A DNA stretch of 64,000 bases from Synergistales bacterium (GTDB lineage: Bacteria; Synergistota; Synergistia; Synergistales; Aminithiophilaceae), in NCBI GenBank assembly GCA_018433595.1, contig JAHDQY010000007.1:62001-126000 (forward strand), read 5' to 3'. Shown here one piece after another: positions 1 to 64,000 of this stretch; position 1 is the stretch's first letter; every line of letters begins with the position of its first letter. The translations under genes were made by a program, and so were the position numbers. The notes under the pieces are model-generated. The model was not told where the DNA came from, ran no database searches, and saw only the letters and a list, made by a program, of their open reading frames with translations.

Positions 1-1
1 C

Positions 2-424
2 CTCGTCCTTGAGGAGATGGGCCGATCTCCGGTGAAACGGAGGGAGGTGGCCGATCAGCTCATCGAGGACTTCGGCTTGAAAAAGATCGCCGATGTTCCC
101 GGCTATGCCCTCAGCGGCGGAGAGCGACGGCGTGTCGAAATCGCCCGGGCCCTGGCCATCATGCCTCAGTTTCTGCTTCTCGACGAGCCTTTCAGCGGCA
201 TCGACCCCATCGCCGTCTATGACATCCAGCAGCTCATCGTGGGGCTGCGGCGCAAGGGCTACGGCATTCTTCTCACCGATCACAACGTAAGAGAGACCCT
301 GGCCATCACCGACAGGGCCTACCTGATCCACCAGGGACAGATCCTCATCGAGGGGACCCCCTCCGTCGTTGCCGAGAGCGAGGTGGCCCGCAAGTTCTAC
401 CTGGGCGAGCGGTTCACCTGGTGA
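2..424 (+). CDS. lptB: LPS export ABC transporter ATPase LptB (C-terminal part)
   Basis: The reading frame is already open at the left edge, so the gene is 5'-truncated by the window and its Walker A is missing. What remains has the ABC signature LSGGERRR, the Walker B stretch LLLDEPFSGIDP and the H-loop LTDHNVRE. The DEPFSGIDP-IAVYDIQQLI wording is typical of LptB, the cytoplasmic ATPase that drives LPS extraction with LptFG. This supports a diderm cell with an LPS-type outer membrane. Its last 11 bases overlap the tail of the convergent protease gene. Family assignment is secure; LptB rather than another close ABC ATPase is very likely but rests on motif wording only. Confidence 0.88.
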   Translation, partial: LVLEEMGRSPVKRREVADQLIEDFGLKKIADVPGYALSGGERRRVEIARALAIMPQFLLLDEPFSGIDPIAVYDIQQLIVGLRRKGYGILLTDHNVRETLAITDRAYLIHQGQILIEGTPSVVAESEVARKFYLGERFTW

Positions 425-875
425 GAGGCAGGAGAGGGATCTCCGGCCATCTCCGGTCGGCGATCGATCGCGCCGTCTCGGCGACGGCCAGCGTCACTTC
501 AGCTGAAAGAGGGGCACCGAGACCGCACTGCCTCGGCTCGATGCCGATGAAGGTGATCTTCGTTGTTGCATAGGAGGCCAGAAGGAGCATCCAGGGCAGG
601 TCGATGAGACCGGGATCCCTGAGGGTCGGGGCTTCCGGCGAAATGCGACGGATTGACCCGGCGTCGAGCCCCATCGTCGCCGCATCGACGAAAAGGACTT
701 CCTCCGGGTGCTCCCGGCCGATGAGGGAAAGCCAGTTCTCCGGGTTCTGGCCGCAGTCGACGGCGCGGAGCCAGCCGAGAGACTCTCTTCGCAGCATCTC
801 GACGACGGCCGGCCCGGCGCCGTCGTCGCCTCGGAGAATGTTGCCCACTCCGAAAAGCAGAACGGTCGTCTTCAT
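414..875 (-). CDS. Hydrogenase maturation protease (HycI/HyaD family)
   Basis: A 153-residue protein starting MKTTVLLFGVGNILRGDDG. The GxGNxLRGDDGxGP opening and the later DAATMG are hallmarks of endopeptidases that trim the C-terminus of the [NiFe]-hydrogenase large subunit after nickel insertion; the conserved acidic residues bind the nickel. The start at 875 is chosen because GGAGGGG lies six bases upstream; an in-frame ATG at 890 would add MEGIS. The gene is divergent from murJ, with 54 bases between starts, and converges on lptB. No hydrogenase subunit or hyp gene is in the window, so the substrate is encoded elsewhere. Related proteases act on other metalloenzymes, so the exact substrate is inferred. 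Confidence 0.85.
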   Translation of the reverse strand: MKTTVLLFGVGNILRGDDGAGPAVVEMLRRESLGWLRAVDCGQNPENWLSLIGREHPEEVLFVDAATMGLDAGSIRRISPEAPTLRDPGLIDLPWMLLLASYATTKITFIGIEPRQCGLGAPLSAEVTLAVAETARSIADRRWPEIPLLPLTR

Positions 876-929
876 GGAGATCCCCTCCATACTTGTCCGG
901 AAGGTTGCGCGGGAGGTTGGCATAGAAGA

Positions 930-2486
930 ATGTCGGCATCGCTTGCAAGGATGGTACGCCACGCTCTGACGATGATGATCGGAACCCTGGCCAGCCGCTT
1001 CCTTGGTCTGGCCCGGGAGATGCTGACGGCGGCTCTTTTCGGGGCGACGCGTCGCCTCGATGCCTTCTTCATCGCCTACACCCTGGCCAATCTCTCCCGT
1101 CAGCTTCTGGCGGAAGGCGCTCTTTCGGCCGCCTTCGTCCCCGTCTTCTCTCAAACTCTCGCCCGGGACGGCCTCGAACGCTCCCGACGGCTGGCCCGTC
1201 AGGCCATGACCGTCCTTGCCGCCGCAGGGATCCTCGTCGTTCTGGCCGGCTTCTTCCTGGCCCCTCTTTTCGTCCGTCTCATGGCTCCCGGCTTCACCGC
1301 CGACGAATCGGCCCTGGCGCTGAGGCTGACCCGCCAGATCCTGCCTTTCCTGCTTCTCATGTCCCTTTCGGCCCTTGCCATGGGCGTTCTCAACAGCATG
1401 GACCGTTTCTTCGTCTCCTCGCTGGCGCCGGCTCTGAGCAACGCCCTCTACATTATCGTCGTTTTGCTCTTTTTTCGCTCCCTGGAGATCTGGGTCCTGC
1501 CCATCGCCGTTCTCTGCGGGGGCCTTGTCCAGTTCCTCATACAGTGGTTCTGGGCCGGACGTCAGGGGGTTTTCCTGCTTCCCTCGCGGCCGGATTGGAA
1601 AGACGGCGAACTCCGCCGGATGCTTCTTCTTTTTCTTCCCTATGCCGCAGGGCTTTCCTTGAACCAGGTCAACCCCATCGTCAGCCGCATGCTCGGTTCT
1701 TTTCTCGAAGAGGGGGCCATCTCCGTTCTCAATTACGCCGACCGCGTCCTCCAGCTTCCGCTGGGGCTTTTCGTCATCGCCATCTCCCAGGCCGTTCTCC
1801 CGCTTCTGGCCCGCCACGTCCTCGACGGAGAGACGGTCTTCGCCGAAGTCACCCGCGACGCCCTCCGCTTCGCCCTCTTCATCGTCCTCCCCGTGGCGGC
1901 CGGACTTTGCCTCGTCTCGGAAGAGATGGTCCACCTTCTTTTCCGGAGGGGGGCCTTCGACGACTGGGCCTGGCACGCCACGGCCCAGGCACTGGCCATG
2001 TACGGCCTCGGCCTGCCCGGCATGGCTCTGACGACGGTCCTCATGAGGGCCCTCTACGCCCGGAGCCTCCCCAGAGACGCCCTGAGGGTGACCTTTTCCA
2101 CGGTCGGAGCGAATCTGATCTTCTGTCTTCTCCTAATGGGGCCTCTCTCCTACAGAGGGATCGCCCTCGCCTCCTCTCTGGCCTTTTCAGGGGCTGCGAT
2201 GGTGGGGTACCATCGTCTCTGCCGCAACCTCGATCGTTCTCTGGGACTCTTTCAGGGACGCTGGCTTCTGCGCCCTTTCCTGGGACTGGCGGCCCTCGTC
2301 GCGGCGGTGGCGTTCCTCAAGTTCTTTGTCCCCTATTCTCCCTCGGGGAGACTCTTTTCACGTGCCGGCTGGGTCTTGGCCGCTACCTTCTTGGGCGGTG
2401 GAGCCTACGGAGTCGTCACGGCTTATCTGCGCTGCCAGGAGTGGAACTGGTTGCTGAGTGCCTGCAGGAAGGAAGGTCCATCATGA
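930..2486 (+). CDS. murJ: Lipid II flippase MurJ
   Basis: A 518-residue polytopic membrane protein, the usual MurJ length, with about 14 hydrophobic segments. The N-terminus reads GTLASRFLGLAREMLTAALFG and is followed by DAFFIAYTLANLSRQLLAEGA, both strongly conserved in MurJ/MviN of the MOP superfamily. It flips lipid II across the inner membrane for peptidoglycan synthesis. I chose the ATG at 930; an ATG at 951 is possible, and GGGAGG at 911 sits rather far upstream. Its stop codon overlaps the hslO start (ATGA), which opens a tightly coupled five-gene set ending at tsaD. Confidence 0.93.
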   Translation: MSASLARMVRHALTMMIGTLASRFLGLAREMLTAALFGATRRLDAFFIAYTLANLSRQLLAEGALSAAFVPVFSQTLARDGLERSRRLARQAMTVLAAAGILVVLAGFFLAPLFVRLMAPGFTADESALALRLTRQILPFLLLMSLSALAMGVLNSMDRFFVSSLAPALSNALYIIVVLLFFRSLEIWVLPIAVLCGGLVQFLIQWFWAGRQGVFLLPSRPDWKDGELRRMLLLFLPYAAGLSLNQVNPIVSRMLGSFLEEGAISVLNYADRVLQLPLGLFVIAISQAVLPLLARHVLDGETVFAEVTRDALRFALFIVLPVAAGLCLVSEEMVHLLFRRGAFDDWAWHATAQALAMYGLGLPGMALTTVLMRALYARSLPRDALRVTFSTVGANLIFCLLLMGPLSYRGIALASSLAFSGAAMVGYHRLCRNLDRSLGLFQGRWLLRPFLGLAALVAAVAFLKFFVPYSPSGRLFSRAGWVLAATFLGGGAYGVVTAYLRCQEWNWLLSACRKEGPS

Positions 2487-3385
2487 AAAACAACAGCATG
2501 GAAAGAGAAACCCCCCGGCAAGCCCTCGTCATCAGGGCTCTGATAGGAGGGGAGCAGGCCCGGCTCCTCGCCGTCGAGGCCCGGGATCTCGTCGCTCACC
2601 TGAAAAAGCTCCACGGCCTTTCGGGGACGGCCACGGCGGCTCTGGGGCGGCTTGCCATGGCCTCTCTCCTCATGGCCGACGACATGAAAAAGGGCCGCCG
2701 GTCCCGTGTCACCCTCTCCGTCGACGGCGACGGTCCCCTGGGAAGGATCGTCGCCGACGCCGAGTCGGAAGGCTTCGTGCGCGGCTTCGTTCAGAACCCC
2801 TCCGTCGAACCGGAACCTCTGGGGCCGGGCAAATGGAACGTCGCCGCCGGAGTGGGGACGAAGGGGACGCTTTCGGTCATCAAAGATGTGGGTCTCAAGG
2901 AGCCCGTGACGGGACGGAGCCCCCTTCTCTCCGGCGAGATCGCCGAAGACGTGGCGGCCTACTATGTCCGTTCCGAGCAGACGAAGGCGGCCCTGGCCCT
3001 GGGTGTTCTGGAACACGACGGTCGGGTCGTCGCCGCGGGAGGCCTGATGGTCCAGCTTTTCCCCGACACGACGGAACGTTTCGCCGAAGAGGTCGAGCGC
3101 CGTTTCCGGGCGCTTCCGCCCCTGAGCGCCCTTTTCCTTGAGGAGGGCGACGTCATGCGTGTCGTCGAACGTTTCGCCGCAGGACTCGAGCTGTTCTGGC
3201 TGGGCCGGCAGGGATACCGCTTCGGCTGTCGCTGCAGCCGCGATGTCGCCGCCAATGGACTTTTGGCCGCCCTCGGTGACGAGACCGTCAGGGAGAGCCA
3301 GGAGGTGCGCTGTCAGTTTTGTAGCACCTCCTACCTTTTTTCACCTCGGGAGATCGATGATCTTCGGAAAGGAAGGAAAAAATGA
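2483..3385 (+). CDS. hslO: Redox-regulated chaperone Hsp33
   Basis: A 300-residue protein with the Hsp33 fold and the C-terminal redox switch: CRC at residues 249-251 and CQFC at 277-280 supply the four zinc-binding cysteines (CxC...CxxC). Oxidation of these cysteines releases zinc and activates holdase activity in the family. The start overlaps the murJ stop by ATGA and has GGAAGG just upstream. Having an oxidative-stress chaperone between a flippase and tsaD looks like genome compaction rather than shared function. Internal regions such as GTKGTLSVIKDVG and SEQTKAALALGVL also match Hsp33. Confidence 0.95.
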   Translation: MKNNSMERETPRQALVIRALIGGEQARLLAVEARDLVAHLKKLHGLSGTATAALGRLAMASLLMADDMKKGRRSRVTLSVDGDGPLGRIVADAESEGFVRGFVQNPSVEPEPLGPGKWNVAAGVGTKGTLSVIKDVGLKEPVTGRSPLLSGEIAEDVAAYYVRSEQTKAALALGVLEHDGRVVAAGGLMVQLFPDTTERFAEEVERRFRALPPLSALFLEEGDVMRVVERFAAGLELFWLGRQGYRFGCRCSRDVAANGLLAALGDETVRESQEVRCQFCSTSYLFSPREIDDLRKGRKK

Positions 3386-3897
3386 AAGGTCGGTTGCTGA
3401 TTTTTACCCTCATCGCTTCATGCCTTTTTGTCGGGAGAGGGGAGGCGGCTTCCTTCAAAGAACTTCTCGAAGCTCGAACGGCCACCTGCTGGGTCGAGGG
3501 GCAGGTATTGGGCGACATGGTGATCGGAGCCCGTGCGCGCCTGTCTTTCGTCCTCGTCGACGCCGCCCTCGCGAAAAGCCTTTCGGGCAATCCCGAGGTC
3601 CCCGACTGGCTCGTATGGCACGGCCAACACTACGGGGCCAAGGGCAAGACGCTTCTCGTCATCCGCTTCAAGGCCCTCAAGCCCTGGAACTTCGAGCCGA
3701 CGTCCCTTTATGTCGGCGACCATCAGGTGACGAAGGAGGACATCCGCACGCGGGTTCACTTCCTCCCCCAGGGAGACCTCCCCAGTGGGACGGAAGCGAC
3801 GCTTGCCGTCCTCGTCCCGACGAAGGCCCTGCCGTCCGGAGGCCCCATCCCTCTCGGCTACGGCGAATTCGGGGTCGAATGGACCGCTCCGAGATGA
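3382..3897 (+). CDS. Secreted protein of unknown function
   Basis: A 171-residue protein that I do not recognise. It begins with a clear signal peptide (basic MKGR, a hydrophobic core, then a likely cleavage after GRGEA near residue 22), so the mature ~150 residues should be periplasmic or outer-membrane associated. The mature part looks beta-rich, with WLVWHGQHYG and LYVGDHQVTKED segments and no evident catalytic motif; one cysteine (in TCWVEG) lies near the mature N-terminus. It overlaps hslO by ATGA, and its stop overlaps the start of the zinc-ribbon gene, so it is translated as part of the murJ-tsaD set. Function unknown. Confidence 0.8.
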   Translation: MKGRLLIFTLIASCLFVGRGEAASFKELLEARTATCWVEGQVLGDMVIGARARLSFVLVDAALAKSLSGNPEVPDWLVWHGQHYGAKGKTLLVIRFKALKPWNFEPTSLYVGDHQVTKEDIRTRVHFLPQGDLPSGTEATLAVLVPTKALPSGGPIPLGYGEFGVEWTAPR

Positions 3898-4079
3898 CGA
3901 CCGCGCATCGCTACCGCTGCGCCGCCTGCGGCGCCTTCTTTTCTTCGGAGAGGCACGAGTCCAAATGCCCCGTCTGCCGCGGCAAGGTTCTGATCCATCT
4001 GGAGGGGGAGCCCCGGCCCCAGAAGTCCTGCGGCGGCAGCTGCTCCTCCTGCGGTGGCTGCGGAGGACAGCGGCGATGA
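3894..4079 (+). CDS. Small zinc-ribbon protein
   Basis: A 61-residue protein with CAAC and CPVC knuckles (first 25 or so residues) that form a single zinc ribbon like the FmdB/regulatory zinc-ribbon families. It ends in a cysteine- and glycine-rich tail, CGGSCSSCGGCGG. The ATG at 3894 is preferred because it overlaps the preceding stop (ATGA), as elsewhere in this operon; an upstream in-frame ATG at 3879 would add five residues. The tail may bind a second metal or metal cluster, but this is speculation. The neighbouring tsaD is coupled by another ATGA. Function not known. Confidence 0.75.
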   Translation: MTTAHRYRCAACGAFFSSERHESKCPVCRGKVLIHLEGEPRPQKSCGGSCSSCGGCGGQRR

Positions 4080-5089
4080 GCCGTCCCTTCCTGACCCTGG
4101 CCTTCGAGAGCAGCTGTGACGACACTTCCGTTGCCCTCCTCCAGGATCAGAGGAAGATCGTCGCCACGGCTCTGGCGGGTCAGACCGAACTTCACGCGGC
4201 CTGGGGCGGAGTCGTTCCGGAAGTGGCCTCCCGGGAGCATCAGCGCGTCCTCATTCCCCTTTTGAGGGAGGTCCTCTCCCGGGGCGGCATCGACAACCCC
4301 GCCCGGCAACTCTCGCTTCTGGCCGTCACGGCAGGGCCGGGCCTGATGGGCTCCCTCCTCGTCACCGTCATGGCGGCCAAGGCCCTGTCTCAGGCCTGGG
4401 AACTTCCTCTCATTGGCGTCAACCACCTTGAGGGGCATCTTTTCGCCAACGTCGTGGCCCACGACGACCTGGTCCCTCCCTTTCTCTGTCTCATCGTTTC
4501 GGGAGGACATACGGAGATCGTCCACGTCCGCGCTTTCGGCGACTACCGTCTTCTGGGCATGACGCGGGATGACGCTGTCGGAGAGGCCTACGACAAGGTG
4601 GCCAAACTCCTGGGCCTGCCTTACCCGGGAGGTCCGGCCGTCGACGATCTCGCACGAAGAGGCAATCCCGGCGCCTTCTCCCTGCCCGTGCCACTGCGTG
4701 ACAGCAATGCCGTCGAATTCAGCTTCAGCGGACTCAAGACGGCCGTGCTCCATCTTCTTCGTCGTTTCGAAGGCGAAACTCTGCCTCTGGAGGACATCTG
4801 CGCCTCCTTCCAGGAAGCGGCCCTGTCGGCTCTCATGACCAAAGTGCGGCTTGCCGTCATGGCCACCGGTGTCCGATCTGTCGCTCTCTCCGGGGGCGTC
4901 GCCGCCAACAGTGCCCTCCGGGAGAGCATGGAATCGGCTAAAGAATGGAAGAGCTTCATTCCTCCGAAGAGCCTCTGTACCGATAACGCCGTCATGATCG
5001 CCGCCGCGGGCTACAGCAACTGGAAGCGGGGGATCCGTTCCGATCTCTTCCTGTCGCCGGACCCCTCCTGGTCCCTCGCTTCCCGGTAA
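4076..5089 (+). CDS. tsaD: tRNA t6A threonylcarbamoyltransferase TsaD
   Basis: A 337-residue ASKHA-fold protein of normal TsaD length. It transfers the threonylcarbamoyl group to A37 of ANN-decoding tRNAs together with TsaB and TsaE. It opens with LAFESSCDDTSVALL, has the metal-binding HLEGH (H117, H121), VSGGHTE, and a late LSGGVAANSALR loop. The start ATGA overlaps the zinc-ribbon stop, and GGAGGACAG is just upstream. The enzyme that makes its substrate, Sua5/TsaC, is also in this window (53885-54844). TsaB and TsaE are not seen. Confidence 0.95.
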   Translation: MSRPFLTLAFESSCDDTSVALLQDQRKIVATALAGQTELHAAWGGVVPEVASREHQRVLIPLLREVLSRGGIDNPARQLSLLAVTAGPGLMGSLLVTVMAAKALSQAWELPLIGVNHLEGHLFANVVAHDDLVPPFLCLIVSGGHTEIVHVRAFGDYRLLGMTRDDAVGEAYDKVAKLLGLPYPGGPAVDDLARRGNPGAFSLPVPLRDSNAVEFSFSGLKTAVLHLLRRFEGETLPLEDICASFQEAALSALMTKVRLAVMATGVRSVALSGGVAANSALRESMESAKEWKSFIPPKSLCTDNAVMIAAAGYSNWKRGIRSDLFLSPDPSWSLASR

Positions 5090-5243
5090 CTCCGGGAAAG
5101 GCCGGGTGTCCTTGACTTCGGGCCGGAGCACCTCCCCGGAAAGGCCTTTCTCTGAAGCATCTCTCCAGCATGCTAAGAAGCAGAAAAAACGAGACGACAG
5201 GCAAAAACAGGGAATAATCCCTCCTCATCCAGCTATTTGAAGG

Positions 5244-5272
5244 TTGAGGCGAAGGAGGGTTGACGATAATAT
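5244..5272 (+). promoter_or_regulatory. Candidate groESL promoter
   Basis: TTGAGG (5244-5249) and TAATAT (5267-5272) are separated by 17 bases, so transcription would begin just ahead of or within CIRCE, the usual layout for HrcA-repressed promoters. Each box matches 4 of 6 consensus bases. A second -35-like TTGACG at 5260 is an alternative, but it has no good -10 partner. Confidence 0.45.
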
Positions 5273-5284
5273 CTTGTTCGATCG

Positions 5285-5311
5285 CTAGCACTCGGAGAGA
5301 ATGAGTGCTAA
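5285..5311 (+). promoter_or_regulatory. CIRCE operator (HrcA binding site)
   Basis: CTAGCACTC, a 9-base spacer, then GAGTGCTAA. The 9-bp arms match the CIRCE consensus TTAGCACTC-N9-GAGTGCTAA except for the first base. It lies 38 bases before the groES start. This indicates HrcA repression of groESL relieved by heat stress; hrcA itself is not in the window. Confidence 0.94.
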
Positions 5312-5348
5312 CATGACAAAGGTAAAAATCCACAAGGAGGGATAAACT

Positions 5349-5639
5349 GTGCAGTTAAAGCCTCTGGCTGATCGAATCGTCGTGAAGGCCGTGACCCAGG
5401 AGAGCCGCACCAAGGGCGGTATCGTTCTTCCCGAGACGGCTAAGGAGAAACCCCAGGAGGGCGAAGTGGCCGCCGTCGGTACGGGCAAGGTTCTTGAAAA
5501 CGGACAGAAGCTTCCTCTCGAGGTCAAGGTCGGTGACCGGGTGATCTACAGCAAATACGCCGGCACGGAAGTCAAGATCGAGGGCGAAGAGTATCTCATT
5601 CTCAGCGAGCGTGACGTGCTCGCCATCGTCGAAAAGTAG
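5349..5639 (+). CDS. groES: Co-chaperonin GroES (Cpn10)
   Basis: A 96-residue protein with the GroES N-terminus ([12 protein letters not shown]), the mobile-loop region [18 protein letters not shown] and the [19 protein letters not shown] strand. It caps GroEL to form the folding chamber. It starts with GTG at 5349, with AGGAGG eight bases upstream. It is the first gene after CIRCE and lies 12 bases before groEL. Confidence 0.97.
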
Positions 5640-7283
<1,644 letters not shown>

Positions 7284-7297
7284 AAAACTCCGCCCTG

Positions 7298-7325
7298 AGG
7301 CCTCCGTCCTAGGACGGAGGCCTTT
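7298..7325 (+). terminator. Hairpin terminator after groEL
   Basis: A perfect 26-base palindrome (7298-7323) with 13-base arms meeting at CCTAGG. It begins 15 bases after the groEL stop and is followed by only a weak T-run (CCTTTCC). It probably ends the groESL transcript. Confidence 0.75.
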
Positions 7326-7419
7326 CCATCTGGATGGACCCTCTGTCTGGGCCGCCTGACTTCTGTTACCATGAGAGCGATACTTGATGACGGAGGTGTT
7401 GGGCCTTCAGGCCTTGTCG

Positions 7420-8967
7420 ATGATGAAAAACACGGACAATATTCTGGTGCTGGATTTCGGCTCGCAGTACACGCAACTCATCGCTCGCCGGGTTCGGGAG
7501 CAGAAGGTGCACAGCGAGGTTCTTCCCTGGGATGCGACGCCGGAGGAGATCCGCGCCCGCCGGCCGAAGGGGATCATCCTCTCCGGGGGGCCTGCCAGCG
7601 TGACGGCGGCCGGGGCGCCGACCCTTTCCCCGTCGCTTCTGGACGGAGAGATCCCCCTTTTGGGGATCTGCTACGGCATGCAGTTGCTTGCCCACACTCT
7701 GGGAGGCAAGGTTGGCAAGGGCCCTCGAGCCGAATACGGAGCGTCGACGGTTCGTGTCGTCGCTTCCGGCAACCCTCTCTTCAAGGGGCTTCCCCCGACT
7801 TTTCAGGCCTGGATGAGCCACTGGGACGAGGTGAGCCAGGTGCCGCCCGGTTTCGAAGTTCAGGCCGAGAGCGAATCGGGTGCCCCCGCTGCCCTTATGG
7901 GACGGGGAGGGCGTATCCTGGCGCTTCAGTTCCACCCCGAGGTGATTCACACCGAGGGAGGGACCGAGGTGCTGAGGAACTTTCTCTTCGACGTCTGCGG
8001 CTGCGAAGAGAGCTGGGACCTTTCGAGCTGGATCGACCAGATGACGGCCGAGATCTCCGCCCAGGCCGGAGAGGGCCGGGTCGTATGCGGCCTTTCCGGA
8101 GGAGTCGACTCCACCGTTGCCGCCGTTCTCACCAGCCGGGCCATCGGAGACCGCCTGGAGTGCATCTTCGTCAACAACGGCCTCCTCCGAAAGGACGAGG
8201 CCTCTTCGGTTCTCGACCTCTACAGGGAGAAGCTCAAACTCAAGGTTCACTACGTCGACGCCTCGGAGACCTTCCTCTCCAGGCTTGCCGGTGTATCCGA
8301 CCCGGAGCGGAAGCGCAAAATCATCGGCGAGACCTTTATCCGCGTCTTCGAAGCCAAAGCCTCGGAGATCGGAGGGGCGCGGTGGCTGTTGCAGGGGACG
8401 CTTTATCCCGACGTCATCGAAAGCGGTTTCAAGGGGAGAGGCGCTTCCGTCATCAAAACCCATCACAATGTGGGGGGCTTGCCCGAGGATATCGAGTTTC
8501 AGCTTCTGGAGCCGCTGCGCGACCTTTTCAAAGATGAGGTGCGGGCCATCGGGGCCCTCCTCGATGTTCCCCCGGAGATTCTGGGGCGCCATCCCTTCCC
8601 CGGTCCCGGACTGGCCGTCCGATGTCTCGGCGAAATCACGAAGGAGCGTCTCGACGTCCTTCGTGAGGCCGATGCCGTCTTCCTTGACGAAATCCGTCGC
8701 GCCGGGTTTTATGACGACATCTGGCAGGCCTTCGCCGTTCTCTTGCCGGTGAGGACCGTCGGTGTCATGGGCGATGTCCGGACGTATGCCGAAGCCGTCG
8801 TTTTGAGGGCCGTGGATTCCCAGGATGGTATGACGGCCGATTGGGTTCGCCTTCCCGGGGACCTTCTCGATCGGGTGTCACGCCGAATCTGCAACGAGGT
8901 CAAGGGGGTCAACCGCGTCGTTCTTGACGTAACGAGCAAGCCGCCGGCAACGATCGAGTGGGAGTGA
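7420..8967 (+). CDS. guaA: GMP synthase (glutamine-hydrolysing)
   Basis: A 515-residue bifunctional enzyme converting XMP to GMP. The N-terminal class I glutamine amidotransferase has LVLDFGSQYTQLIARRVRE, the nucleophile loop GICYGMQ and the catalytic FHPEVIHT. The ATP pyrophosphatase domain has the P-loop GLSGGVDSTVAA, and the C-terminal dimerisation domain ends PPATIEWE, as in the family. The start is uncertain: ATG 7420 fits homologous N-termini but lacks a good ribosome site; in-frame TTG/ATG at 7384/7387 exist, and GGAGGTG at 7392 would suit TTG 7414. It is monocistronic and converges on the HD-GYP gene. Confidence 0.96.
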   Translation: MMKNTDNILVLDFGSQYTQLIARRVREQKVHSEVLPWDATPEEIRARRPKGIILSGGPASVTAAGAPTLSPSLLDGEIPLLGICYGMQLLAHTLGGKVGKGPRAEYGASTVRVVASGNPLFKGLPPTFQAWMSHWDEVSQVPPGFEVQAESESGAPAALMGRGGRILALQFHPEVIHTEGGTEVLRNFLFDVCGCEESWDLSSWIDQMTAEISAQAGEGRVVCGLSGGVDSTVAAVLTSRAIGDRLECIFVNNGLLRKDEASSVLDLYREKLKLKVHYVDASETFLSRLAGVSDPERKRKIIGETFIRVFEAKASEIGGARWLLQGTLYPDVIESGFKGRGASVIKTHHNVGGLPEDIEFQLLEPLRDLFKDEVRAIGALLDVPPEILGRHPFPGPGLAVRCLGEITKERLDVLREADAVFLDEIRRAGFYDDIWQAFAVLLPVRTVGVMGDVRTYAEAVVLRAVDSQDGMTADWVRLPGDLLDRVSRRICNEVKGVNRVVLDVTSKPPATIEWE

Positions 8968-8992
8968 GGCCGACGGATCGCGGGAACTCGCT

Positions 8993-10162
8993 CTAGACGG
9001 CCTGTTTGCCCAGGTGACCGAGACCTCTGCGGATGTGGAGCGAAGAGCGTCGGAGGTCGACGAGGTGGACGTCGTTGAAGGGAACGCCTTGGGCGTCAAA
9101 GTGGAGGAGGACGGTCGGCCGGATCAGATCGCCCTCCGTCGAGGAGACGACGACGGCGATGGTTTCATCGGACAGCTCCACGAGAGTGCCCGGAGGGAAA
9201 AGCCCCAGGGAGCGAAGGAGACAGCGGCTGACGGCAGGGTCGAAGTGGGCCCCTGAAGATTCGATGATCGTCGAGAGGGCTTCCCGGGGAGGAAGGGCTC
9301 CCTTGTAGGCCCTCTCGGCGGTGAGGGCGTCGAAGACGTCCGCCACGGCGATGATCCTGGCGACAAGGGGGATGGCTCCCCCCAGGAGGTTGTCGGGGTA
9401 GCCGCCGCCCATCCATCGCTCATGATGCCAGCGGATCGCCTGGAGGATCTGAAGTTCGGCGATGCCCGAATCGCGGGCGAGGTTTTCGCCGATGAGGGGA
9501 TGCTGTCGGACCTCGTGATATTCTTCAGCCGTGAGTTTCCCCGGCTTGTTGAGAATGGCCGGATTGATGAGGGCCTTCCCCAGGTCGTGCAGCAGCGAGG
9601 CGGAGATGGCATGTTTCAGGAAGGGAAGGTCGCCGGGGCGCAGGATTCCCGCCAGGCTCCCGGCGAGGAGGGCGACGTTGAGAGAGTGGACGAAGGTGTA
9701 TTCGTCTGTCGCCTTGACCTTGAGGAGCGAGAAGAGGATGGAAGGGCTCTTTCCGATCTCTCCGGCCAGGGCCTTTCCGCAACGGAGGAGGGGGAGAAGA
9801 AGGTCTTCCCGATTCCTTCCGACGGCGATTTCGTGGTAGGCTGTTTCAATGGCGGTGACAGCCTCGGAAGCGGCCTGTCGGTTGACGGTCCGAAGGGGAG
9901 GGGAGATCTTCCCCAGGAGGGAGCGGAGCCGTTCCGTCGAGAGTCCTTCCTCCCGCCTGATCCTGACGTGGAGGATGCCCAAATTGCGGAGGCGGGAGAT
10001 GACGTGTTCCCGATGAGCTCCGATCCAGGCCAGATGGGTCCCCTGGGGGAGAATGAGCTTCCCCGCGTTGTCGACGACATCCTCGGCAACGATGCCGGGA
10101 GCGTCAAAAAGCTCCTCCACAGGGAGTGTGAAAAGGATTCCCTTCCCGGTCGTTGTCCCCAT
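8993..10162 (-). CDS. HD-GYP domain protein (probable cyclic-di-GMP phosphodiesterase)
   Basis: A 389-residue protein. The N-terminal ~140 residues are unassigned; the centre carries an HD-GYP domain with LLHDLGKALINPAILNKPG, HPLIGE, HHERWMGGGYPD (the GYP motif) and IIAVADVFDALTAERAY. This family hydrolyses c-di-GMP to pGpG/GMP using a bi- or tri-metal centre and controls motility and biofilm switching. A C-terminal ~80-residue tail has beta-strand character. I start at 10162 because GAGGTG lies seven bases upstream; ATG 10177 is an alternative. A good sigma-70 promoter is at 10243-10271. No transmembrane segment is seen, so it is cytosolic. The gene converges on guaA with 25 bases between. 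Confidence 0.88.
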   Translation of the reverse strand: MGTTTGKGILFTLPVEELFDAPGIVAEDVVDNAGKLILPQGTHLAWIGAHREHVISRLRNLGILHVRIRREEGLSTERLRSLLGKISPPLRTVNRQAASEAVTAIETAYHEIAVGRNREDLLLPLLRCGKALAGEIGKSPSILFSLLKVKATDEYTFVHSLNVALLAGSLAGILRPGDLPFLKHAISASLLHDLGKALINPAILNKPGKLTAEEYHEVRQHPLIGENLARDSGIAELQILQAIRWHHERWMGGGYPDNLLGGAIPLVARIIAVADVFDALTAERAYKGALPPREALSTIIESSGAHFDPAVSRCLLRSLGLFPPGTLVELSDETIAVVVSSTEGDLIRPTVLLHFDAQGVPFNDVHLVDLRRSSLHIRRGLGHLGKQAV

Positions 10163-10242
10163 AAGGCCACACCTCATCGCAGTCTCCCGGCAGGTTTTCC
10201 CCTTAAATTACTTGAGAGGAACGTTATCATGATGACAAAGCG

Positions 10243-10271
10243 ATTGTATCGTGCCCCCCGATATAACGCAA
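10243..10271 (-). promoter_or_regulatory. Sigma-70 type promoter of the HD-GYP gene
   Basis: Read on the reverse strand: TTGCGT, a 17-base spacer, TACAAT. Transcription would start about 75 bases before the ATG at 10162. It lies in the divergent region shared with the AI-2E family gene. Confidence 0.65.
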
Positions 10272-10347
10272 ACAGAATGGTAGGAAGGAGGTCTGCACTC
10301 TGGGTGCCAAAGGGAAATTTCACATCGATCCAGGAAGCCGAGCTGCA

Positions 10348-11424
10348 TTGTTCCCCTTCGCTACAGTCCTTGTCCTGACGGCGGTTCTCAGCTACATCGT
10401 CTCCCTTCCTCTCCTGCGGCCGCTGGCCTGGTCGGCGCTGCTCTCCTTTTTCGCCTATCCGCTCTTTCGTTGGCTCAAGGAGCGCCTTTTCCGGGGACAT
10501 TTCGCCGTTCTCGCGGCGGCCATGACGACGGCTGCCATCGTGCTCCTTCTGGTCATTCCGGCCCTCTTCGTCGGACTTTCCATCGCCCGGGAGGGGATCC
10601 GCCTTTACGGCTACCTGGCCGATCACTTTCTCCGCCTGGGGGCGTCGCCGACAGCCAGCCTGGAATCCCTGCTTCCTGAAGGGATGGCGGAAAGATTCGC
10701 CCCCTTTCGGGATCAGCTCTCCTTCCTGGGCGGAACGCTGCGTCAGGCTGCGACGTGGCTCGCGTCATCGCTGGCGACTGCCTCGAGGGGATTCCTGGAG
10801 AACGCTTTCCGTCTCGGTTATCAGTTTATCGTCATCGCCGTGGCCTCGTTTTTCCTGCTCAAGGACGGTCACCTGATCCTCCAGTTCGTCAGCGACATCA
10901 CGCCTCTCTCCCTGGAGCAGCGGGAGGCTTTCTTCGAACGTATCCGCAGGATGATGGCCGCCATGATTTACGGCGTCACCCTGACCGCAGGGCTTCAGGC
11001 GCTGTTGGGCATTGCCGGCTGGCTCTTCGTCGGCCTGCCCAATCCGGCCATTTTCGGCCTCTTGATGTTTATCCTGGCCATGATCCCCTTCGTGGGAACC
11101 CCCCTCATCTGGGGGCCTGCGGCTCTCTATCTCGCTCTCTCCGGCGAAGTCCGCAACGGGATCGTCCTTTTCATCTGGGGGCTTGCCGTCGTCAGCACCA
11201 TCGACAACCTCGTCCGCCCCATTTTCATTTCCGAGGGGAGCAAGGTCCATATCCTTATCGTTTTCATCGGCGTCGTCGGCGGCCTTGCGGCCTGGGGCTT
11301 TCTCGGCCTCTTTCTCGGTCCCCTGATCCTGACGATGTTCGTCTTTCTCCTCGACACTTACCGGCTTGCCTGGTGCGCCGCCCGCGGCAGCGACTACGAG
11401 GATCGGGAAAGGAGTTGTCCTTAG
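10348..11424 (+). CDS. AI-2E family transporter-like permease
   Basis: A 358-residue protein with paired hydrophobic segments at the N-terminus, a soluble stretch around residues 80-145 and a C-terminal membrane block. ASFFLLKDG, FVGTPLIWGPAALYL and DNLVRPIFISEGSKVHILIVFIGVVGG are conserved signatures of this family (formerly UPF0118, TqsA/YdiK-like). Substrates differ: AI-2 export and sodium/proton exchange have been reported for members. The boundary is uncertain. TTG 10348 lacks a ribosome site, whereas AAGGAGG at 10285 is ideally spaced for an in-frame CTG at 10300 that would add 16 residues. The downstream mobB starts directly after its stop. Confidence 0.85.
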   Translation: MFPFATVLVLTAVLSYIVSLPLLRPLAWSALLSFFAYPLFRWLKERLFRGHFAVLAAAMTTAAIVLLLVIPALFVGLSIAREGIRLYGYLADHFLRLGASPTASLESLLPEGMAERFAPFRDQLSFLGGTLRQAATWLASSLATASRGFLENAFRLGYQFIVIAVASFFLLKDGHLILQFVSDITPLSLEQREAFFERIRRMMAAMIYGVTLTAGLQALLGIAGWLFVGLPNPAIFGLLMFILAMIPFVGTPLIWGPAALYLALSGEVRNGIVLFIWGLAVVSTIDNLVRPIFISEGSKVHILIVFIGVVGGLAAWGFLGLFLGPLILTMFVFLLDTYRLAWCAARGSDYEDRERSCP

Positions 11425-12096
11425 GTGCCTTTCATCATCGCCGTCTCCGGTTTCAAGGACAGCGGCAAAACCACGCTCTGCATGAGGCTTCTCGATTACT
11501 TAAAAAAGGAGGGTCTTGATGCGGCCTTCTTTAAGCACGGCTGCGAGCCGATCCTCTCCGACTCGTCAACGGACAGCGGCAGGGCTGTCGCCCAGGGGGT
11601 GCCGGCCCTTCTCTGGAGTGACAAGGGAATCCGCCTCGAGAAGGCGGGAGAGTTCCCCCTTGAAGAGATCGTCGCCGTCTTTTTCCCTGCCGTCGACATC
11701 ATCGTCGTTGAAGGGGCCAAAAATGTCCCCCTGCCTCGGATTTGGGTCGGAGGGGAGACGCCTCCGGAGGAAATCAAGGGAGTTCTGGCCCGCTATGATC
11801 CCGTCGGAGAGGAGACAAGGCCCGAAGAGCGACTTTACGGAAAAGGGGGGGAAGAGCTCCTGGCGTCCCTCCTTGTCGGACTCTGGCGCCGAGCCGAACC
11901 GACGGGAGTTTCCCTCTATGAAGGGCATCGGCGGATTCCTGTCAAGGACTTCGTCGCCGATTTTCTTGCCGGAGGGGTCCTGGGCATGGTGGGCGCCCTT
12001 AAGGGGTGCCGTTTGACCGAGGACGGCCTTTCTCTTTTTGTCCGGAAGAAAAGGGCCTTGCGAAAGAAAGACGATACCGAACAGCCCTCCCTCTGA
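11425..12096 (+). CDS. mobB: MobB-like molybdopterin-guanine dinucleotide biosynthesis protein
   Basis: A 223-residue GTP-binding protein with a Walker A motif SGFKDSGKTTL at the N-terminus and the later DIIVVEGAKNVPLPRI, both typical of MobB, which assists MobA in attaching GMP to molybdopterin. It starts with GTG at 11425 immediately after the permease stop, with AAAGGAG upstream. MobB proteins are usually about 160-175 residues; here ~70 extra residues follow (GHRRIPVKDFVADFLAGGVLGMV...) and I cannot assign them. No other molybdenum cofactor gene is in the window. Confidence 0.8.
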   Translation: MPFIIAVSGFKDSGKTTLCMRLLDYLKKEGLDAAFFKHGCEPILSDSSTDSGRAVAQGVPALLWSDKGIRLEKAGEFPLEEIVAVFFPAVDIIVVEGAKNVPLPRIWVGGETPPEEIKGVLARYDPVGEETRPEERLYGKGGEELLASLLVGLWRRAEPTGVSLYEGHRRIPVKDFVADFLAGGVLGMVGALKGCRLTEDGLSLFVRKKRALRKKDDTEQPSL

Positions 12097-12121
12097 CGCG
12101 CTCTTTTCTTTTGATGCTTTC

Positions 12122-12150
12122 TTGTAAAGGATCGAGGTCGTGTCTATAAT
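12122..12150 (+). promoter_or_regulatory. Strong sigma-70 type promoter of hppA
   Basis: TTGTAA (12122-12127), a 17-base spacer and a perfect TATAAT (12145-12150). It drives hppA independently of mobB and leaves a leader of about 90 bases. The leader has three small potential hairpins (for example AGCCT/AGGCT and TTTATA/TATAAA) before AGGAGG at 12231. Confidence 0.82.
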
Positions 12151-12245
12151 GAGGTTCGCTCCGGGCTCCCTGAAGAGCCTACAGAGCAGGCTGTCTTTAT
12201 ATTTTATAAAGAAGTCGCCGGAAGACTTAAAGGAGGTTTCATCGG

Positions 12246-14210
<1,965 letters not shown>

Positions 14211-14245
14211 GCGCACTATCCTTCACACCGGTTGAAAGGGTCCTT

Positions 14246-14286
14246 TGGGAACAAGGGGGAGAGCGGCGCTCTCCCCCTTGTTCCCA
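14246..14286 (+). terminator. Long perfect hairpin between hppA and dnaG
   Basis: Two perfectly complementary 19-base arms (14246-14264 and 14268-14286) around a GGC loop. No T-run follows on the plus strand. It could be a U-less terminator, an mRNA-stabilising 3' end for hppA, or a partial attenuator before dnaG, whose ribosome site begins 12 bases later. Confidence 0.6.
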
Positions 14287-14311
14287 ACGTCATCTGCGGG
14301 AGGTGAGGCCG

Positions 14312-16071
14312 ATGGCCGATGATGCCGTTGCTGAAGTCAAATCGCGCGTCGATATCGTCGACATCATAGGCGGCTACGTCCCTCTCAGAAAGGCCGGAAA
14401 GAATTATCTCGGCCTCTGTCCCTTCCACGGGGAGAAGACGCCCTCTTTTAACGTCTCGCCTGAACGCCAGACCTATCACTGCTTTGGCTGCGGCAAGGGG
14501 GGAGACGTTTTTTCCTTTCTCATGGAGATCGAGGGGCTGACCTTTCCCGAGGCTCTGGAGCAGCTGGCCCGTCGCGCCGGCGTCACCCTGCGCCGGAGAA
14601 GCTCCTGTCAGACCGTCGGCCTTCGGGATGTCCTCGACGAGGCCCTCTCCTTTTTCCGCTCCTCTCTCGACCTTCCCTCAGGCGAGGTGGGCCGTTCCTA
14701 CCTGGAACGCCGCTTGCTCGGAAAGACGCAGTGGGAGACCTTCGAGTTGGGGTGGGCCCCCCGCGCCTGGGACGGCCTGGCCCGACACCTGGGGAAAAGG
14801 TTCCCGCCGAGGCTCCTCGATGAGAGCGGCGTCGTCATCGAGGGGAAGAAGGGACGTTACGACCGCTTCCGTGGGAGAGTCATCTTCCCCATCCGGGATG
14901 TGACGGGGAAACTCATCGCTTTCGGCGGCCGCCTCGTCGACGGCGACGGGGCGAAATACATCAACAGCCCCGAGAACGATCTCTACAGCAAGAGGCGATC
15001 CCTCTACCTGATCCACCGGGCCCGGCGGGCCATCGTCGAAAAGGGGCGGTCCATCCTCGTCGAGGGCTACATGGATGCCATCCGTCTCCACCTGGCGGGT
15101 TTCACCGAGGCCGTCGCCTCCCTCGGGACGGCTCTGACGGAGGAGCAGGCCTCCATTCTCGGCCGCCTGGCCGACCGCTGCTACATCTGTTACGATGCCG
15201 ACCTCTCCGGACAGGAGGCGACGCTCAAGGGAATGTACCTTCTTCAACGCTCCGGACTCGATGTCCATGTCCTGACTCTTCCCACGGGCAAGGATCCCGA
15301 TGAGCTGCTTTGTCAGCCGGAAGGGGCGGAGGTCTTCCGAAGCGCCCTTGACAGGGCCCTTCCCCTTCTGGCCTATCATCTCTTTCTTCGCAGAGAGGCC
15401 TTTCGTGACCGTCTCCGGCGACGTCGGGCGATTGAGGAGCTGCTTGAGGGGCTTCTCTCCCTTCCCCTTCTTGATATCGCTCCCTTTCTGCCCGATGTCG
15501 CTGCGGCCATGGCGGTGACGCCGCGTCAGCTTCAGCAGGTCCTTGACGACCGGAGAAAGGGTCTTTCTCCGCCGATCCGGAAAGAAGAGGGGCAGAAGGC
15601 GCTTTCCCATGAAGGCAAAAGGGGCCGGAATCGCGTACCTATCGGTAAAGGGGAGGAAGAAACGCTTCGGGACCCCTGGGAGGAAGTGCTCTGCTGGCTT
15701 CTCTGGAGCGATGACCGCCTTCGGACCGAGGCTGACGCCGCGACAGTTCTCCCCCTTCTGCGTGACCCTGTGGCCTCATCGGTCGCCTGCGCCCTCATGG
15801 CCGGCGAGAGCCCGGAAGAGCTGACGTTGCGATGGCTCGAAGCGGGTGAAAGGAAGGCCCAGGCCCTCTTGGCCTCCGGAGGGGATCGTTGTGAACGCCT
15901 TCCCCGGGAGGTTCCAACATGGGACCTGGCCCTTCATGGCCTGAAAGAGAGGCATTGCAAAGAGGAGTACGAGAGATTGAAGGCTCGGATGACCGCCAAC
16001 AGGGCCACGGCCCAGGAAGTGGCGCGATACTACGAGCTTGCGGGAAGGCTGAAGGGAGGAAAAAACACTTA

Positions 16072-16072
<1 letters not shown>
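14312..16072 (+). CDS. dnaG: DNA primase DnaG
   Basis: A 586-residue primase that makes RNA primers at the replication fork. The zinc-binding domain ligands are C36, H39, C57 and C60 ([11 protein letters not shown] and [10 protein letters not shown]). The TOPRIM core has [30 protein letters not shown] and PTGKDPDE. The C-terminal helicase-binding region after ~420 is more divergent. GTG 14303 lies within the ribosome site (GGGAGGTGA), so ATG 14312 is preferred. Its stop overlaps the rpoD start (TAATG), the classic dnaG-rpoD pairing of the macromolecular synthesis operon; rpsU is not adjacent. Confidence 0.96.
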
Positions 16073-17235
<1,163 letters not shown>

Positions 17236-17286
17236 TTTTCCCACCCTCGGGTACCTTCGCAGGGAAGAAAACACAGGAGGTGACAG

Positions 17287-18414
17287 ATGATGAGAAAAGC
17301 CGTGGTCAGAGATATCCTGGATCGATTCACCCCGGCCTCCGCTGTCCTTTCTCTTTATGGAGATACCGACAGAAGCCGCCGCAGCGCTAAGGAGATCGTC
17401 ATCGCTCTGAAAAACCTCAATCGCCAGGCTCTCCGTCTTGTTGAAGATTGGCCTCGAGAGGATCAGGAGAAAATGCGGAACCTGCTGGAAGGGGTTTTCC
17501 CCCGGGTCGAAGACCTGTCGACGGATCTGCCCAGGGGATGGTCCTTTTTCATCAGTCCCGAGGTGCCGGCCTTCTCTCTCCCCTTGCCCGCCTCCGTTGC
17601 AGCTGAGGCGAGCCTGAATGAGAGGCCCCGCCTTTTCCCGCTGATTCAGGCCCTCTCTCCTTTCAAAAAGACGCTGGTTATCGTCGTCGAGAATCGTTCC
17701 GTATCCTTTTACCATCGTTACGGTGCGGAGTTGGAGCTTCTTCTGCGCCATGTCGTCGAGTTTCCCTCCAGGATCAAGGCCGGCGGCCGCTACGGCATGG
17801 AGGAGCGCCGTATCGAGCGTCGTGCCGAAGAAGAGACGGGGAGGCTCCTTCGGGAGACGGCGGCCGAGGCCAAAGGCCTCTTCGGCGATCGCCTCTTCAA
17901 GAGAATCCTCGCCGCCGGCTCGAAGGAACTGACGGCACCGCTGCTGACGCTCCTTCGGGAGCAGCTTCCGATGGAGGAGGTCGACCTTCTTCCCGAATCG
18001 CCTGAAAGAGGGGAAAGCTCCCTTCAAGCGACACTCGATGAGTGGGCCCAGGCGCGATTCTGGCAGGAGGGCGAGGCTCTTGTCGCGCGGATCCTTTCCG
18101 AGGCTCCCAAGGGAGGACTTGCCGCTGCGGGAATGAGGGCGGTTCTTGCCGCGTCGAACCGGGGCGCGATCCATCAGCTTGTCCTTGAAGAGTTCGAGCC
18201 CCGCAGCGGAGTCCGCTGCACCCGCTGCGGGGCCCTTGGCCTGGACGAGGCGACCTGTCCTCTCTGCGGCCTTGAGACGAAGCCGGAGAAAGATCTCCTG
18301 GAGGCCCTGATCCAGCAGGTCCACGGTAAGGACGGGGAGACGCTCGTTCTCGGCCGTCCCTCCATCCTTCGCGAGTGGGAGGGCATCGGCGCTCTGTTGC
18401 GCTTCGTCCTTTGA
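17287..18414 (+). CDS. Bacterial eRF1-like protein (baeRF-type) with zinc ribbon
   Basis: A 375-residue protein that I place with moderate certainty in the bacterial archaeo-eukaryotic release-factor-like (baeRF) group. The N-terminal part reads VLSLYGDTDRS and GWSFFISPEVPAFSLPLP, then a central KTLVIVVENRSVSFYHRYG strand pattern. The C-terminus resembles eRF1 domain 3 and carries two cysteine pairs (CTRCGALG, CPLCG) within the last third. No GGQ motif is visible, so peptide release is not implied; roles in ribosome rescue or hibernation have been suggested for the group. AGGAGG is six bases before ATG 17287. It follows rpoD by 51 bases, probably in the same operon. Confidence 0.72.
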   Translation: MMRKAVVRDILDRFTPASAVLSLYGDTDRSRRSAKEIVIALKNLNRQALRLVEDWPREDQEKMRNLLEGVFPRVEDLSTDLPRGWSFFISPEVPAFSLPLPASVAAEASLNERPRLFPLIQALSPFKKTLVIVVENRSVSFYHRYGAELELLLRHVVEFPSRIKAGGRYGMEERRIERRAEEETGRLLRETAAEAKGLFGDRLFKRILAAGSKELTAPLLTLLREQLPMEEVDLLPESPERGESSLQATLDEWAQARFWQEGEALVARILSEAPKGGLAAAGMRAVLAASNRGAIHQLVLEEFEPRSGVRCTRCGALGLDEATCPLCGLETKPEKDLLEALIQQVHGKDGETLVLGRPSILREWEGIGALLRFVL

Positions 18415-18434
18415 ATCGCTTCAAAGCAGGGACA

Positions 18435-18464
18435 TTGATGATGCACCCTTTTTTTTGATATACT
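18435..18464 (+). promoter_or_regulatory. Sigma-70 type promoter of rqcP-eno
   Basis: TTGATG (18435-18440), an 18-base spacer containing a run of eight T, and TATACT (18459-18464), located 32 bases before the rqcP start. It separates rqcP-eno-rex from the dnaG-rpoD group. Confidence 0.66.
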
Positions 18465-18495
18465 GAATGACAATTTGTGCTTGGAGGATCAAAGG

Positions 18496-18768
18496 ATGAG
18501 GGCCGATAAGTTTCTCAAGTTGTCACGGCTCGTCAAACGCAGAACGGTGGCCCAGGAGATGATCGAAGTCGGCGCCGTTCACGTCGACGGTCGTCCGATC
18601 AAGCCTTCGTCTGAGGTCCGTATGGGTGATCTCGTGGAAGTCGCCTATCCCGGACGTATCTTGAGAGTCCTTGTCCTCTGTGACGATGAGGCGGCCCTCA
18701 AGCGGGGCACTGTGGCCTATGAACTGAAGGAGGAGCGTCGGGATGTCCGAAAAGAAGGAGCTTGCTGA
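18496..18768 (+). CDS. rqcP: S4-domain ribosome quality-control factor RqcP
   Basis: A 90-residue protein that is almost entirely one S4 RNA-binding domain: MRADKFLKLSRLVKRRTVAQEMIEVGAV-style wording continuing to KPSSEVRMGDLVEV. It matches B. subtilis RqcP (YabO), which holds the P-site tRNA on stalled 50S subunits during alanine tailing with RqcH; Hsp15 is a close relative and the alternative. I start at ATG 18496, with GGAGG eight bases upstream, rather than TTG 18475. RqcH is not in the window. The gene lies 21 bases before eno. Confidence 0.85.
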   Translation: MRADKFLKLSRLVKRRTVAQEMIEVGAVHVDGRPIKPSSEVRMGDLVEVAYPGRILRVLVLCDDEAALKRGTVAYELKEERRDVRKEGAC

Positions 18769-20070
<1,302 letters not shown>

Positions 20071-20140
20071 AGGAATCGGCAGGGCGGTTTCGTCTGTTCG
20101 AGTTGCCCTGCCTACGACACAGGGACAGGAGCCGAGACAA

Positions 20141-20773
20141 GTGACCATGAAAGTTGCCGAACCTACAGTCGAACGCCTGGTTCAGTATTGTCGTCTCCTG
20201 GAACATCTTCATGAGGAGGGACGGCGTGTCGTCTCCTCTCAGGAGATCGGCGAGATGCTGGGCCTCAAAGCCAGTCAGGTCCGAAAAGATCTCTCCTACT
20301 TCGGGGAGATCGGCAAGCGGGGCGTGGGGTATCACGTGGACCGCCTTTTCGAGCATATCCGCAGCATTCTCTCGCCTCCCCGTCACTGGAAGATCGCTCT
20401 CGTCGGGGCGGGACGATTGGGTGAAGCGCTTCTCGGCTACAAGGCCTTCAGAAGCGACAAGTTCTCCATCGAAGCCATCTTCGATATCGACCGCGACAAG
20501 ATCGGCTCCACCGTGGCCGGCATACCCTGCTATCATCCCGATTCGCTTCCGGAGATCCTCAAGGAAAAGGCCATCGAGGTCCTCATCCTGACGATCCCGG
20601 CTTCGGCCGCCCAGGCCGTTGTCGACCTTGCGGCCAAGGCGGGGACGCTCAAGGGTGTTCTTTCCTTCGCTCCGACGACTCTTGTCGCGCCTGAGGGCGT
20701 TCTGATTTACGGCGTCGATATCTCGGTGGAGCTTGAGAAGCTGCTCTTCTACCTCAAACACAGTGGAGCCTGA
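20141..20773 (+). CDS. rex: Redox-sensing transcriptional repressor Rex
   Basis: A 210-residue protein. The N-terminal winged helix (SSQEIGEMLGLKASQVRKDLSYFG) binds the Rex operator. The Rossmann domain begins at IALVGAGRLGEALLGY, and the C-terminal swapped helix (YGVDISVELEKLLFYL) mediates dimerisation. Rex senses the NADH/NAD+ ratio and represses fermentative and reductive genes. GTG 20141 is favoured because AGGAG is nine bases upstream; ATG 20147 is alternative. I saw no convincing Rex operator (TTGTGAA-N4-TTCACAA type) in the window. Confidence 0.95.
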   Translation: MTMKVAEPTVERLVQYCRLLEHLHEEGRRVVSSQEIGEMLGLKASQVRKDLSYFGEIGKRGVGYHVDRLFEHIRSILSPPRHWKIALVGAGRLGEALLGYKAFRSDKFSIEAIFDIDRDKIGSTVAGIPCYHPDSLPEILKEKAIEVLILTIPASAAQAVVDLAAKAGTLKGVLSFAPTTLVAPEGVLIYGVDISVELEKLLFYLKHSGA

Positions 20774-20787
20774 TTCTCTCTCATCGG

Positions 20788-20817
20788 TTCACAGCCCAGG
20801 GGACACCGTGATACAAT
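20788..20817 (+). promoter_or_regulatory. Candidate yajC promoter
   Basis: TTCACA (20788-20793), an 18-base spacer and TACAAT (20812-20817), 44 bases before the yajC start. The -35 box is moderate and the -10 box good. Confidence 0.5.
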
Positions 20818-20861
20818 GATCTGCGGTTCCTTAAAACACCTCATTCCGGGAGGCGGTTCGT

Positions 20862-21170
20862 TTGCAACAGCAGGGAAGCCTTATGGGCATGTTGCTGCCC
20901 ATCGTGCTCTTCGGCGTCATTTTCTACTTTCTCATTCTCAGACCTCAGAAAAAACGTCAGAAGCAGCAGCAGGACATGCTCAATTCCATCACCCGCGGTG
21001 ATCAGGTGGTGACGGCCGGGGGATTCTACGGCACGGTCCGGGAAGTCAAAGACGACAGTTTCATTCTTGAAATCGCCGAAGGCGTAAAGGTCCGTATCCT
21101 CAAGGGTTCCATCTCGGGGAAGAGGACATCGGCGGAAATTCCCCAGCCGGAGCTTCCTGCGGACAGCTGA
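20862..21170 (+). CDS. yajC: Sec translocon accessory protein YajC
   Basis: A 102-residue protein with one N-terminal membrane helix (MLLPIVLFGVIFYFLILRPQ) followed by the diagnostic RPQKKRQKQQQDM and GDQVVTAGGFYGTV. YajC associates with SecDF-YidC at the inner membrane. The start is TTG 20862 with GGGAGGCGG upstream; an internal ATG at 20883 would remove seven residues. A strong intrinsic terminator follows directly, so yajC is likely transcribed apart from secDF. Confidence 0.93.
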   Translation: MQQQGSLMGMLLPIVLFGVIFYFLILRPQKKRQKQQQDMLNSITRGDQVVTAGGFYGTVREVKDDSFILEIAEGVKVRILKGSISGKRTSAEIPQPELPADS

Positions 21171-21192
21171 TCGACTCCGTAGCGATGCTCTG

Positions 21193-21229
21193 ACGGAGTG
21201 GATGCCGTCGCATCCGCTCCGTTTTTCTG
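21193..21229 (+). terminator. Intrinsic terminator after yajC
   Basis: Complementary 13-base arms (21193-21205 and 21210-21222, one G-T pair) around the loop CGTC, followed by TTTTTCTG. This is the clearest classical rho-independent terminator in the window. Confidence 0.92.
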
Positions 21230-21304
21230 TTCCTCCTCAGTCGGCCTCATTTTTGTCCATGAATTCAATCTGATTTTGTGCAAGGAGAAGGGGGTCCTGT
21301 CTTA

Positions 21305-22687
21305 ATGTTCAAAAGGGAACGTTGGCGGCTGCTTCTGGTGGTTGTCGTCGTCGTCGCCGCCCTTGTCTCGGTCTTCCCCATCGAAGGGAAGATCCGTCTC
21401 GGCCTCGATCTCAAGGGAGGAGCCCACATTGTCCTTCAGGCCAAGGGAACTCCGGAGAACCCCTTGAGTGATGACAGTGTGGAGCGGTTGCTTGCCGTCT
21501 TGCGCAACCGGGTCGACCAGTACGGAGTCTCCGAACCGGTCATTCAGAGGAGCGGTTCCGACCGGGTCATCGTCGATCTTCCCGGCGTCGAAGATCCCGA
21601 GGCCGCCCTGGAGCTGATCGGCAAGACGGCCCAACTGGAGTTTCGCAGGGTTCTGGCCGTAACGCCGGAGGTTCCCCCCAGCCCTCAGCGCCCCAATTAC
21701 GAGAGCGATGAGGCCTACCGGAAGGCTCAGGAGCGGTGGCGGGAGGCCAAGGCTCAGATCGATGAAATGGGTCGCGGTTTCCAGGAGCGCATCGCTGAAG
21801 AAGCCTCCCTTCTTGTCGCTCATGACGATTTCGACCGAGTCTATCTCCTTGCCGCCGTTGACGTCAGCGGCAAAGATCTCATTGATGCCAAGACGGCCTA
21901 CGATAACCTGGGCCGTCCCATCGTGACCCTTAAATTCAGCGCCGAAGGGGCGAAGCTTTTCGACAAGGCTACGGCCGAGAGCGTCGGACGGCAGTTGGCC
22001 ATCGTCCTTGACGAGATCGTCGTTTCGGCACCTGTCGTTCAGCAGCGCATCTCCGGTGGAGAGGCTCAGATTTCAGGAACCTTCTCCGTTTCGGAAGCCC
22101 AGAGGCTGGCCATCATGCTTCGGGCCGGCGCCTTGCCTGTCCCCGTTGAAATTCTCGAAAACCGTTCCGTCGGTCCCACTCTCGGAGCCGATACGATTCA
22201 GGCCGGGCTTCGAGCCGGACTCGTCGGAGCCTGTCTCGTCGTCGCTTTCATGTTGCTTTATTACCGCTTCCTCGGCTTGGCCGCCGATGTTTCTCTTGTC
22301 GTCACGATCCTTCTGGTCTTCGCCGGCCTCATCAGCCTCCGGGCGACGCTGACTCTGCCGGGTGTCGCCGGCATCATCCTCACCATCGGCATGGCAGTCG
22401 ACGGAAACATCCTCATCTACGAACGTATCCGCGAGGAGCTCGCCGCCGGCAAGACGCGGATGGCCGCCGTCGATGCCGGTTTCCGGAAAGCCCTGACGAC
22501 GATACTCGATGCCAACGTGACGACCCTCATCGCCGCTGCGGTGCTCTACTATTTTGGCAGCGGACCGATCCGGGGCTTCGCCGTCACCCTCAGTGTCGGC
22601 GTTGTCGCCAGCGTCTTTTCCGCCGTCATCGTCACGAGGGCCTTGATCGGGTTGTTCATGACCCGCCGGGCGGCGGCACGTTCCTGA
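21305..22687 (+). CDS. secD: Protein translocase subunit SecD
   Basis: A 460-residue inner-membrane RND-type protein. TM1 contains an uninterrupted run of six valines. GLDLKGGAHIVLQ opens the periplasmic P1 region, and the first periplasmic domain extends to about residue 290. GMAVDGNILIYERIREEL is the helix-4 motif that relays the ion gradient. It pulls substrates into the periplasm with SecF. ATG 21305 follows GGGGG; a GTG at 21278 would extend it by nine residues. Spacing to secF is 22 bases. Confidence 0.95.
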   Translation: MFKRERWRLLLVVVVVVAALVSVFPIEGKIRLGLDLKGGAHIVLQAKGTPENPLSDDSVERLLAVLRNRVDQYGVSEPVIQRSGSDRVIVDLPGVEDPEAALELIGKTAQLEFRRVLAVTPEVPPSPQRPNYESDEAYRKAQERWREAKAQIDEMGRGFQERIAEEASLLVAHDDFDRVYLLAAVDVSGKDLIDAKTAYDNLGRPIVTLKFSAEGAKLFDKATAESVGRQLAIVLDEIVVSAPVVQQRISGGEAQISGTFSVSEAQRLAIMLRAGALPVPVEILENRSVGPTLGADTIQAGLRAGLVGACLVVAFMLLYYRFLGLAADVSLVVTILLVFAGLISLRATLTLPGVAGIILTIGMAVDGNILIYERIREELAAGKTRMAAVDAGFRKALTTILDANVTTLIAAAVLYYFGSGPIRGFAVTLSVGVVASVFSAVIVTRALIGLFMTRRAAARS

Positions 22688-22709
22688 GTCTCGTAAGGGG
22701 GATACGGCA

Positions 22710-23594
22710 ATGGCCTTTTCTGAGAAAAAAATTTGCAACATCGATTTCATGCGACTTCGGCGGGTCGCCCTGGTTCTCAGCCTTTCTCTTGTTCTCGCGA
22801 GCCTGGTGCTGCTCGCCGTTCGGGGGCTCAACCTGGGCATCGATTTTACGGGCGGCTCGCTGATTCAGGTCGAGCTTGCCGAGCCGGTGACGGTCGAGAA
22901 GATACGCACTCTTCTTGAGGGCATCGGCCAAGGGGGGGCACAGATCCAGCTCTACAGTGACCGCGGCGTCATCATCCGTCTTCCGGAGGATTCCGAAGAG
23001 ATCCGACGAGCCTCCCTGGCGGTTCTGAAGGAGGCCTTCCGCGACATGGAGGTCTTCCGCTTCGAAAAGGTCGGCCCCGTCGTCGGGCAACAGCTGCGCC
23101 AGGAGGCCCTCCTCGGAGTGCTTCTGGCTCTCGGGGGGATCCTCCTTTACATCACCGTCCGTTTCCGTTTCCGTTTCGCCGTGGCGAGCGTGCTGGCCCT
23201 GGCTCATGACTCCATCATCGTCCTCGGCATCTTCAGTGCTACGGGACGTGAGGTGACGCTGCCCTTCATCGCCGCCATTCTCACCATCGTCGGCTACTCG
23301 CTGAACGACACCATCGTCATCCTTGACCGGGTTCGGGAGAACTGGAAGGAGCTCAGACGACTGGGCATGGCTGATCTACTCAACCTCTCCATCAACCAGA
23401 CCCTGTCGCGGACGATCAACACGTCGCTGACGACATTCCTTCCCGTCCTGGCCCTCTTTCTTTGGGGAGGCTCCGTTCTGGTCAATTTCTCTTTCGCCTT
23501 TCTCGTCGGGATCGTCGTCGGGACCTACAGCTCCGTTTTCGTTGCCGGTGCGATCCTGGTCGAGTGGCACCAGAGATCTCCTCAGCAATTCTGA
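22710..23594 (+). CDS. secF: Protein translocase subunit SecF
   Basis: A 294-residue partner of SecD. It has LGIDFTGGSLIQV after TM1, VGYSLNDTIVILDRVREN in the conserved membrane region and RTINTSLTTFLPVLALFLWGG near the C-terminus. The start ATG follows a moderate ribosome site (AAGGGGG). secD and secF remain separate genes here, unlike the fused SecDF of many Firmicutes. A 22-bp perfect hairpin follows. Confidence 0.95.
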   Translation: MAFSEKKICNIDFMRLRRVALVLSLSLVLASLVLLAVRGLNLGIDFTGGSLIQVELAEPVTVEKIRTLLEGIGQGGAQIQLYSDRGVIIRLPEDSEEIRRASLAVLKEAFRDMEVFRFEKVGPVVGQQLRQEALLGVLLALGGILLYITVRFRFRFAVASVLALAHDSIIVLGIFSATGREVTLPFIAAILTIVGYSLNDTIVILDRVRENWKELRRLGMADLLNLSINQTLSRTINTSLTTFLPVLALFLWGGSVLVNFSFAFLVGIVVGTYSSVFVAGAILVEWHQRSPQQF

Positions 23595-23607
23595 TTTCCT
23601 TCACTGG

Positions 23608-23655
23608 CATGTCACAGGAAGAGGCGGCCTCAAGGCCGCCTCTTCCTGTGACATG
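23608..23655 (+). terminator. Long perfect hairpin after secF
   Basis: Two perfectly complementary 22-base arms (23608-23629 and 23634-23655) with a TCAA loop and no T-run on either strand. It probably marks the 3' end of the secDF transcript, as a U-less terminator or exonuclease barrier, but a classical mechanism is not supported. Confidence 0.6.
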
Positions 23656-23778
23656 GAGGGCTGTCGGCGGCAGGGCGGGCAACCGGCTTGAAAATGAAAA
23701 CGGGGTGGGAAATGCCGTAGGCGGCGTTTTTGTACTAGAATGGGAGAAGCCCGTTCATGGCAAGGAGGCGAACCGATA

Positions 23779-24072
23779 ATGGAATCGGTCTTACAACTGC
23801 TCCTTGAAGGGCTCGGCTATGGAGAGGCAGCCGTGGATCTCTGCAAGGAACGTCTGCTCCCGCTTGTCGAGCGAGGCCTCTTACGTCAGGAGGAGCTGGA
23901 AGCCATTGTCGCCGATATCCGCAAAGGGCTGTGCCGCCGCCGCGATCTCCTCCTCCGCGGTGCCCGAAGGGAGTTGCAGCGGCTCTTGGCCCTCCTGCCG
24001 CTTGTCCCGGAGGATCGCTTTCACGAATTGGAGGCCAGGGTACGCGCTCTTGAAGTCGACGAAAGGAAGTGA
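23779..24072 (+). CDS. Small phasin-like helical protein
   Basis: A 97-residue, almost wholly helical, charged protein. The pattern (LLLEGLGYGEAAVDLCKERLLPLVERGLL...EELEAIVADI, then a C-terminal ELEARVRALE coiled segment) resembles small phasin-superfamily proteins that often precede regulatory genes. ATG 23779 has AAGGAGG ten bases upstream. No signal or membrane helix. It is the first gene of the long same-strand run and lies 46 bases before the radical SAM gene, with which it may act. Function unknown; the family call is tentative. Confidence 0.6.
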   Translation: MESVLQLLLEGLGYGEAAVDLCKERLLPLVERGLLRQEELEAIVADIRKGLCRRRDLLLRGARRELQRLLALLPLVPEDRFHELEARVRALEVDERK

Positions 24073-24118
24073 GCCTTCCGGCATAAGGCCAAGTCCAGGA
24101 AGGGGAGGGGGATCCGCA

Positions 24119-25579
24119 TTGTCCATGTCTCTTGGGGAAAGAGCGAAAGGTTTCTTGTCCCGCAAGCTTCTGGAAAGGATCTCTCGTCTGGCCGTTTCCG
24201 GGGATCGGCAGGGCATGGTCTCTCTTTTTGAGACCATTGCCGCCCTGGCTCCGGCCCGCTATCATCGGGAGAGCTTCAGACAGCTCGCGGAGATGGCAAG
24301 GAAGGACGACCCCTTCGTCGGCGTTTTCGAAAGAGTCTTTTCTGAGCTTTGCCTCAACTGCCGTTCGAAGTTCATCGTCAATTTTCTGGTTCATTTCATG
24401 GTCCTCGGAAGGGGTATCCGGGACCGGAAAGAACGGGAGCTGGGGATACATCTTCCCAACTTTTTCGTCGTGAGCCCGACCATGAGGTGCAACCTTCATT
24501 GCCGAGGCTGCTACGCCTCGGACTACTCCTCTTCGGGCGAGCTTTCTTTCGACCGTCTCGATCGCCTTCTCTCGGAGGCGAAAGAGCTGGGAATGTTCTT
24601 TTTTACCTTCTCCGGCGGGGAGTGCTTCCTTCGCCCCGACCTCTTGGATCTTTGGGGCAAGCATGACGACTGCTATTTCCAGGTCTACACCAACGGCACC
24701 CTCATCGACGATGCTCTTGCTGACCGCCTCGTCGAGCTCGGCAACGTCTCTCCCATGATCTCTGTGGAAGGAGACCGGGAACAGACCGATGCCAGGAGGG
24801 GGCCCGGAGCCTACGACAAGATTCTGTCTGCCTTCGAACGACTGCGGAGCCGGGGCGCGCTTTTCGGTTTCAGTGCCACCTTCACCAACGCCAGCGCGCC
24901 GAGTCTTCTCGACGACGGCTTCATCGAGGGAATGATCGACGCCGGATGTCAGGTGGGGTGGTTCTTTCAGTACATCCCTGTCGGATCCTCTCCCGAGCTC
25001 GCCTACATGGCCTCACCCGAGGAGCGTCTGGCGCTTCACCGCAAGGTGGAGGAGTGGCGAAAGCGCTATCCCCTCTTCCTGGGGGATTTCTGGAATGACG
25101 GCCCCTATGTGGACGGCTGCATGGCGGGAGGACAGCGCTATTTCCATGTTATCGCCAGCGGTGATGTGGAGCCCTGCGTCTTCTGCCATTTTTCGGTGGA
25201 TAACATCAACGGGAAAAGCCTCCGTGAGGTTCTCTCGAGCGCTTTTTTCAAGGCCATCAGAGAGGCACAGCCCTATGATGATGACAATCTGCTCCGCCCC
25301 TGTCTCATCATCGATCACCCGAGAGTGTTGCGGGAGATCGTCGCGTTGACGCAGGCCAGGCCGACCCACCCCGAAGCAGGGGGCATCCTCTGCGAGCTTG
25401 CCGAGGGGCTGGATGCCTATGCTGAAAGGCTTAAGGCCCTCTACGATCCCCTCTGGGAAGAGGGGGCACGCGAGCGCTACGAGAAAAGCCTCGAGAAAGA
25501 GGACAGCCCGGAAGCACATCACCGTTATTCCCGCCGGCGGTCCGGTGCGGGAACCGCGCCCTCGGAACTCCCGAGGTGA
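24119..25579 (+). CDS. Radical SAM protein with SPASM-like C-terminus
   Basis: About 486 residues. A helical N-terminal ~115 residues is followed by the radical SAM motif CNLHCRGCYA (CxxxCxxC, binding the 4Fe-4S cluster that cleaves S-adenosylmethionine) and FTFSGGECFLRPD. Further cysteines near the C-terminus (CMAGGQRYFHVIASGDVEPCVFC) resemble an auxiliary-cluster SPASM or twitch region. The substrate is unknown; SPASM enzymes commonly modify peptides or proteins. TTG 24119 is favoured by GGAGGGGG spacing; ATG 24125 is the alternative. No small precursor peptide gene is obvious beside it except the upstream helical protein. Confidence 0.82.
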   Translation: MSMSLGERAKGFLSRKLLERISRLAVSGDRQGMVSLFETIAALAPARYHRESFRQLAEMARKDDPFVGVFERVFSELCLNCRSKFIVNFLVHFMVLGRGIRDRKERELGIHLPNFFVVSPTMRCNLHCRGCYASDYSSSGELSFDRLDRLLSEAKELGMFFFTFSGGECFLRPDLLDLWGKHDDCYFQVYTNGTLIDDALADRLVELGNVSPMISVEGDREQTDARRGPGAYDKILSAFERLRSRGALFGFSATFTNASAPSLLDDGFIEGMIDAGCQVGWFFQYIPVGSSPELAYMASPEERLALHRKVEEWRKRYPLFLGDFWNDGPYVDGCMAGGQRYFHVIASGDVEPCVFCHFSVDNINGKSLREVLSSAFFKAIREAQPYDDDNLLRPCLIIDHPRVLREIVALTQARPTHPEAGGILCELAEGLDAYAERLKALYDPLWEEGARERYEKSLEKEDSPEAHHRYSRRRSGAGTAPSELPR

Positions 25580-25601
25580 ACGAAACGGAGCGTGATCCAC
25601 T

Positions 25602-25997
25602 GTGAAAAGCTACGCCCTCGCTGTCGCCTTGGCCATGTTGGTCGCGGCCGGTTATGCCTTTCAGAACGACGGTCAGGTGACCGTCCGCTTCCTTATCTGG
25701 GTGAGAGATGTTCCTCAGGGGCTGTGGGAAATTCTGCTTTTCGCCGCCGGCGGGGTCCTCATGTGGCTCATTTCCCTTGCCGCCCAGCTTGAGATGAAGG
25801 CTGGTCACAGGAAGGCTCTCAAGGAACTTCAAGGCCGCCTTGAAAAACTGGAAAAGGAAAACGGTGCGCTTCTGGCCGCTGTCTCTCAAAAACGGATTGA
25901 AACCCCGGAACGAGAGCTTCCCGAGGAGTCGCACTGGGACGACGTGGAGGAGTCGGATTCCGCCTTCCCTGATGGGGGGGGGATCAGCAACCGGTGA
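25602..25997 (+). CDS. LapA-domain (DUF1049) membrane protein
   Basis: A 131-residue protein with two membrane helices (residues ~4-20 and ~38-62) enclosing the FQNDGQVTVRFLIW motif typical of LapA-domain proteins. A cytoplasmic coiled coil (KALKELQGRLEKLEKENGAL) and an acidic tail follow. In E. coli, LapA works with LapB in LPS assembly and FtsH control; here only the domain is clear. It starts with GTG 25602. The stop overlaps recJ (GGTGA), so the two are translationally coupled. Confidence 0.8.
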   Translation: MKSYALAVALAMLVAAGYAFQNDGQVTVRFLIWVRDVPQGLWEILLFAAGGVLMWLISLAAQLEMKAGHRKALKELQGRLEKLEKENGALLAAVSQKRIETPERELPEESHWDDVEESDSAFPDGGGISNR

Positions 25998-27640
25998 TTT
26001 CTGTCATCCCCTTCTCTTCAGTGCGGATATCCCGTCCTGACGAGGCGACGCTTCGTCTGGCCGACCGTCTCGGTTGCCATCCTCTGACGGCCTTCTCCCT
26101 CCGACAGCGGGGCATCGGCGGGGGGCAGATCTCCGAGGAGGCTCGGGCGTGGCTCTGCCCGAGCCTCAATGGCGCTTTGGAGGACCTCGATATGGGACAG
26201 GGTGTCGAGGAAGCTTGGGTGGTGCTTTCGAGCCTGGGGAGGAAGAGCAGGCTTGTCGTCTACGGCGACTATGATGCCGATGGCGTCGCATCGACATCGC
26301 TTGCCGTCGAGTTCGGTCTTCTGAGAGGAGCCCGAGTGCGCTATTATATTCCCCACCGCCACAGCGAGGGATACGGCTTTCATCCTGACGCTGCGCGGAA
26401 GATCCTCCGCGAGGGTTGCGATGTTCTTGTCGTTCTCGATTGCGGAAGCCGTGACGTCGAAGCGGTCGCCCTGGCAGAAGCTTCAGGTGTCCCGGTGGTC
26501 ATCTTCGATCATCACCTTGATGAGGGGGAACGATCGTCACCGTCGGCTCTCGTCAATCCCCAGATCGACGGGGACGAGGAGAGCCGGAGGCTCTGCGCGA
26601 CGTCTGTCTTCTGGTGTTTCCTGGCCAAAGCCGGTCTCTCCGAGAGCTGGCTGCGGGAGCGTCTCGATCTCGTTGCTCTGGCCACTCTGGCTGATTGTGT
26701 CCCCTTGGGAGTCCTGAACAGAACCCTCGCCAGAGAGGGGATGGAGCGGATACGCCGAGGCGGGCGGCACGGCCTTGATTCCCTTCTCTCCCGTCTGTCC
26801 ATCGACAGGAGAAACATCACGGCCGACAATCTTGTCATGAGGGTCATCCCCTGTCTCAATGCAGCCGGCCGCCTTGACGTGGCCGAAAAGGCCGTCAAGG
26901 TCCTTCTCGGAGGCAATCAGGAGGACGCCGAGGAACTTGTGACCCTCAACCGCCGTCGCCAGCTTCTTTCAAGCCAGGTTCATGACGAGGCTTCCTCCTC
27001 GATGGCCGACGACGCGTTTGTCCTCAGCTCCGATGAGTGGCCCGTGGGCGTGCTGAGCGGTGTGGCCAGCCGCCTCTGTCGGGAGCGGGAACGCCCCGTC
27101 GTGCTGGCGGCCCCGGTAGGGGAGATGATGCGTGGCACCTTGAGACTCCCCGGAGGCGGCAATGCCGTGAAGGTCCTTTCCGGCCTTGCCGGTTCCCTCG
27201 AGACCTGGGGAGGGCATCGGTTCGCCGCCGGATTCGCCGTCCGAAAGGGACGCTGGCCCGAGGTTCAGGAGGCTCTGGAGGAGATTTTACGCGACGTCGG
27301 TCCCGAAACGGAGATGCTTGAAGCTCTTGAGTCGGAGCCCTCGGCCTTCCGCTTCGATCTGTGGCGTGAACTGGAGTCTCTTGGCCCTTTCGGTGTCGGG
27401 AACCCGCCGCCGCTTTTTTTCTGCCCCTGGTCGGGAGAGGAGCAGGTCCTGCCTCTGGGGAAGGACGGCCGCCACGTCAAGATCGCCCGTTTGGGTCACT
27501 CCCTTCTCGCCTTCGACGGGGCGAAAGTCTTCAGGGACCTTGAGCACCGTCCCGCCGGCCTCCTCTATGGAGTCCAGGAGAACTACTGGCAGGGGAGGCG
27601 GCGTCTTCAGTTTCTTATCGAACGTGTTGTTGCCGAATAG
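25994..27640 (+). CDS. recJ: Single-strand DNA exonuclease RecJ
   Basis: A 548-residue 5'-3' exonuclease of the DHH phosphoesterase family. It has YGDYDADGVAST (motif I), LDCGS, VVIFDHHLDEG (the DHH motif), LNAAGRLD, and the DHHA1 motif GGHRFAAGF. The C-terminal OB-like domain contains LGPFGVGNPPPLF, as in RecJ. It acts in recombination and mismatch repair. It starts with GTG 25994 overlapping the lapA-like stop. Length is typical. Confidence 0.95.
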   Translation: MISVIPFSSVRISRPDEATLRLADRLGCHPLTAFSLRQRGIGGGQISEEARAWLCPSLNGALEDLDMGQGVEEAWVVLSSLGRKSRLVVYGDYDADGVASTSLAVEFGLLRGARVRYYIPHRHSEGYGFHPDAARKILREGCDVLVVLDCGSRDVEAVALAEASGVPVVIFDHHLDEGERSSPSALVNPQIDGDEESRRLCATSVFWCFLAKAGLSESWLRERLDLVALATLADCVPLGVLNRTLAREGMERIRRGGRHGLDSLLSRLSIDRRNITADNLVMRVIPCLNAAGRLDVAEKAVKVLLGGNQEDAEELVTLNRRRQLLSSQVHDEASSSMADDAFVLSSDEWPVGVLSGVASRLCRERERPVVLAAPVGEMMRGTLRLPGGGNAVKVLSGLAGSLETWGGHRFAAGFAVRKGRWPEVQEALEEILRDVGPETEMLEALESEPSAFRFDLWRELESLGPFGVGNPPPLFFCPWSGEEQVLPLGKDGRHVKIARLGHSLLAFDGAKVFRDLEHRPAGLLYGVQENYWQGRRRLQFLIERVVAE

Positions 27641-27669
27641 CGCCGATATCGTGAGGGACAGGTGAGTTG

Positions 27670-29955
27670 ATGCCGGACAAGATGAACCGAAGGCGAGCCG
27701 CCATGGAGGCCCTCGGTGCCGAAAAACCGATGGAAAGAGACAGCAAGGCCTTGCGCATCCTGCGGGACAGCTTCATCGGGCGTCTCCCCGAGGACCAGCG
27801 GGTGGCCTCGGTCAAGCTGGCCTGGCAGGAGTTCTGGAGCAAGGCTTCTCTCTACCTGGGCAGAGAGGCCCTTTCCCGCCTTGGCGAGGCTCTTGTCGTC
27901 GCTTCGACGGCACACAGCGGCCAGTTCCGGTCCTCCGGGGAACCGTACATCATCCACGTCATCCATGTGGCCGTCATTCTCGCCGACATGGAGATCGATA
28001 TCGATACGCTGACGGCGGCGCTTCTCCACGATGTTCTGGAGGATACGTCCGTTACGGCCCAGAGCCTTGAGGAGCGTTTCGGCGCTGAAGTCGTCACGCT
28101 TGTCGACGGCGTGACCAAGCTGGGGAAACTTCCTTTCAAGTCCCTTGAGGACTACCAGGCTGAAAACCTGCGCAAGATGTTTCTGGTCATGGCCAAGGAC
28201 ATCCGCGTCGTCCTGATCAAACTCGCCGACCGGCTTCATAACATGAGAACCCTTCAGGCTCTCCGAAGAGACAAGCAGCTCCGCATAGCCCGGGAAACGC
28301 TGGAAATCTACGCCCCCCTGGCTCACCGTCTCGGCATCTATCAGATCAAGCGGGATCTGGAGGATCTCTGTTTCAAGATACTCGACCCCGACATGTTCTA
28401 CGAGATGCGCCGTCGGGTCCGCAAAAAACTCCCCGAAAGGGAGGCCATCATCAAGACGGCCATCGATGAACTCTCCGTCCGCCTCAAAGAGGCCGGTATC
28501 GACAGTTTCATCACCGGGCGGGCGAAACATTTCTACAGCATCTACGAGAAGATGCAGAGAAAAAACCTCTCTCTCGACCAGCTCTACGATCTCCTGGCCC
28601 TGCGCGTCATCGTGAACAACCTGACCGAGTGCTACACTGTTCTGGGGCTGGTCCACACGATCTGGAAGCCGATTCCGGGCCAGTTCGACGACTACATCGC
28701 CAACCCCAAGAACAACATGTACCAGTCGCTTCACACCACCGTCGTCGGCCCTTCCGGCGAGCCTCTCGAGGTGCAGATACGGACCTGGGAGATGCACTGG
28801 CTTGCCGAGTACGGCATTGCCGCCCACTGGCGCTACAAGGAGCGGCCCAAGAAACTCGATTCCCTCGACGCCAAACTCTCTTGGATCCGCCAGGTTCTGG
28901 AGACGCAAAACGAATCGTCGGAGCCGGGAGAGTTTCTGGAGCAGCTCAAAGCCGACGTCCTCTCCTCGGAGGTTTTCGTCTTCACGCCCAAAGGCGACGT
29001 CCGATCACTGCCCAAAGGGTCGGTTCCCATCGATTTCGCCTATGAGGTCCATACGGAGGTCGGCCACAAGTGTGTCGGCGCCATGGTCAACGGCCGTATC
29101 GTCCCGATGGACCACGAGCTTCAAAACGGCGACATCGTCCGCATCCTCACCTCGCCTCAGGGCAAGCCTTCCCGGGATTGGCTCAAGCTGGCCCGGAGCG
29201 GCCGGGCCCGCGCCAAGATCCGGGCCTATTTCCGCCAGCAGGAGAGGGCCGAACGGGAGACCCGCCTCGAGCGGGGAAGAGAGCTCCTTCTCAGAGAACT
29301 TCAACGCCGCGACGGCGGGATCGAAACCCTCGATCCCTTCGCAGGCAGCCTCAACTACATTGCCCGTGACCTCGGCTACGCGTCGGGCGAAGAGCTGGTT
29401 ATCGCCATGGGCGGCGGTTCTCACGCTCCGGCCGGAGTTGCAGCCCGGATCTGGGATCAGAAGACACAGCCTGTACCTCCTCCTGAAGCGCCGCCTGTCG
29501 CTCTCCCCAAGAAGGAGAGCGACTCGGAGATCATCGTCGAAGGGGCCGACGGCGTGCTCGTCTTTCTGGCCAACTGCTGCCGCCCCGTTCCGGGAGATGC
29601 CATCATCGGATTTGTCACCAAGTCGCGGGGCATCACCGTGCATCGTACTGATTGCGCCAATGTCCTCTCCTCCTCGCCGGAACGTACGGTCGAGGTGAGT
29701 TGGGGGAAAAAACGCTCGGAGCGTTACACGGCCAGACTCAAGCTTGAAGCCATGGACCGCCCCGGCCTCTTTGCCGACGTCACTCAGGCCATAGCGACTC
29801 TCGATGCCGCCATGGCGGCCGTCAAGGCCAACCTCGTCGGCGCCCAGAGGGCGCGCATGACGATCGACCTTTTTGTCAGGGACGTGGAGCATCTCTATCG
29901 GGTCATGGCCCGTCTCAACGCCCTGGATAATGTCATTGAAGTCACACGGGGGTGA
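27670..29955 (+). CDS. rel: Bifunctional (p)ppGpp synthetase/hydrolase
   Basis: A 761-residue long RelA/SpoT homologue controlling the stringent response. The hydrolase domain has HSGQFRSSGEPYI and HDVLEDTSVT, with intact HD residues, and LADRLHNMRTL. The synthetase domain has FYSIYEKMQRK and YQSLHTTVVGP. TGS begins VFVFTPKGDVRSLPKGS, a zinc-finger-like region includes ANCCRPVPGD, and a C-terminal ACT domain is present. With both catalytic sites present it should make and degrade (p)ppGpp. ATG 27670 follows AGGTGAG; TTG 27667 is adjacent. Confidence 0.95.
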   Translation: MPDKMNRRRAAMEALGAEKPMERDSKALRILRDSFIGRLPEDQRVASVKLAWQEFWSKASLYLGREALSRLGEALVVASTAHSGQFRSSGEPYIIHVIHVAVILADMEIDIDTLTAALLHDVLEDTSVTAQSLEERFGAEVVTLVDGVTKLGKLPFKSLEDYQAENLRKMFLVMAKDIRVVLIKLADRLHNMRTLQALRRDKQLRIARETLEIYAPLAHRLGIYQIKRDLEDLCFKILDPDMFYEMRRRVRKKLPEREAIIKTAIDELSVRLKEAGIDSFITGRAKHFYSIYEKMQRKNLSLDQLYDLLALRVIVNNLTECYTVLGLVHTIWKPIPGQFDDYIANPKNNMYQSLHTTVVGPSGEPLEVQIRTWEMHWLAEYGIAAHWRYKERPKKLDSLDAKLSWIRQVLETQNESSEPGEFLEQLKADVLSSEVFVFTPKGDVRSLPKGSVPIDFAYEVHTEVGHKCVGAMVNGRIVPMDHELQNGDIVRILTSPQGKPSRDWLKLARSGRARAKIRAYFRQQERAERETRLERGRELLLRELQRRDGGIETLDPFAGSLNYIARDLGYASGEELVIAMGGGSHAPAGVAARIWDQKTQPVPPPEAPPVALPKKESDSEIIVEGADGVLVFLANCCRPVPGDAIIGFVTKSRGITVHRTDCANVLSSSPERTVEVSWGKKRSERYTARLKLEAMDRPGLFADVTQAIATLDAAMAAVKANLVGAQRARMTIDLFVRDVEHLYRVMARLNALDNVIEVTRG

Positions 29956-29961
29956 CCGCTG

Positions 29962-30408
29962 GTGAGAGCCTTGATCCAACGCGTTTCCCGGGCCTCCGTC
30001 GCCGTCGAAGGTCGGACCGTCGGCGCCGTCGGCAAGGGGTTTCTTGTTTTTCTCGGTGTGACCCATGATGACGGGGAAGCCGAGGTGGAGTGGCTTGCCG
30101 AAAAAGTCGTCAACCTCCGCCTTTTCGAGGATGACGAGGGAAAGCTCAACCGCTCCCTTCTTGACGTCGGGGGAGAGATCCTCATCGTCTCTCAGTTCAC
30201 CCTCTACGGCGACTGCCGCAAAGGGCGAAGACCCTCTTTCGTGGCGGCGGCGGATCCGAAAGAGGCGCGGCGTCTCTACGACCTTTTTGTCGTCCGCCTC
30301 AAGGAACGTGCCCCTTCGGTGGCTTCCGGCGTCTTTCAGGCCTACATGGCGGTGGAACTCGTCAACGATGGTCCCGTCACGCTTATCGTCGATACTCCAG
30401 CGAGGTGA
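29962..30408 (+). CDS. dtd: D-aminoacyl-tRNA deacylase
   Basis: A 148-residue enzyme that hydrolyses D-amino acids (and glycine from tRNA-Ala) off mischarged t[16 protein letters not shown] (GTG-initiated), [12 protein letters not shown] and the cross-subunit [11 protein letters not shown] motif are invariant in DTD. It starts six bases after the rel stop, a common rel-dtd pairing, and overlaps a GTG in the ribosome site of the next gene. Confidence 0.97.
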
Positions 30409-30416
30409 AAAGATCC

Positions 30417-31055
30417 ATGGAGATGAAGTGTTTCCCTCTCGGTCCCCTCTGGACCAACGGCTACCTGGTCTGGGATGGGGGGGGACGGTCCTTTTTTGTC
30501 GATCCCGGCGGAGACCCGAGCGAAGTGATCCGGTTTTTGGAGTCTCACTCGTTGCGCCTTGAAACGATTCTTCTGACCCACGGCCATGCGGACCATCTTT
30601 TCGGCCTCGAGGCCCTCAGAGAGAAAGCCTCTTGTGGCGTTGCTCTCCATGAGGACGATGCCTCGGCCTTGCCTGACCCTTCAATCAACCTTTCCCGCTG
30701 GATGGGGGCGGATTGTCTTTGTCGTCCCGCCGACAAGATGCTTCGAGACGGCGAGAGCTTCACCGTCGGGACCCTTGAAATACAGGTGCGCCACACGCCG
30801 GGACACAGCCTGGGGAGTGTCTGCTACCTTGTCCGCGACGGGGTGGAACGCCTTCTCCTGTCGGGCGACACGCTTTTTGCCGGGAGCATCGGAAGAAGTG
30901 ACCTGCCTGGAGGTGATAGCCGGCAGCTGCTCCACTCCCTGAAGCGCCTAATCGACCTTCCCGACGACCTTCCCGTCTACCCCGGACATGGTCCGTCGAC
31001 AACGATCGGCGTCGAGCGGCGGGAGAACCCCTATTGGCCCCGTGAGGCGGTCTGA
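30417..31055 (+). CDS. Metallo-beta-lactamase fold hydrolase (glyoxalase II-like)
   Basis: A 212-residue protein with the THGHADH metal motif near residue 58, later H (HTPGHSLGS), D (SGDTLF) and H (YPGHGPST), the full di-metal set. Its length and the rel-dtd neighbourhood match a widespread small MBL family often labelled hydroxyacylglutathione hydrolase, but the true substrate is unknown. ATG 30417 is preferred, with GAGGTGA upstream; GTG 30405 is in frame and overlaps the dtd stop. Confidence 0.86.
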   Translation: MEMKCFPLGPLWTNGYLVWDGGGRSFFVDPGGDPSEVIRFLESHSLRLETILLTHGHADHLFGLEALREKASCGVALHEDDASALPDPSINLSRWMGADCLCRPADKMLRDGESFTVGTLEIQVRHTPGHSLGSVCYLVRDGVERLLLSGDTLFAGSIGRSDLPGGDSRQLLHSLKRLIDLPDDLPVYPGHGPSTTIGVERRENPYWPREAV

Positions 31056-31057
31056 TC

Positions 31058-31729
31058 ATGGCGCCTCTGACGATCCCGGAAGAGGAACGGCCTCGGGAAC
31101 GTCTCTTCTCTCACGGCCCTTCGGCCCTCTCCTTGAGGGAGCTTCTGGCCATTCTGCTTCGGACGGGCTACAGTACCCGTAGCGTTTTCGATGTCGCCGA
31201 AGATCTGCTCCGTGACTTCGGCGGACTTGAGGGGCTGGTGCGCATCACGCCGACGGAGCTTCTGGCCGTCAAGGGCCTCGGCAAGGCCAAGACTGCGACT
31301 CTGCTGGCCGCTCTGGAGCTGGGGCGGCGGCTGCGGGTTCCTTCGTTGCAGGAAGGGGAAGGCCCCTCTTGGCGGACTCGAGTGGCCTGGTGGGCCTCGG
31401 AACTGGCATCGGAGACCCGGGAATATGTCGTCGCCCTCTTCCTGGATGCTAAGGGTCACCTTCTCGGCGAGGATCGTCTCTCCTACGGAGGGCTGAACGG
31501 CGCCTATGTCGATGTCAGTTACCTGCTTCGCCGTGCCGTTCGCCTGGAGGCGGCACAAGTCGTGTTGCTTCACAACCATCCTGATGGTAGTTTGGCGGGG
31601 AGTGCCGAAGACCGGGCCTTGACCGCGGCTCTGGAACGAAGGCTCGAACTGCTCGACATGAACCTTCTGGAACATTTCATTGTCGCCAAGGGCGATTTTC
31701 GGCCTCTCGTTGCAGGGGCCTGCCTCTGA
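31058..31729 (+). CDS. radC: RadC family JAB-domain protein
   Basis: A 223-residue protein with an N-terminal helix-hairpin-helix region (LAVKGLGKAKTATLLAALELGRR) and a C-terminal MPN/JAB domain with HNHPDGSL...SAEDR, the predicted zinc ligands. The usual motif is HNHPSG; serine is replaced by aspartate here. Despite its name, a direct repair role is not established. radC directly upstream of mreB is a widely conserved order. It starts two bases after the preceding stop. Confidence 0.92.
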   Translation: MAPLTIPEEERPRERLFSHGPSALSLRELLAILLRTGYSTRSVFDVAEDLLRDFGGLEGLVRITPTELLAVKGLGKAKTATLLAALELGRRLRVPSLQEGEGPSWRTRVAWWASELASETREYVVALFLDAKGHLLGEDRLSYGGLNGAYVDVSYLLRRAVRLEAAQVVLLHNHPDGSLAGSAEDRALTAALERRLELLDMNLLEHFIVAKGDFRPLVAGACL

Positions 31730-31745
31730 AAGTGGGGGAGATCGG

Positions 31746-32804
31746 GTGTTTAAGCTTCTGTCAGGTCTGTTCAGCCGCGACGTTGGCATCGATCTGGGAA
31801 CGGCCAACGTCGTCGTTTACGTCAAGGGGAAAGACATCACTCTCAACGAGCCCTCCGTCGTCGCCGTCCGAAAGGCCGGCAGGAGGAGCCAGCAGCAGGT
31901 TATCGCCGTAGGGCGCGAGGCCAAGGCGATGGTGGGGAAAACGCCGGGCGGCGTCATGACTGTCAGGCCTCTCCAGCATGGGGTGATCGCCGATTTCGAG
32001 ATGACCGAGGCCATGATCGCTCACTTCGTCAACCGGTCCACCGGTTTGAGAGGCCCCTTTTCCCATCCTCGCGTGATCGTCTGCGTTCCCGCCTGTGTCA
32101 CCGAAGTGGAACGCAAGGCGGTCGTCGATGCGGCGCTCAACGCCGGAGCCCGAGAGGCCTTCATCGTCGAAGAGCCCGTCGCGGCCGCCCTTGGAGCAGG
32201 TCTTCCCATTCAGGAACCCCGGGGCAGCATGGTCCTCGACATCGGTGGCGGGACCAGCGAGGTCGCCATCCTCTCTCTCGGTGGCATCGTGGTCTCCAAC
32301 TCCCTTCGTGCCGCCGGAGACGAGATCGATGCTGCCATCGTCGCCCTCATGCGCCAGAACTACACGCTTTCCATCGGGGACCGCATGGCCGAAGAGATCA
32401 AGATGGCCATCGGCTCCGCCATGCCTCTCGGTGAAGAGACGGCGATGGAGGTCAAGGGGCGGGATCTCATGGACGGCCTTCCCAAGGCCGTTGCCGTCAC
32501 CTCGGGAGAGGTAAGGGAGGCTCTTAACCCCATTGTCGTCCGCATCGAGGACATGGTCCGTGATGCCCTGGAGCAGACGCCGCCCGAGCTGGCGAGGGAC
32601 ATTGTCGATCAGGGGTTCGTCGTCACCGGAGGCGGCGCCCTCCTCAAGGGATTGCCGGAGCGGCTCGCGAAGACGCTGAACGTTCCCGTCATGACGGCCG
32701 AAGAGCCTCTCTTCTGTGTCGCAAGGGGCTTGGGAAAGGTCCTGGAGGAGTTGAACCGGATGAAGACCGTTCTCGTCCCCGTCAACGACAAGGTCGGTTT
32801 CTAG
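31746..32804 (+). CDS. mreB: Rod-shape actin homologue MreB
   Basis: A 352-residue actin-fold protein with DVGIDLGTANVVVYVKG (phosphate 1), FIVEEPVAAALGAG and VLDIGGGTSEVAILSLGGIV (phosphate 2), and GGGALLKGLPERL (adenosine). It forms membrane filaments that direct the elongasome. It starts with GTG 31746 after GGGGGAG. It heads mreBCD-mrdA; minCDE and rodA follow in the same run. Confidence 0.97.
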   Translation: MFKLLSGLFSRDVGIDLGTANVVVYVKGKDITLNEPSVVAVRKAGRRSQQQVIAVGREAKAMVGKTPGGVMTVRPLQHGVIADFEMTEAMIAHFVNRSTGLRGPFSHPRVIVCVPACVTEVERKAVVDAALNAGAREAFIVEEPVAAALGAGLPIQEPRGSMVLDIGGGTSEVAILSLGGIVVSNSLRAAGDEIDAAIVALMRQNYTLSIGDRMAEEIKMAIGSAMPLGEETAMEVKGRDLMDGLPKAVAVTSGEVREALNPIVVRIEDMVRDALEQTPPELARDIVDQGFVVTGGGALLKGLPERLAKTLNVPVMTAEEPLFCVARGLGKVLEELNRMKTVLVPVNDKVGF

Positions 32805-32822
32805 GTCCTTGCTTTTCTAGCT

Positions 32823-33611
32823 ATGGCTGACAACGGCCTTCGCGATTTCCGGATTCAGGGCATCATCGCTGTGACACTGGCTCTTTTCCTTATGGGAGTT
32901 ACGGCGGGAACCCCTCTCAAATCCGCCCTCGAGAGGACCGTCATTTCCGTCCTTGATTTTCCCGAACGGCCGGCTCGGCTTCTACTCGACGGGATCCTTG
33001 CGACGGGCGGCTGGGTTGAGGAGAGAGGATCCCTGCTGGAGAGGATCGATGTCCTGCAGGCCGAAAACCTGGCTCTTCGACGGCGTATCGAAGAGGGGCT
33101 TATCCCTCCGTTGTCACCTGAGAAAGGGGAAAGGACCTTGACGACCCGGGTCCTGAGCCGTTCCCCTCTCTCCTGGTGGCGGGAGATCCGGATCGACAAG
33201 GGAAGCGATGACGGCATCCGCCCCGGAGATCCCGCCATGTCCGACGGCTTCCTCATCGGTCGCGTGACCCGTGTCGAAAGCGGATTCTCGACGATCGAGC
33301 TCCTGACGTCGCCGGGGCTCCTGATCCCTGTTGTCGTCGACCAGACACGCGACCTCGGCGTCGTTGCCGGCGATGAAAAAGGACAGGTCCATCTGCTCTA
33401 TCTGCCAGTAGACAGAGAGCTCGAAGTGGAAATGGGCCTGAGCACCGCTCTTGTCAGCGAACAGCTGCCGCCGGGGATTCCCGTCGGCTTTATCGCTGCG
33501 GAAGAGCCCGAAGACGGCGCTTTCCGTCCCTATCGGGTTCGCCTCGGCGCCGATCTGACCCGTCTCTACCGCATTCAGATAGGAATTTCCGGAAGAGGGG
33601 CGAGGTCGTGA
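32823..33611 (+). CDS. mreC: Rod-shape protein MreC
   Basis: A 262-residue bitopic protein: a short cytoplasmic start, TM at residues ~13-30, a coiled coil (ERIDVLQAENLALRRRIEEG) and a periplasmic beta domain with SWWREIRIDKGSDDGIRPGDP and IGRVTRVESGFSTIELLTSP. It links MreB and MreD to PBP2. The stop overlaps the mreD GTG start. Confidence 0.94.
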   Translation: MADNGLRDFRIQGIIAVTLALFLMGVTAGTPLKSALERTVISVLDFPERPARLLLDGILATGGWVEERGSLLERIDVLQAENLALRRRIEEGLIPPLSPEKGERTLTTRVLSRSPLSWWREIRIDKGSDDGIRPGDPAMSDGFLIGRVTRVESGFSTIELLTSPGLLIPVVVDQTRDLGVVAGDEKGQVHLLYLPVDRELEVEMGLSTALVSEQLPPGIPVGFIAAEEPEDGAFRPYRVRLGADLTRLYRIQIGISGRGARS

Positions 33612-34060
33612 CGATCGCCCTGATCTGGCTTCTTCAGGACCTTTTTCAGGTTGTGGCCGCCGAAACCCTCCTTGTCCCCGATCTGTTCCTTCTGGGACTT
33701 CTGGTCTTTGGGGCATCGGAAAAGCTGTCTCCTCAGGGCCTTCTCTGGAGTGCCTTCGTAGGAGGACTTTTCTGGGACGTGCGATGGACGGGCCTTTTCG
33801 GTTTTACGGCCTTTCTGGATGTCGTCGCCGTGTGGTTCTTCGTCGAACTCTGGGGCCGCATCCCTCAGGCGGGGCGTACCCCTATCCTGCTCTCCTTCCT
33901 TGCCCTGGGCCTTCACATCTTCGTCGGCTTGGGTCACTTCCTTTCCTGGGCTGAGCTGGAACCGATGGAATCCCTTTTCGTCAACCAGCAGATCCTGGCT
34001 CTTCCCATCATCGTCTTTGTCGGGTGGCGGGGGTGTCGCGGTACCCGAGGCGATGAGTGA
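33608..34060 (+). CDS. mreD: MreD-like rod-shape membrane protein
   Basis: A 150-residue protein with four to five membrane helices. MreD sequences diverge strongly, so the call relies on size, topology, the WSAFVGGLFWDVRWTGLFGFTA segment (the G-x-x-x-D pattern seen in MreD) and position between mreC and mrdA. GTG 33608 overlaps the mreC stop. Confidence 0.8.
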   Translation: MTIALIWLLQDLFQVVAAETLLVPDLFLLGLLVFGASEKLSPQGLLWSAFVGGLFWDVRWTGLFGFTAFLDVVAVWFFVELWGRIPQAGRTPILLSFLALGLHIFVGLGHFLSWAELEPMESLFVNQQILALPIIVFVGWRGCRGTRGDE

Positions 34061-35811
34061 TGAATAAGGAGATCAATCGCCGTGTCGATATGGACCTGAG
34101 GCTCTCCCTGCTGCGTTGGGCCCTTCTTCTTGCGTTGCTGCTCTTGGGAGGGACTGTTTTCACCTTTCAGGTCTTCCGGTTCGATCGGTACCTTCAGCTG
34201 GCCGTTCAGAACCGGCTGAGAACCCTTCAAATTCCTTCCCAGAGGGGGCGCCTCTTCGATTTCAACGGAGCGCCTTTGGCCCTCAACGTCAGGACCTTTG
34301 ACATCAAGGGCTATCCCCTCTATCTGAGACGTGAGGGGGTCCTCCGGAAGTTGGAGCAGCTTCTGAAGCGGCATGGCATTCCCCTGACAGAGGGACAGTT
34401 GGCCGAAGCCGTCGATCGCCAGTATTGGGCGCCCTATCGGGCCGTCACGGTTGTGCCCAACCTGACTCTGGCTCAGGTGGCGGATCTTGTTACGGACCCG
34501 GAGTTCTCGCCCCACCTCTTCCCTTACCCCGTCTGGCGGCGCGTCTACCCTGCAGGCCCCCTGGCCGCTCACGTCGTCGGCTACGTCGGAGAGATCAGCA
34601 GCGAAGAACTGGACGTTCGGAAGGGACAGGGGTATCGAGGGGGAGACATCGTCGGCAAAATGGGCGTTGAAGCCGTCTACGAGGAGCGGCTGAGAGGCCG
34701 GAACGGAGAGGAGGCCATCGAGGTCGATGCCAGGGGGCGACGCCTTCGTCGTCTTGATTACCGTTCCCAGGAAGCGGGGGAAGATATTACCCTGACGCTT
34801 GATCTCGGGGCTCAGCGCCTCGCTGCGGAGATGATGGAGACGGACCGGGGAGCCGTCGTTGCCCTTGACGTTGAGACGGGAGCTGTCCGAGTCCTTTATT
34901 CGAGCCCTTCCTTCGATGCCAACCCGCTCTCCTGGGGGATGGCTCCCGGAGAATGGAGGCAGCTTCTCGAAGCTTCGGAGCGCCCCATGATGAACAGAGC
35001 CATAGCCGGAGTTTATCCGCCGGCATCAACCTTCAAGGTCGTCGTGGCCCTTGCCGCGCTGGGAGAGAAGGTGGCGACGCCTCAAACGACGACCTTCTGT
35101 CCCGGCTACTTCAGGCTTGGTGACCGCGTCTTCCGCTGCTGGAGGCGTTCGGGTCACGGACCGGAGAGCCTCATCACTGCCCTGCGTGATTCCTGTGACG
35201 TCTGGTTTTATCAGATCGGCCTTAAAATCGGCATCGACAACCTGATGGCCTGGTCGTCGCTGCTGGGAATGGGACGCCCTACGGGCATCGACCTTCTGGG
35301 TGAGGTCGCGGGTAGCCTGGCGGGACCTGAATGGAAGAAGGCCCGCTTCCGGGAATCCTGGTATCCCGGTGATACCGTCAATTACAGCATCGGCCAGGGC
35401 TTTCTCCTGGCCACGCCGCTTCAGATGGCCGTCGTCTATGCCGCCGTCGCCAACGGAGGCCATCTCGTCACGCCTCACCTGAACGTGGCCTCTTCGCCGA
35501 AACCGCTGGATCTCCACATCCTGCGGGAGACTCTCACCCCTGTAGCCAAGGGGCTTGAAACCGTCGTCAAGACGGGAACGGGCCGTCAGGCCGGCGCCTT
35601 CGGCGTCTCCCTTGCCGGAAAGACGGGAACGGCTCAGAACGCCCACGGCCCCGATCATGCCTGGTTCGTCGGTTATGCCCCACACAATGCGCCCCGTTAT
35701 GTCGTCTGTGTCCTCGTCGAGGCGGGGGAGCACGGCAGCTCCAAGGCGGCCCCCATCGCCGGTCGGCTTCTGAGCTATCTCGTCGATCACGAGGCCGAGG
35801 CGCAGCGATAG
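34060..35811 (+). CDS. mrdA: Penicillin-binding protein 2 (elongation transpeptidase)
   Basis: A 583-residue class B PBP with one N-terminal TM (residues ~14-36), a PBP dimerisation domain and a transpeptidase domain. The active site has PPASTFK (S-x-x-K), RDSCDVWFY (SxN-type) and AGKTGTAQN (KTG). It cross-links peptidoglycan with RodA, encoded at 37675, during side-wall growth. ATG 34060 overlaps the mreD stop; a GTG three bases earlier is in frame. The length is slightly short of E. coli PBP2 (633). Confidence 0.95.
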   Translation: MNKEINRRVDMDLRLSLLRWALLLALLLLGGTVFTFQVFRFDRYLQLAVQNRLRTLQIPSQRGRLFDFNGAPLALNVRTFDIKGYPLYLRREGVLRKLEQLLKRHGIPLTEGQLAEAVDRQYWAPYRAVTVVPNLTLAQVADLVTDPEFSPHLFPYPVWRRVYPAGPLAAHVVGYVGEISSEELDVRKGQGYRGGDIVGKMGVEAVYEERLRGRNGEEAIEVDARGRRLRRLDYRSQEAGEDITLTLDLGAQRLAAEMMETDRGAVVALDVETGAVRVLYSSPSFDANPLSWGMAPGEWRQLLEASERPMMNRAIAGVYPPASTFKVVVALAALGEKVATPQTTTFCPGYFRLGDRVFRCWRRSGHGPESLITALRDSCDVWFYQIGLKIGIDNLMAWSSLLGMGRPTGIDLLGEVAGSLAGPEWKKARFRESWYPGDTVNYSIGQGFLLATPLQMAVVYAAVANGGHLVTPHLNVASSPKPLDLHILRETLTPVAKGLETVVKTGTGRQAGAFGVSLAGKTGTAQNAHGPDHAWFVGYAPHNAPRYVVCVLVEAGEHGSSKAAPIAGRLLSYLVDHEAEAQR

Positions 35812-35842
35812 CCAACTCATGGCAGAGAAAGGAGAGGGAAGG

Positions 35843-36508
35843 GTGTCCTCTGAAGAAGCTATTCTTCTCAGAAGCAACGGCTCCGACCTGCGCCTCATCG
35901 TCGCGGAAGGGCTTTCCCGAGAGCGGATCGAAGGGGAACTGACCCGAGTCGCGTCGGAGGCTCAGTCTCTTTTGCGGGATGCCGGTGTTATCCTCGATTT
36001 TCAAGGAAGATCCATCGATGCCTCGATGTTACGTTGCGTCCTGGAACGGCTTGTCTGGCCTTCTGGGATGAAGCTGCTTTCCTGGATGACCCTGGACGTC
36101 GCCTCCCAGGAATTCCTCCGCCGCTCCGGTTTTGTCGTCGGCCAACCCAAGAGAGAGGCCTCCAGGCGCAAGAGCTCTCCCCCCCCTTCCTGCCTTCTCT
36201 TCCGTTCCCTTCGCTCGGGCCAGCGTCTGGAACACGAGGGAGACGTCGTCGTTGTCGGCCATGTCAATGACGGCGCCGAAGTTTTCGCTTCAGGCAACAT
36301 TTCCGTATGGGGAAGGCTCCAAGGCATTGTTCACGCTGGATACGAAGGGGATGATGGTGCTAGAGTTATTGTGGCCCATATGGAGGCCCTTCAGGTTCGC
36401 ATCGGTCGCCGGGTCAGCTACATGGACCGGGGGGCGCCCTGGTGGGGGAGCCCTGTCCTGATCCGTGTCGACGGCGAGTCCGTTCTCGTCGAGGAGTTTG
36501 TCATTTAA
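35843..36508 (+). CDS. minC: Septum site inhibitor MinC
   Basis: A 221-residue FtsZ polymerisation inhibitor. The C-terminal beta-helix domain is clear (SGQRLEHEGDVVVVGHVNDG, then EVFASGNISVWGRLQGIVHAG). The N-terminal FtsZ-binding domain is divergent but correctly placed. GTG 35843 is chosen because AGGAG ends nine bases upstream, while ATG 35819 has no ribosome site; the latter would add eight residues. It works with MinD and MinE encoded directly downstream. Confidence 0.93.
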   Translation: MSSEEAILLRSNGSDLRLIVAEGLSRERIEGELTRVASEAQSLLRDAGVILDFQGRSIDASMLRCVLERLVWPSGMKLLSWMTLDVASQEFLRRSGFVVGQPKREASRRKSSPPPSCLLFRSLRSGQRLEHEGDVVVVGHVNDGAEVFASGNISVWGRLQGIVHAGYEGDDGARVIVAHMEALQVRIGRRVSYMDRGAPWWGSPVLIRVDGESVLVEEFVI

Positions 36509-36581
36509 CACAACCGCTGGATACCGAAGGTCCGGTTCGGCGGAGAATCTCTTTTTAACCTTATGAATGGAGGGGGATCCA

Positions 36582-37388
36582 TTGATTCAGAGGGTGATCG
36601 TTCTCACCTCCGGCAAGGGCGGCGTCGGGAAGACGACGACGACGGCCAATCTTGCCGTCGCCCTTGCCAGAGGAGGCCATAAGGTCGTTGCCATCGACGC
36701 CGATATCGGCCTCAGGAACCTTGATGTCGTCCTGGGGTTGGAAAACCGCATCGTCTATTCTCTCGTCGACGTCATCGAGGGTTCCTGTCGGCTGAAGCAG
36801 GCCCTGGTCAAGGACAAGCGCGTCGAAAACCTCTTTCTGCTTCCCGCCGCTCAGACGAGGACCAAGGATGCTGTCAAACCGGAGCAGATGAAAGCTCTTT
36901 GCGACGAACTTCGGGAAGATTTCGACTTTGTCCTTGTCGACAGTCCCGCCGGCATCGAAGGCGGTTTCCAGAACGCAGCTTCCGGGGCCGACGAAGCCCT
37001 TGTCGTCTCCACTCCCGACATGTCGGCCGTTCGTGATGCCGACCGGATCATCGGAATGCTCGAATCTCTCGGCAAAAGTCCCATCCGGCTGATTGTCAAC
37101 CGGCTGCGGCCCAACATGGTCCGCGAAGGGAACATGCTCGACGTCAGCGACGTTCTCGACATCCTCGCCATCGATCTGATCGGCGTCGTCCCCGAAGACG
37201 ATAACGTCGTCACCTCCACCAACAAGGGCGAGCCTTTGACGCTCAACTCCACCTCGCCGGCGGCGCGAGCCTTTGACAACATCAGTCGTCGGCTCATCGG
37301 TGAAGAGGTGCCCCTTCTTGATGTCGAATCCCTTGCGTCGACGGGCTTCATGGCCAGAATCCGCAGAGCTTTCGGGTTCAAAGGCTAG
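36582..37388 (+). CDS. minD: Cell-division ATPase MinD
   Basis: A 268-residue deviant Walker ATPase: VIVLTSGKGGVGKTTTTAN, AIDADIGLRNLD and VLVDSPAGIEGGF. It ends in an amphipathic membrane-targeting helix (TGFMARIRRAFGFKG). It recruits MinC to the membrane and oscillates with MinE. TTG 36582 is favoured by GGAGGGGG seven bases upstream and gives the expected N-terminus; ATG 36567 would extend by five residues and overlap that ribosome site. Confidence 0.96.
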   Translation: MIQRVIVLTSGKGGVGKTTTTANLAVALARGGHKVVAIDADIGLRNLDVVLGLENRIVYSLVDVIEGSCRLKQALVKDKRVENLFLLPAAQTRTKDAVKPEQMKALCDELREDFDFVLVDSPAGIEGGFQNAASGADEALVVSTPDMSAVRDADRIIGMLESLGKSPIRLIVNRLRPNMVREGNMLDVSDVLDILAIDLIGVVPEDDNVVTSTNKGEPLTLNSTSPAARAFDNISRRLIGEEVPLLDVESLASTGFMARIRRAFGFKG

Positions 37389-37399
37389 GCGGTGATTTC

Positions 37400-37678
37400 A
37401 TGAATTTTTTTAAAAAGCTTTTTTGCCGAGAGGAAAGCCGCAAAACCGCCAAGGAGAGGCTTCAGCTTGTCCTGATCCATGACCGCGCCGACATTTCGCC
37501 GGAGGTGATGGATAGCCTGCGCCGGGATCTCATCGCCGTCATCAGCACCTACATGGAGATCGACGAAAGCAATATCGAGCTCGATCTGGAACGGGAAGAC
37601 CGCTCCGTCGCCTTGGTCGCGAATATCCCCATTCGCCATGTCCGAAGGAACGCCCGCCCCGAAGAGAAAGGGCAATGA
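37400..37678 (+). CDS. minE: Cell-division topological specificity factor MinE
   Basis: A 92-residue protein. The N-terminal amphipathic helix (MNFFKKLFC) targets the membrane; AKERLQLVLIHDRADISPEVMDSLRRDL is the anti-MinCD core that stimulates MinD ATPase, and the C-terminal beta region dimerises. Eleven bases separate it from minD. The stop overlaps the rodA start by ATGA. Confidence 0.95.
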   Translation: MNFFKKLFCREESRKTAKERLQLVLIHDRADISPEVMDSLRRDLIAVISTYMEIDESNIELDLEREDRSVALVANIPIRHVRRNARPEEKGQ

Positions 37679-38790
37679 CGCATCCGGGAAAGACTTTTCG
37701 GGAGCTGCTTTCGGGTCTCGATCTCCTGATGCTGTCGGCGATGATTCTCCTCTTCGCCTTGGGGTTGCTTTCCATCTACAGCGCTTCCCAGGGAGCCACC
37801 AAGATGGGGGGCTTCTACGCCGCTCGTCAGGCCATCTGGGGCGTCGTCGCTCTGGCGGCGTTTCTCGTCGTCCTGCGTATCGGATACGAACAGCTCTATC
37901 GTTGGAGTTACCTGATCTATGGAGCGGTTTTGTCCCTTCTCCTCGTCGTCCTGCTTTTCGGTTACACCGCCAAAGGCGCCCAGAGCTGGATCAGCTTCGG
38001 ATCCTTCCGTCTTCAGCCGGCGGAACTCGGCAAAATCGGTCTCGTCCTGGCCCTTTCCAGAGTGGCTGTGGTTCATGCTCCCACGGATCTTCAGGGACTT
38101 GCCGTCAATCTGGCCGCCGCCTTCGGCGTCGCCTTGCCCGTCATGATGCAGCCTGATCTGGGGACGGTCATCGTCTACGGCGTGATGACCTTCTCCGCGC
38201 TCCTTGTCGCCCGGGCGCCGAGGCGATATCTGATGGCCCTGACGGGATTTGCCCTCTTTTCACTTCCGTTGGGATGGGGCTTTCTGAAGGAATATCAGCG
38301 CCAGAGACTTCTTGTTTTTCTCGATCCTTATGTGGACCCCCTCGGAGCGGGCTACAACGTCATCCAATCCCGTATCGCCGTCGGTTCCGGCGGTCTCTGG
38401 GGCAAGGGTTTTCTCGAGGGGACGCAGAGCCGGCTTCACTTTCTGCCGGAGTCACACACGGATTTCATCTTCAGCGTCTTCGCCGAAGAATTCGGTTTTG
38501 CCGGCACCGTTGTTGTCCTCTCCCTGTACGGCCTGCTTCTCTGGCGCATCGTCGCCGTCGCTTTGGCGACGAAAGATATCCGGGCCAAGGTGATGGCGGC
38601 GATGATCGCCTCGTGGATATGGTTTCAGCTTTTCGAGTGTATGGCCATGAGCGTGGGCCTGGCTCCGGTGACGGGCATCCCCATGCCGCTTTTCAGCTAC
38701 GGCGGAAGCTCCCTCCTTTCCGTCGCCGTGGCCCTCGCCCTCGTCCAGAGTGTCCATCTGGCGGCTCGGAAGAGCTACCTTTGCGAGTAG
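37675..38790 (+). CDS. rodA: Peptidoglycan polymerase RodA (SEDS family)
   Basis: A 371-residue membrane protein with about ten helices. GAQSWISFGSFRLQPAELGKIGLVLALS, QPDLGTVIVYG, the loop SRIAVGSGGLWGKGFLEGTQS and the C-terminal MPLFSYGGSSLLS are SEDS signatures. Its presence beside mreBCD-mrdA argues for RodA rather than FtsW. It polymerises lipid II with PBP2. It is coupled to minE by ATGA. Confidence 0.95.
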   Translation: MTHPGKTFRELLSGLDLLMLSAMILLFALGLLSIYSASQGATKMGGFYAARQAIWGVVALAAFLVVLRIGYEQLYRWSYLIYGAVLSLLLVVLLFGYTAKGAQSWISFGSFRLQPAELGKIGLVLALSRVAVVHAPTDLQGLAVNLAAAFGVALPVMMQPDLGTVIVYGVMTFSALLVARAPRRYLMALTGFALFSLPLGWGFLKEYQRQRLLVFLDPYVDPLGAGYNVIQSRIAVGSGGLWGKGFLEGTQSRLHFLPESHTDFIFSVFAEEFGFAGTVVVLSLYGLLLWRIVAVALATKDIRAKVMAAMIASWIWFQLFECMAMSVGLAPVTGIPMPLFSYGGSSLLSVAVALALVQSVHLAARKSYLCE

Positions 38791-38793
38791 AAA

Positions 38794-38810
38794 AGAGCCC
38801 TTGAGGCTCT
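38794..38810 (+). terminator. Short hairpin after rodA
   Basis: AGAGCC, a five-base loop, GGCTCT, four bases after the rodA stop and without a T-run. It lies just before the next gene's ribosome site, so it may only attenuate or tune translation. Confidence 0.3.
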
Positions 38811-38832
38811 CTGATAAAGGAGTTGCCCCACA

Positions 38833-40662
38833 ATGAAAATGACAGAGTTTGCCGATCGGCGCTGGACCCTCTGGAACAGGGTAAAGCGTCCGTCGCGTTA
38901 CATCGGCGGCGAATGGGGCGCCGCTCTCCCCGCCGAAGAGGTGGGGGTGATCCGCTTCTGCCTCGCCTTTCCCGATGTCTACGAGGTGGGCATGAGCTTC
39001 GTCGGTTATCAGATCCTCTATGGCCTTCTCCGGGAACTTGACGGGATCTCCGTTGAACGGGTCTATTGTCCCTGGCCCGACATGGAAGCGGCCCTTCGGT
39101 CCGGTAACGCCCCTCTGACCTCCCTTGAGGGGAGTCGCCCCCTGTCCGGATTCGACGTCGTCGGTTTCACCTTGCAATACGAGCTTGCGGCGACGGGCAT
39201 CCTCACCGTTCTTGACCTCGGAGGGATCCCCCTTCGCGCCTCCGACAGGGGAGAGAAGGACCCTCTCGTCATTGCCGGTGGTCCCGGCGCCTTGGTGCCG
39301 GAGCCTGTCGCTCCCTTTTTCGATGTCTTCTGTCTCGGCGATGGCGAGGTCCTCCTCCCTGAGCTGGTCCGCCTGCTGCAAGAGATGAAAGGGAGTCCCC
39401 GCCTGGAGCGTCTGGAGGCCATCGCGGCCACGCCCGGTTTTTACGTCCCCCTTTTCGTCGATGCCGTCGCCTCGGGCGAGGGCGTTGCCTTCAGGTCCGG
39501 TTTCCCTCTCCCCGTGAGGCGCCTGATCGCAGCCGACCTCGATGAGGCCTTTTTCCCGTCGACGATGATCGTTCCTTCGACGGGTATCGTTCATGACAGA
39601 TTGCCGCTGGAGGTTTTTCGAGGCTGCACCCGCGGCTGTCGTTTCTGTCAGGCCGGCATGCTCTATCGCCCCCTGAGGGAACGCCGTCCTGAGACGATCG
39701 TCGCCCAGGCCAAAGCGCTTCTTGAGAGGACCGGCTGGGAAGAAGTCGGTCTCGTCTCGTTGGCCACCTGCGACTACAGCGGCCTTCACCGGGTTATCGA
39801 TGAACTTGCCCCCTTCCTGGCGGCGAAGGGAATCAGGCTCTCCCTGCCGAGCCTCCGAATGGATCGCTCTTCCGTCGAGCTCGCCTCGCTTCTCGATTCC
39901 CGTAAAGGAAGCCTCACCTTCGCTCCCGAGGCCGGTTCTCAGCGTCTACGCGACGTCATCAACAAAGGCGTCACCGACGAGGATATCGTCGAGACGCTTG
40001 AGGCCCTTTTCGACAAGGGGTGGCAGCAGGTCAAGCTCTACTTCATGATGGGATTGCCGACAGAGACCCAGGCCGACCTGGAGGGGATCATCGATATCTG
40101 TAACCTGGCGCTGCGTATCGGTCGCAGCCGCAAGGCAAAGGTCAAAGTCAGCGCCTCCGTCGCCGGATTCGTTCCCAAGGCTCATACCCCGTTTCAGTGG
40201 GAACCCCAGGCCTCCATGGAGGAGCTGTCCGAACGGGGGCGTTTTCTGCGCTCCCTCGTGAAGGACCGCTACCTCACGCTGCGTTACCACGAGCCGGAGC
40301 AGAGCTTTCTCGAGGGGGTCTTCTCTCGCGGAGACCGGCGGTTGGCCGATGTCATCGAAGAGGCCTGGCGCAGGGGAGCCCGCCTTGACGGCTGGACGGA
40401 ACACTTCTCCCTTCGGACCTGGCTGGAGGCCTTCGAGGCCTGCTCCGTCGATCCTCTCCTCTATGCCCAGCGGCGTCGGGGTCTCGACGAGGGCCTGCCC
40501 TGGGACCACATCGACAGCGGTCTTTCTCGGGACTTCCTCTTGGCCGAGCGGGACCGGGCCTTCGAGGGCTTGACGACGGCCGACTGTCGCGACGGCGGCT
40601 GCAACGGTTGTGGCTGGGAGCTCCGGGGCTGTCCCTTGCTCAAGGGGGGCTTTTCCCGATGA
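38833..40662 (+). CDS. Radical SAM protein, TIGR03960-like, B12-binding type
   Basis: A 609-residue protein. The N-terminal ~220 residues look like a degenerate cobalamin-binding-like domain (FCLAFPDVYEVGMSFVGYQILYG). The radical SAM core has RGCTRGCRFCQAGMLYRP (CxxxCxxC), and the C-terminus has a cysteine cluster (CRDGGCNGCGWELRGCPL). It belongs to a family usually encoded with the next gene and an RNase E/G gene, exactly the order here. The substrate is not established; an RNA modification role is a guess from context. AAAGGAG is nine bases upstream of ATG 38833. Confidence 0.9.
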   Translation: MKMTEFADRRWTLWNRVKRPSRYIGGEWGAALPAEEVGVIRFCLAFPDVYEVGMSFVGYQILYGLLRELDGISVERVYCPWPDMEAALRSGNAPLTSLEGSRPLSGFDVVGFTLQYELAATGILTVLDLGGIPLRASDRGEKDPLVIAGGPGALVPEPVAPFFDVFCLGDGEVLLPELVRLLQEMKGSPRLERLEAIAATPGFYVPLFVDAVASGEGVAFRSGFPLPVRRLIAADLDEAFFPSTMIVPSTGIVHDRLPLEVFRGCTRGCRFCQAGMLYRPLRERRPETIVAQAKALLERTGWEEVGLVSLATCDYSGLHRVIDELAPFLAAKGIRLSLPSLRMDRSSVELASLLDSRKGSLTFAPEAGSQRLRDVINKGVTDEDIVETLEALFDKGWQQVKLYFMMGLPTETQADLEGIIDICNLALRIGRSRKAKVKVSASVAGFVPKAHTPFQWEPQASMEELSERGRFLRSLVKDRYLTLRYHEPEQSFLEGVFSRGDRRLADVIEEAWRRGARLDGWTEHFSLRTWLEAFEACSVDPLLYAQRRRGLDEGLPWDHIDSGLSRDFLLAERDRAFEGLTTADCRDGGCNGCGWELRGCPLLKGGFSR

Positions 40663-41261
40663 GACGGATCCGCATTCACTACGCCAAAAGGGGGCCTCTG
40701 TGCTTTATCCCTCACGTTGAGATGCCGCCTCTCTTTTGCCGGGCCGCAAGACGAGCCGGCCTTCTTTCAAGCCTGACGGCGGGAATGTCTCCTCACCCCC
40801 GCGTCGTCCTTGGCCCCCCTCTGCCGATGGGCGTCGTCGGTCTCGACGAACCGGCCGACTTCTGGTTCGAAGAGGCTTCCGATGAGACCCTGAAACGATG
40901 GGGAGCCTTCTTCCCTGAGGGGCTCCTCCTCACTCGTGTGGAGGAGATCGGCGAAGGGTTGAACCTGAGCCGTCTCTGCCAGGCCGCCGGTCACCGGGTC
41001 TTCCTGCGTTCGCCTCTACCGGAGGGTGCCGTCAGGTCCTGCCTGGAGGCTTATTACGGCGATTCTTTAGTTTCTTTCCGACACAACGTGGAACATTTCG
41101 AGGCGACCCTGGCCGACCCGAACCGTTACGGTCCGGGGTCCCTGGTCAAGGCTCTCACCGAGGCCGATCTCATCGAGGGTTGGCCTGATCTGCTCATCGT
41201 CCGTACCGCCGTCGGCATGCTGGACGGAGAGAACGTCATCGCCCTCTGGGCCGGGAGGTGA
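40659..41261 (+). CDS. Radical SAM-linked protein (TIGR03936/DUF2344)
   Basis: A 200-residue protein starting MRRIRIHYAKRGPLCFIPHVE, the characteristic opening of the DUF2344 family that is fused to or follows the TIGR03960 radical SAM protein. The ATG overlaps the previous stop (ATGA). The two are presumed to act together, with this one perhaps binding RNA or the substrate; no catalytic motif is visible. The stop overlaps the ribosome site and GTG ahead of rng. Confidence 0.87.
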   Translation: MRRIRIHYAKRGPLCFIPHVEMPPLFCRAARRAGLLSSLTAGMSPHPRVVLGPPLPMGVVGLDEPADFWFEEASDETLKRWGAFFPEGLLLTRVEEIGEGLNLSRLCQAAGHRVFLRSPLPEGAVRSCLEAYYGDSLVSFRHNVEHFEATLADPNRYGPGSLVKALTEADLIEGWPDLLIVRTAVGMLDGENVIALWAGR

Positions 41262-41266
41262 ATCCC

Positions 41267-42769
<1,503 letters not shown>

Positions 42770-45700
42770 AAGTTTCGGAGGGGTTCACGAACTTCCTCTC
42801 TCTCCGGGATTCACCGCCATCGTAGGGCCCAACGGAAGCGGCAAGAGCAACCTCCTCGACGGTCTCCGCTGGGTTCTAGGCGAGGGGAGTCCCGGTCGGC
42901 TTCGTGTCACCCGTCAGCAGGACCTCATCTTTCAGGGCTGTGCAACACTGGAAGCGGCCAGGGAAACCGAGGTGACCCTCCAGCTTCGCGGTGAAAAGCG
43001 GCGCGCCACTCTCAGACGACGCTTCGACGTCGAGGGAGGCGGGACGATTCTCCTCGATGGAGGGCGCGTCCGCCTCCAGGACCTGGAGCCGTTCAAGCGC
43101 CGATGGCATCTCGAAGGAGACCGCTTCGCCTTCATCGGTCAGGGCGAGGTGGCCGAAGTCATCCAGCAGCGTCCTCTCCAGCGGCGGCTTCATCTGGAAG
43201 GGCTCTTCGGTATCGACGTCTACCGCAGAAAGCGGGACGAGGCTGCGGAAAAGCTTGCCCGATCCGCTGACGAGCTGGCACGCCTGACGACCTTGGTGGC
43301 GGAGCTCGAAAGCCGCCGCCGCCAGATCGCTCCCGAGGTGGAACGGGCCCGGGAGGCCAGGGAGCTTCTCTCGGCCCTTGAGGAGGACCGGCGCCTCCTT
43401 TACTGGCTTCGGCGCGCTGAAGCCGAGGCAGACCTATCCCGGGCCCTGACTGCGGAGGAAGAGGAAGCCGAGCGGGCCGGGGCCCTTGCACTCTGGACCT
43501 CCCGTTGGGAGGGGTTCCGCCGCCGCCTTGAGGAGCGGTCGGGCGAGTTCGACGAGCGGCGTCTCCAGCAGGAGCGTCGTCGCGAAGGCCTGAACCGCCA
43601 TATCGAGGCCCTCACCCGGAAAGCCTTCTCTCTGGCCACGGCTTGTCTGGAGCGCCGTCGCCGCCTGGCCGTCATCGGCTCCGAGCGGCAGGACGTCGAT
43701 GAGAAGCGGATCGGGATCGCCGAAGAGGTCGCCGCCTCTCGGGAGGCTCTCGAAGAGGCCGAAAGATCCCGGGCAAGCCGTCAGGCCGCCGTGGCCGACC
43801 TCGAAACACGATGGGAAAAGATGCGCCGCCTCTTCGACGAACGCCGCCGCGAGCGGGAAACCCTCCTCTCCCGCAAGGCCGAGGTGGAAACGGCCCTGGA
43901 GGGAGGCGGTCACCGCAGAAAGGCTCTGGAGAGGGAGGCGAAGGCCGTCGAAACCTCCCTTCAGGAGAAACTCGCGCTCCGCGATCGCCTCAGATCGGGG
44001 TTGGAAGCTCTCCAATCGGATCTTGACGAAGCGAAGGGCTCTTTTGAAAGGGTTCTCGACAGCCACGGCAAGAGCTACGCCCGCTGCCAGGAGTTGGGTG
44101 CCTCGATCCAGCAGCTTCGTCGGGAGAACGCCCGCAGCCGCCAGATCCTGGAGGAACTGGCCGAAAGGGCCGAAAACGAACTCTACCCTCGGCCGGTCCG
44201 TCACGTCATTGCCGCCGCCCGTCTCGGCCGCCTCGATGCCGATCCCGTGCCCGTCCTGGAGGTCTTCTCCTGTCCCTCCCATCTGGCTTCTCCGCTCGAG
44301 GCCTTCCTCGGAGGCAGGGCCTTCTGGCTTCTCGTGGAGACCTTCGAAGAGGCCCAGCGCTGCATTGACCAGCTCAAGCGCCAGCAGGAGGGGCGAGCCA
44401 CCTTCCTCCCCCTCGAACGCTGCCGCCCCCGGATGCCCTCGATCCTCTCCAGTGCCGACGGCGTCGTCGGCTGGGCCCGCGAACTCGTTACCGTCGATCC
44501 TCACTGGCAGCCGGCCTGGGATCACCTCATGGGCGATCTCCTCGTCGTCGAAACGTACCGTACCGGTTCGGACCTCGTCCGCGGCGGTCTTCGCGCCCCC
44601 GTGGTCACTCTCGAAGGCGATGTCTTTCAGCCTGGCGGCACCGTCAGCGGCGGTCACGCCCGCAAAGGGCCGGGGGCTCTCGAACTGCGCCGTCTCCGGG
44701 AAGAAGCGAAGGTTCGCCTCGAAGAGCAGATGGAGCGGTTGGCCGTCTTGGAGAAAAGCTATGGCGAAGAGGAAAAAAGGGAGCTGGCCGCCGCTGCGGA
44801 AAAAGAGGCCCTTGCCTCCCGCCTTCGAGATCTGGAGGTCCAGACCGTCGATTTCACCCGCCGCCTCGGCCTGGAGGCTCGTGAGACCGATGCCCTCAAT
44901 CAGGAGTGTTCCCGTATCGCCCGGGAACTGCAGGAGCTTGACGCTCTTGCCTTCACCGGAAGAGGGGAACTGGAAGACCTGGCCCAACGTCTCAGTGATT
45001 TCGATGACCTTCCTCAGGAGGACCGTCTCGGGGCCGATGTCGGGACGGCCCGGGCCGAATTGGCCCTTGTCGTGGAGCGCTGTCGTTCGCTGGAAGCCCT
45101 CACTTCGAGAGCCGAGCGGGAAGAGAGCGGACTGAACGACCGCCTTGCCCGCCTCGACGAAGAGAGGCGGACCCTTCTTGAGGGAGAGGAGACCTCCAGG
45201 AAGGATCTCGCCGGTCTCGGCCGAGACCGCCTCCTTCTCTGGCGGGAGCGCCGGGATCTTGAACTCAGCGGCGATGAAGAGGGCCTCAGACGGAGACGTT
45301 TCATGAACCGCATCAATCGTGCCCAGTATCGGGCCCGGTCGGCCCGGGAGGCCGAGCGGCTTCAGGACGAGACGCTCCAGCAGCTCCGCCTCCGGAGGAT
45401 GGATCTTGAACGTGAGCTGATCTCCCTCTGCGAACAGTGGGAGGAGAGCTCCCCCTACCCTGGAGCCGCCGCCCTTCCCGGCGACGATGTGGGCGAAGTG
45501 CGCCGCCGCGTCCGGGAGCTTGAGCGCTCCCTGCGCCGCCTCGGCGACCCCGACATGGGCGTCCTTTCGGAAGACCGCTCTCTCCTGGCCCGTCTGGAGT
45601 TTTTGGGCACCCAGATTCGGGATGTCCAGGATGCCATGGAAGAGCTTCGACAGCTTGTCGATGCCGCCGACAGGGAGGCGGGCCGCCTCTTCTCCGAAGC

Positions 45701-46141
45701 CCTGAGCGGTATCGATGTGGGCTTCAACGCCCTTTTCCGGAGGCTTTTCAACGGCGGCGAGGCCCACCTTGAAATGGCCGACGGACAGTCTGTCTGGGAA
45801 GCGGGAGTGGAAGTCGTCGCCCGGCCTCCCGGCAAATCGCCTCAGAACCTGCGACAGCTCTCAGGGGGCGAACAGTCCCTGTCGGCCATTGCCCTGCTTT
45901 TCTCCTCCATGGAAGTCGCCAGGGTTCCTCTGGCCGTCCTTGACGAAGTCGATGCCGCCCTCGACGAGGTCAACCTCAGACGCTTCGCCGATCTGGCCCG
46001 GGAATATGCCCAGCGGCTTCAGCTCATCGCCATGACTCATCGGCGGATCACCATGGAGAGGGCCGACGTCATGTTCGGTGTCACCCTCTCTGAGCCGGGG
46101 CTCTCCCAGATTGTCGGCGTCCGTCTCGAGGAGTGGGACTG

Positions 46142-46876
46142 ATGGATTCCACCGTCGACGACATCCTCTACGGCATTCTGAGATTGCGCCAACCCCGTAA
46201 AGGGCCCAGGGTCAGCCTCGATTCGGTCCTTCTCGCGGCCTGGGCCAGACCACTGCGGCGGGGTAGGGTCCTCGAACTCGGTTCGGCCCAGGGAGGTGTC
46301 ACCCTCATGGTTGCTCTACGACACCCCGACCTGGAGCGGCTTGAGGGACTCGAGATTCAGAAATCCCTCTACCGGATGGCCCTGGAAAACGCCGAGACCA
46401 ACGGCCTTCCCGCCACCTTCCGTCTCGGGGACCTCCGGAACCATCGGGAGCTCTATGAGGCGCAATCCTTCGACCTCGTCATCGCCAACCCGCCTTACGA
46501 CGACCTGGCCCGGGGACGAAAGAGTGCCGTCACCGCCGCCGCCATGGCCCGCCAGGAAACGGCCTGCCGCCTCGAAGACGTCGTCGAGGCCGCTCGCTAC
46601 CTGCTCTGCGACGGAGGCCGCCTCTCTCTCGTCTTTCGCGCCGACCGTCTTGCCGAACTCCTGACTCTCCTGAAGCGCTTCCGCCTTGAACCCAAGCGTC
46701 TTCGGGCCGTCCATCACAGCCCGGAAAAGGAGGCCTCCATCGTCCTCGTCGAGGCCGTCCGTTCGGCTGCCCTCGGCCTTCGTCTGGAGAGACCTCTTTT
46801 CGTCATCGATGCAGAGGGACGGACGCCGCCCGACCTGGCTGTCGCCTATGAAGCGGGAAAAGGAGCCTGTCTCTGA
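46142..46876 (+). CDS. TrmN6-like tRNA adenine methyltransferase
   Basis: A 244-residue class I SAM methyltransferase. VLELGSAQGGVTLMVALR is motif I, and DLVIANPPYDD is the NPPY motif of N6-adenine methylases. The overall layout matches COG4123, tRNA1(Val) A37 N6-methyltransferase (YfiC/TrmN6). Typical family members have GTGSG-type motif I; GSAQGG is somewhat unusual. ATG 46142 overlaps the smc stop (TGATG), with GAGGAG upstream. It closes the long same-strand run before a terminator. Confidence 0.85.
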   Translation: MDSTVDDILYGILRLRQPRKGPRVSLDSVLLAAWARPLRRGRVLELGSAQGGVTLMVALRHPDLERLEGLEIQKSLYRMALENAETNGLPATFRLGDLRNHRELYEAQSFDLVIANPPYDDLARGRKSAVTAAAMARQETACRLEDVVEAARYLLCDGGRLSLVFRADRLAELLTLLKRFRLEPKRLRAVHHSPEKEASIVLVEAVRSAALGLRLERPLFVIDAEGRTPPDLAVAYEAGKGACL

Positions 46877-46946
46877 AAAGGAAGGTGCAGCCGGCAGTCC
46901 CGCGTCGGGAGATGAAGCTTCCTCTCCTGATGCTCCCGAGACGAAG

Positions 46947-46998
46947 AGAGCCTTTCTCACGAGACCAGCCGGGGAGCCGTGAAAGGCTCTTTCTTTTT
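46947..46998 (+). terminator. Intrinsic terminator between the trmN6-like gene and htpG
   Basis: AGAGCCTTTC (46947-46956) pairs with GAAAGGCTCT (46981-46990), with partly paired interior, followed by TTCTTTTTGA. It ends the 23-kb gene run. Between it and htpG I see only a weak TATACT box at 47013 and no good -35; the 246-base gap holds no other gene. Confidence 0.82.
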
Positions 46999-47122
46999 GA
47001 TCTATCTTGATCTATACTTCCCCTTCGGATAAACGGCTCTATCGGGGGCTCTTGCCGCCTCCCTTTCACGAAGAGCCATCTCCATCAGTTTTCGGCCTGT
47101 CACAAGGAGGGACCCTGCGAGC

Positions 47123-49060
47123 ATGGAAACAAGAGAGACTTTTTCCTTTCAGAGCGAAGGCAAACAGCTGCTGGACCTGATGATCCACTCCGTCTACTCC
47201 AACCGGGAGATCTTCCTCAGAGAGCTCATCTCCAACGCTTCGGACGGGCTGGACAAACTCCGTGTCGCCTCCCTTACCGAAGAGGCGCTGCGGCCGCTCT
47301 TCGTCGACCCTCACATCCGCATCGCCGTTGACCGTAAGGCCCGTCTTCTTCGCCTCTCCGACAACGGCATCGGCATGAACCGGGAGGAGCTCGTCTCCTA
47401 TCTGGGGACCATCGCCAAATCGGGGACAAAGGAGTTTATCCGCCACCTGGCGGAGCGGAAGGAGCCCCTGACGCCTGAACTCATCGGCCAGTTCGGAGTG
47501 GGTTTCTACTCGTCCTTCATGGTGGCGGATTCCGTGGAGGTGCTGACGCGCAAGGCGGGCGAGGGCGAGGCCTGGCTCTGGAAATCTTCAGGCGACGGTG
47601 TCTACACCATCGAAAAGGCGAGTCGCGAGGGCTGTGGCACCACGGTGGCGCTTCACCTCAAGCCCGTCGGGGGTGGAGGCGAAGACGAGGAGAGTTTGCG
47701 CCCCTGGGAGAGCTCATCGGAAGAGGACTTTACCGACGAAGGGAGAATCTGTTCCATCGTCCGCAGATACTCGGACTTCGTCGCTTACCCGATCCGAATG
47801 GAGGTGCAAAACCTCGATGACGAGGGCAAGGAGTCGGGCACGAAAGACGAGGTGCTTAACTCCATGAAAGCCATCTGGACCCGCCCCGAATCGGAGGTTT
47901 CCGACGACGAATACAAGGAATTCTATGCCCACGTCAGCCGCGACTGGGCCGAGCCGCTGACCCGTATTGTCTACAGCGCCGAAGGGGTGACCAGCTTCCG
48001 GGCGCTTCTTTACCTTCCCTCGAAGGCGCCTTTCGACCTCTTCCTGCGTGAAGGGGAGCGGGGCATCCAGCTTTACGTGAAGCGGGTCTTCATCATGCAG
48101 GACTGCAAGGAGCTGATTCCGGAATATCTCCGCTTCCTCCGCGGCGTGGTGGATGCCGAAGATCTGCCGCTCAACCTCTCCCGGGAGATCCTCCAGCAGG
48201 ATCGGCGTATCACCGTGATCCGAAGGAGTCTGACGAGAAAGGTCCTGGAGGAGCTCAAAGCCCTGAGAGGCAGGGACCGCGGGAGTTACACCGCCTTCTG
48301 GAAAGAGTTCGGCAAGGTACTCAAGGAGGGCATCTTCGCCGACGAACGGAACAGGGAAACGCTCCTCTCCCTGGCCCTCTTCTGCACCACCGAGCGGGAA
48401 TGGATCACTCTCGACGAGTATCTGGAGTCTCTGAAGCCGGAACAGAAGGCCGTCTACCACCTTTCCGGAGGAAAGCTGGAAACGCTGCGCAACTCCCCTC
48501 ACCTGGAGGCTTTTCAGGAACGGGGATACGAGGTGCTCCTCCTTGACGACCCCGTCGACGATTTCTGGACCGGCGTGGTGGAACGCTATCGCGACAAGCC
48601 CCTGAAATCGGTGGCGAAGGGTGCGGCCGACCTGGGCGAGCGCGAGGAGGAAGCCGAAAAATCCGATCAGGCCCGGGAAGAGCGGTTTGCCCCTCTCCTC
48701 AAGGCTCTTGCCGAGCGGCTTGCCGAGGACGTCTCGTCGGTGCGTCTCTCGAAGCGCCTCACCGCTTCTCCGGCCTGCCTCGTCGGCGAGGCCCATTCCA
48801 TGACGCCCCAGATGGAACAGCTCTTCCGGGGCATGGGGCAGTCTGTGCCGAAGCTCAAACGCATCCTGGAGGTCAACCCCGGACATGCCGTTCTGGAACG
48901 GCTCCGGCGCCGTTTCGAAGCTGACGGTTCGCTGGGGGACTATCCGGAACTGCTCTACGGGCAGGCGACGCTCGCCGAGGGAGGAGCACCTGCAGACCCG
49001 GCCCGCTTCGCCCGTCTCGTGGCCGATCTGCTGGAGCGTGACCTGGAGGGAAAACGCTGA
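47123..49060 (+). CDS. htpG: Hsp90 chaperone HtpG
   Basis: A 645-residue bacterial Hsp90. The N-terminal GHKL ATPase has SVYSNREIFLRELISNASDG, LSDNGIGMNREE and QFGVGFYSSFMVAD. The middle domain has YVKRVFIMQDCKELIPEYLRF and LNLSREILQ. The C-terminal dimerisation domain includes KRLTASPACLVG and PGHAVLERL. GGAGGG lies upstream of ATG 47123. It has terminator-bounded upstream DNA and likely its own promoter. The downstream 45-codon fragment that looks like hemW suggests this locus has been rearranged. Confidence 0.96.
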   Translation: METRETFSFQSEGKQLLDLMIHSVYSNREIFLRELISNASDGLDKLRVASLTEEALRPLFVDPHIRIAVDRKARLLRLSDNGIGMNREELVSYLGTIAKSGTKEFIRHLAERKEPLTPELIGQFGVGFYSSFMVADSVEVLTRKAGEGEAWLWKSSGDGVYTIEKASREGCGTTVALHLKPVGGGGEDEESLRPWESSSEEDFTDEGRICSIVRRYSDFVAYPIRMEVQNLDDEGKESGTKDEVLNSMKAIWTRPESEVSDDEYKEFYAHVSRDWAEPLTRIVYSAEGVTSFRALLYLPSKAPFDLFLREGERGIQLYVKRVFIMQDCKELIPEYLRFLRGVVDAEDLPLNLSREILQQDRRITVIRRSLTRKVLEELKALRGRDRGSYTAFWKEFGKVLKEGIFADERNRETLLSLALFCTTEREWITLDEYLESLKPEQKAVYHLSGGKLETLRNSPHLEAFQERGYEVLLLDDPVDDFWTGVVERYRDKPLKSVAKGAADLGEREEEAEKSDQAREERFAPLLKALAERLAEDVSSVRLSKRLTASPACLVGEAHSMTPQMEQLFRGMGQSVPKLKRILEVNPGHAVLERLRRRFEADGSLGDYPELLYGQATLAEGGAPADPARFARLVADLLERDLEGKR

Positions 49061-49067
49061 ACTTGCC

Positions 49068-49205
49068 ATGCTCGGGGCGACCGTTGCCCACCGCCGAAGG
49101 GCTATGTTTCAGAGGGGGTATCTTGAAGTGACTGACGACCGTTTCAGGATTTCTCGTGGCGGCTCCGTGCTCTCTTCCCTTTTCGAGGCTCTCCCATGGC
49201 TCTGA
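49068..49205 (+). pseudogene. Possible HemW C-terminal remnant or small ORF
   Basis: A 45-codon frame beginning ATG at 49068 and overlapping the rsmI start. Its last 32 residues (MFQRGYLEVTDDRFRISRG...SSLFEAL) resemble the extreme C-terminal winged-helix region of HemW/HemN-like proteins (usually GLLEx-DGDR-LT-xGRLLSN-VF). No radical SAM part is found upstream; htpG ends eight bases before. It could be a relic of a truncated hemW, a real tiny gene, or chance. Confidence 0.35.
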
Positions 49206-50032
49206 TTCTTGTGCCCACCCCTGTCGGCAACCGGGAGGACATCACCGCCAGGGCCCTGAAGGTCCTTCAGGAGGCCGATGTCGTCGCCTGCGAGGACACG
49301 CGCCACACGGGGCTTCTGTTGCAGCACTACGGCATCAGGGCCCGCCTGATCTCCTACCATGCCCACAACGAGAGGGCCCGGACGGAGGAAATCCTGAAAA
49401 ACCTGGCGGAAGGCAGGACGGTGGCCCTCGTTTCCGACGCCGGAACGCCGGCCGTCTCCGACCCCGGCAGCATCGTCGTTGAAAAGGCCCTCGCCGCGGG
49501 ATTCGACGTCGACGTCCTTCCCGGTCCGACGGCCTTTGTCCCGGCCCTGATCCTTTCGGGGCTCCCCGTTCACCCCTTCACCTTCTGGGGCTTCCTCCCC
49601 TCGAAGGGTTCCGAACGGAGATCCCTCCTCCAGGGCCTGGCCGACCATCGCTGGACCCTGATCTTCTACGTCGCCCCCCATCGCCTTGTCGATGAGCTTT
49701 CCGATGCCTTCGACACCCTTGGAGATCGTCCAGCGGCCCTGGTCCGGGAGATCAGCAAGCTCCATCAGGAGGCGATCCGGGGGAGCTTGCGCTCCCTCCG
49801 CGATGATGCGGCGAGCCGAAAGCTCAAAGGAGAGATGGTTCTCGTCATTGCCGGAAGAGAGCCTGAGGCCTTCGACGATTCCCGTTGGCGGATGGAGGCG
49901 CAAAACCTTCTCAACGGGGGAAAGAGCCTCCGCGATGTTGTCAATCTCATCGCCGAGGGTTATGGTATTCCGAAAAACCGGATCAAATCGGCGTTGCTTG
50001 AATCGCGGCGTCGCGAGGAGGTTGAAGAGTAA
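49196..50032 (+). CDS. rsmI: 16S rRNA C1402 2'-O-methyltransferase RsmI
   Basis: A 278-residue tetrapyrrole-methylase-fold enzyme that methylates the ribose of C1402 in the decoding centre. LILVPTPVGNREDITARAL, ACEDTRHTG, VSDAGTPAVSDPG and PGPTAFVPALILSGLP are conserved. The C-terminal tail (GYGIPKNRIKSALLE) is also family-like. The start has only a weak ribosome site. The stop overlaps metG (TAATG). Confidence 0.96.
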   Translation: MALILVPTPVGNREDITARALKVLQEADVVACEDTRHTGLLLQHYGIRARLISYHAHNERARTEEILKNLAEGRTVALVSDAGTPAVSDPGSIVVEKALAAGFDVDVLPGPTAFVPALILSGLPVHPFTFWGFLPSKGSERRSLLQGLADHRWTLIFYVAPHRLVDELSDAFDTLGDRPAALVREISKLHQEAIRGSLRSLRDDAASRKLKGEMVLVIAGREPEAFDDSRWRMEAQNLLNGGKSLRDVVNLIAEGYGIPKNRIKSALLESRRREEVEE

Positions 50033-51963
50033 TGTCTTCCGACAGAACCTTTTATGTCACCACGCCCATCTACTACGTCAATGACGTTCCCCACATCGGC
50101 CATGCCTACACGACCATCGCCGCCGATGTCCTGGCCCTTTACCATCGCATGGCCGGCGACAGGGTCCTCTTCTGCACCGGGACCGACGAGCACGGTCAGA
50201 AAATCCAGGCTACGGCCCAGGCCAAGGGGATGACGGCCCAGGAACTTGCCGACAGGACGGTGGAGAACTTCCGTCGCCTCTGGGAGGTTCTCCACATCAC
50301 TCACGACGATTTCATCCGCACCACCGAGCCGCGTCATGAGCGTGTCGTCCAGGCGATCTTCCAGAAACTCATCGATCAGGGCGACATCTACAAGGGAACC
50401 TATGAGGGGCTTTACTGCGTCCCCTGTGAGACCTACGTTCCCGAGAGCCAGATGGGGGAAGGACATACCTGTCCCGATTGCAGGCGCCCCCTCCAGCCCA
50501 TGACGGAGGAGAGCTACTTCTTCCGCATCTCCCGCTATCAGGAGGCACTTCTCAAGTTCTATGAGGAGAACCCTGACGCCATCCAGCCCCGGAGCCGCTA
50601 CAACGAGGTGGTCAGCTTCATCCGCAGCGGCCTCAATGACCAGTCCGTCTCCCGGACCACCCTCAAGTGGGGGATCCCCGTCCCCGGCGACGAGCGCCAC
50701 GTCATCTACGTCTGGTTCGATGCCCTCATCAACTACCTCACCGTCTGCGGCTACCCCGATGACGAGGAGCGGATGGCCGCCTTCTGGCCCGCCGTCCATC
50801 ACCTCGTCGGCAAGGACATCATCCGCTTCCACTGCGTCGTCTGGCCCGCCATGCTCCTGGCCCTGGGGCTGACCCCGCCCAGGAAGGTCTTCGCCCACGG
50901 CTGGTGGACCGTCGAGGGCGAGAAGATGTCCAAATCCAAGGGCAACGTCGTCGACCCCTTCGAGATGGTCGACCTCTACGGCGTCGATGCCTTCCGCTAC
51001 TTCCTTCTCCGCGAGGTCGCCTTCGGCAACGACGGCGACTTCTCCGAACTCGCCATGGTCCAGCGCATCAACTCCGACCTGGCCAACGACCTGGGCAACC
51101 TCCTCAACAGGACCCTTCAGATGGTGGAGCGCTTCCAGGGGGGCCGGGTTCTGGGCGCCACGGAGAAGGAACCCCTTGACGAGGAGATCCTGGCCGCCGC
51201 CGAGGCCACGCGGCGGACCTACGATGAGGCCATGGGGGAGTTCGCCTTCGACGAGGCCCTCAAGGCCCTTTGGACCCTCATCGGCAAGGGGAACAAGTAC
51301 ATCGACACCACCATGCCCTGGAAGCTCGGCAAGGAGGGGCGGTCGGACCGTCTAGCCGCCGTCCTTTCCACTCTCTGCACCGTTTTGAGGCTGGCGGCCC
51401 TTCTCGTCTCTCCCGTCATGCCCGCCACGGCCCGGACCATGTGGCGCCAGCTCGGCCTTGAGGGGACGCCTGAAGAGGCGGGATTCGCGGCCGCCGACAG
51501 CCCCTTCCCGGCTGGAATCATCGTCGCCAAGGGAGATGTCCTCTTCCCCCGCATCGACATCGAAGCCTGGAAAGAGGCCAGGGCGGCCCGGGAGATCGCC
51601 AAGAGCTTCGACCCCGATCCCGGCGAACACGAAGAGGAGATCTCCATCGACGATTTCCGCAAGGTCGAGCTCCGCGTGGCCCGCATCGTCGCCGCCGAGC
51701 CCGTCCCCAAGGCCGACAAGCTCTTCAGGATCGACGTCGATCTGGGTTACGAGAGACGGACCATCGTTTCGGGCATCCGCGAATACTACAAGGCCGAAGA
51801 CCTGGTGGGCAAGACGATCATCGTCGTCTGCAACCTCAAGCCCGCCAAGCTCCGGGGCGTCGAAAGCCGCGGCATGCTGCTCGCCGCCGAAAGCTGCCGC
51901 GACGATTCCCTGGCCCTCCTCACTCTCGACGGCGCCATGGCTCTGGGCAGCCGCATCCACTGA
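50032..51963 (+). CDS. metG: Methionyl-tRNA synthetase with C-terminal tRNA-binding domain
   Basis: A 643-residue class I synthetase. It has HIGH (residues 21-24), the zinc knuckle CVPCETYVPE...CPDC around 125-145, KMSKS (298-302) and WFDALINYLT. The C-terminal EMAP-II/Trbp domain (DFRKVELRVARIVAAEPVPKA...GMLLAAE, last ~105 residues) dimerises and binds tRNA. It is the short-linker bacterial form. The ATG overlaps the rsmI stop. Confidence 0.97.
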   Translation: MSSDRTFYVTTPIYYVNDVPHIGHAYTTIAADVLALYHRMAGDRVLFCTGTDEHGQKIQATAQAKGMTAQELADRTVENFRRLWEVLHITHDDFIRTTEPRHERVVQAIFQKLIDQGDIYKGTYEGLYCVPCETYVPESQMGEGHTCPDCRRPLQPMTEESYFFRISRYQEALLKFYEENPDAIQPRSRYNEVVSFIRSGLNDQSVSRTTLKWGIPVPGDERHVIYVWFDALINYLTVCGYPDDEERMAAFWPAVHHLVGKDIIRFHCVVWPAMLLALGLTPPRKVFAHGWWTVEGEKMSKSKGNVVDPFEMVDLYGVDAFRYFLLREVAFGNDGDFSELAMVQRINSDLANDLGNLLNRTLQMVERFQGGRVLGATEKEPLDEEILAAAEATRRTYDEAMGEFAFDEALKALWTLIGKGNKYIDTTMPWKLGKEGRSDRLAAVLSTLCTVLRLAALLVSPVMPATARTMWRQLGLEGTPEEAGFAAADSPFPAGIIVAKGDVLFPRIDIEAWKEARAAREIAKSFDPDPGEHEEEISIDDFRKVELRVARIVAAEPVPKADKLFRIDVDLGYERRTIVSGIREYYKAEDLVGKTIIVVCNLKPAKLRGVESRGMLLAAESCRDDSLALLTLDGAMALGSRIH

Positions 51964-51972
51964 GGCTCGATC

Positions 51973-54842
<2,870 letters not shown>

Positions 54843-54844
<2 letters not shown>

Positions 54845-54879
54845 AAAAGAGGAGGCCCCGCCTCTTTCGAGACGGGGCC
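54843..54879. terminator. Bidirectional terminator between sua5 and the yjfB-like gene
   Basis: Eleven-base arms (54854-54864 and 54869-54879, one G-T pair) around a four-base loop that reads GAAA on the reverse strand. On the reverse strand it is followed by TCCTCTTTTCT, a proper terminator for the yjfB-like gene; sua5 transcripts may also end here. Confidence 0.78.
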
Positions 54880-54895
54880 GGGAGCGGGCCGGTGG

Positions 54896-55069
54896 TCAGG
54901 CTTCGGTGTCGACTCGGCCGCCGATGCCGGAGACGGCGAAAAGCTGCCGGACGAGGTCTTCCTGAAGCGCCGACGTCGTGTCCAGGACCTTGGCTGCGAC
55001 AGCCGTCTGGATTTCGGCGCCGATCGCCGCCGACTTCATCTGCACGATATCGCTGGTGAGCTCCATCAT
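54896..55069 (-). CDS. YjfB-like putative motility protein
   Basis: A 57-residue protein (start MMELTSDIVQMKSAAI; later AKVLDTTSALQEDLVRQL). The layout, a short start, an AxIxTAVAAKVLDT helix and a second helix, matches the YjfB_motility family, whose B. subtilis member belongs to the sigma-D motility regulon as I recall. GGGAGGTGATC precedes ATG 55069 (a second ATG follows at once). A sigma-28 type promoter lies directly upstream and a good terminator downstream, so this is a stand-alone transcription unit. Biochemical function unknown. Its presence suggests a flagellated cell. Confidence 0.7.
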   Translation of the reverse strand: MMELTSDIVQMKSAAIGAEIQTAVAAKVLDTTSALQEDLVRQLFAVSGIGGRVDTEA

Positions 55070-55089
55070 GGCGATCACCTCCCACCTTT

Positions 55090-55117
55090 TTATCGGCCTC
55101 CGCCCCCTCGACCTTTC
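55090..55117 (-). promoter_or_regulatory. Sigma-28 (FliA/SigD) type promoter
   Basis: On the reverse strand: GAAA, a 16-base spacer and GCCGATAA, an exact match to the sigma-28 -10 consensus. It sits 20 bases before the yjfB-like start codon. The -35 matches TAAA at three of four bases. Confidence 0.7.
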
Positions 55118-55131
55118 GCGGCCGATCTCCT

Positions 55132-55162
55132 GTCTTCTTTCGGCCACAGTCTTCTTTCGGCC
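55132..55162 (+). repeat. Two tandem copies of a 14-base repeat, 17-base period
   Basis: GTCTTCTTTCGGCC occurs at 55132-55145 and again, identical, at 55149-55162. The second copy ends two bases before the -35 box of the tRNA-Leu promoter. A degenerate third copy may lie at about 55111-55124. It could be an activator site or chance duplication. Confidence 0.7.
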
Positions 55163-55164
55163 TC

Positions 55165-55193
55165 TTGCCAAATCGTCCCGACGTTGCTACAAT
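55165..55193 (+). promoter_or_regulatory. Sigma-70 promoter of tRNA-Leu
   Basis: TTGCCA (55165-55170), a 17-base spacer and TACAAT (55188-55193), 19 bases before the tRNA 5' end. Confidence 0.82.
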
Positions 55194-55212
55194 CATCGCC
55201 GTCACAGACAAT

Positions 55213-55299
55213 GTCGGGGTGGCGGAACTGGTAGACGCGCTAGATTCAGGATCTAGTGGGCGAAAGCCTGTGGGGGTTCAAATCCCCCCCTCGACACCA
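55213..55299 (+). tRNA. tRNA-Leu (anticodon CAG)
   Basis: An 87-base class II tRNA. The acceptor GTCGGGG pairs with CCTCGAC (one G-T), the D-arm reads GGTGGCGGAACTGGTAGAC, and the anticodon stem is CTAGA/TCTAG around TTCAGGA, giving anticodon CAG. A long variable arm (GGGC GAAA GCCT) is typical of leucine tRNA, the T-arm has GGTTCAAAT, and the 3' CCA is encoded. It has its own promoter and terminator. Confidence 0.96.
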
Positions 55300-55340
55300 T
55301 AGCGAGATGTCCGACTTCGTTCATAAGAAGCGGTTTTGAG

Positions 55341-55377
55341 GCCGTGCCATGTTTGTTGACTTGGCGCGGCTTTTTTG
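55341..55377 (+). terminator. Intrinsic terminator after tRNA-Leu
   Basis: GCCGTGCCA (55341-55349) pairs with TGGCGCGGC (55362-55370, one G-T), followed by TTTTTTG. The 12-base loop contains most of the rpoB -35 box, so terminator and promoter overlap. Confidence 0.88.
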
Positions 55378-55384
55378 TTATGCT
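55356..55384 (+). promoter_or_regulatory. Sigma-70 promoter of rpoBC
   Basis: TTGACT (55356-55361), a 17-base spacer and TATGCT (55379-55384). It starts transcription about 50 bases before the rpoB ATG. The -35 lies in the loop of the tRNA-Leu terminator and the spacer covers its right arm and T-run. Confidence 0.7.
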
Positions 55385-55424
55385 TAATTTTCGTCAAGTT
55401 CTTCCCAAAACTCACACCAAGACA

Positions 55425-55441
55425 GGGAGGTCATCACTCCC
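55425..55441 (+). promoter_or_regulatory. Possible SD-sequestering hairpin before rpoB
   Basis: GGGAG (55425-55429) pairs with CTCCC (55437-55441), a five-base stem with a seven-base loop that buries the GGGAGG ribosome site right next to the ATG at 55442. Such a stem could limit rpoB translation, but it is short and may be chance. Confidence 0.35.
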
Positions 55442-59059
<3,618 letters not shown>

Positions 59060-62000
59060 ATGAGCCGTCGCGAAATCACCAGCGTCCGCATCAAGCTGGC
59101 CAGCCCCGAGAGGATACAGGAAATCTCCAGCGGAGAAGTCAAGAAGCCGGAGACGATCAACTACAGAACCCTCCGGCCCGAAAAGGATGGACTTTTTTGC
59201 GAGAGAATCTTCGGCCCCACTCGAAGCTTCGAGTGCGCCTGTGGAAAGTACAAACGCAGCGGTCCCAAATTCAAGGGCATCGTCTGCGATCGCTGCGGTG
59301 TCGAGGTTACCGACAGCCGGGTCCGGCGGGAAAAGATGGGGCACATCAAGCTGGCCGCCCCCGTCGTTCACATCTGGTATCTTCGAGGGATTCCCAGCCG
59401 CCTGAGCCTGCTTCTCGGGACGGCCACGAAGGATCTGGAAAAGGTCGTCTACTTCGCTCCGATCCGTCGCCGCGAAGCGGTTTTCAAGGTCGTCATCGAG
59501 GGGCGCCGCACCGACCTGGTCCGCCGAGGGGATCTGCTGGCCGCCTGCGAGGAGCGCATCCACCGTCATTTCGACCCCAAGTTCAAGGCCGAGGAGGCTT
59601 TGCGCATCCTCTCCGTCGACGATGTTCCCCTCTCTGTGGGGGATGTCGTCTCCGCTCACCAGGTTTCCCGCTTCAAGACCGACTACGGCGATGGCGTTTT
59701 CGAGGCCGAAGCGGCCTTCCGTGTCCTTGCCGAATCGCCTGACGGCCGTTTCGCTGTCGACCAGATCATTTCCGCCTCGGAACTCGGCGAGGCGCGCGAG
59801 GCAGGCCTCGCCGTCGAGGCGGAGCGGGCCCTCGCGGGCAATCAGGAAGGCTTCCTCGTCACCGCCGTGGCGCACCTTCCCTTCGCCAAGGGAGATGTCA
59901 TCTCCGTCAGTGAATACGACCTCTATCATCAGAAGTACCCGGGGCGCTTCACGGCTCAGCAGGAGACGGTCACTCTCGAAGACCCCTGCTACATCGTCGT
60001 CGACGGAGGCGATTCCCCCTTCGAGCAGAGCGACATCATTCTCGAGAAGGAGCAACGCCTCTGCTCTGCTTACGACAAGACCTTCCAGGCCGGAATCGGC
60101 GCAGAAGGCGTCAAGTCGCTTCTGGAGAAAATCAATCTGGAGGAGCTTGTCGGCAGCCTTCGCGAGGAGATCGGCGACACGACGGGCCAGAAGAAACGGA
60201 AGCTCGTGAAGCGCCTCCAGGTGGCCGAGGACTTTCGGAAGAGCGACAGCAAACCGCAGTGGATGGTTCTCGACGTCCTCCCCGTCATTCCGCCCGATCT
60301 GCGCCCCATGGTCCAGCTTGACGGCGGTCGCTTCGCCACGTCGGACCTGAACGATCTCTACCGGCGGGTCATCAACCGCAACAACCGGCTCCTCAAGCTC
60401 CAGGAGCTGCGGGCTCCGGAGATCATCGTGCGCAACGAAAAACGCATGCTCCAGGAGTCCGTTGATGCCCTCGTCGACAACGGGCGTATGGGCAAGGCCG
60501 TCCTCGGAGCCGGCAATCGGCCCCTCAAGAGCCTCACTGACCTTCTTCGGGGCAAGAAAGGCCGTTTCCGTCAGAACCTGCTCGGAAAGCGCGTCGACTA
60601 TTCGGGGCGTTCCGTCATCGTCATCGGCCCCAACCTCAAGATCTATCAGTGCGGTCTGCCCAAGCAGATGGCCCTGGAGCTGTTCAAACCCTTCGTCATG
60701 CAGAAACTTGTCGAACGCGGCCAGGCGGCCAACGTCAAAAACGCCCGGCGCATCATTGAGCGCGGCCGTGACGAGGTCTGGGCGATCCTGGAAGAGATCA
60801 TCAAGGGACATCCCGTTCTCCTCAACCGGGCTCCGACGCTTCACCGTCTCGGCATCCAGGCCTTCGAGCCCGTCCTCATGGAGGGGAAGGCCATCCGTCT
60901 TCACCCGCTGGTCTGCACGGCTTTCAACGCCGACTTCGACGGTGACCAGATGGCTGTTCACGTTCCCCTCTCCCTGGAAGCTCAGTCCGAGGCGCGGATG
61001 CTCATGCTTTCGGCTCACAACGTCCTCTCTCCTGCGAGCGGACGCTCCATCGTCACTCCCAGTCAGGATATCGTCCTCGGCACCTACTACCTGACGCAGC
61101 TCCTGTCGGGGTGCAAAGGGGAGGGGATGCGCTTCCGTGATCTCGACGACGCCCTCATCGCCCTCGATCACGGCGTCGTTCACATCAACGCCAAAATCCT
61201 TCTCAAGGCCGACCCCGCATGGAACGTGAAGGCCGATGAAAAGGGCTGGTTCGAGACCTCTCCGGGGCGGGTGCTCTTCAACAGCATCCTGCCTCCCTCC
61301 ATGCGCTTTTTCAACGCCAGGGCGGGCAAGAAAGATCTGGCCCAGCTTCTTGACAGCGCCTACGACGCCGTCGGCGTCAAAAAGATGGTCGAGATGCTCG
61401 ATGCCGTCAAGACTCTCGGCTATCGCTGGGCTGCCAAGAGCGGCATCAGCCTGGGGCTGGACTTCATCTCCGTTCCGCCCGAAAAAAATGAAATCGTCAG
61501 CGAGACGCTCGTTCGCGAAGAAGATCTTTCCGAAGAGTACCAGATGGGCGTTCTCACCCAGGACGAGTACTTCCGCGAGAAGGAGCTCCTCTGGTCCGAG
61601 GCCTCCCGGCGGATTGCCGACGCCATCGTCGCCAACATGGAGGAGACCAACCCCGTGCGCATGATGGCTGAGTCGGGAGCTCGAGGCAGCAAGAGCCAGC
61701 TGGCCCAGATGTCGGGCATCCGCGGTCTCATGGCGGATCCGTCGGGACGGATCATCGATTACCCCATCACGGCCAACTTCCGCGAGGGGCTGAACATGCT
61801 TGAATACTTCATTTCCACTCACGGAGCCCGCAAAGGACTGGCCGACACGGCTCTCCGGACGGCCAAATCGGGCTATCTGACCCGTCGCCTCGTTGACGTC
61901 GCTCAGGATCTCATCATTACGGCTCCTGACTGTGGAACCGATAAGGGGATCGTCATCGAGCCTCTCATCCAGGACGGCAAGGCTGTCATCGGCATCGCCG

Positions 62001-64000
62001 AAAGGATTGCGGGAAGGGTAGCTCTCAAGGATATCCGTCACCCCCTCACCTCGGAGATCCTCGTCGCTAAAGGCGAAGAGATCGATCCGGCAAAAGCCCG
62101 GGTTATTGAAGAGGCTGGGGTCAGTCGGGTCGAGGTGCGCAGTCCTCTGACCTGCGCCCTTCGCCATGGTCTCTGTCAGGCCTGCTACGGCCGGGATCTT
62201 GCCACCCGCAAGCCCGTTGCCATCGGTGAAACGGTCGGCGTCGTCGCCGCCCAATCCATCGGTGAGCCGGGGACGCAGCTGACCATGCGGACCTTCCACA
62301 CCGGCGGTGTTCGTCTCACCGGTGAAGACATCACTCAGGGGCTCCCTCGGATCGAGCAGCTCTTTGAGGTCCGCAAGCCCAAGAAGGTCGCCATTCTCGC
62401 CGAGGCCTCCGGCCGGATCGCCGAGATCCGTGAGATGGAGGGCAAACGCAAGGTGATCCTTGTTGCGGACGGGCCCGATGGAGAGCAGAAGTTCAGTTAC
62501 AACGTCCCCATGAACCAGAACCTTCTCGTCGAGGAGGGGAGGGAGATCGAAAAGGGAGAGCCTCTCTCCGAGGGCTACGTCGACCCGCAGCAGCTTCTGG
62601 ACGTCAAGGGCCTTGAGGCCGTCCAGAAGTACCTCGTCGACAACATCCAGGAGGTCTATCGCTCTCAGGGCGTCTCCATCAACAACAAGCATATCGAAGT
62701 CATCCTTCGCAAGGTTGCCCCCGTCAACCGTGTCCGCGTCACGGAAGAGGGTGACAGCTCCTTCGTTGCCGGAGAGCTGATCTGGACGGATGAACTGGAG
62801 CGTGAAATCGAGGCTATCCGTGAGAACAACCGCCGCTGTCTCGAAGAGGCGACGAAAGCCCTCTCCGGCATGATCTTCAAGGATGCCAAGGGGCAGGGCA
62901 ACATCGAGGCCGCCCTTCATTCCAAGGGGCAGGGGCTCGATTCAGGTTCCATCGCCAAAATTCTCATGCCGGGAACTCCGATCAACGAGCTTTACGTTGA
63001 AGATGGCGAAGGACCCTTGCGCGTCATCGTCGGCGAGGCCTCTTTCCGCCGCCAGCTTGAAGGTCTGGAGCTCACCGAGGCTCTCGACATGGTTGACGGG
63101 AAGCGGATCGAGGCCGGTGTCCCTCTGACGCTCGGACAGCTTTCCCTCGTCACTCAAGAGGCTCCCCGCCCTCTCTGGGTCCAGGATACGGACATCCTCA
63201 AGAGTCTTACCGATACGGGCTATCTGGCGGAAGATGTCGTTGTCGACGGAGAGGCCATCGCCCTTAAGGATCGCCTGATCACGGGTGAAACGGCGAAGCA
63301 CTTACGGGAGCTCCAGGTCGAATCCGTCAAGATCTGGAAGACTCCGGAGCGGATCGCCATGGCTGATGCCATGCAGAAATATCTCATCGACAAGGTTTGG
63401 GGCAAACCGCTCACTCAGGCCATTGATGCTGCGGGCAATGCGGTCCGCCAGATTTCCCATATCGTCGACGGCAGCATTGTCCGCGGCCTTGTTGAGGGCA
63501 GTCTCACCGCCGTTCAGATCGAGGGGGAGATCGTTACCCGCGACAAGATCCTTTCTCAGACCCTGAGTGACACCGTCTACGGCAGAGTCATTCTTGAAAT
63601 CGTCAAGGACGGTCAAGGACGGATCGTCGCCGAGCCGGGTCAGGAGGTCAACCACGCCCTTCTCGAAGCTCTTGCCCTGGCCGATCCCGACGAGGTCGTC
63701 ATTCGTCCCATCTACGGAGCCTCGGAGACGAGACGCCTCATTCAGCGGGTCAGCTTCGTCCGTCGTCTTCGGGAGGAGCCTCAGTACAGCGCCGTTATCC
63801 ACGGCATCACCAAAGCGGCCCTCAATACGGACAGTTTTCTCAGCGCCGCCTCTTTCCAGCAGACGGCGCAGGTCCTCGCCAAGGCGGCCGTTCGAGGCGA
63901 TGTTGACCCGCTTGTCGGACTCAAGGAAAACGTCATTATCGGCCACCTCATCCCCGCCGGGACGGGAGCCGAGCACTACCGGATTGATCCTGTCTCGGCC
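59060..64000 (+). CDS. rpoC: RNA polymerase beta' subunit RpoC (3'-truncated by window)
   Basis: The frame is open from ATG 59060 to the right edge: 1647 codons with the end missing. The N-terminal zinc ligands are C59, C61, C76 and C79; NADFDGDQ at 623-630 holds the catalytic Mg. [12 protein letters not shown] (bridge helix), a second zinc site ([15 protein letters not shown]) and [10 protein letters not shown] (trigger loop) follow. Compared with E. coli, about 170 residues are inserted at ~134-305, and about 290 more at ~1259-1573, between [14 protein letters not shown] and [15 protein letters not shown]. Both inserts look like repeated beta modules. The full protein should be about 1700 residues. 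The ATG follows the rpoB stop directly. Confidence 0.97.

Follow-up and report, generated by a model that had tools for sequence, protein, structure and literature searches.

A Balon-like protein lineage with a predicted zinc ribbon, encoded behind dnaG-rpoD in Synergistota, is a candidate ribosome hibernation factor

The analyzed window, a 64,000-nucleotide stretch of a 2.5-Mb Synergistales genome, carries an open reading frame of 375 codons immediately behind the genes for primase and the primary sigma factor (Table 1). The first-pass annotation had placed this reading frame 51 bases after rpoD, and the gap measured to the rpoD stop codon agreed. The sequence AGGAGGTGACAG precedes the start codon as a good ribosome-binding site; the alternative start given in Table 1 is equally possible and agrees with the same-genus relatives. 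Alignment with 12 homologues (alignment A1) gave identities of 71 to 76% within the genus and 33 to 38% in other families. Because homologues are retained across genera and families, this is more than a chance reading frame. Its G+C content was 0.62, and that of the seven surrounding genes was 0.58 to 0.63.

Table 1. Features of the dnaG-rpoD locus, in positions of the window
Feature	Position	Strand	Remark
dnaG (primase), same run upstream	14312..16072	+	Stop overlaps rpoD start by one base (TAATG)
rpoD (primary sigma factor, regions 1.1 to 4)	16072..17235	+	Open reading frame and family match
Gap between rpoD and the Balon-like gene, 51 bases, with ribosome-binding site AGGAGGTGACAG	17236..17286	+	Without -10-like box
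Gene for Balon-like aeRF1-type protein (Pfam baeRF family 10), 375 aa	17287..18414	+	Alternative start 17290
Codons of the putative peptidyl-transferase-center loop, KAGGRYGMEERRIER; Arg replaces the catalytic Gln of GGQ	17776..17820	+	Alignment
Predicted zinc ribbon in the C domain, CxxC...CxxC (C311, C314, C324, and C327 of 375 aa)	18217..18267	+	Cys in 28/28
Promoter-like site TTGATG-18-TATACT for rqcP, parting the two units	18435..18464	+	Position of -10 box conserved
rqcP/YabO-like S4 protein gene, opening the next unit, outside the unit of the Balon-like gene	18496..18768	+	Family and PDB match

The gene order dnaG-rpoD followed by this gene proved to be conserved. All 13 Synergistota loci with long flanks show the series hppA-dnaG-rpoD-Balon-like gene-S4 gene, then rex-yajC-secD-secF (eno is absent from that series in two loci of family f5), and rpoD lies directly upstream of the Balon-like gene in 16 of 16 Synergistota carriers, with gaps of 35 to 93 bases. 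Two loci of family f7, which encode another Balon type, share none of the dnaG-rpoD neighborhood. The downstream S4 gene had been called rqcP in the first pass, and the name held: the best PDB match of its product was YabO (7aqc_Y, E = 1.3e-11), compared to 2.2e-6 to 7.7e-6 for Hsp15 chains, and the best NCBIfam match was Hsp15, at a score below the Hsp15 cut-off. By the PDB matches, this S4 protein is nearer to RqcP/YabO than to Hsp15.

The signals around the Balon-like gene showed the following features. First, the rqcP gene has a -10 box, TATACT or TATAAT (18459 to 18464 in the window), that is conserved in all 30 genomes checked, the window's own included. A promoter scan of the window found two sites compared to 0.9 expected, barely above chance by itself. 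The position of the box is conserved: its distance to the S4 start is 21 to 46 bases in the carriers (16 of 16) and 24 to 39 bases in the noncarriers (14 of 14). In a shuffle control covering the 16 carriers, the region from -50 to -15 before the S4 gene held a box in 16/16 real sequences compared to 3.1/16 shuffled ones (500 shuffles; maximum, 9). Second, no -10-like box was found within 150 bases upstream of the Balon-like gene start in the window. A -10-like hexamer does occur 15 to 50 bases ahead of the gene in 6 of 16 genomes, where a promoter of its own is conceivable; however, the hexamers differ, and no conserved promoter was found among the 14 genomes compared (all but G003 and G013). 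Third, a consensus scan with a loop limit of 8 bases called no terminator on the forward strand after the Balon-like gene in the window and in locus L010. By eye and folding, a long hairpin with a T run was seen just past the stop codon in five of the six members of the Acetomicrobium family (G034, G020, G027, G040, and G046), and in the sixth (G011) the hairpin is not followed by a run of six T's; this hints at a terminator in that family. Since rqcP keeps its own -10 box whether or not the Balon-like gene is present, the latter reads as the last gene of the dnaG-rpoD operon, with which it would be cotranscribed.

From the neighboring rqcP, the first-pass annotation had suggested that the protein acts on stalled ribosomes. 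This did not hold up when rpoD loci were compared (30 fetched loci out of 40 genomes with a match). Thirteen had the Balon-like gene, 14 had the S4 gene directly after rpoD, and three had neither; rqcP thus follows rpoD in 14 of the 17 loci that lack the Balon-like gene. The fetched rpoD loci of these last three genomes (G010, G019, and G023) lack dnaG, the S4 gene, and the Balon-like gene, and two of the three genomes have the other, Psychrobacter urativorans-like Balon type. Because rqcP follows rpoD in 14 of these 17 noncarriers and has its own -10 box in all 30 genomes checked, its neighborhood with rpoD is older than the Balon-like gene and independent of it, and the closeness of the two reads as incidental. 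A role tied to rqcP was rejected for the same reasons. A broader version of this idea, a Pelota/Dom34-like rescue factor acting with RqcP and RqcH on stalled ribosomes or split 50S subunits, draws on the adjoining RqcP-like gene and on the NFACT_N (RqcH) gene, which the window's genome shares with 39 of 41 relatives. However, RqcH is nearly universal here, whereas the Balon-like gene occurs in only 16 of 185 genomes.

The eRF1-like or baeRF identity proposed from the sequence was upheld by profile search, PDB search, and fold comparison. Among the Pfam families, the best match was baeRF_family10 (PF18854; E = 4.2e-11, 43.7 bits compared to a cut-off of 27.1). This model matched 13 of 13 members scanned at E ≤ 0.01, with the middle domain above the Pfam cut-off. 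The family name is not specific, because PF18854 also exceeded its cut-off in 8 of 14 control genomes, including archaea with aRF1. In a phmmer search of the PDB, the Balon MSMEG_1130 was matched over residues 6 to 372 at E = 8.4e-7, and eRF1 chains appeared only from 0.16. The NCBIfam model for the MSMEG_1130 hibernation factor (NF052288) matched over its full length (E = 2.6e-18), at 66.2 bits compared to a cut-off of 480, and weaker NCBIfam matches were to Rv2629 and aRF1. Of the other two Balon equivalogs, NF052289 scored 32.4 bits compared to a cut-off of 320, and NF052287 gave no match with the window protein. A profile of 13 Synergistota homologues reached MSMEG_1130 at 8e-24 (positions 14 to 372), aRF1 at 2.8e-8, Rv2629 at 6.8e-6, and Pelota at 2.8e-5. 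At E ≤ 0.01, the NCBIfam models found among 13 members were Rv2629 in 13, MSMEG_1130 in 12, aRF1 in 10, and the P. urativorans type in 7. In two Atribacterota members, the aRF1 model scored close to or above the Balon models, so that for these two a closer kinship with Balon than with aRF1 is not clear. Scores this far under the cut-offs of the three characterized Balon groups place the protein, as judged from sequence, in a separate lineage within the Balon superfamily.

Structure models pointed in the same direction. A whole-chain AlphaFold model (10 sequences; mean pLDDT 69.7, with parts of the C domain below 50) was compared with known structures by superposition, including eRF1 and Pelota, and Balon came first, followed by eRF1 and aRF1. 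With Foldseek, the best matches were 8v9l and 8v9j (both Balon; E = 1e-17 and 2e-17), at low whole-chain TM-scores (0.38; rmsd, 16), and eRF1/aRF1 chains came next. With VIA-align, Z was 14.2 for Balon (rmsd, 13.5) compared to 12.9 for the best eRF1 (rmsd, 8.3), and P. urativorans Balon gave 12.5 to 12.9. The C domain modeled alone (mean pLDDT 64.6, the zinc-ribbon region being its best-predicted part) aligned with MSMEG_1130 over 131 of 137 residues at Z = 11.8 and rmsd 4.3; P. urativorans Balon was second at 8.5, and the first unrelated L30e chain was at 7.0. The top Foldseek row for this domain was the aRF1 C domain 3ir9 (E = 1.6e-4). The first-pass annotation had described the architecture of release-factor C-terminal domains. 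The release-factor type stood, but the match is not confined to the C domain and spans all three aeRF1 domains, which the window protein is predicted to have. The middle domains of Pelota also superpose well (Z = 8 to 11; rmsd, 2.5 to 3.5), which would suit a rescue factor. However, the Pelota rows cover only the middle domain and adjacent parts, whereas the Balon and eRF1 rows begin at residues 1 to 5. As the Pelota rows align the middle part only, the absence of the Sm-like N-terminal domain of Pelota/Dom34 from the listing says nothing about that domain. With the rqcP neighborhood independent of the Balon-like gene, rescue seems an unlikely function.

Two features of the sequence set the lineage apart, and both were followed in an alignment of 28 proteins, 16 from Synergistota and 12 from Atribacterota (L105, one more protein of the latter phylum, was left out, as its gene is cut off by the end of the contig). 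First, the catalytic glutamine of the GGQ motif is gone. In the window protein the loop is KAGGRYGMEERR, and an Arg takes the place of the aRF1 Gln. Among the 28 proteins, the residue after [AG]G at this position is W in 17, R in 4, F in 3, L in 2, Y in 1, and V in 1, and Gln in none, in line with the earlier remark that no GGQ was visible. The following column has Q in three proteins among Tyr, Arg, Glu, and Ala and is not conserved. The EE of the loop and the downstream Arg are present in 28/28. The NIKS string is absent in all 28 aligned proteins, six of which were read from the match start and not from the start codon. Four proteins (G004, G013, G034, and G011) do contain a GGQ string, but it lies in the C domain, far from the catalytic loop, and is probably there by chance. 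Second, the cysteines of the zinc ribbon suggested in the first pass are present in all aligned relatives: the four Cys are invariant in 28/28 and would bind zinc, and in the hmmsearch alignment MSMEG_1130 has a Cys-less insert at the same place, which may correspond to the EF-Tu-binding beta-hairpin insert of the Balon C domain.

These features bear on whether the protein might hydrolyze peptidyl-tRNA as an alternative release factor, a role that Burroughs and Aravind (PMC6514570) proposed for baeRF family 10 on account of its well-conserved glutamine. That family is the best Pfam match, the zinc ribbon resembles that of archaeal aRF1, and 3ir9 leads the Foldseek rows for the C domain. However, with no Gln at the GGQ position and no NIKS, peptide release by the lineage is unlikely, and this reading, rejected on the loop residue, seems to us very improbable. 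The loss of Gln is shared with Dom34, a further point that a rescue factor would accommodate.

The lineage was compared with known systems. Like the Balon of the MSMEG_1130 type (8v9j, 8v9l; NF052288), it has the three-domain aeRF1 fold, near whole-chain collinearity, and no GGQ glutamine. Unlike it, the lineage has a four-Cys ribbon, and the two share about 20% identity in the fold alignment. The P. urativorans Balon (8rd8, 8rdv, 8rdw; NF052287) belongs to the same fold class and gives only a weak sequence match. With aRF1, the lineage shares the domain order and the C-domain zinc ribbon (PMC6514570; 3ir9), and unlike aRF1 it lacks the loop Gln and NIKS. The middle domain is shared with baeRF family 10, for which that source reports a well-conserved Gln and, on that ground, possible activity; this Gln is absent in 28/28 proteins here. 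The same source suggested that the insert of two strands found in many baeRFs is a degenerate zinc ribbon. By sequence, the lineage is thus the reverse mix of the published family 10, with the ribbon present and the Gln lost.

The lineage profile matched 19 of 185 Synergistota genomes, with 16 full-length members and three weak matches in family f7. Acetomicrobium hydrogeniformans (L037) is one of the carriers. All three f7 matches hit the P. urativorans-like model, and the protein of one of them (L014) is of that type by Pfam and NCBIfam. P. urativorans-like Balons (NF052287, E ≤ 4e-30, all below the family cut-off) were seen in 19 of 185 Synergistota genomes, including L014 and L113 to L124. 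No genome had both types (16 and 19 of 185); a mutual exclusion of the two was considered and rejected, being not significant by our own arithmetic and confounded by kinship. Thirteen of 41 sampled Atribacterota genomes (Caldatribacterium) also matched. A contig scan with two short peptide patterns gave 10 loci, and it hardly sampled phyla beyond these two. There was no sign of mobile copies at the sensitivity used: tblastn with two lineage members found no match in plasmid records, and none of 18 pattern matches in viral contigs was confirmed. The tree of the 28 proteins groups each phylum, and within Synergistota each of the four families, in one clade, every such clade being starred, and the gene has been inherited vertically within its carrier families. 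On an RpoD tree of 30 genomes, at least four gains or losses are needed (bootstrap, 3 to 4; mean of 10.0 after shuffling, with none of 500 reaching so low a number), and only one is forced when well-supported branches alone are counted. A single early arrival behind rpoD, followed by several losses, is the simplest history, since the alternative, several insertions at the same site, is less probable.

The surroundings differ in Atribacterota. None of 12 other window genes, dnaG and rpoD included, matched the 13 short Atribacterota loci. The longer loci (7 of 7) place the gene behind a putative mtnA, and four of them have an FGGY-type kinase gene directly after the Balon-like gene (both named by eye). 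A purine-nucleoside-phosphorylase-like gene also lies near the Balon-like gene in loci L107 to L112 and L106, the gene of L106 having been placed in its locus by coordinates from a separate search. These loci are informative about a further possibility, that the protein works away from the ribosome, as a regulator of the sigma factor or of its own operon. This is suggested only by its place behind rpoD, fixed in 16 of 16 carriers. The location behind the putative mtnA, away from dnaG and rpoD, argues against a general link to sigma factors, and the loop and Arg positions predicted to touch rRNA are retained; we therefore give this possibility hardly any weight. A link to sigma genes in general is not without precedent, because published Balon neighbors include alternative sigma-70 factors (PMC10901736, figure 2 legend).

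The 2024 description of Balon (PMC10901736) was based on three proteins from two genera-groups. By that account, Balon occupies the A site in vacant as well as translating ribosomes, regardless of mRNA, has neither NIKS nor GGQ, and uses its C domain to associate with EF-Tu(GDP); its genes are typically located in stress operons, and HPF is its usual partner. Because the Balon fold is shared, Gln and NIKS are lost, and an HPF gene is present in the window's own genome, the protein is probably a hibernation factor acting by A-site occupation, from a separate zinc-ribbon lineage. The nearest characterized proteins are the Balon hibernation factors, and hibernation is probably the better reading compared with rescue. 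Counted against it were the low NCBIfam scores, the competing aRF1 model, the unspecific PF18854 match, and an operon of housekeeping rather than stress genes.

As a hibernation factor, the protein would, once growth stops, enter the A site of ribosomes that are vacant or stalled, without reading mRNA. Its N domain would lie near the decoding center, and the middle domain would place the loop [AG]G[W/R/F/Y/L/V]xGxEExR at the peptidyl-transferase center, where it should be unable to hydrolyze peptidyl-tRNA because the GGQ glutamine is lost. The C domain, with the ribbon replacing the insert of Balon, would face the GTPase center and may hold EF-Tu(GDP). Supplied from the dnaG-rpoD operon, the protein would track the growth machinery and not a stress regulon, and its use would be gated by nucleotide state or EF-Tu. 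A more tentative idea, which we consider possible but rather doubtful, is that the lineage is a living intermediate on the way from aRF1 to Balon, in which the ribbon is the raw material of Balon's EF-Tu-binding hairpin. The intact ribbon would then dock EF-Tu or link ribosome parking to zinc, and the coupling to dnaG-rpoD would keep the factors in proportion.

No account of this lineage was found in the open literature on Balon, baeRF (among the matches listed), and Rv2629, nor was a paper found on a hibernation factor in Synergistota, and a linkage of the Balon type to the primary sigma gene and primase was not found in the literature searched. What is new is that the zinc ribbon is kept while the Gln is lost, together with the housekeeping operon as context. 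If the intermediate idea is true, a hibernation factor, primase, and sigma-70 would be kept in proportion, and an off-switch would be ready-made already in the growth phase. Fixed behind rpoD in Synergistota and lying in an unrelated operon in Atribacterota, the lineage offers a natural test case for the change of a release factor into a parking factor. It also bears on the origin of the EF-Tu contact and on the question whether growth genes can take the place of stress genes in the wiring of hibernation.
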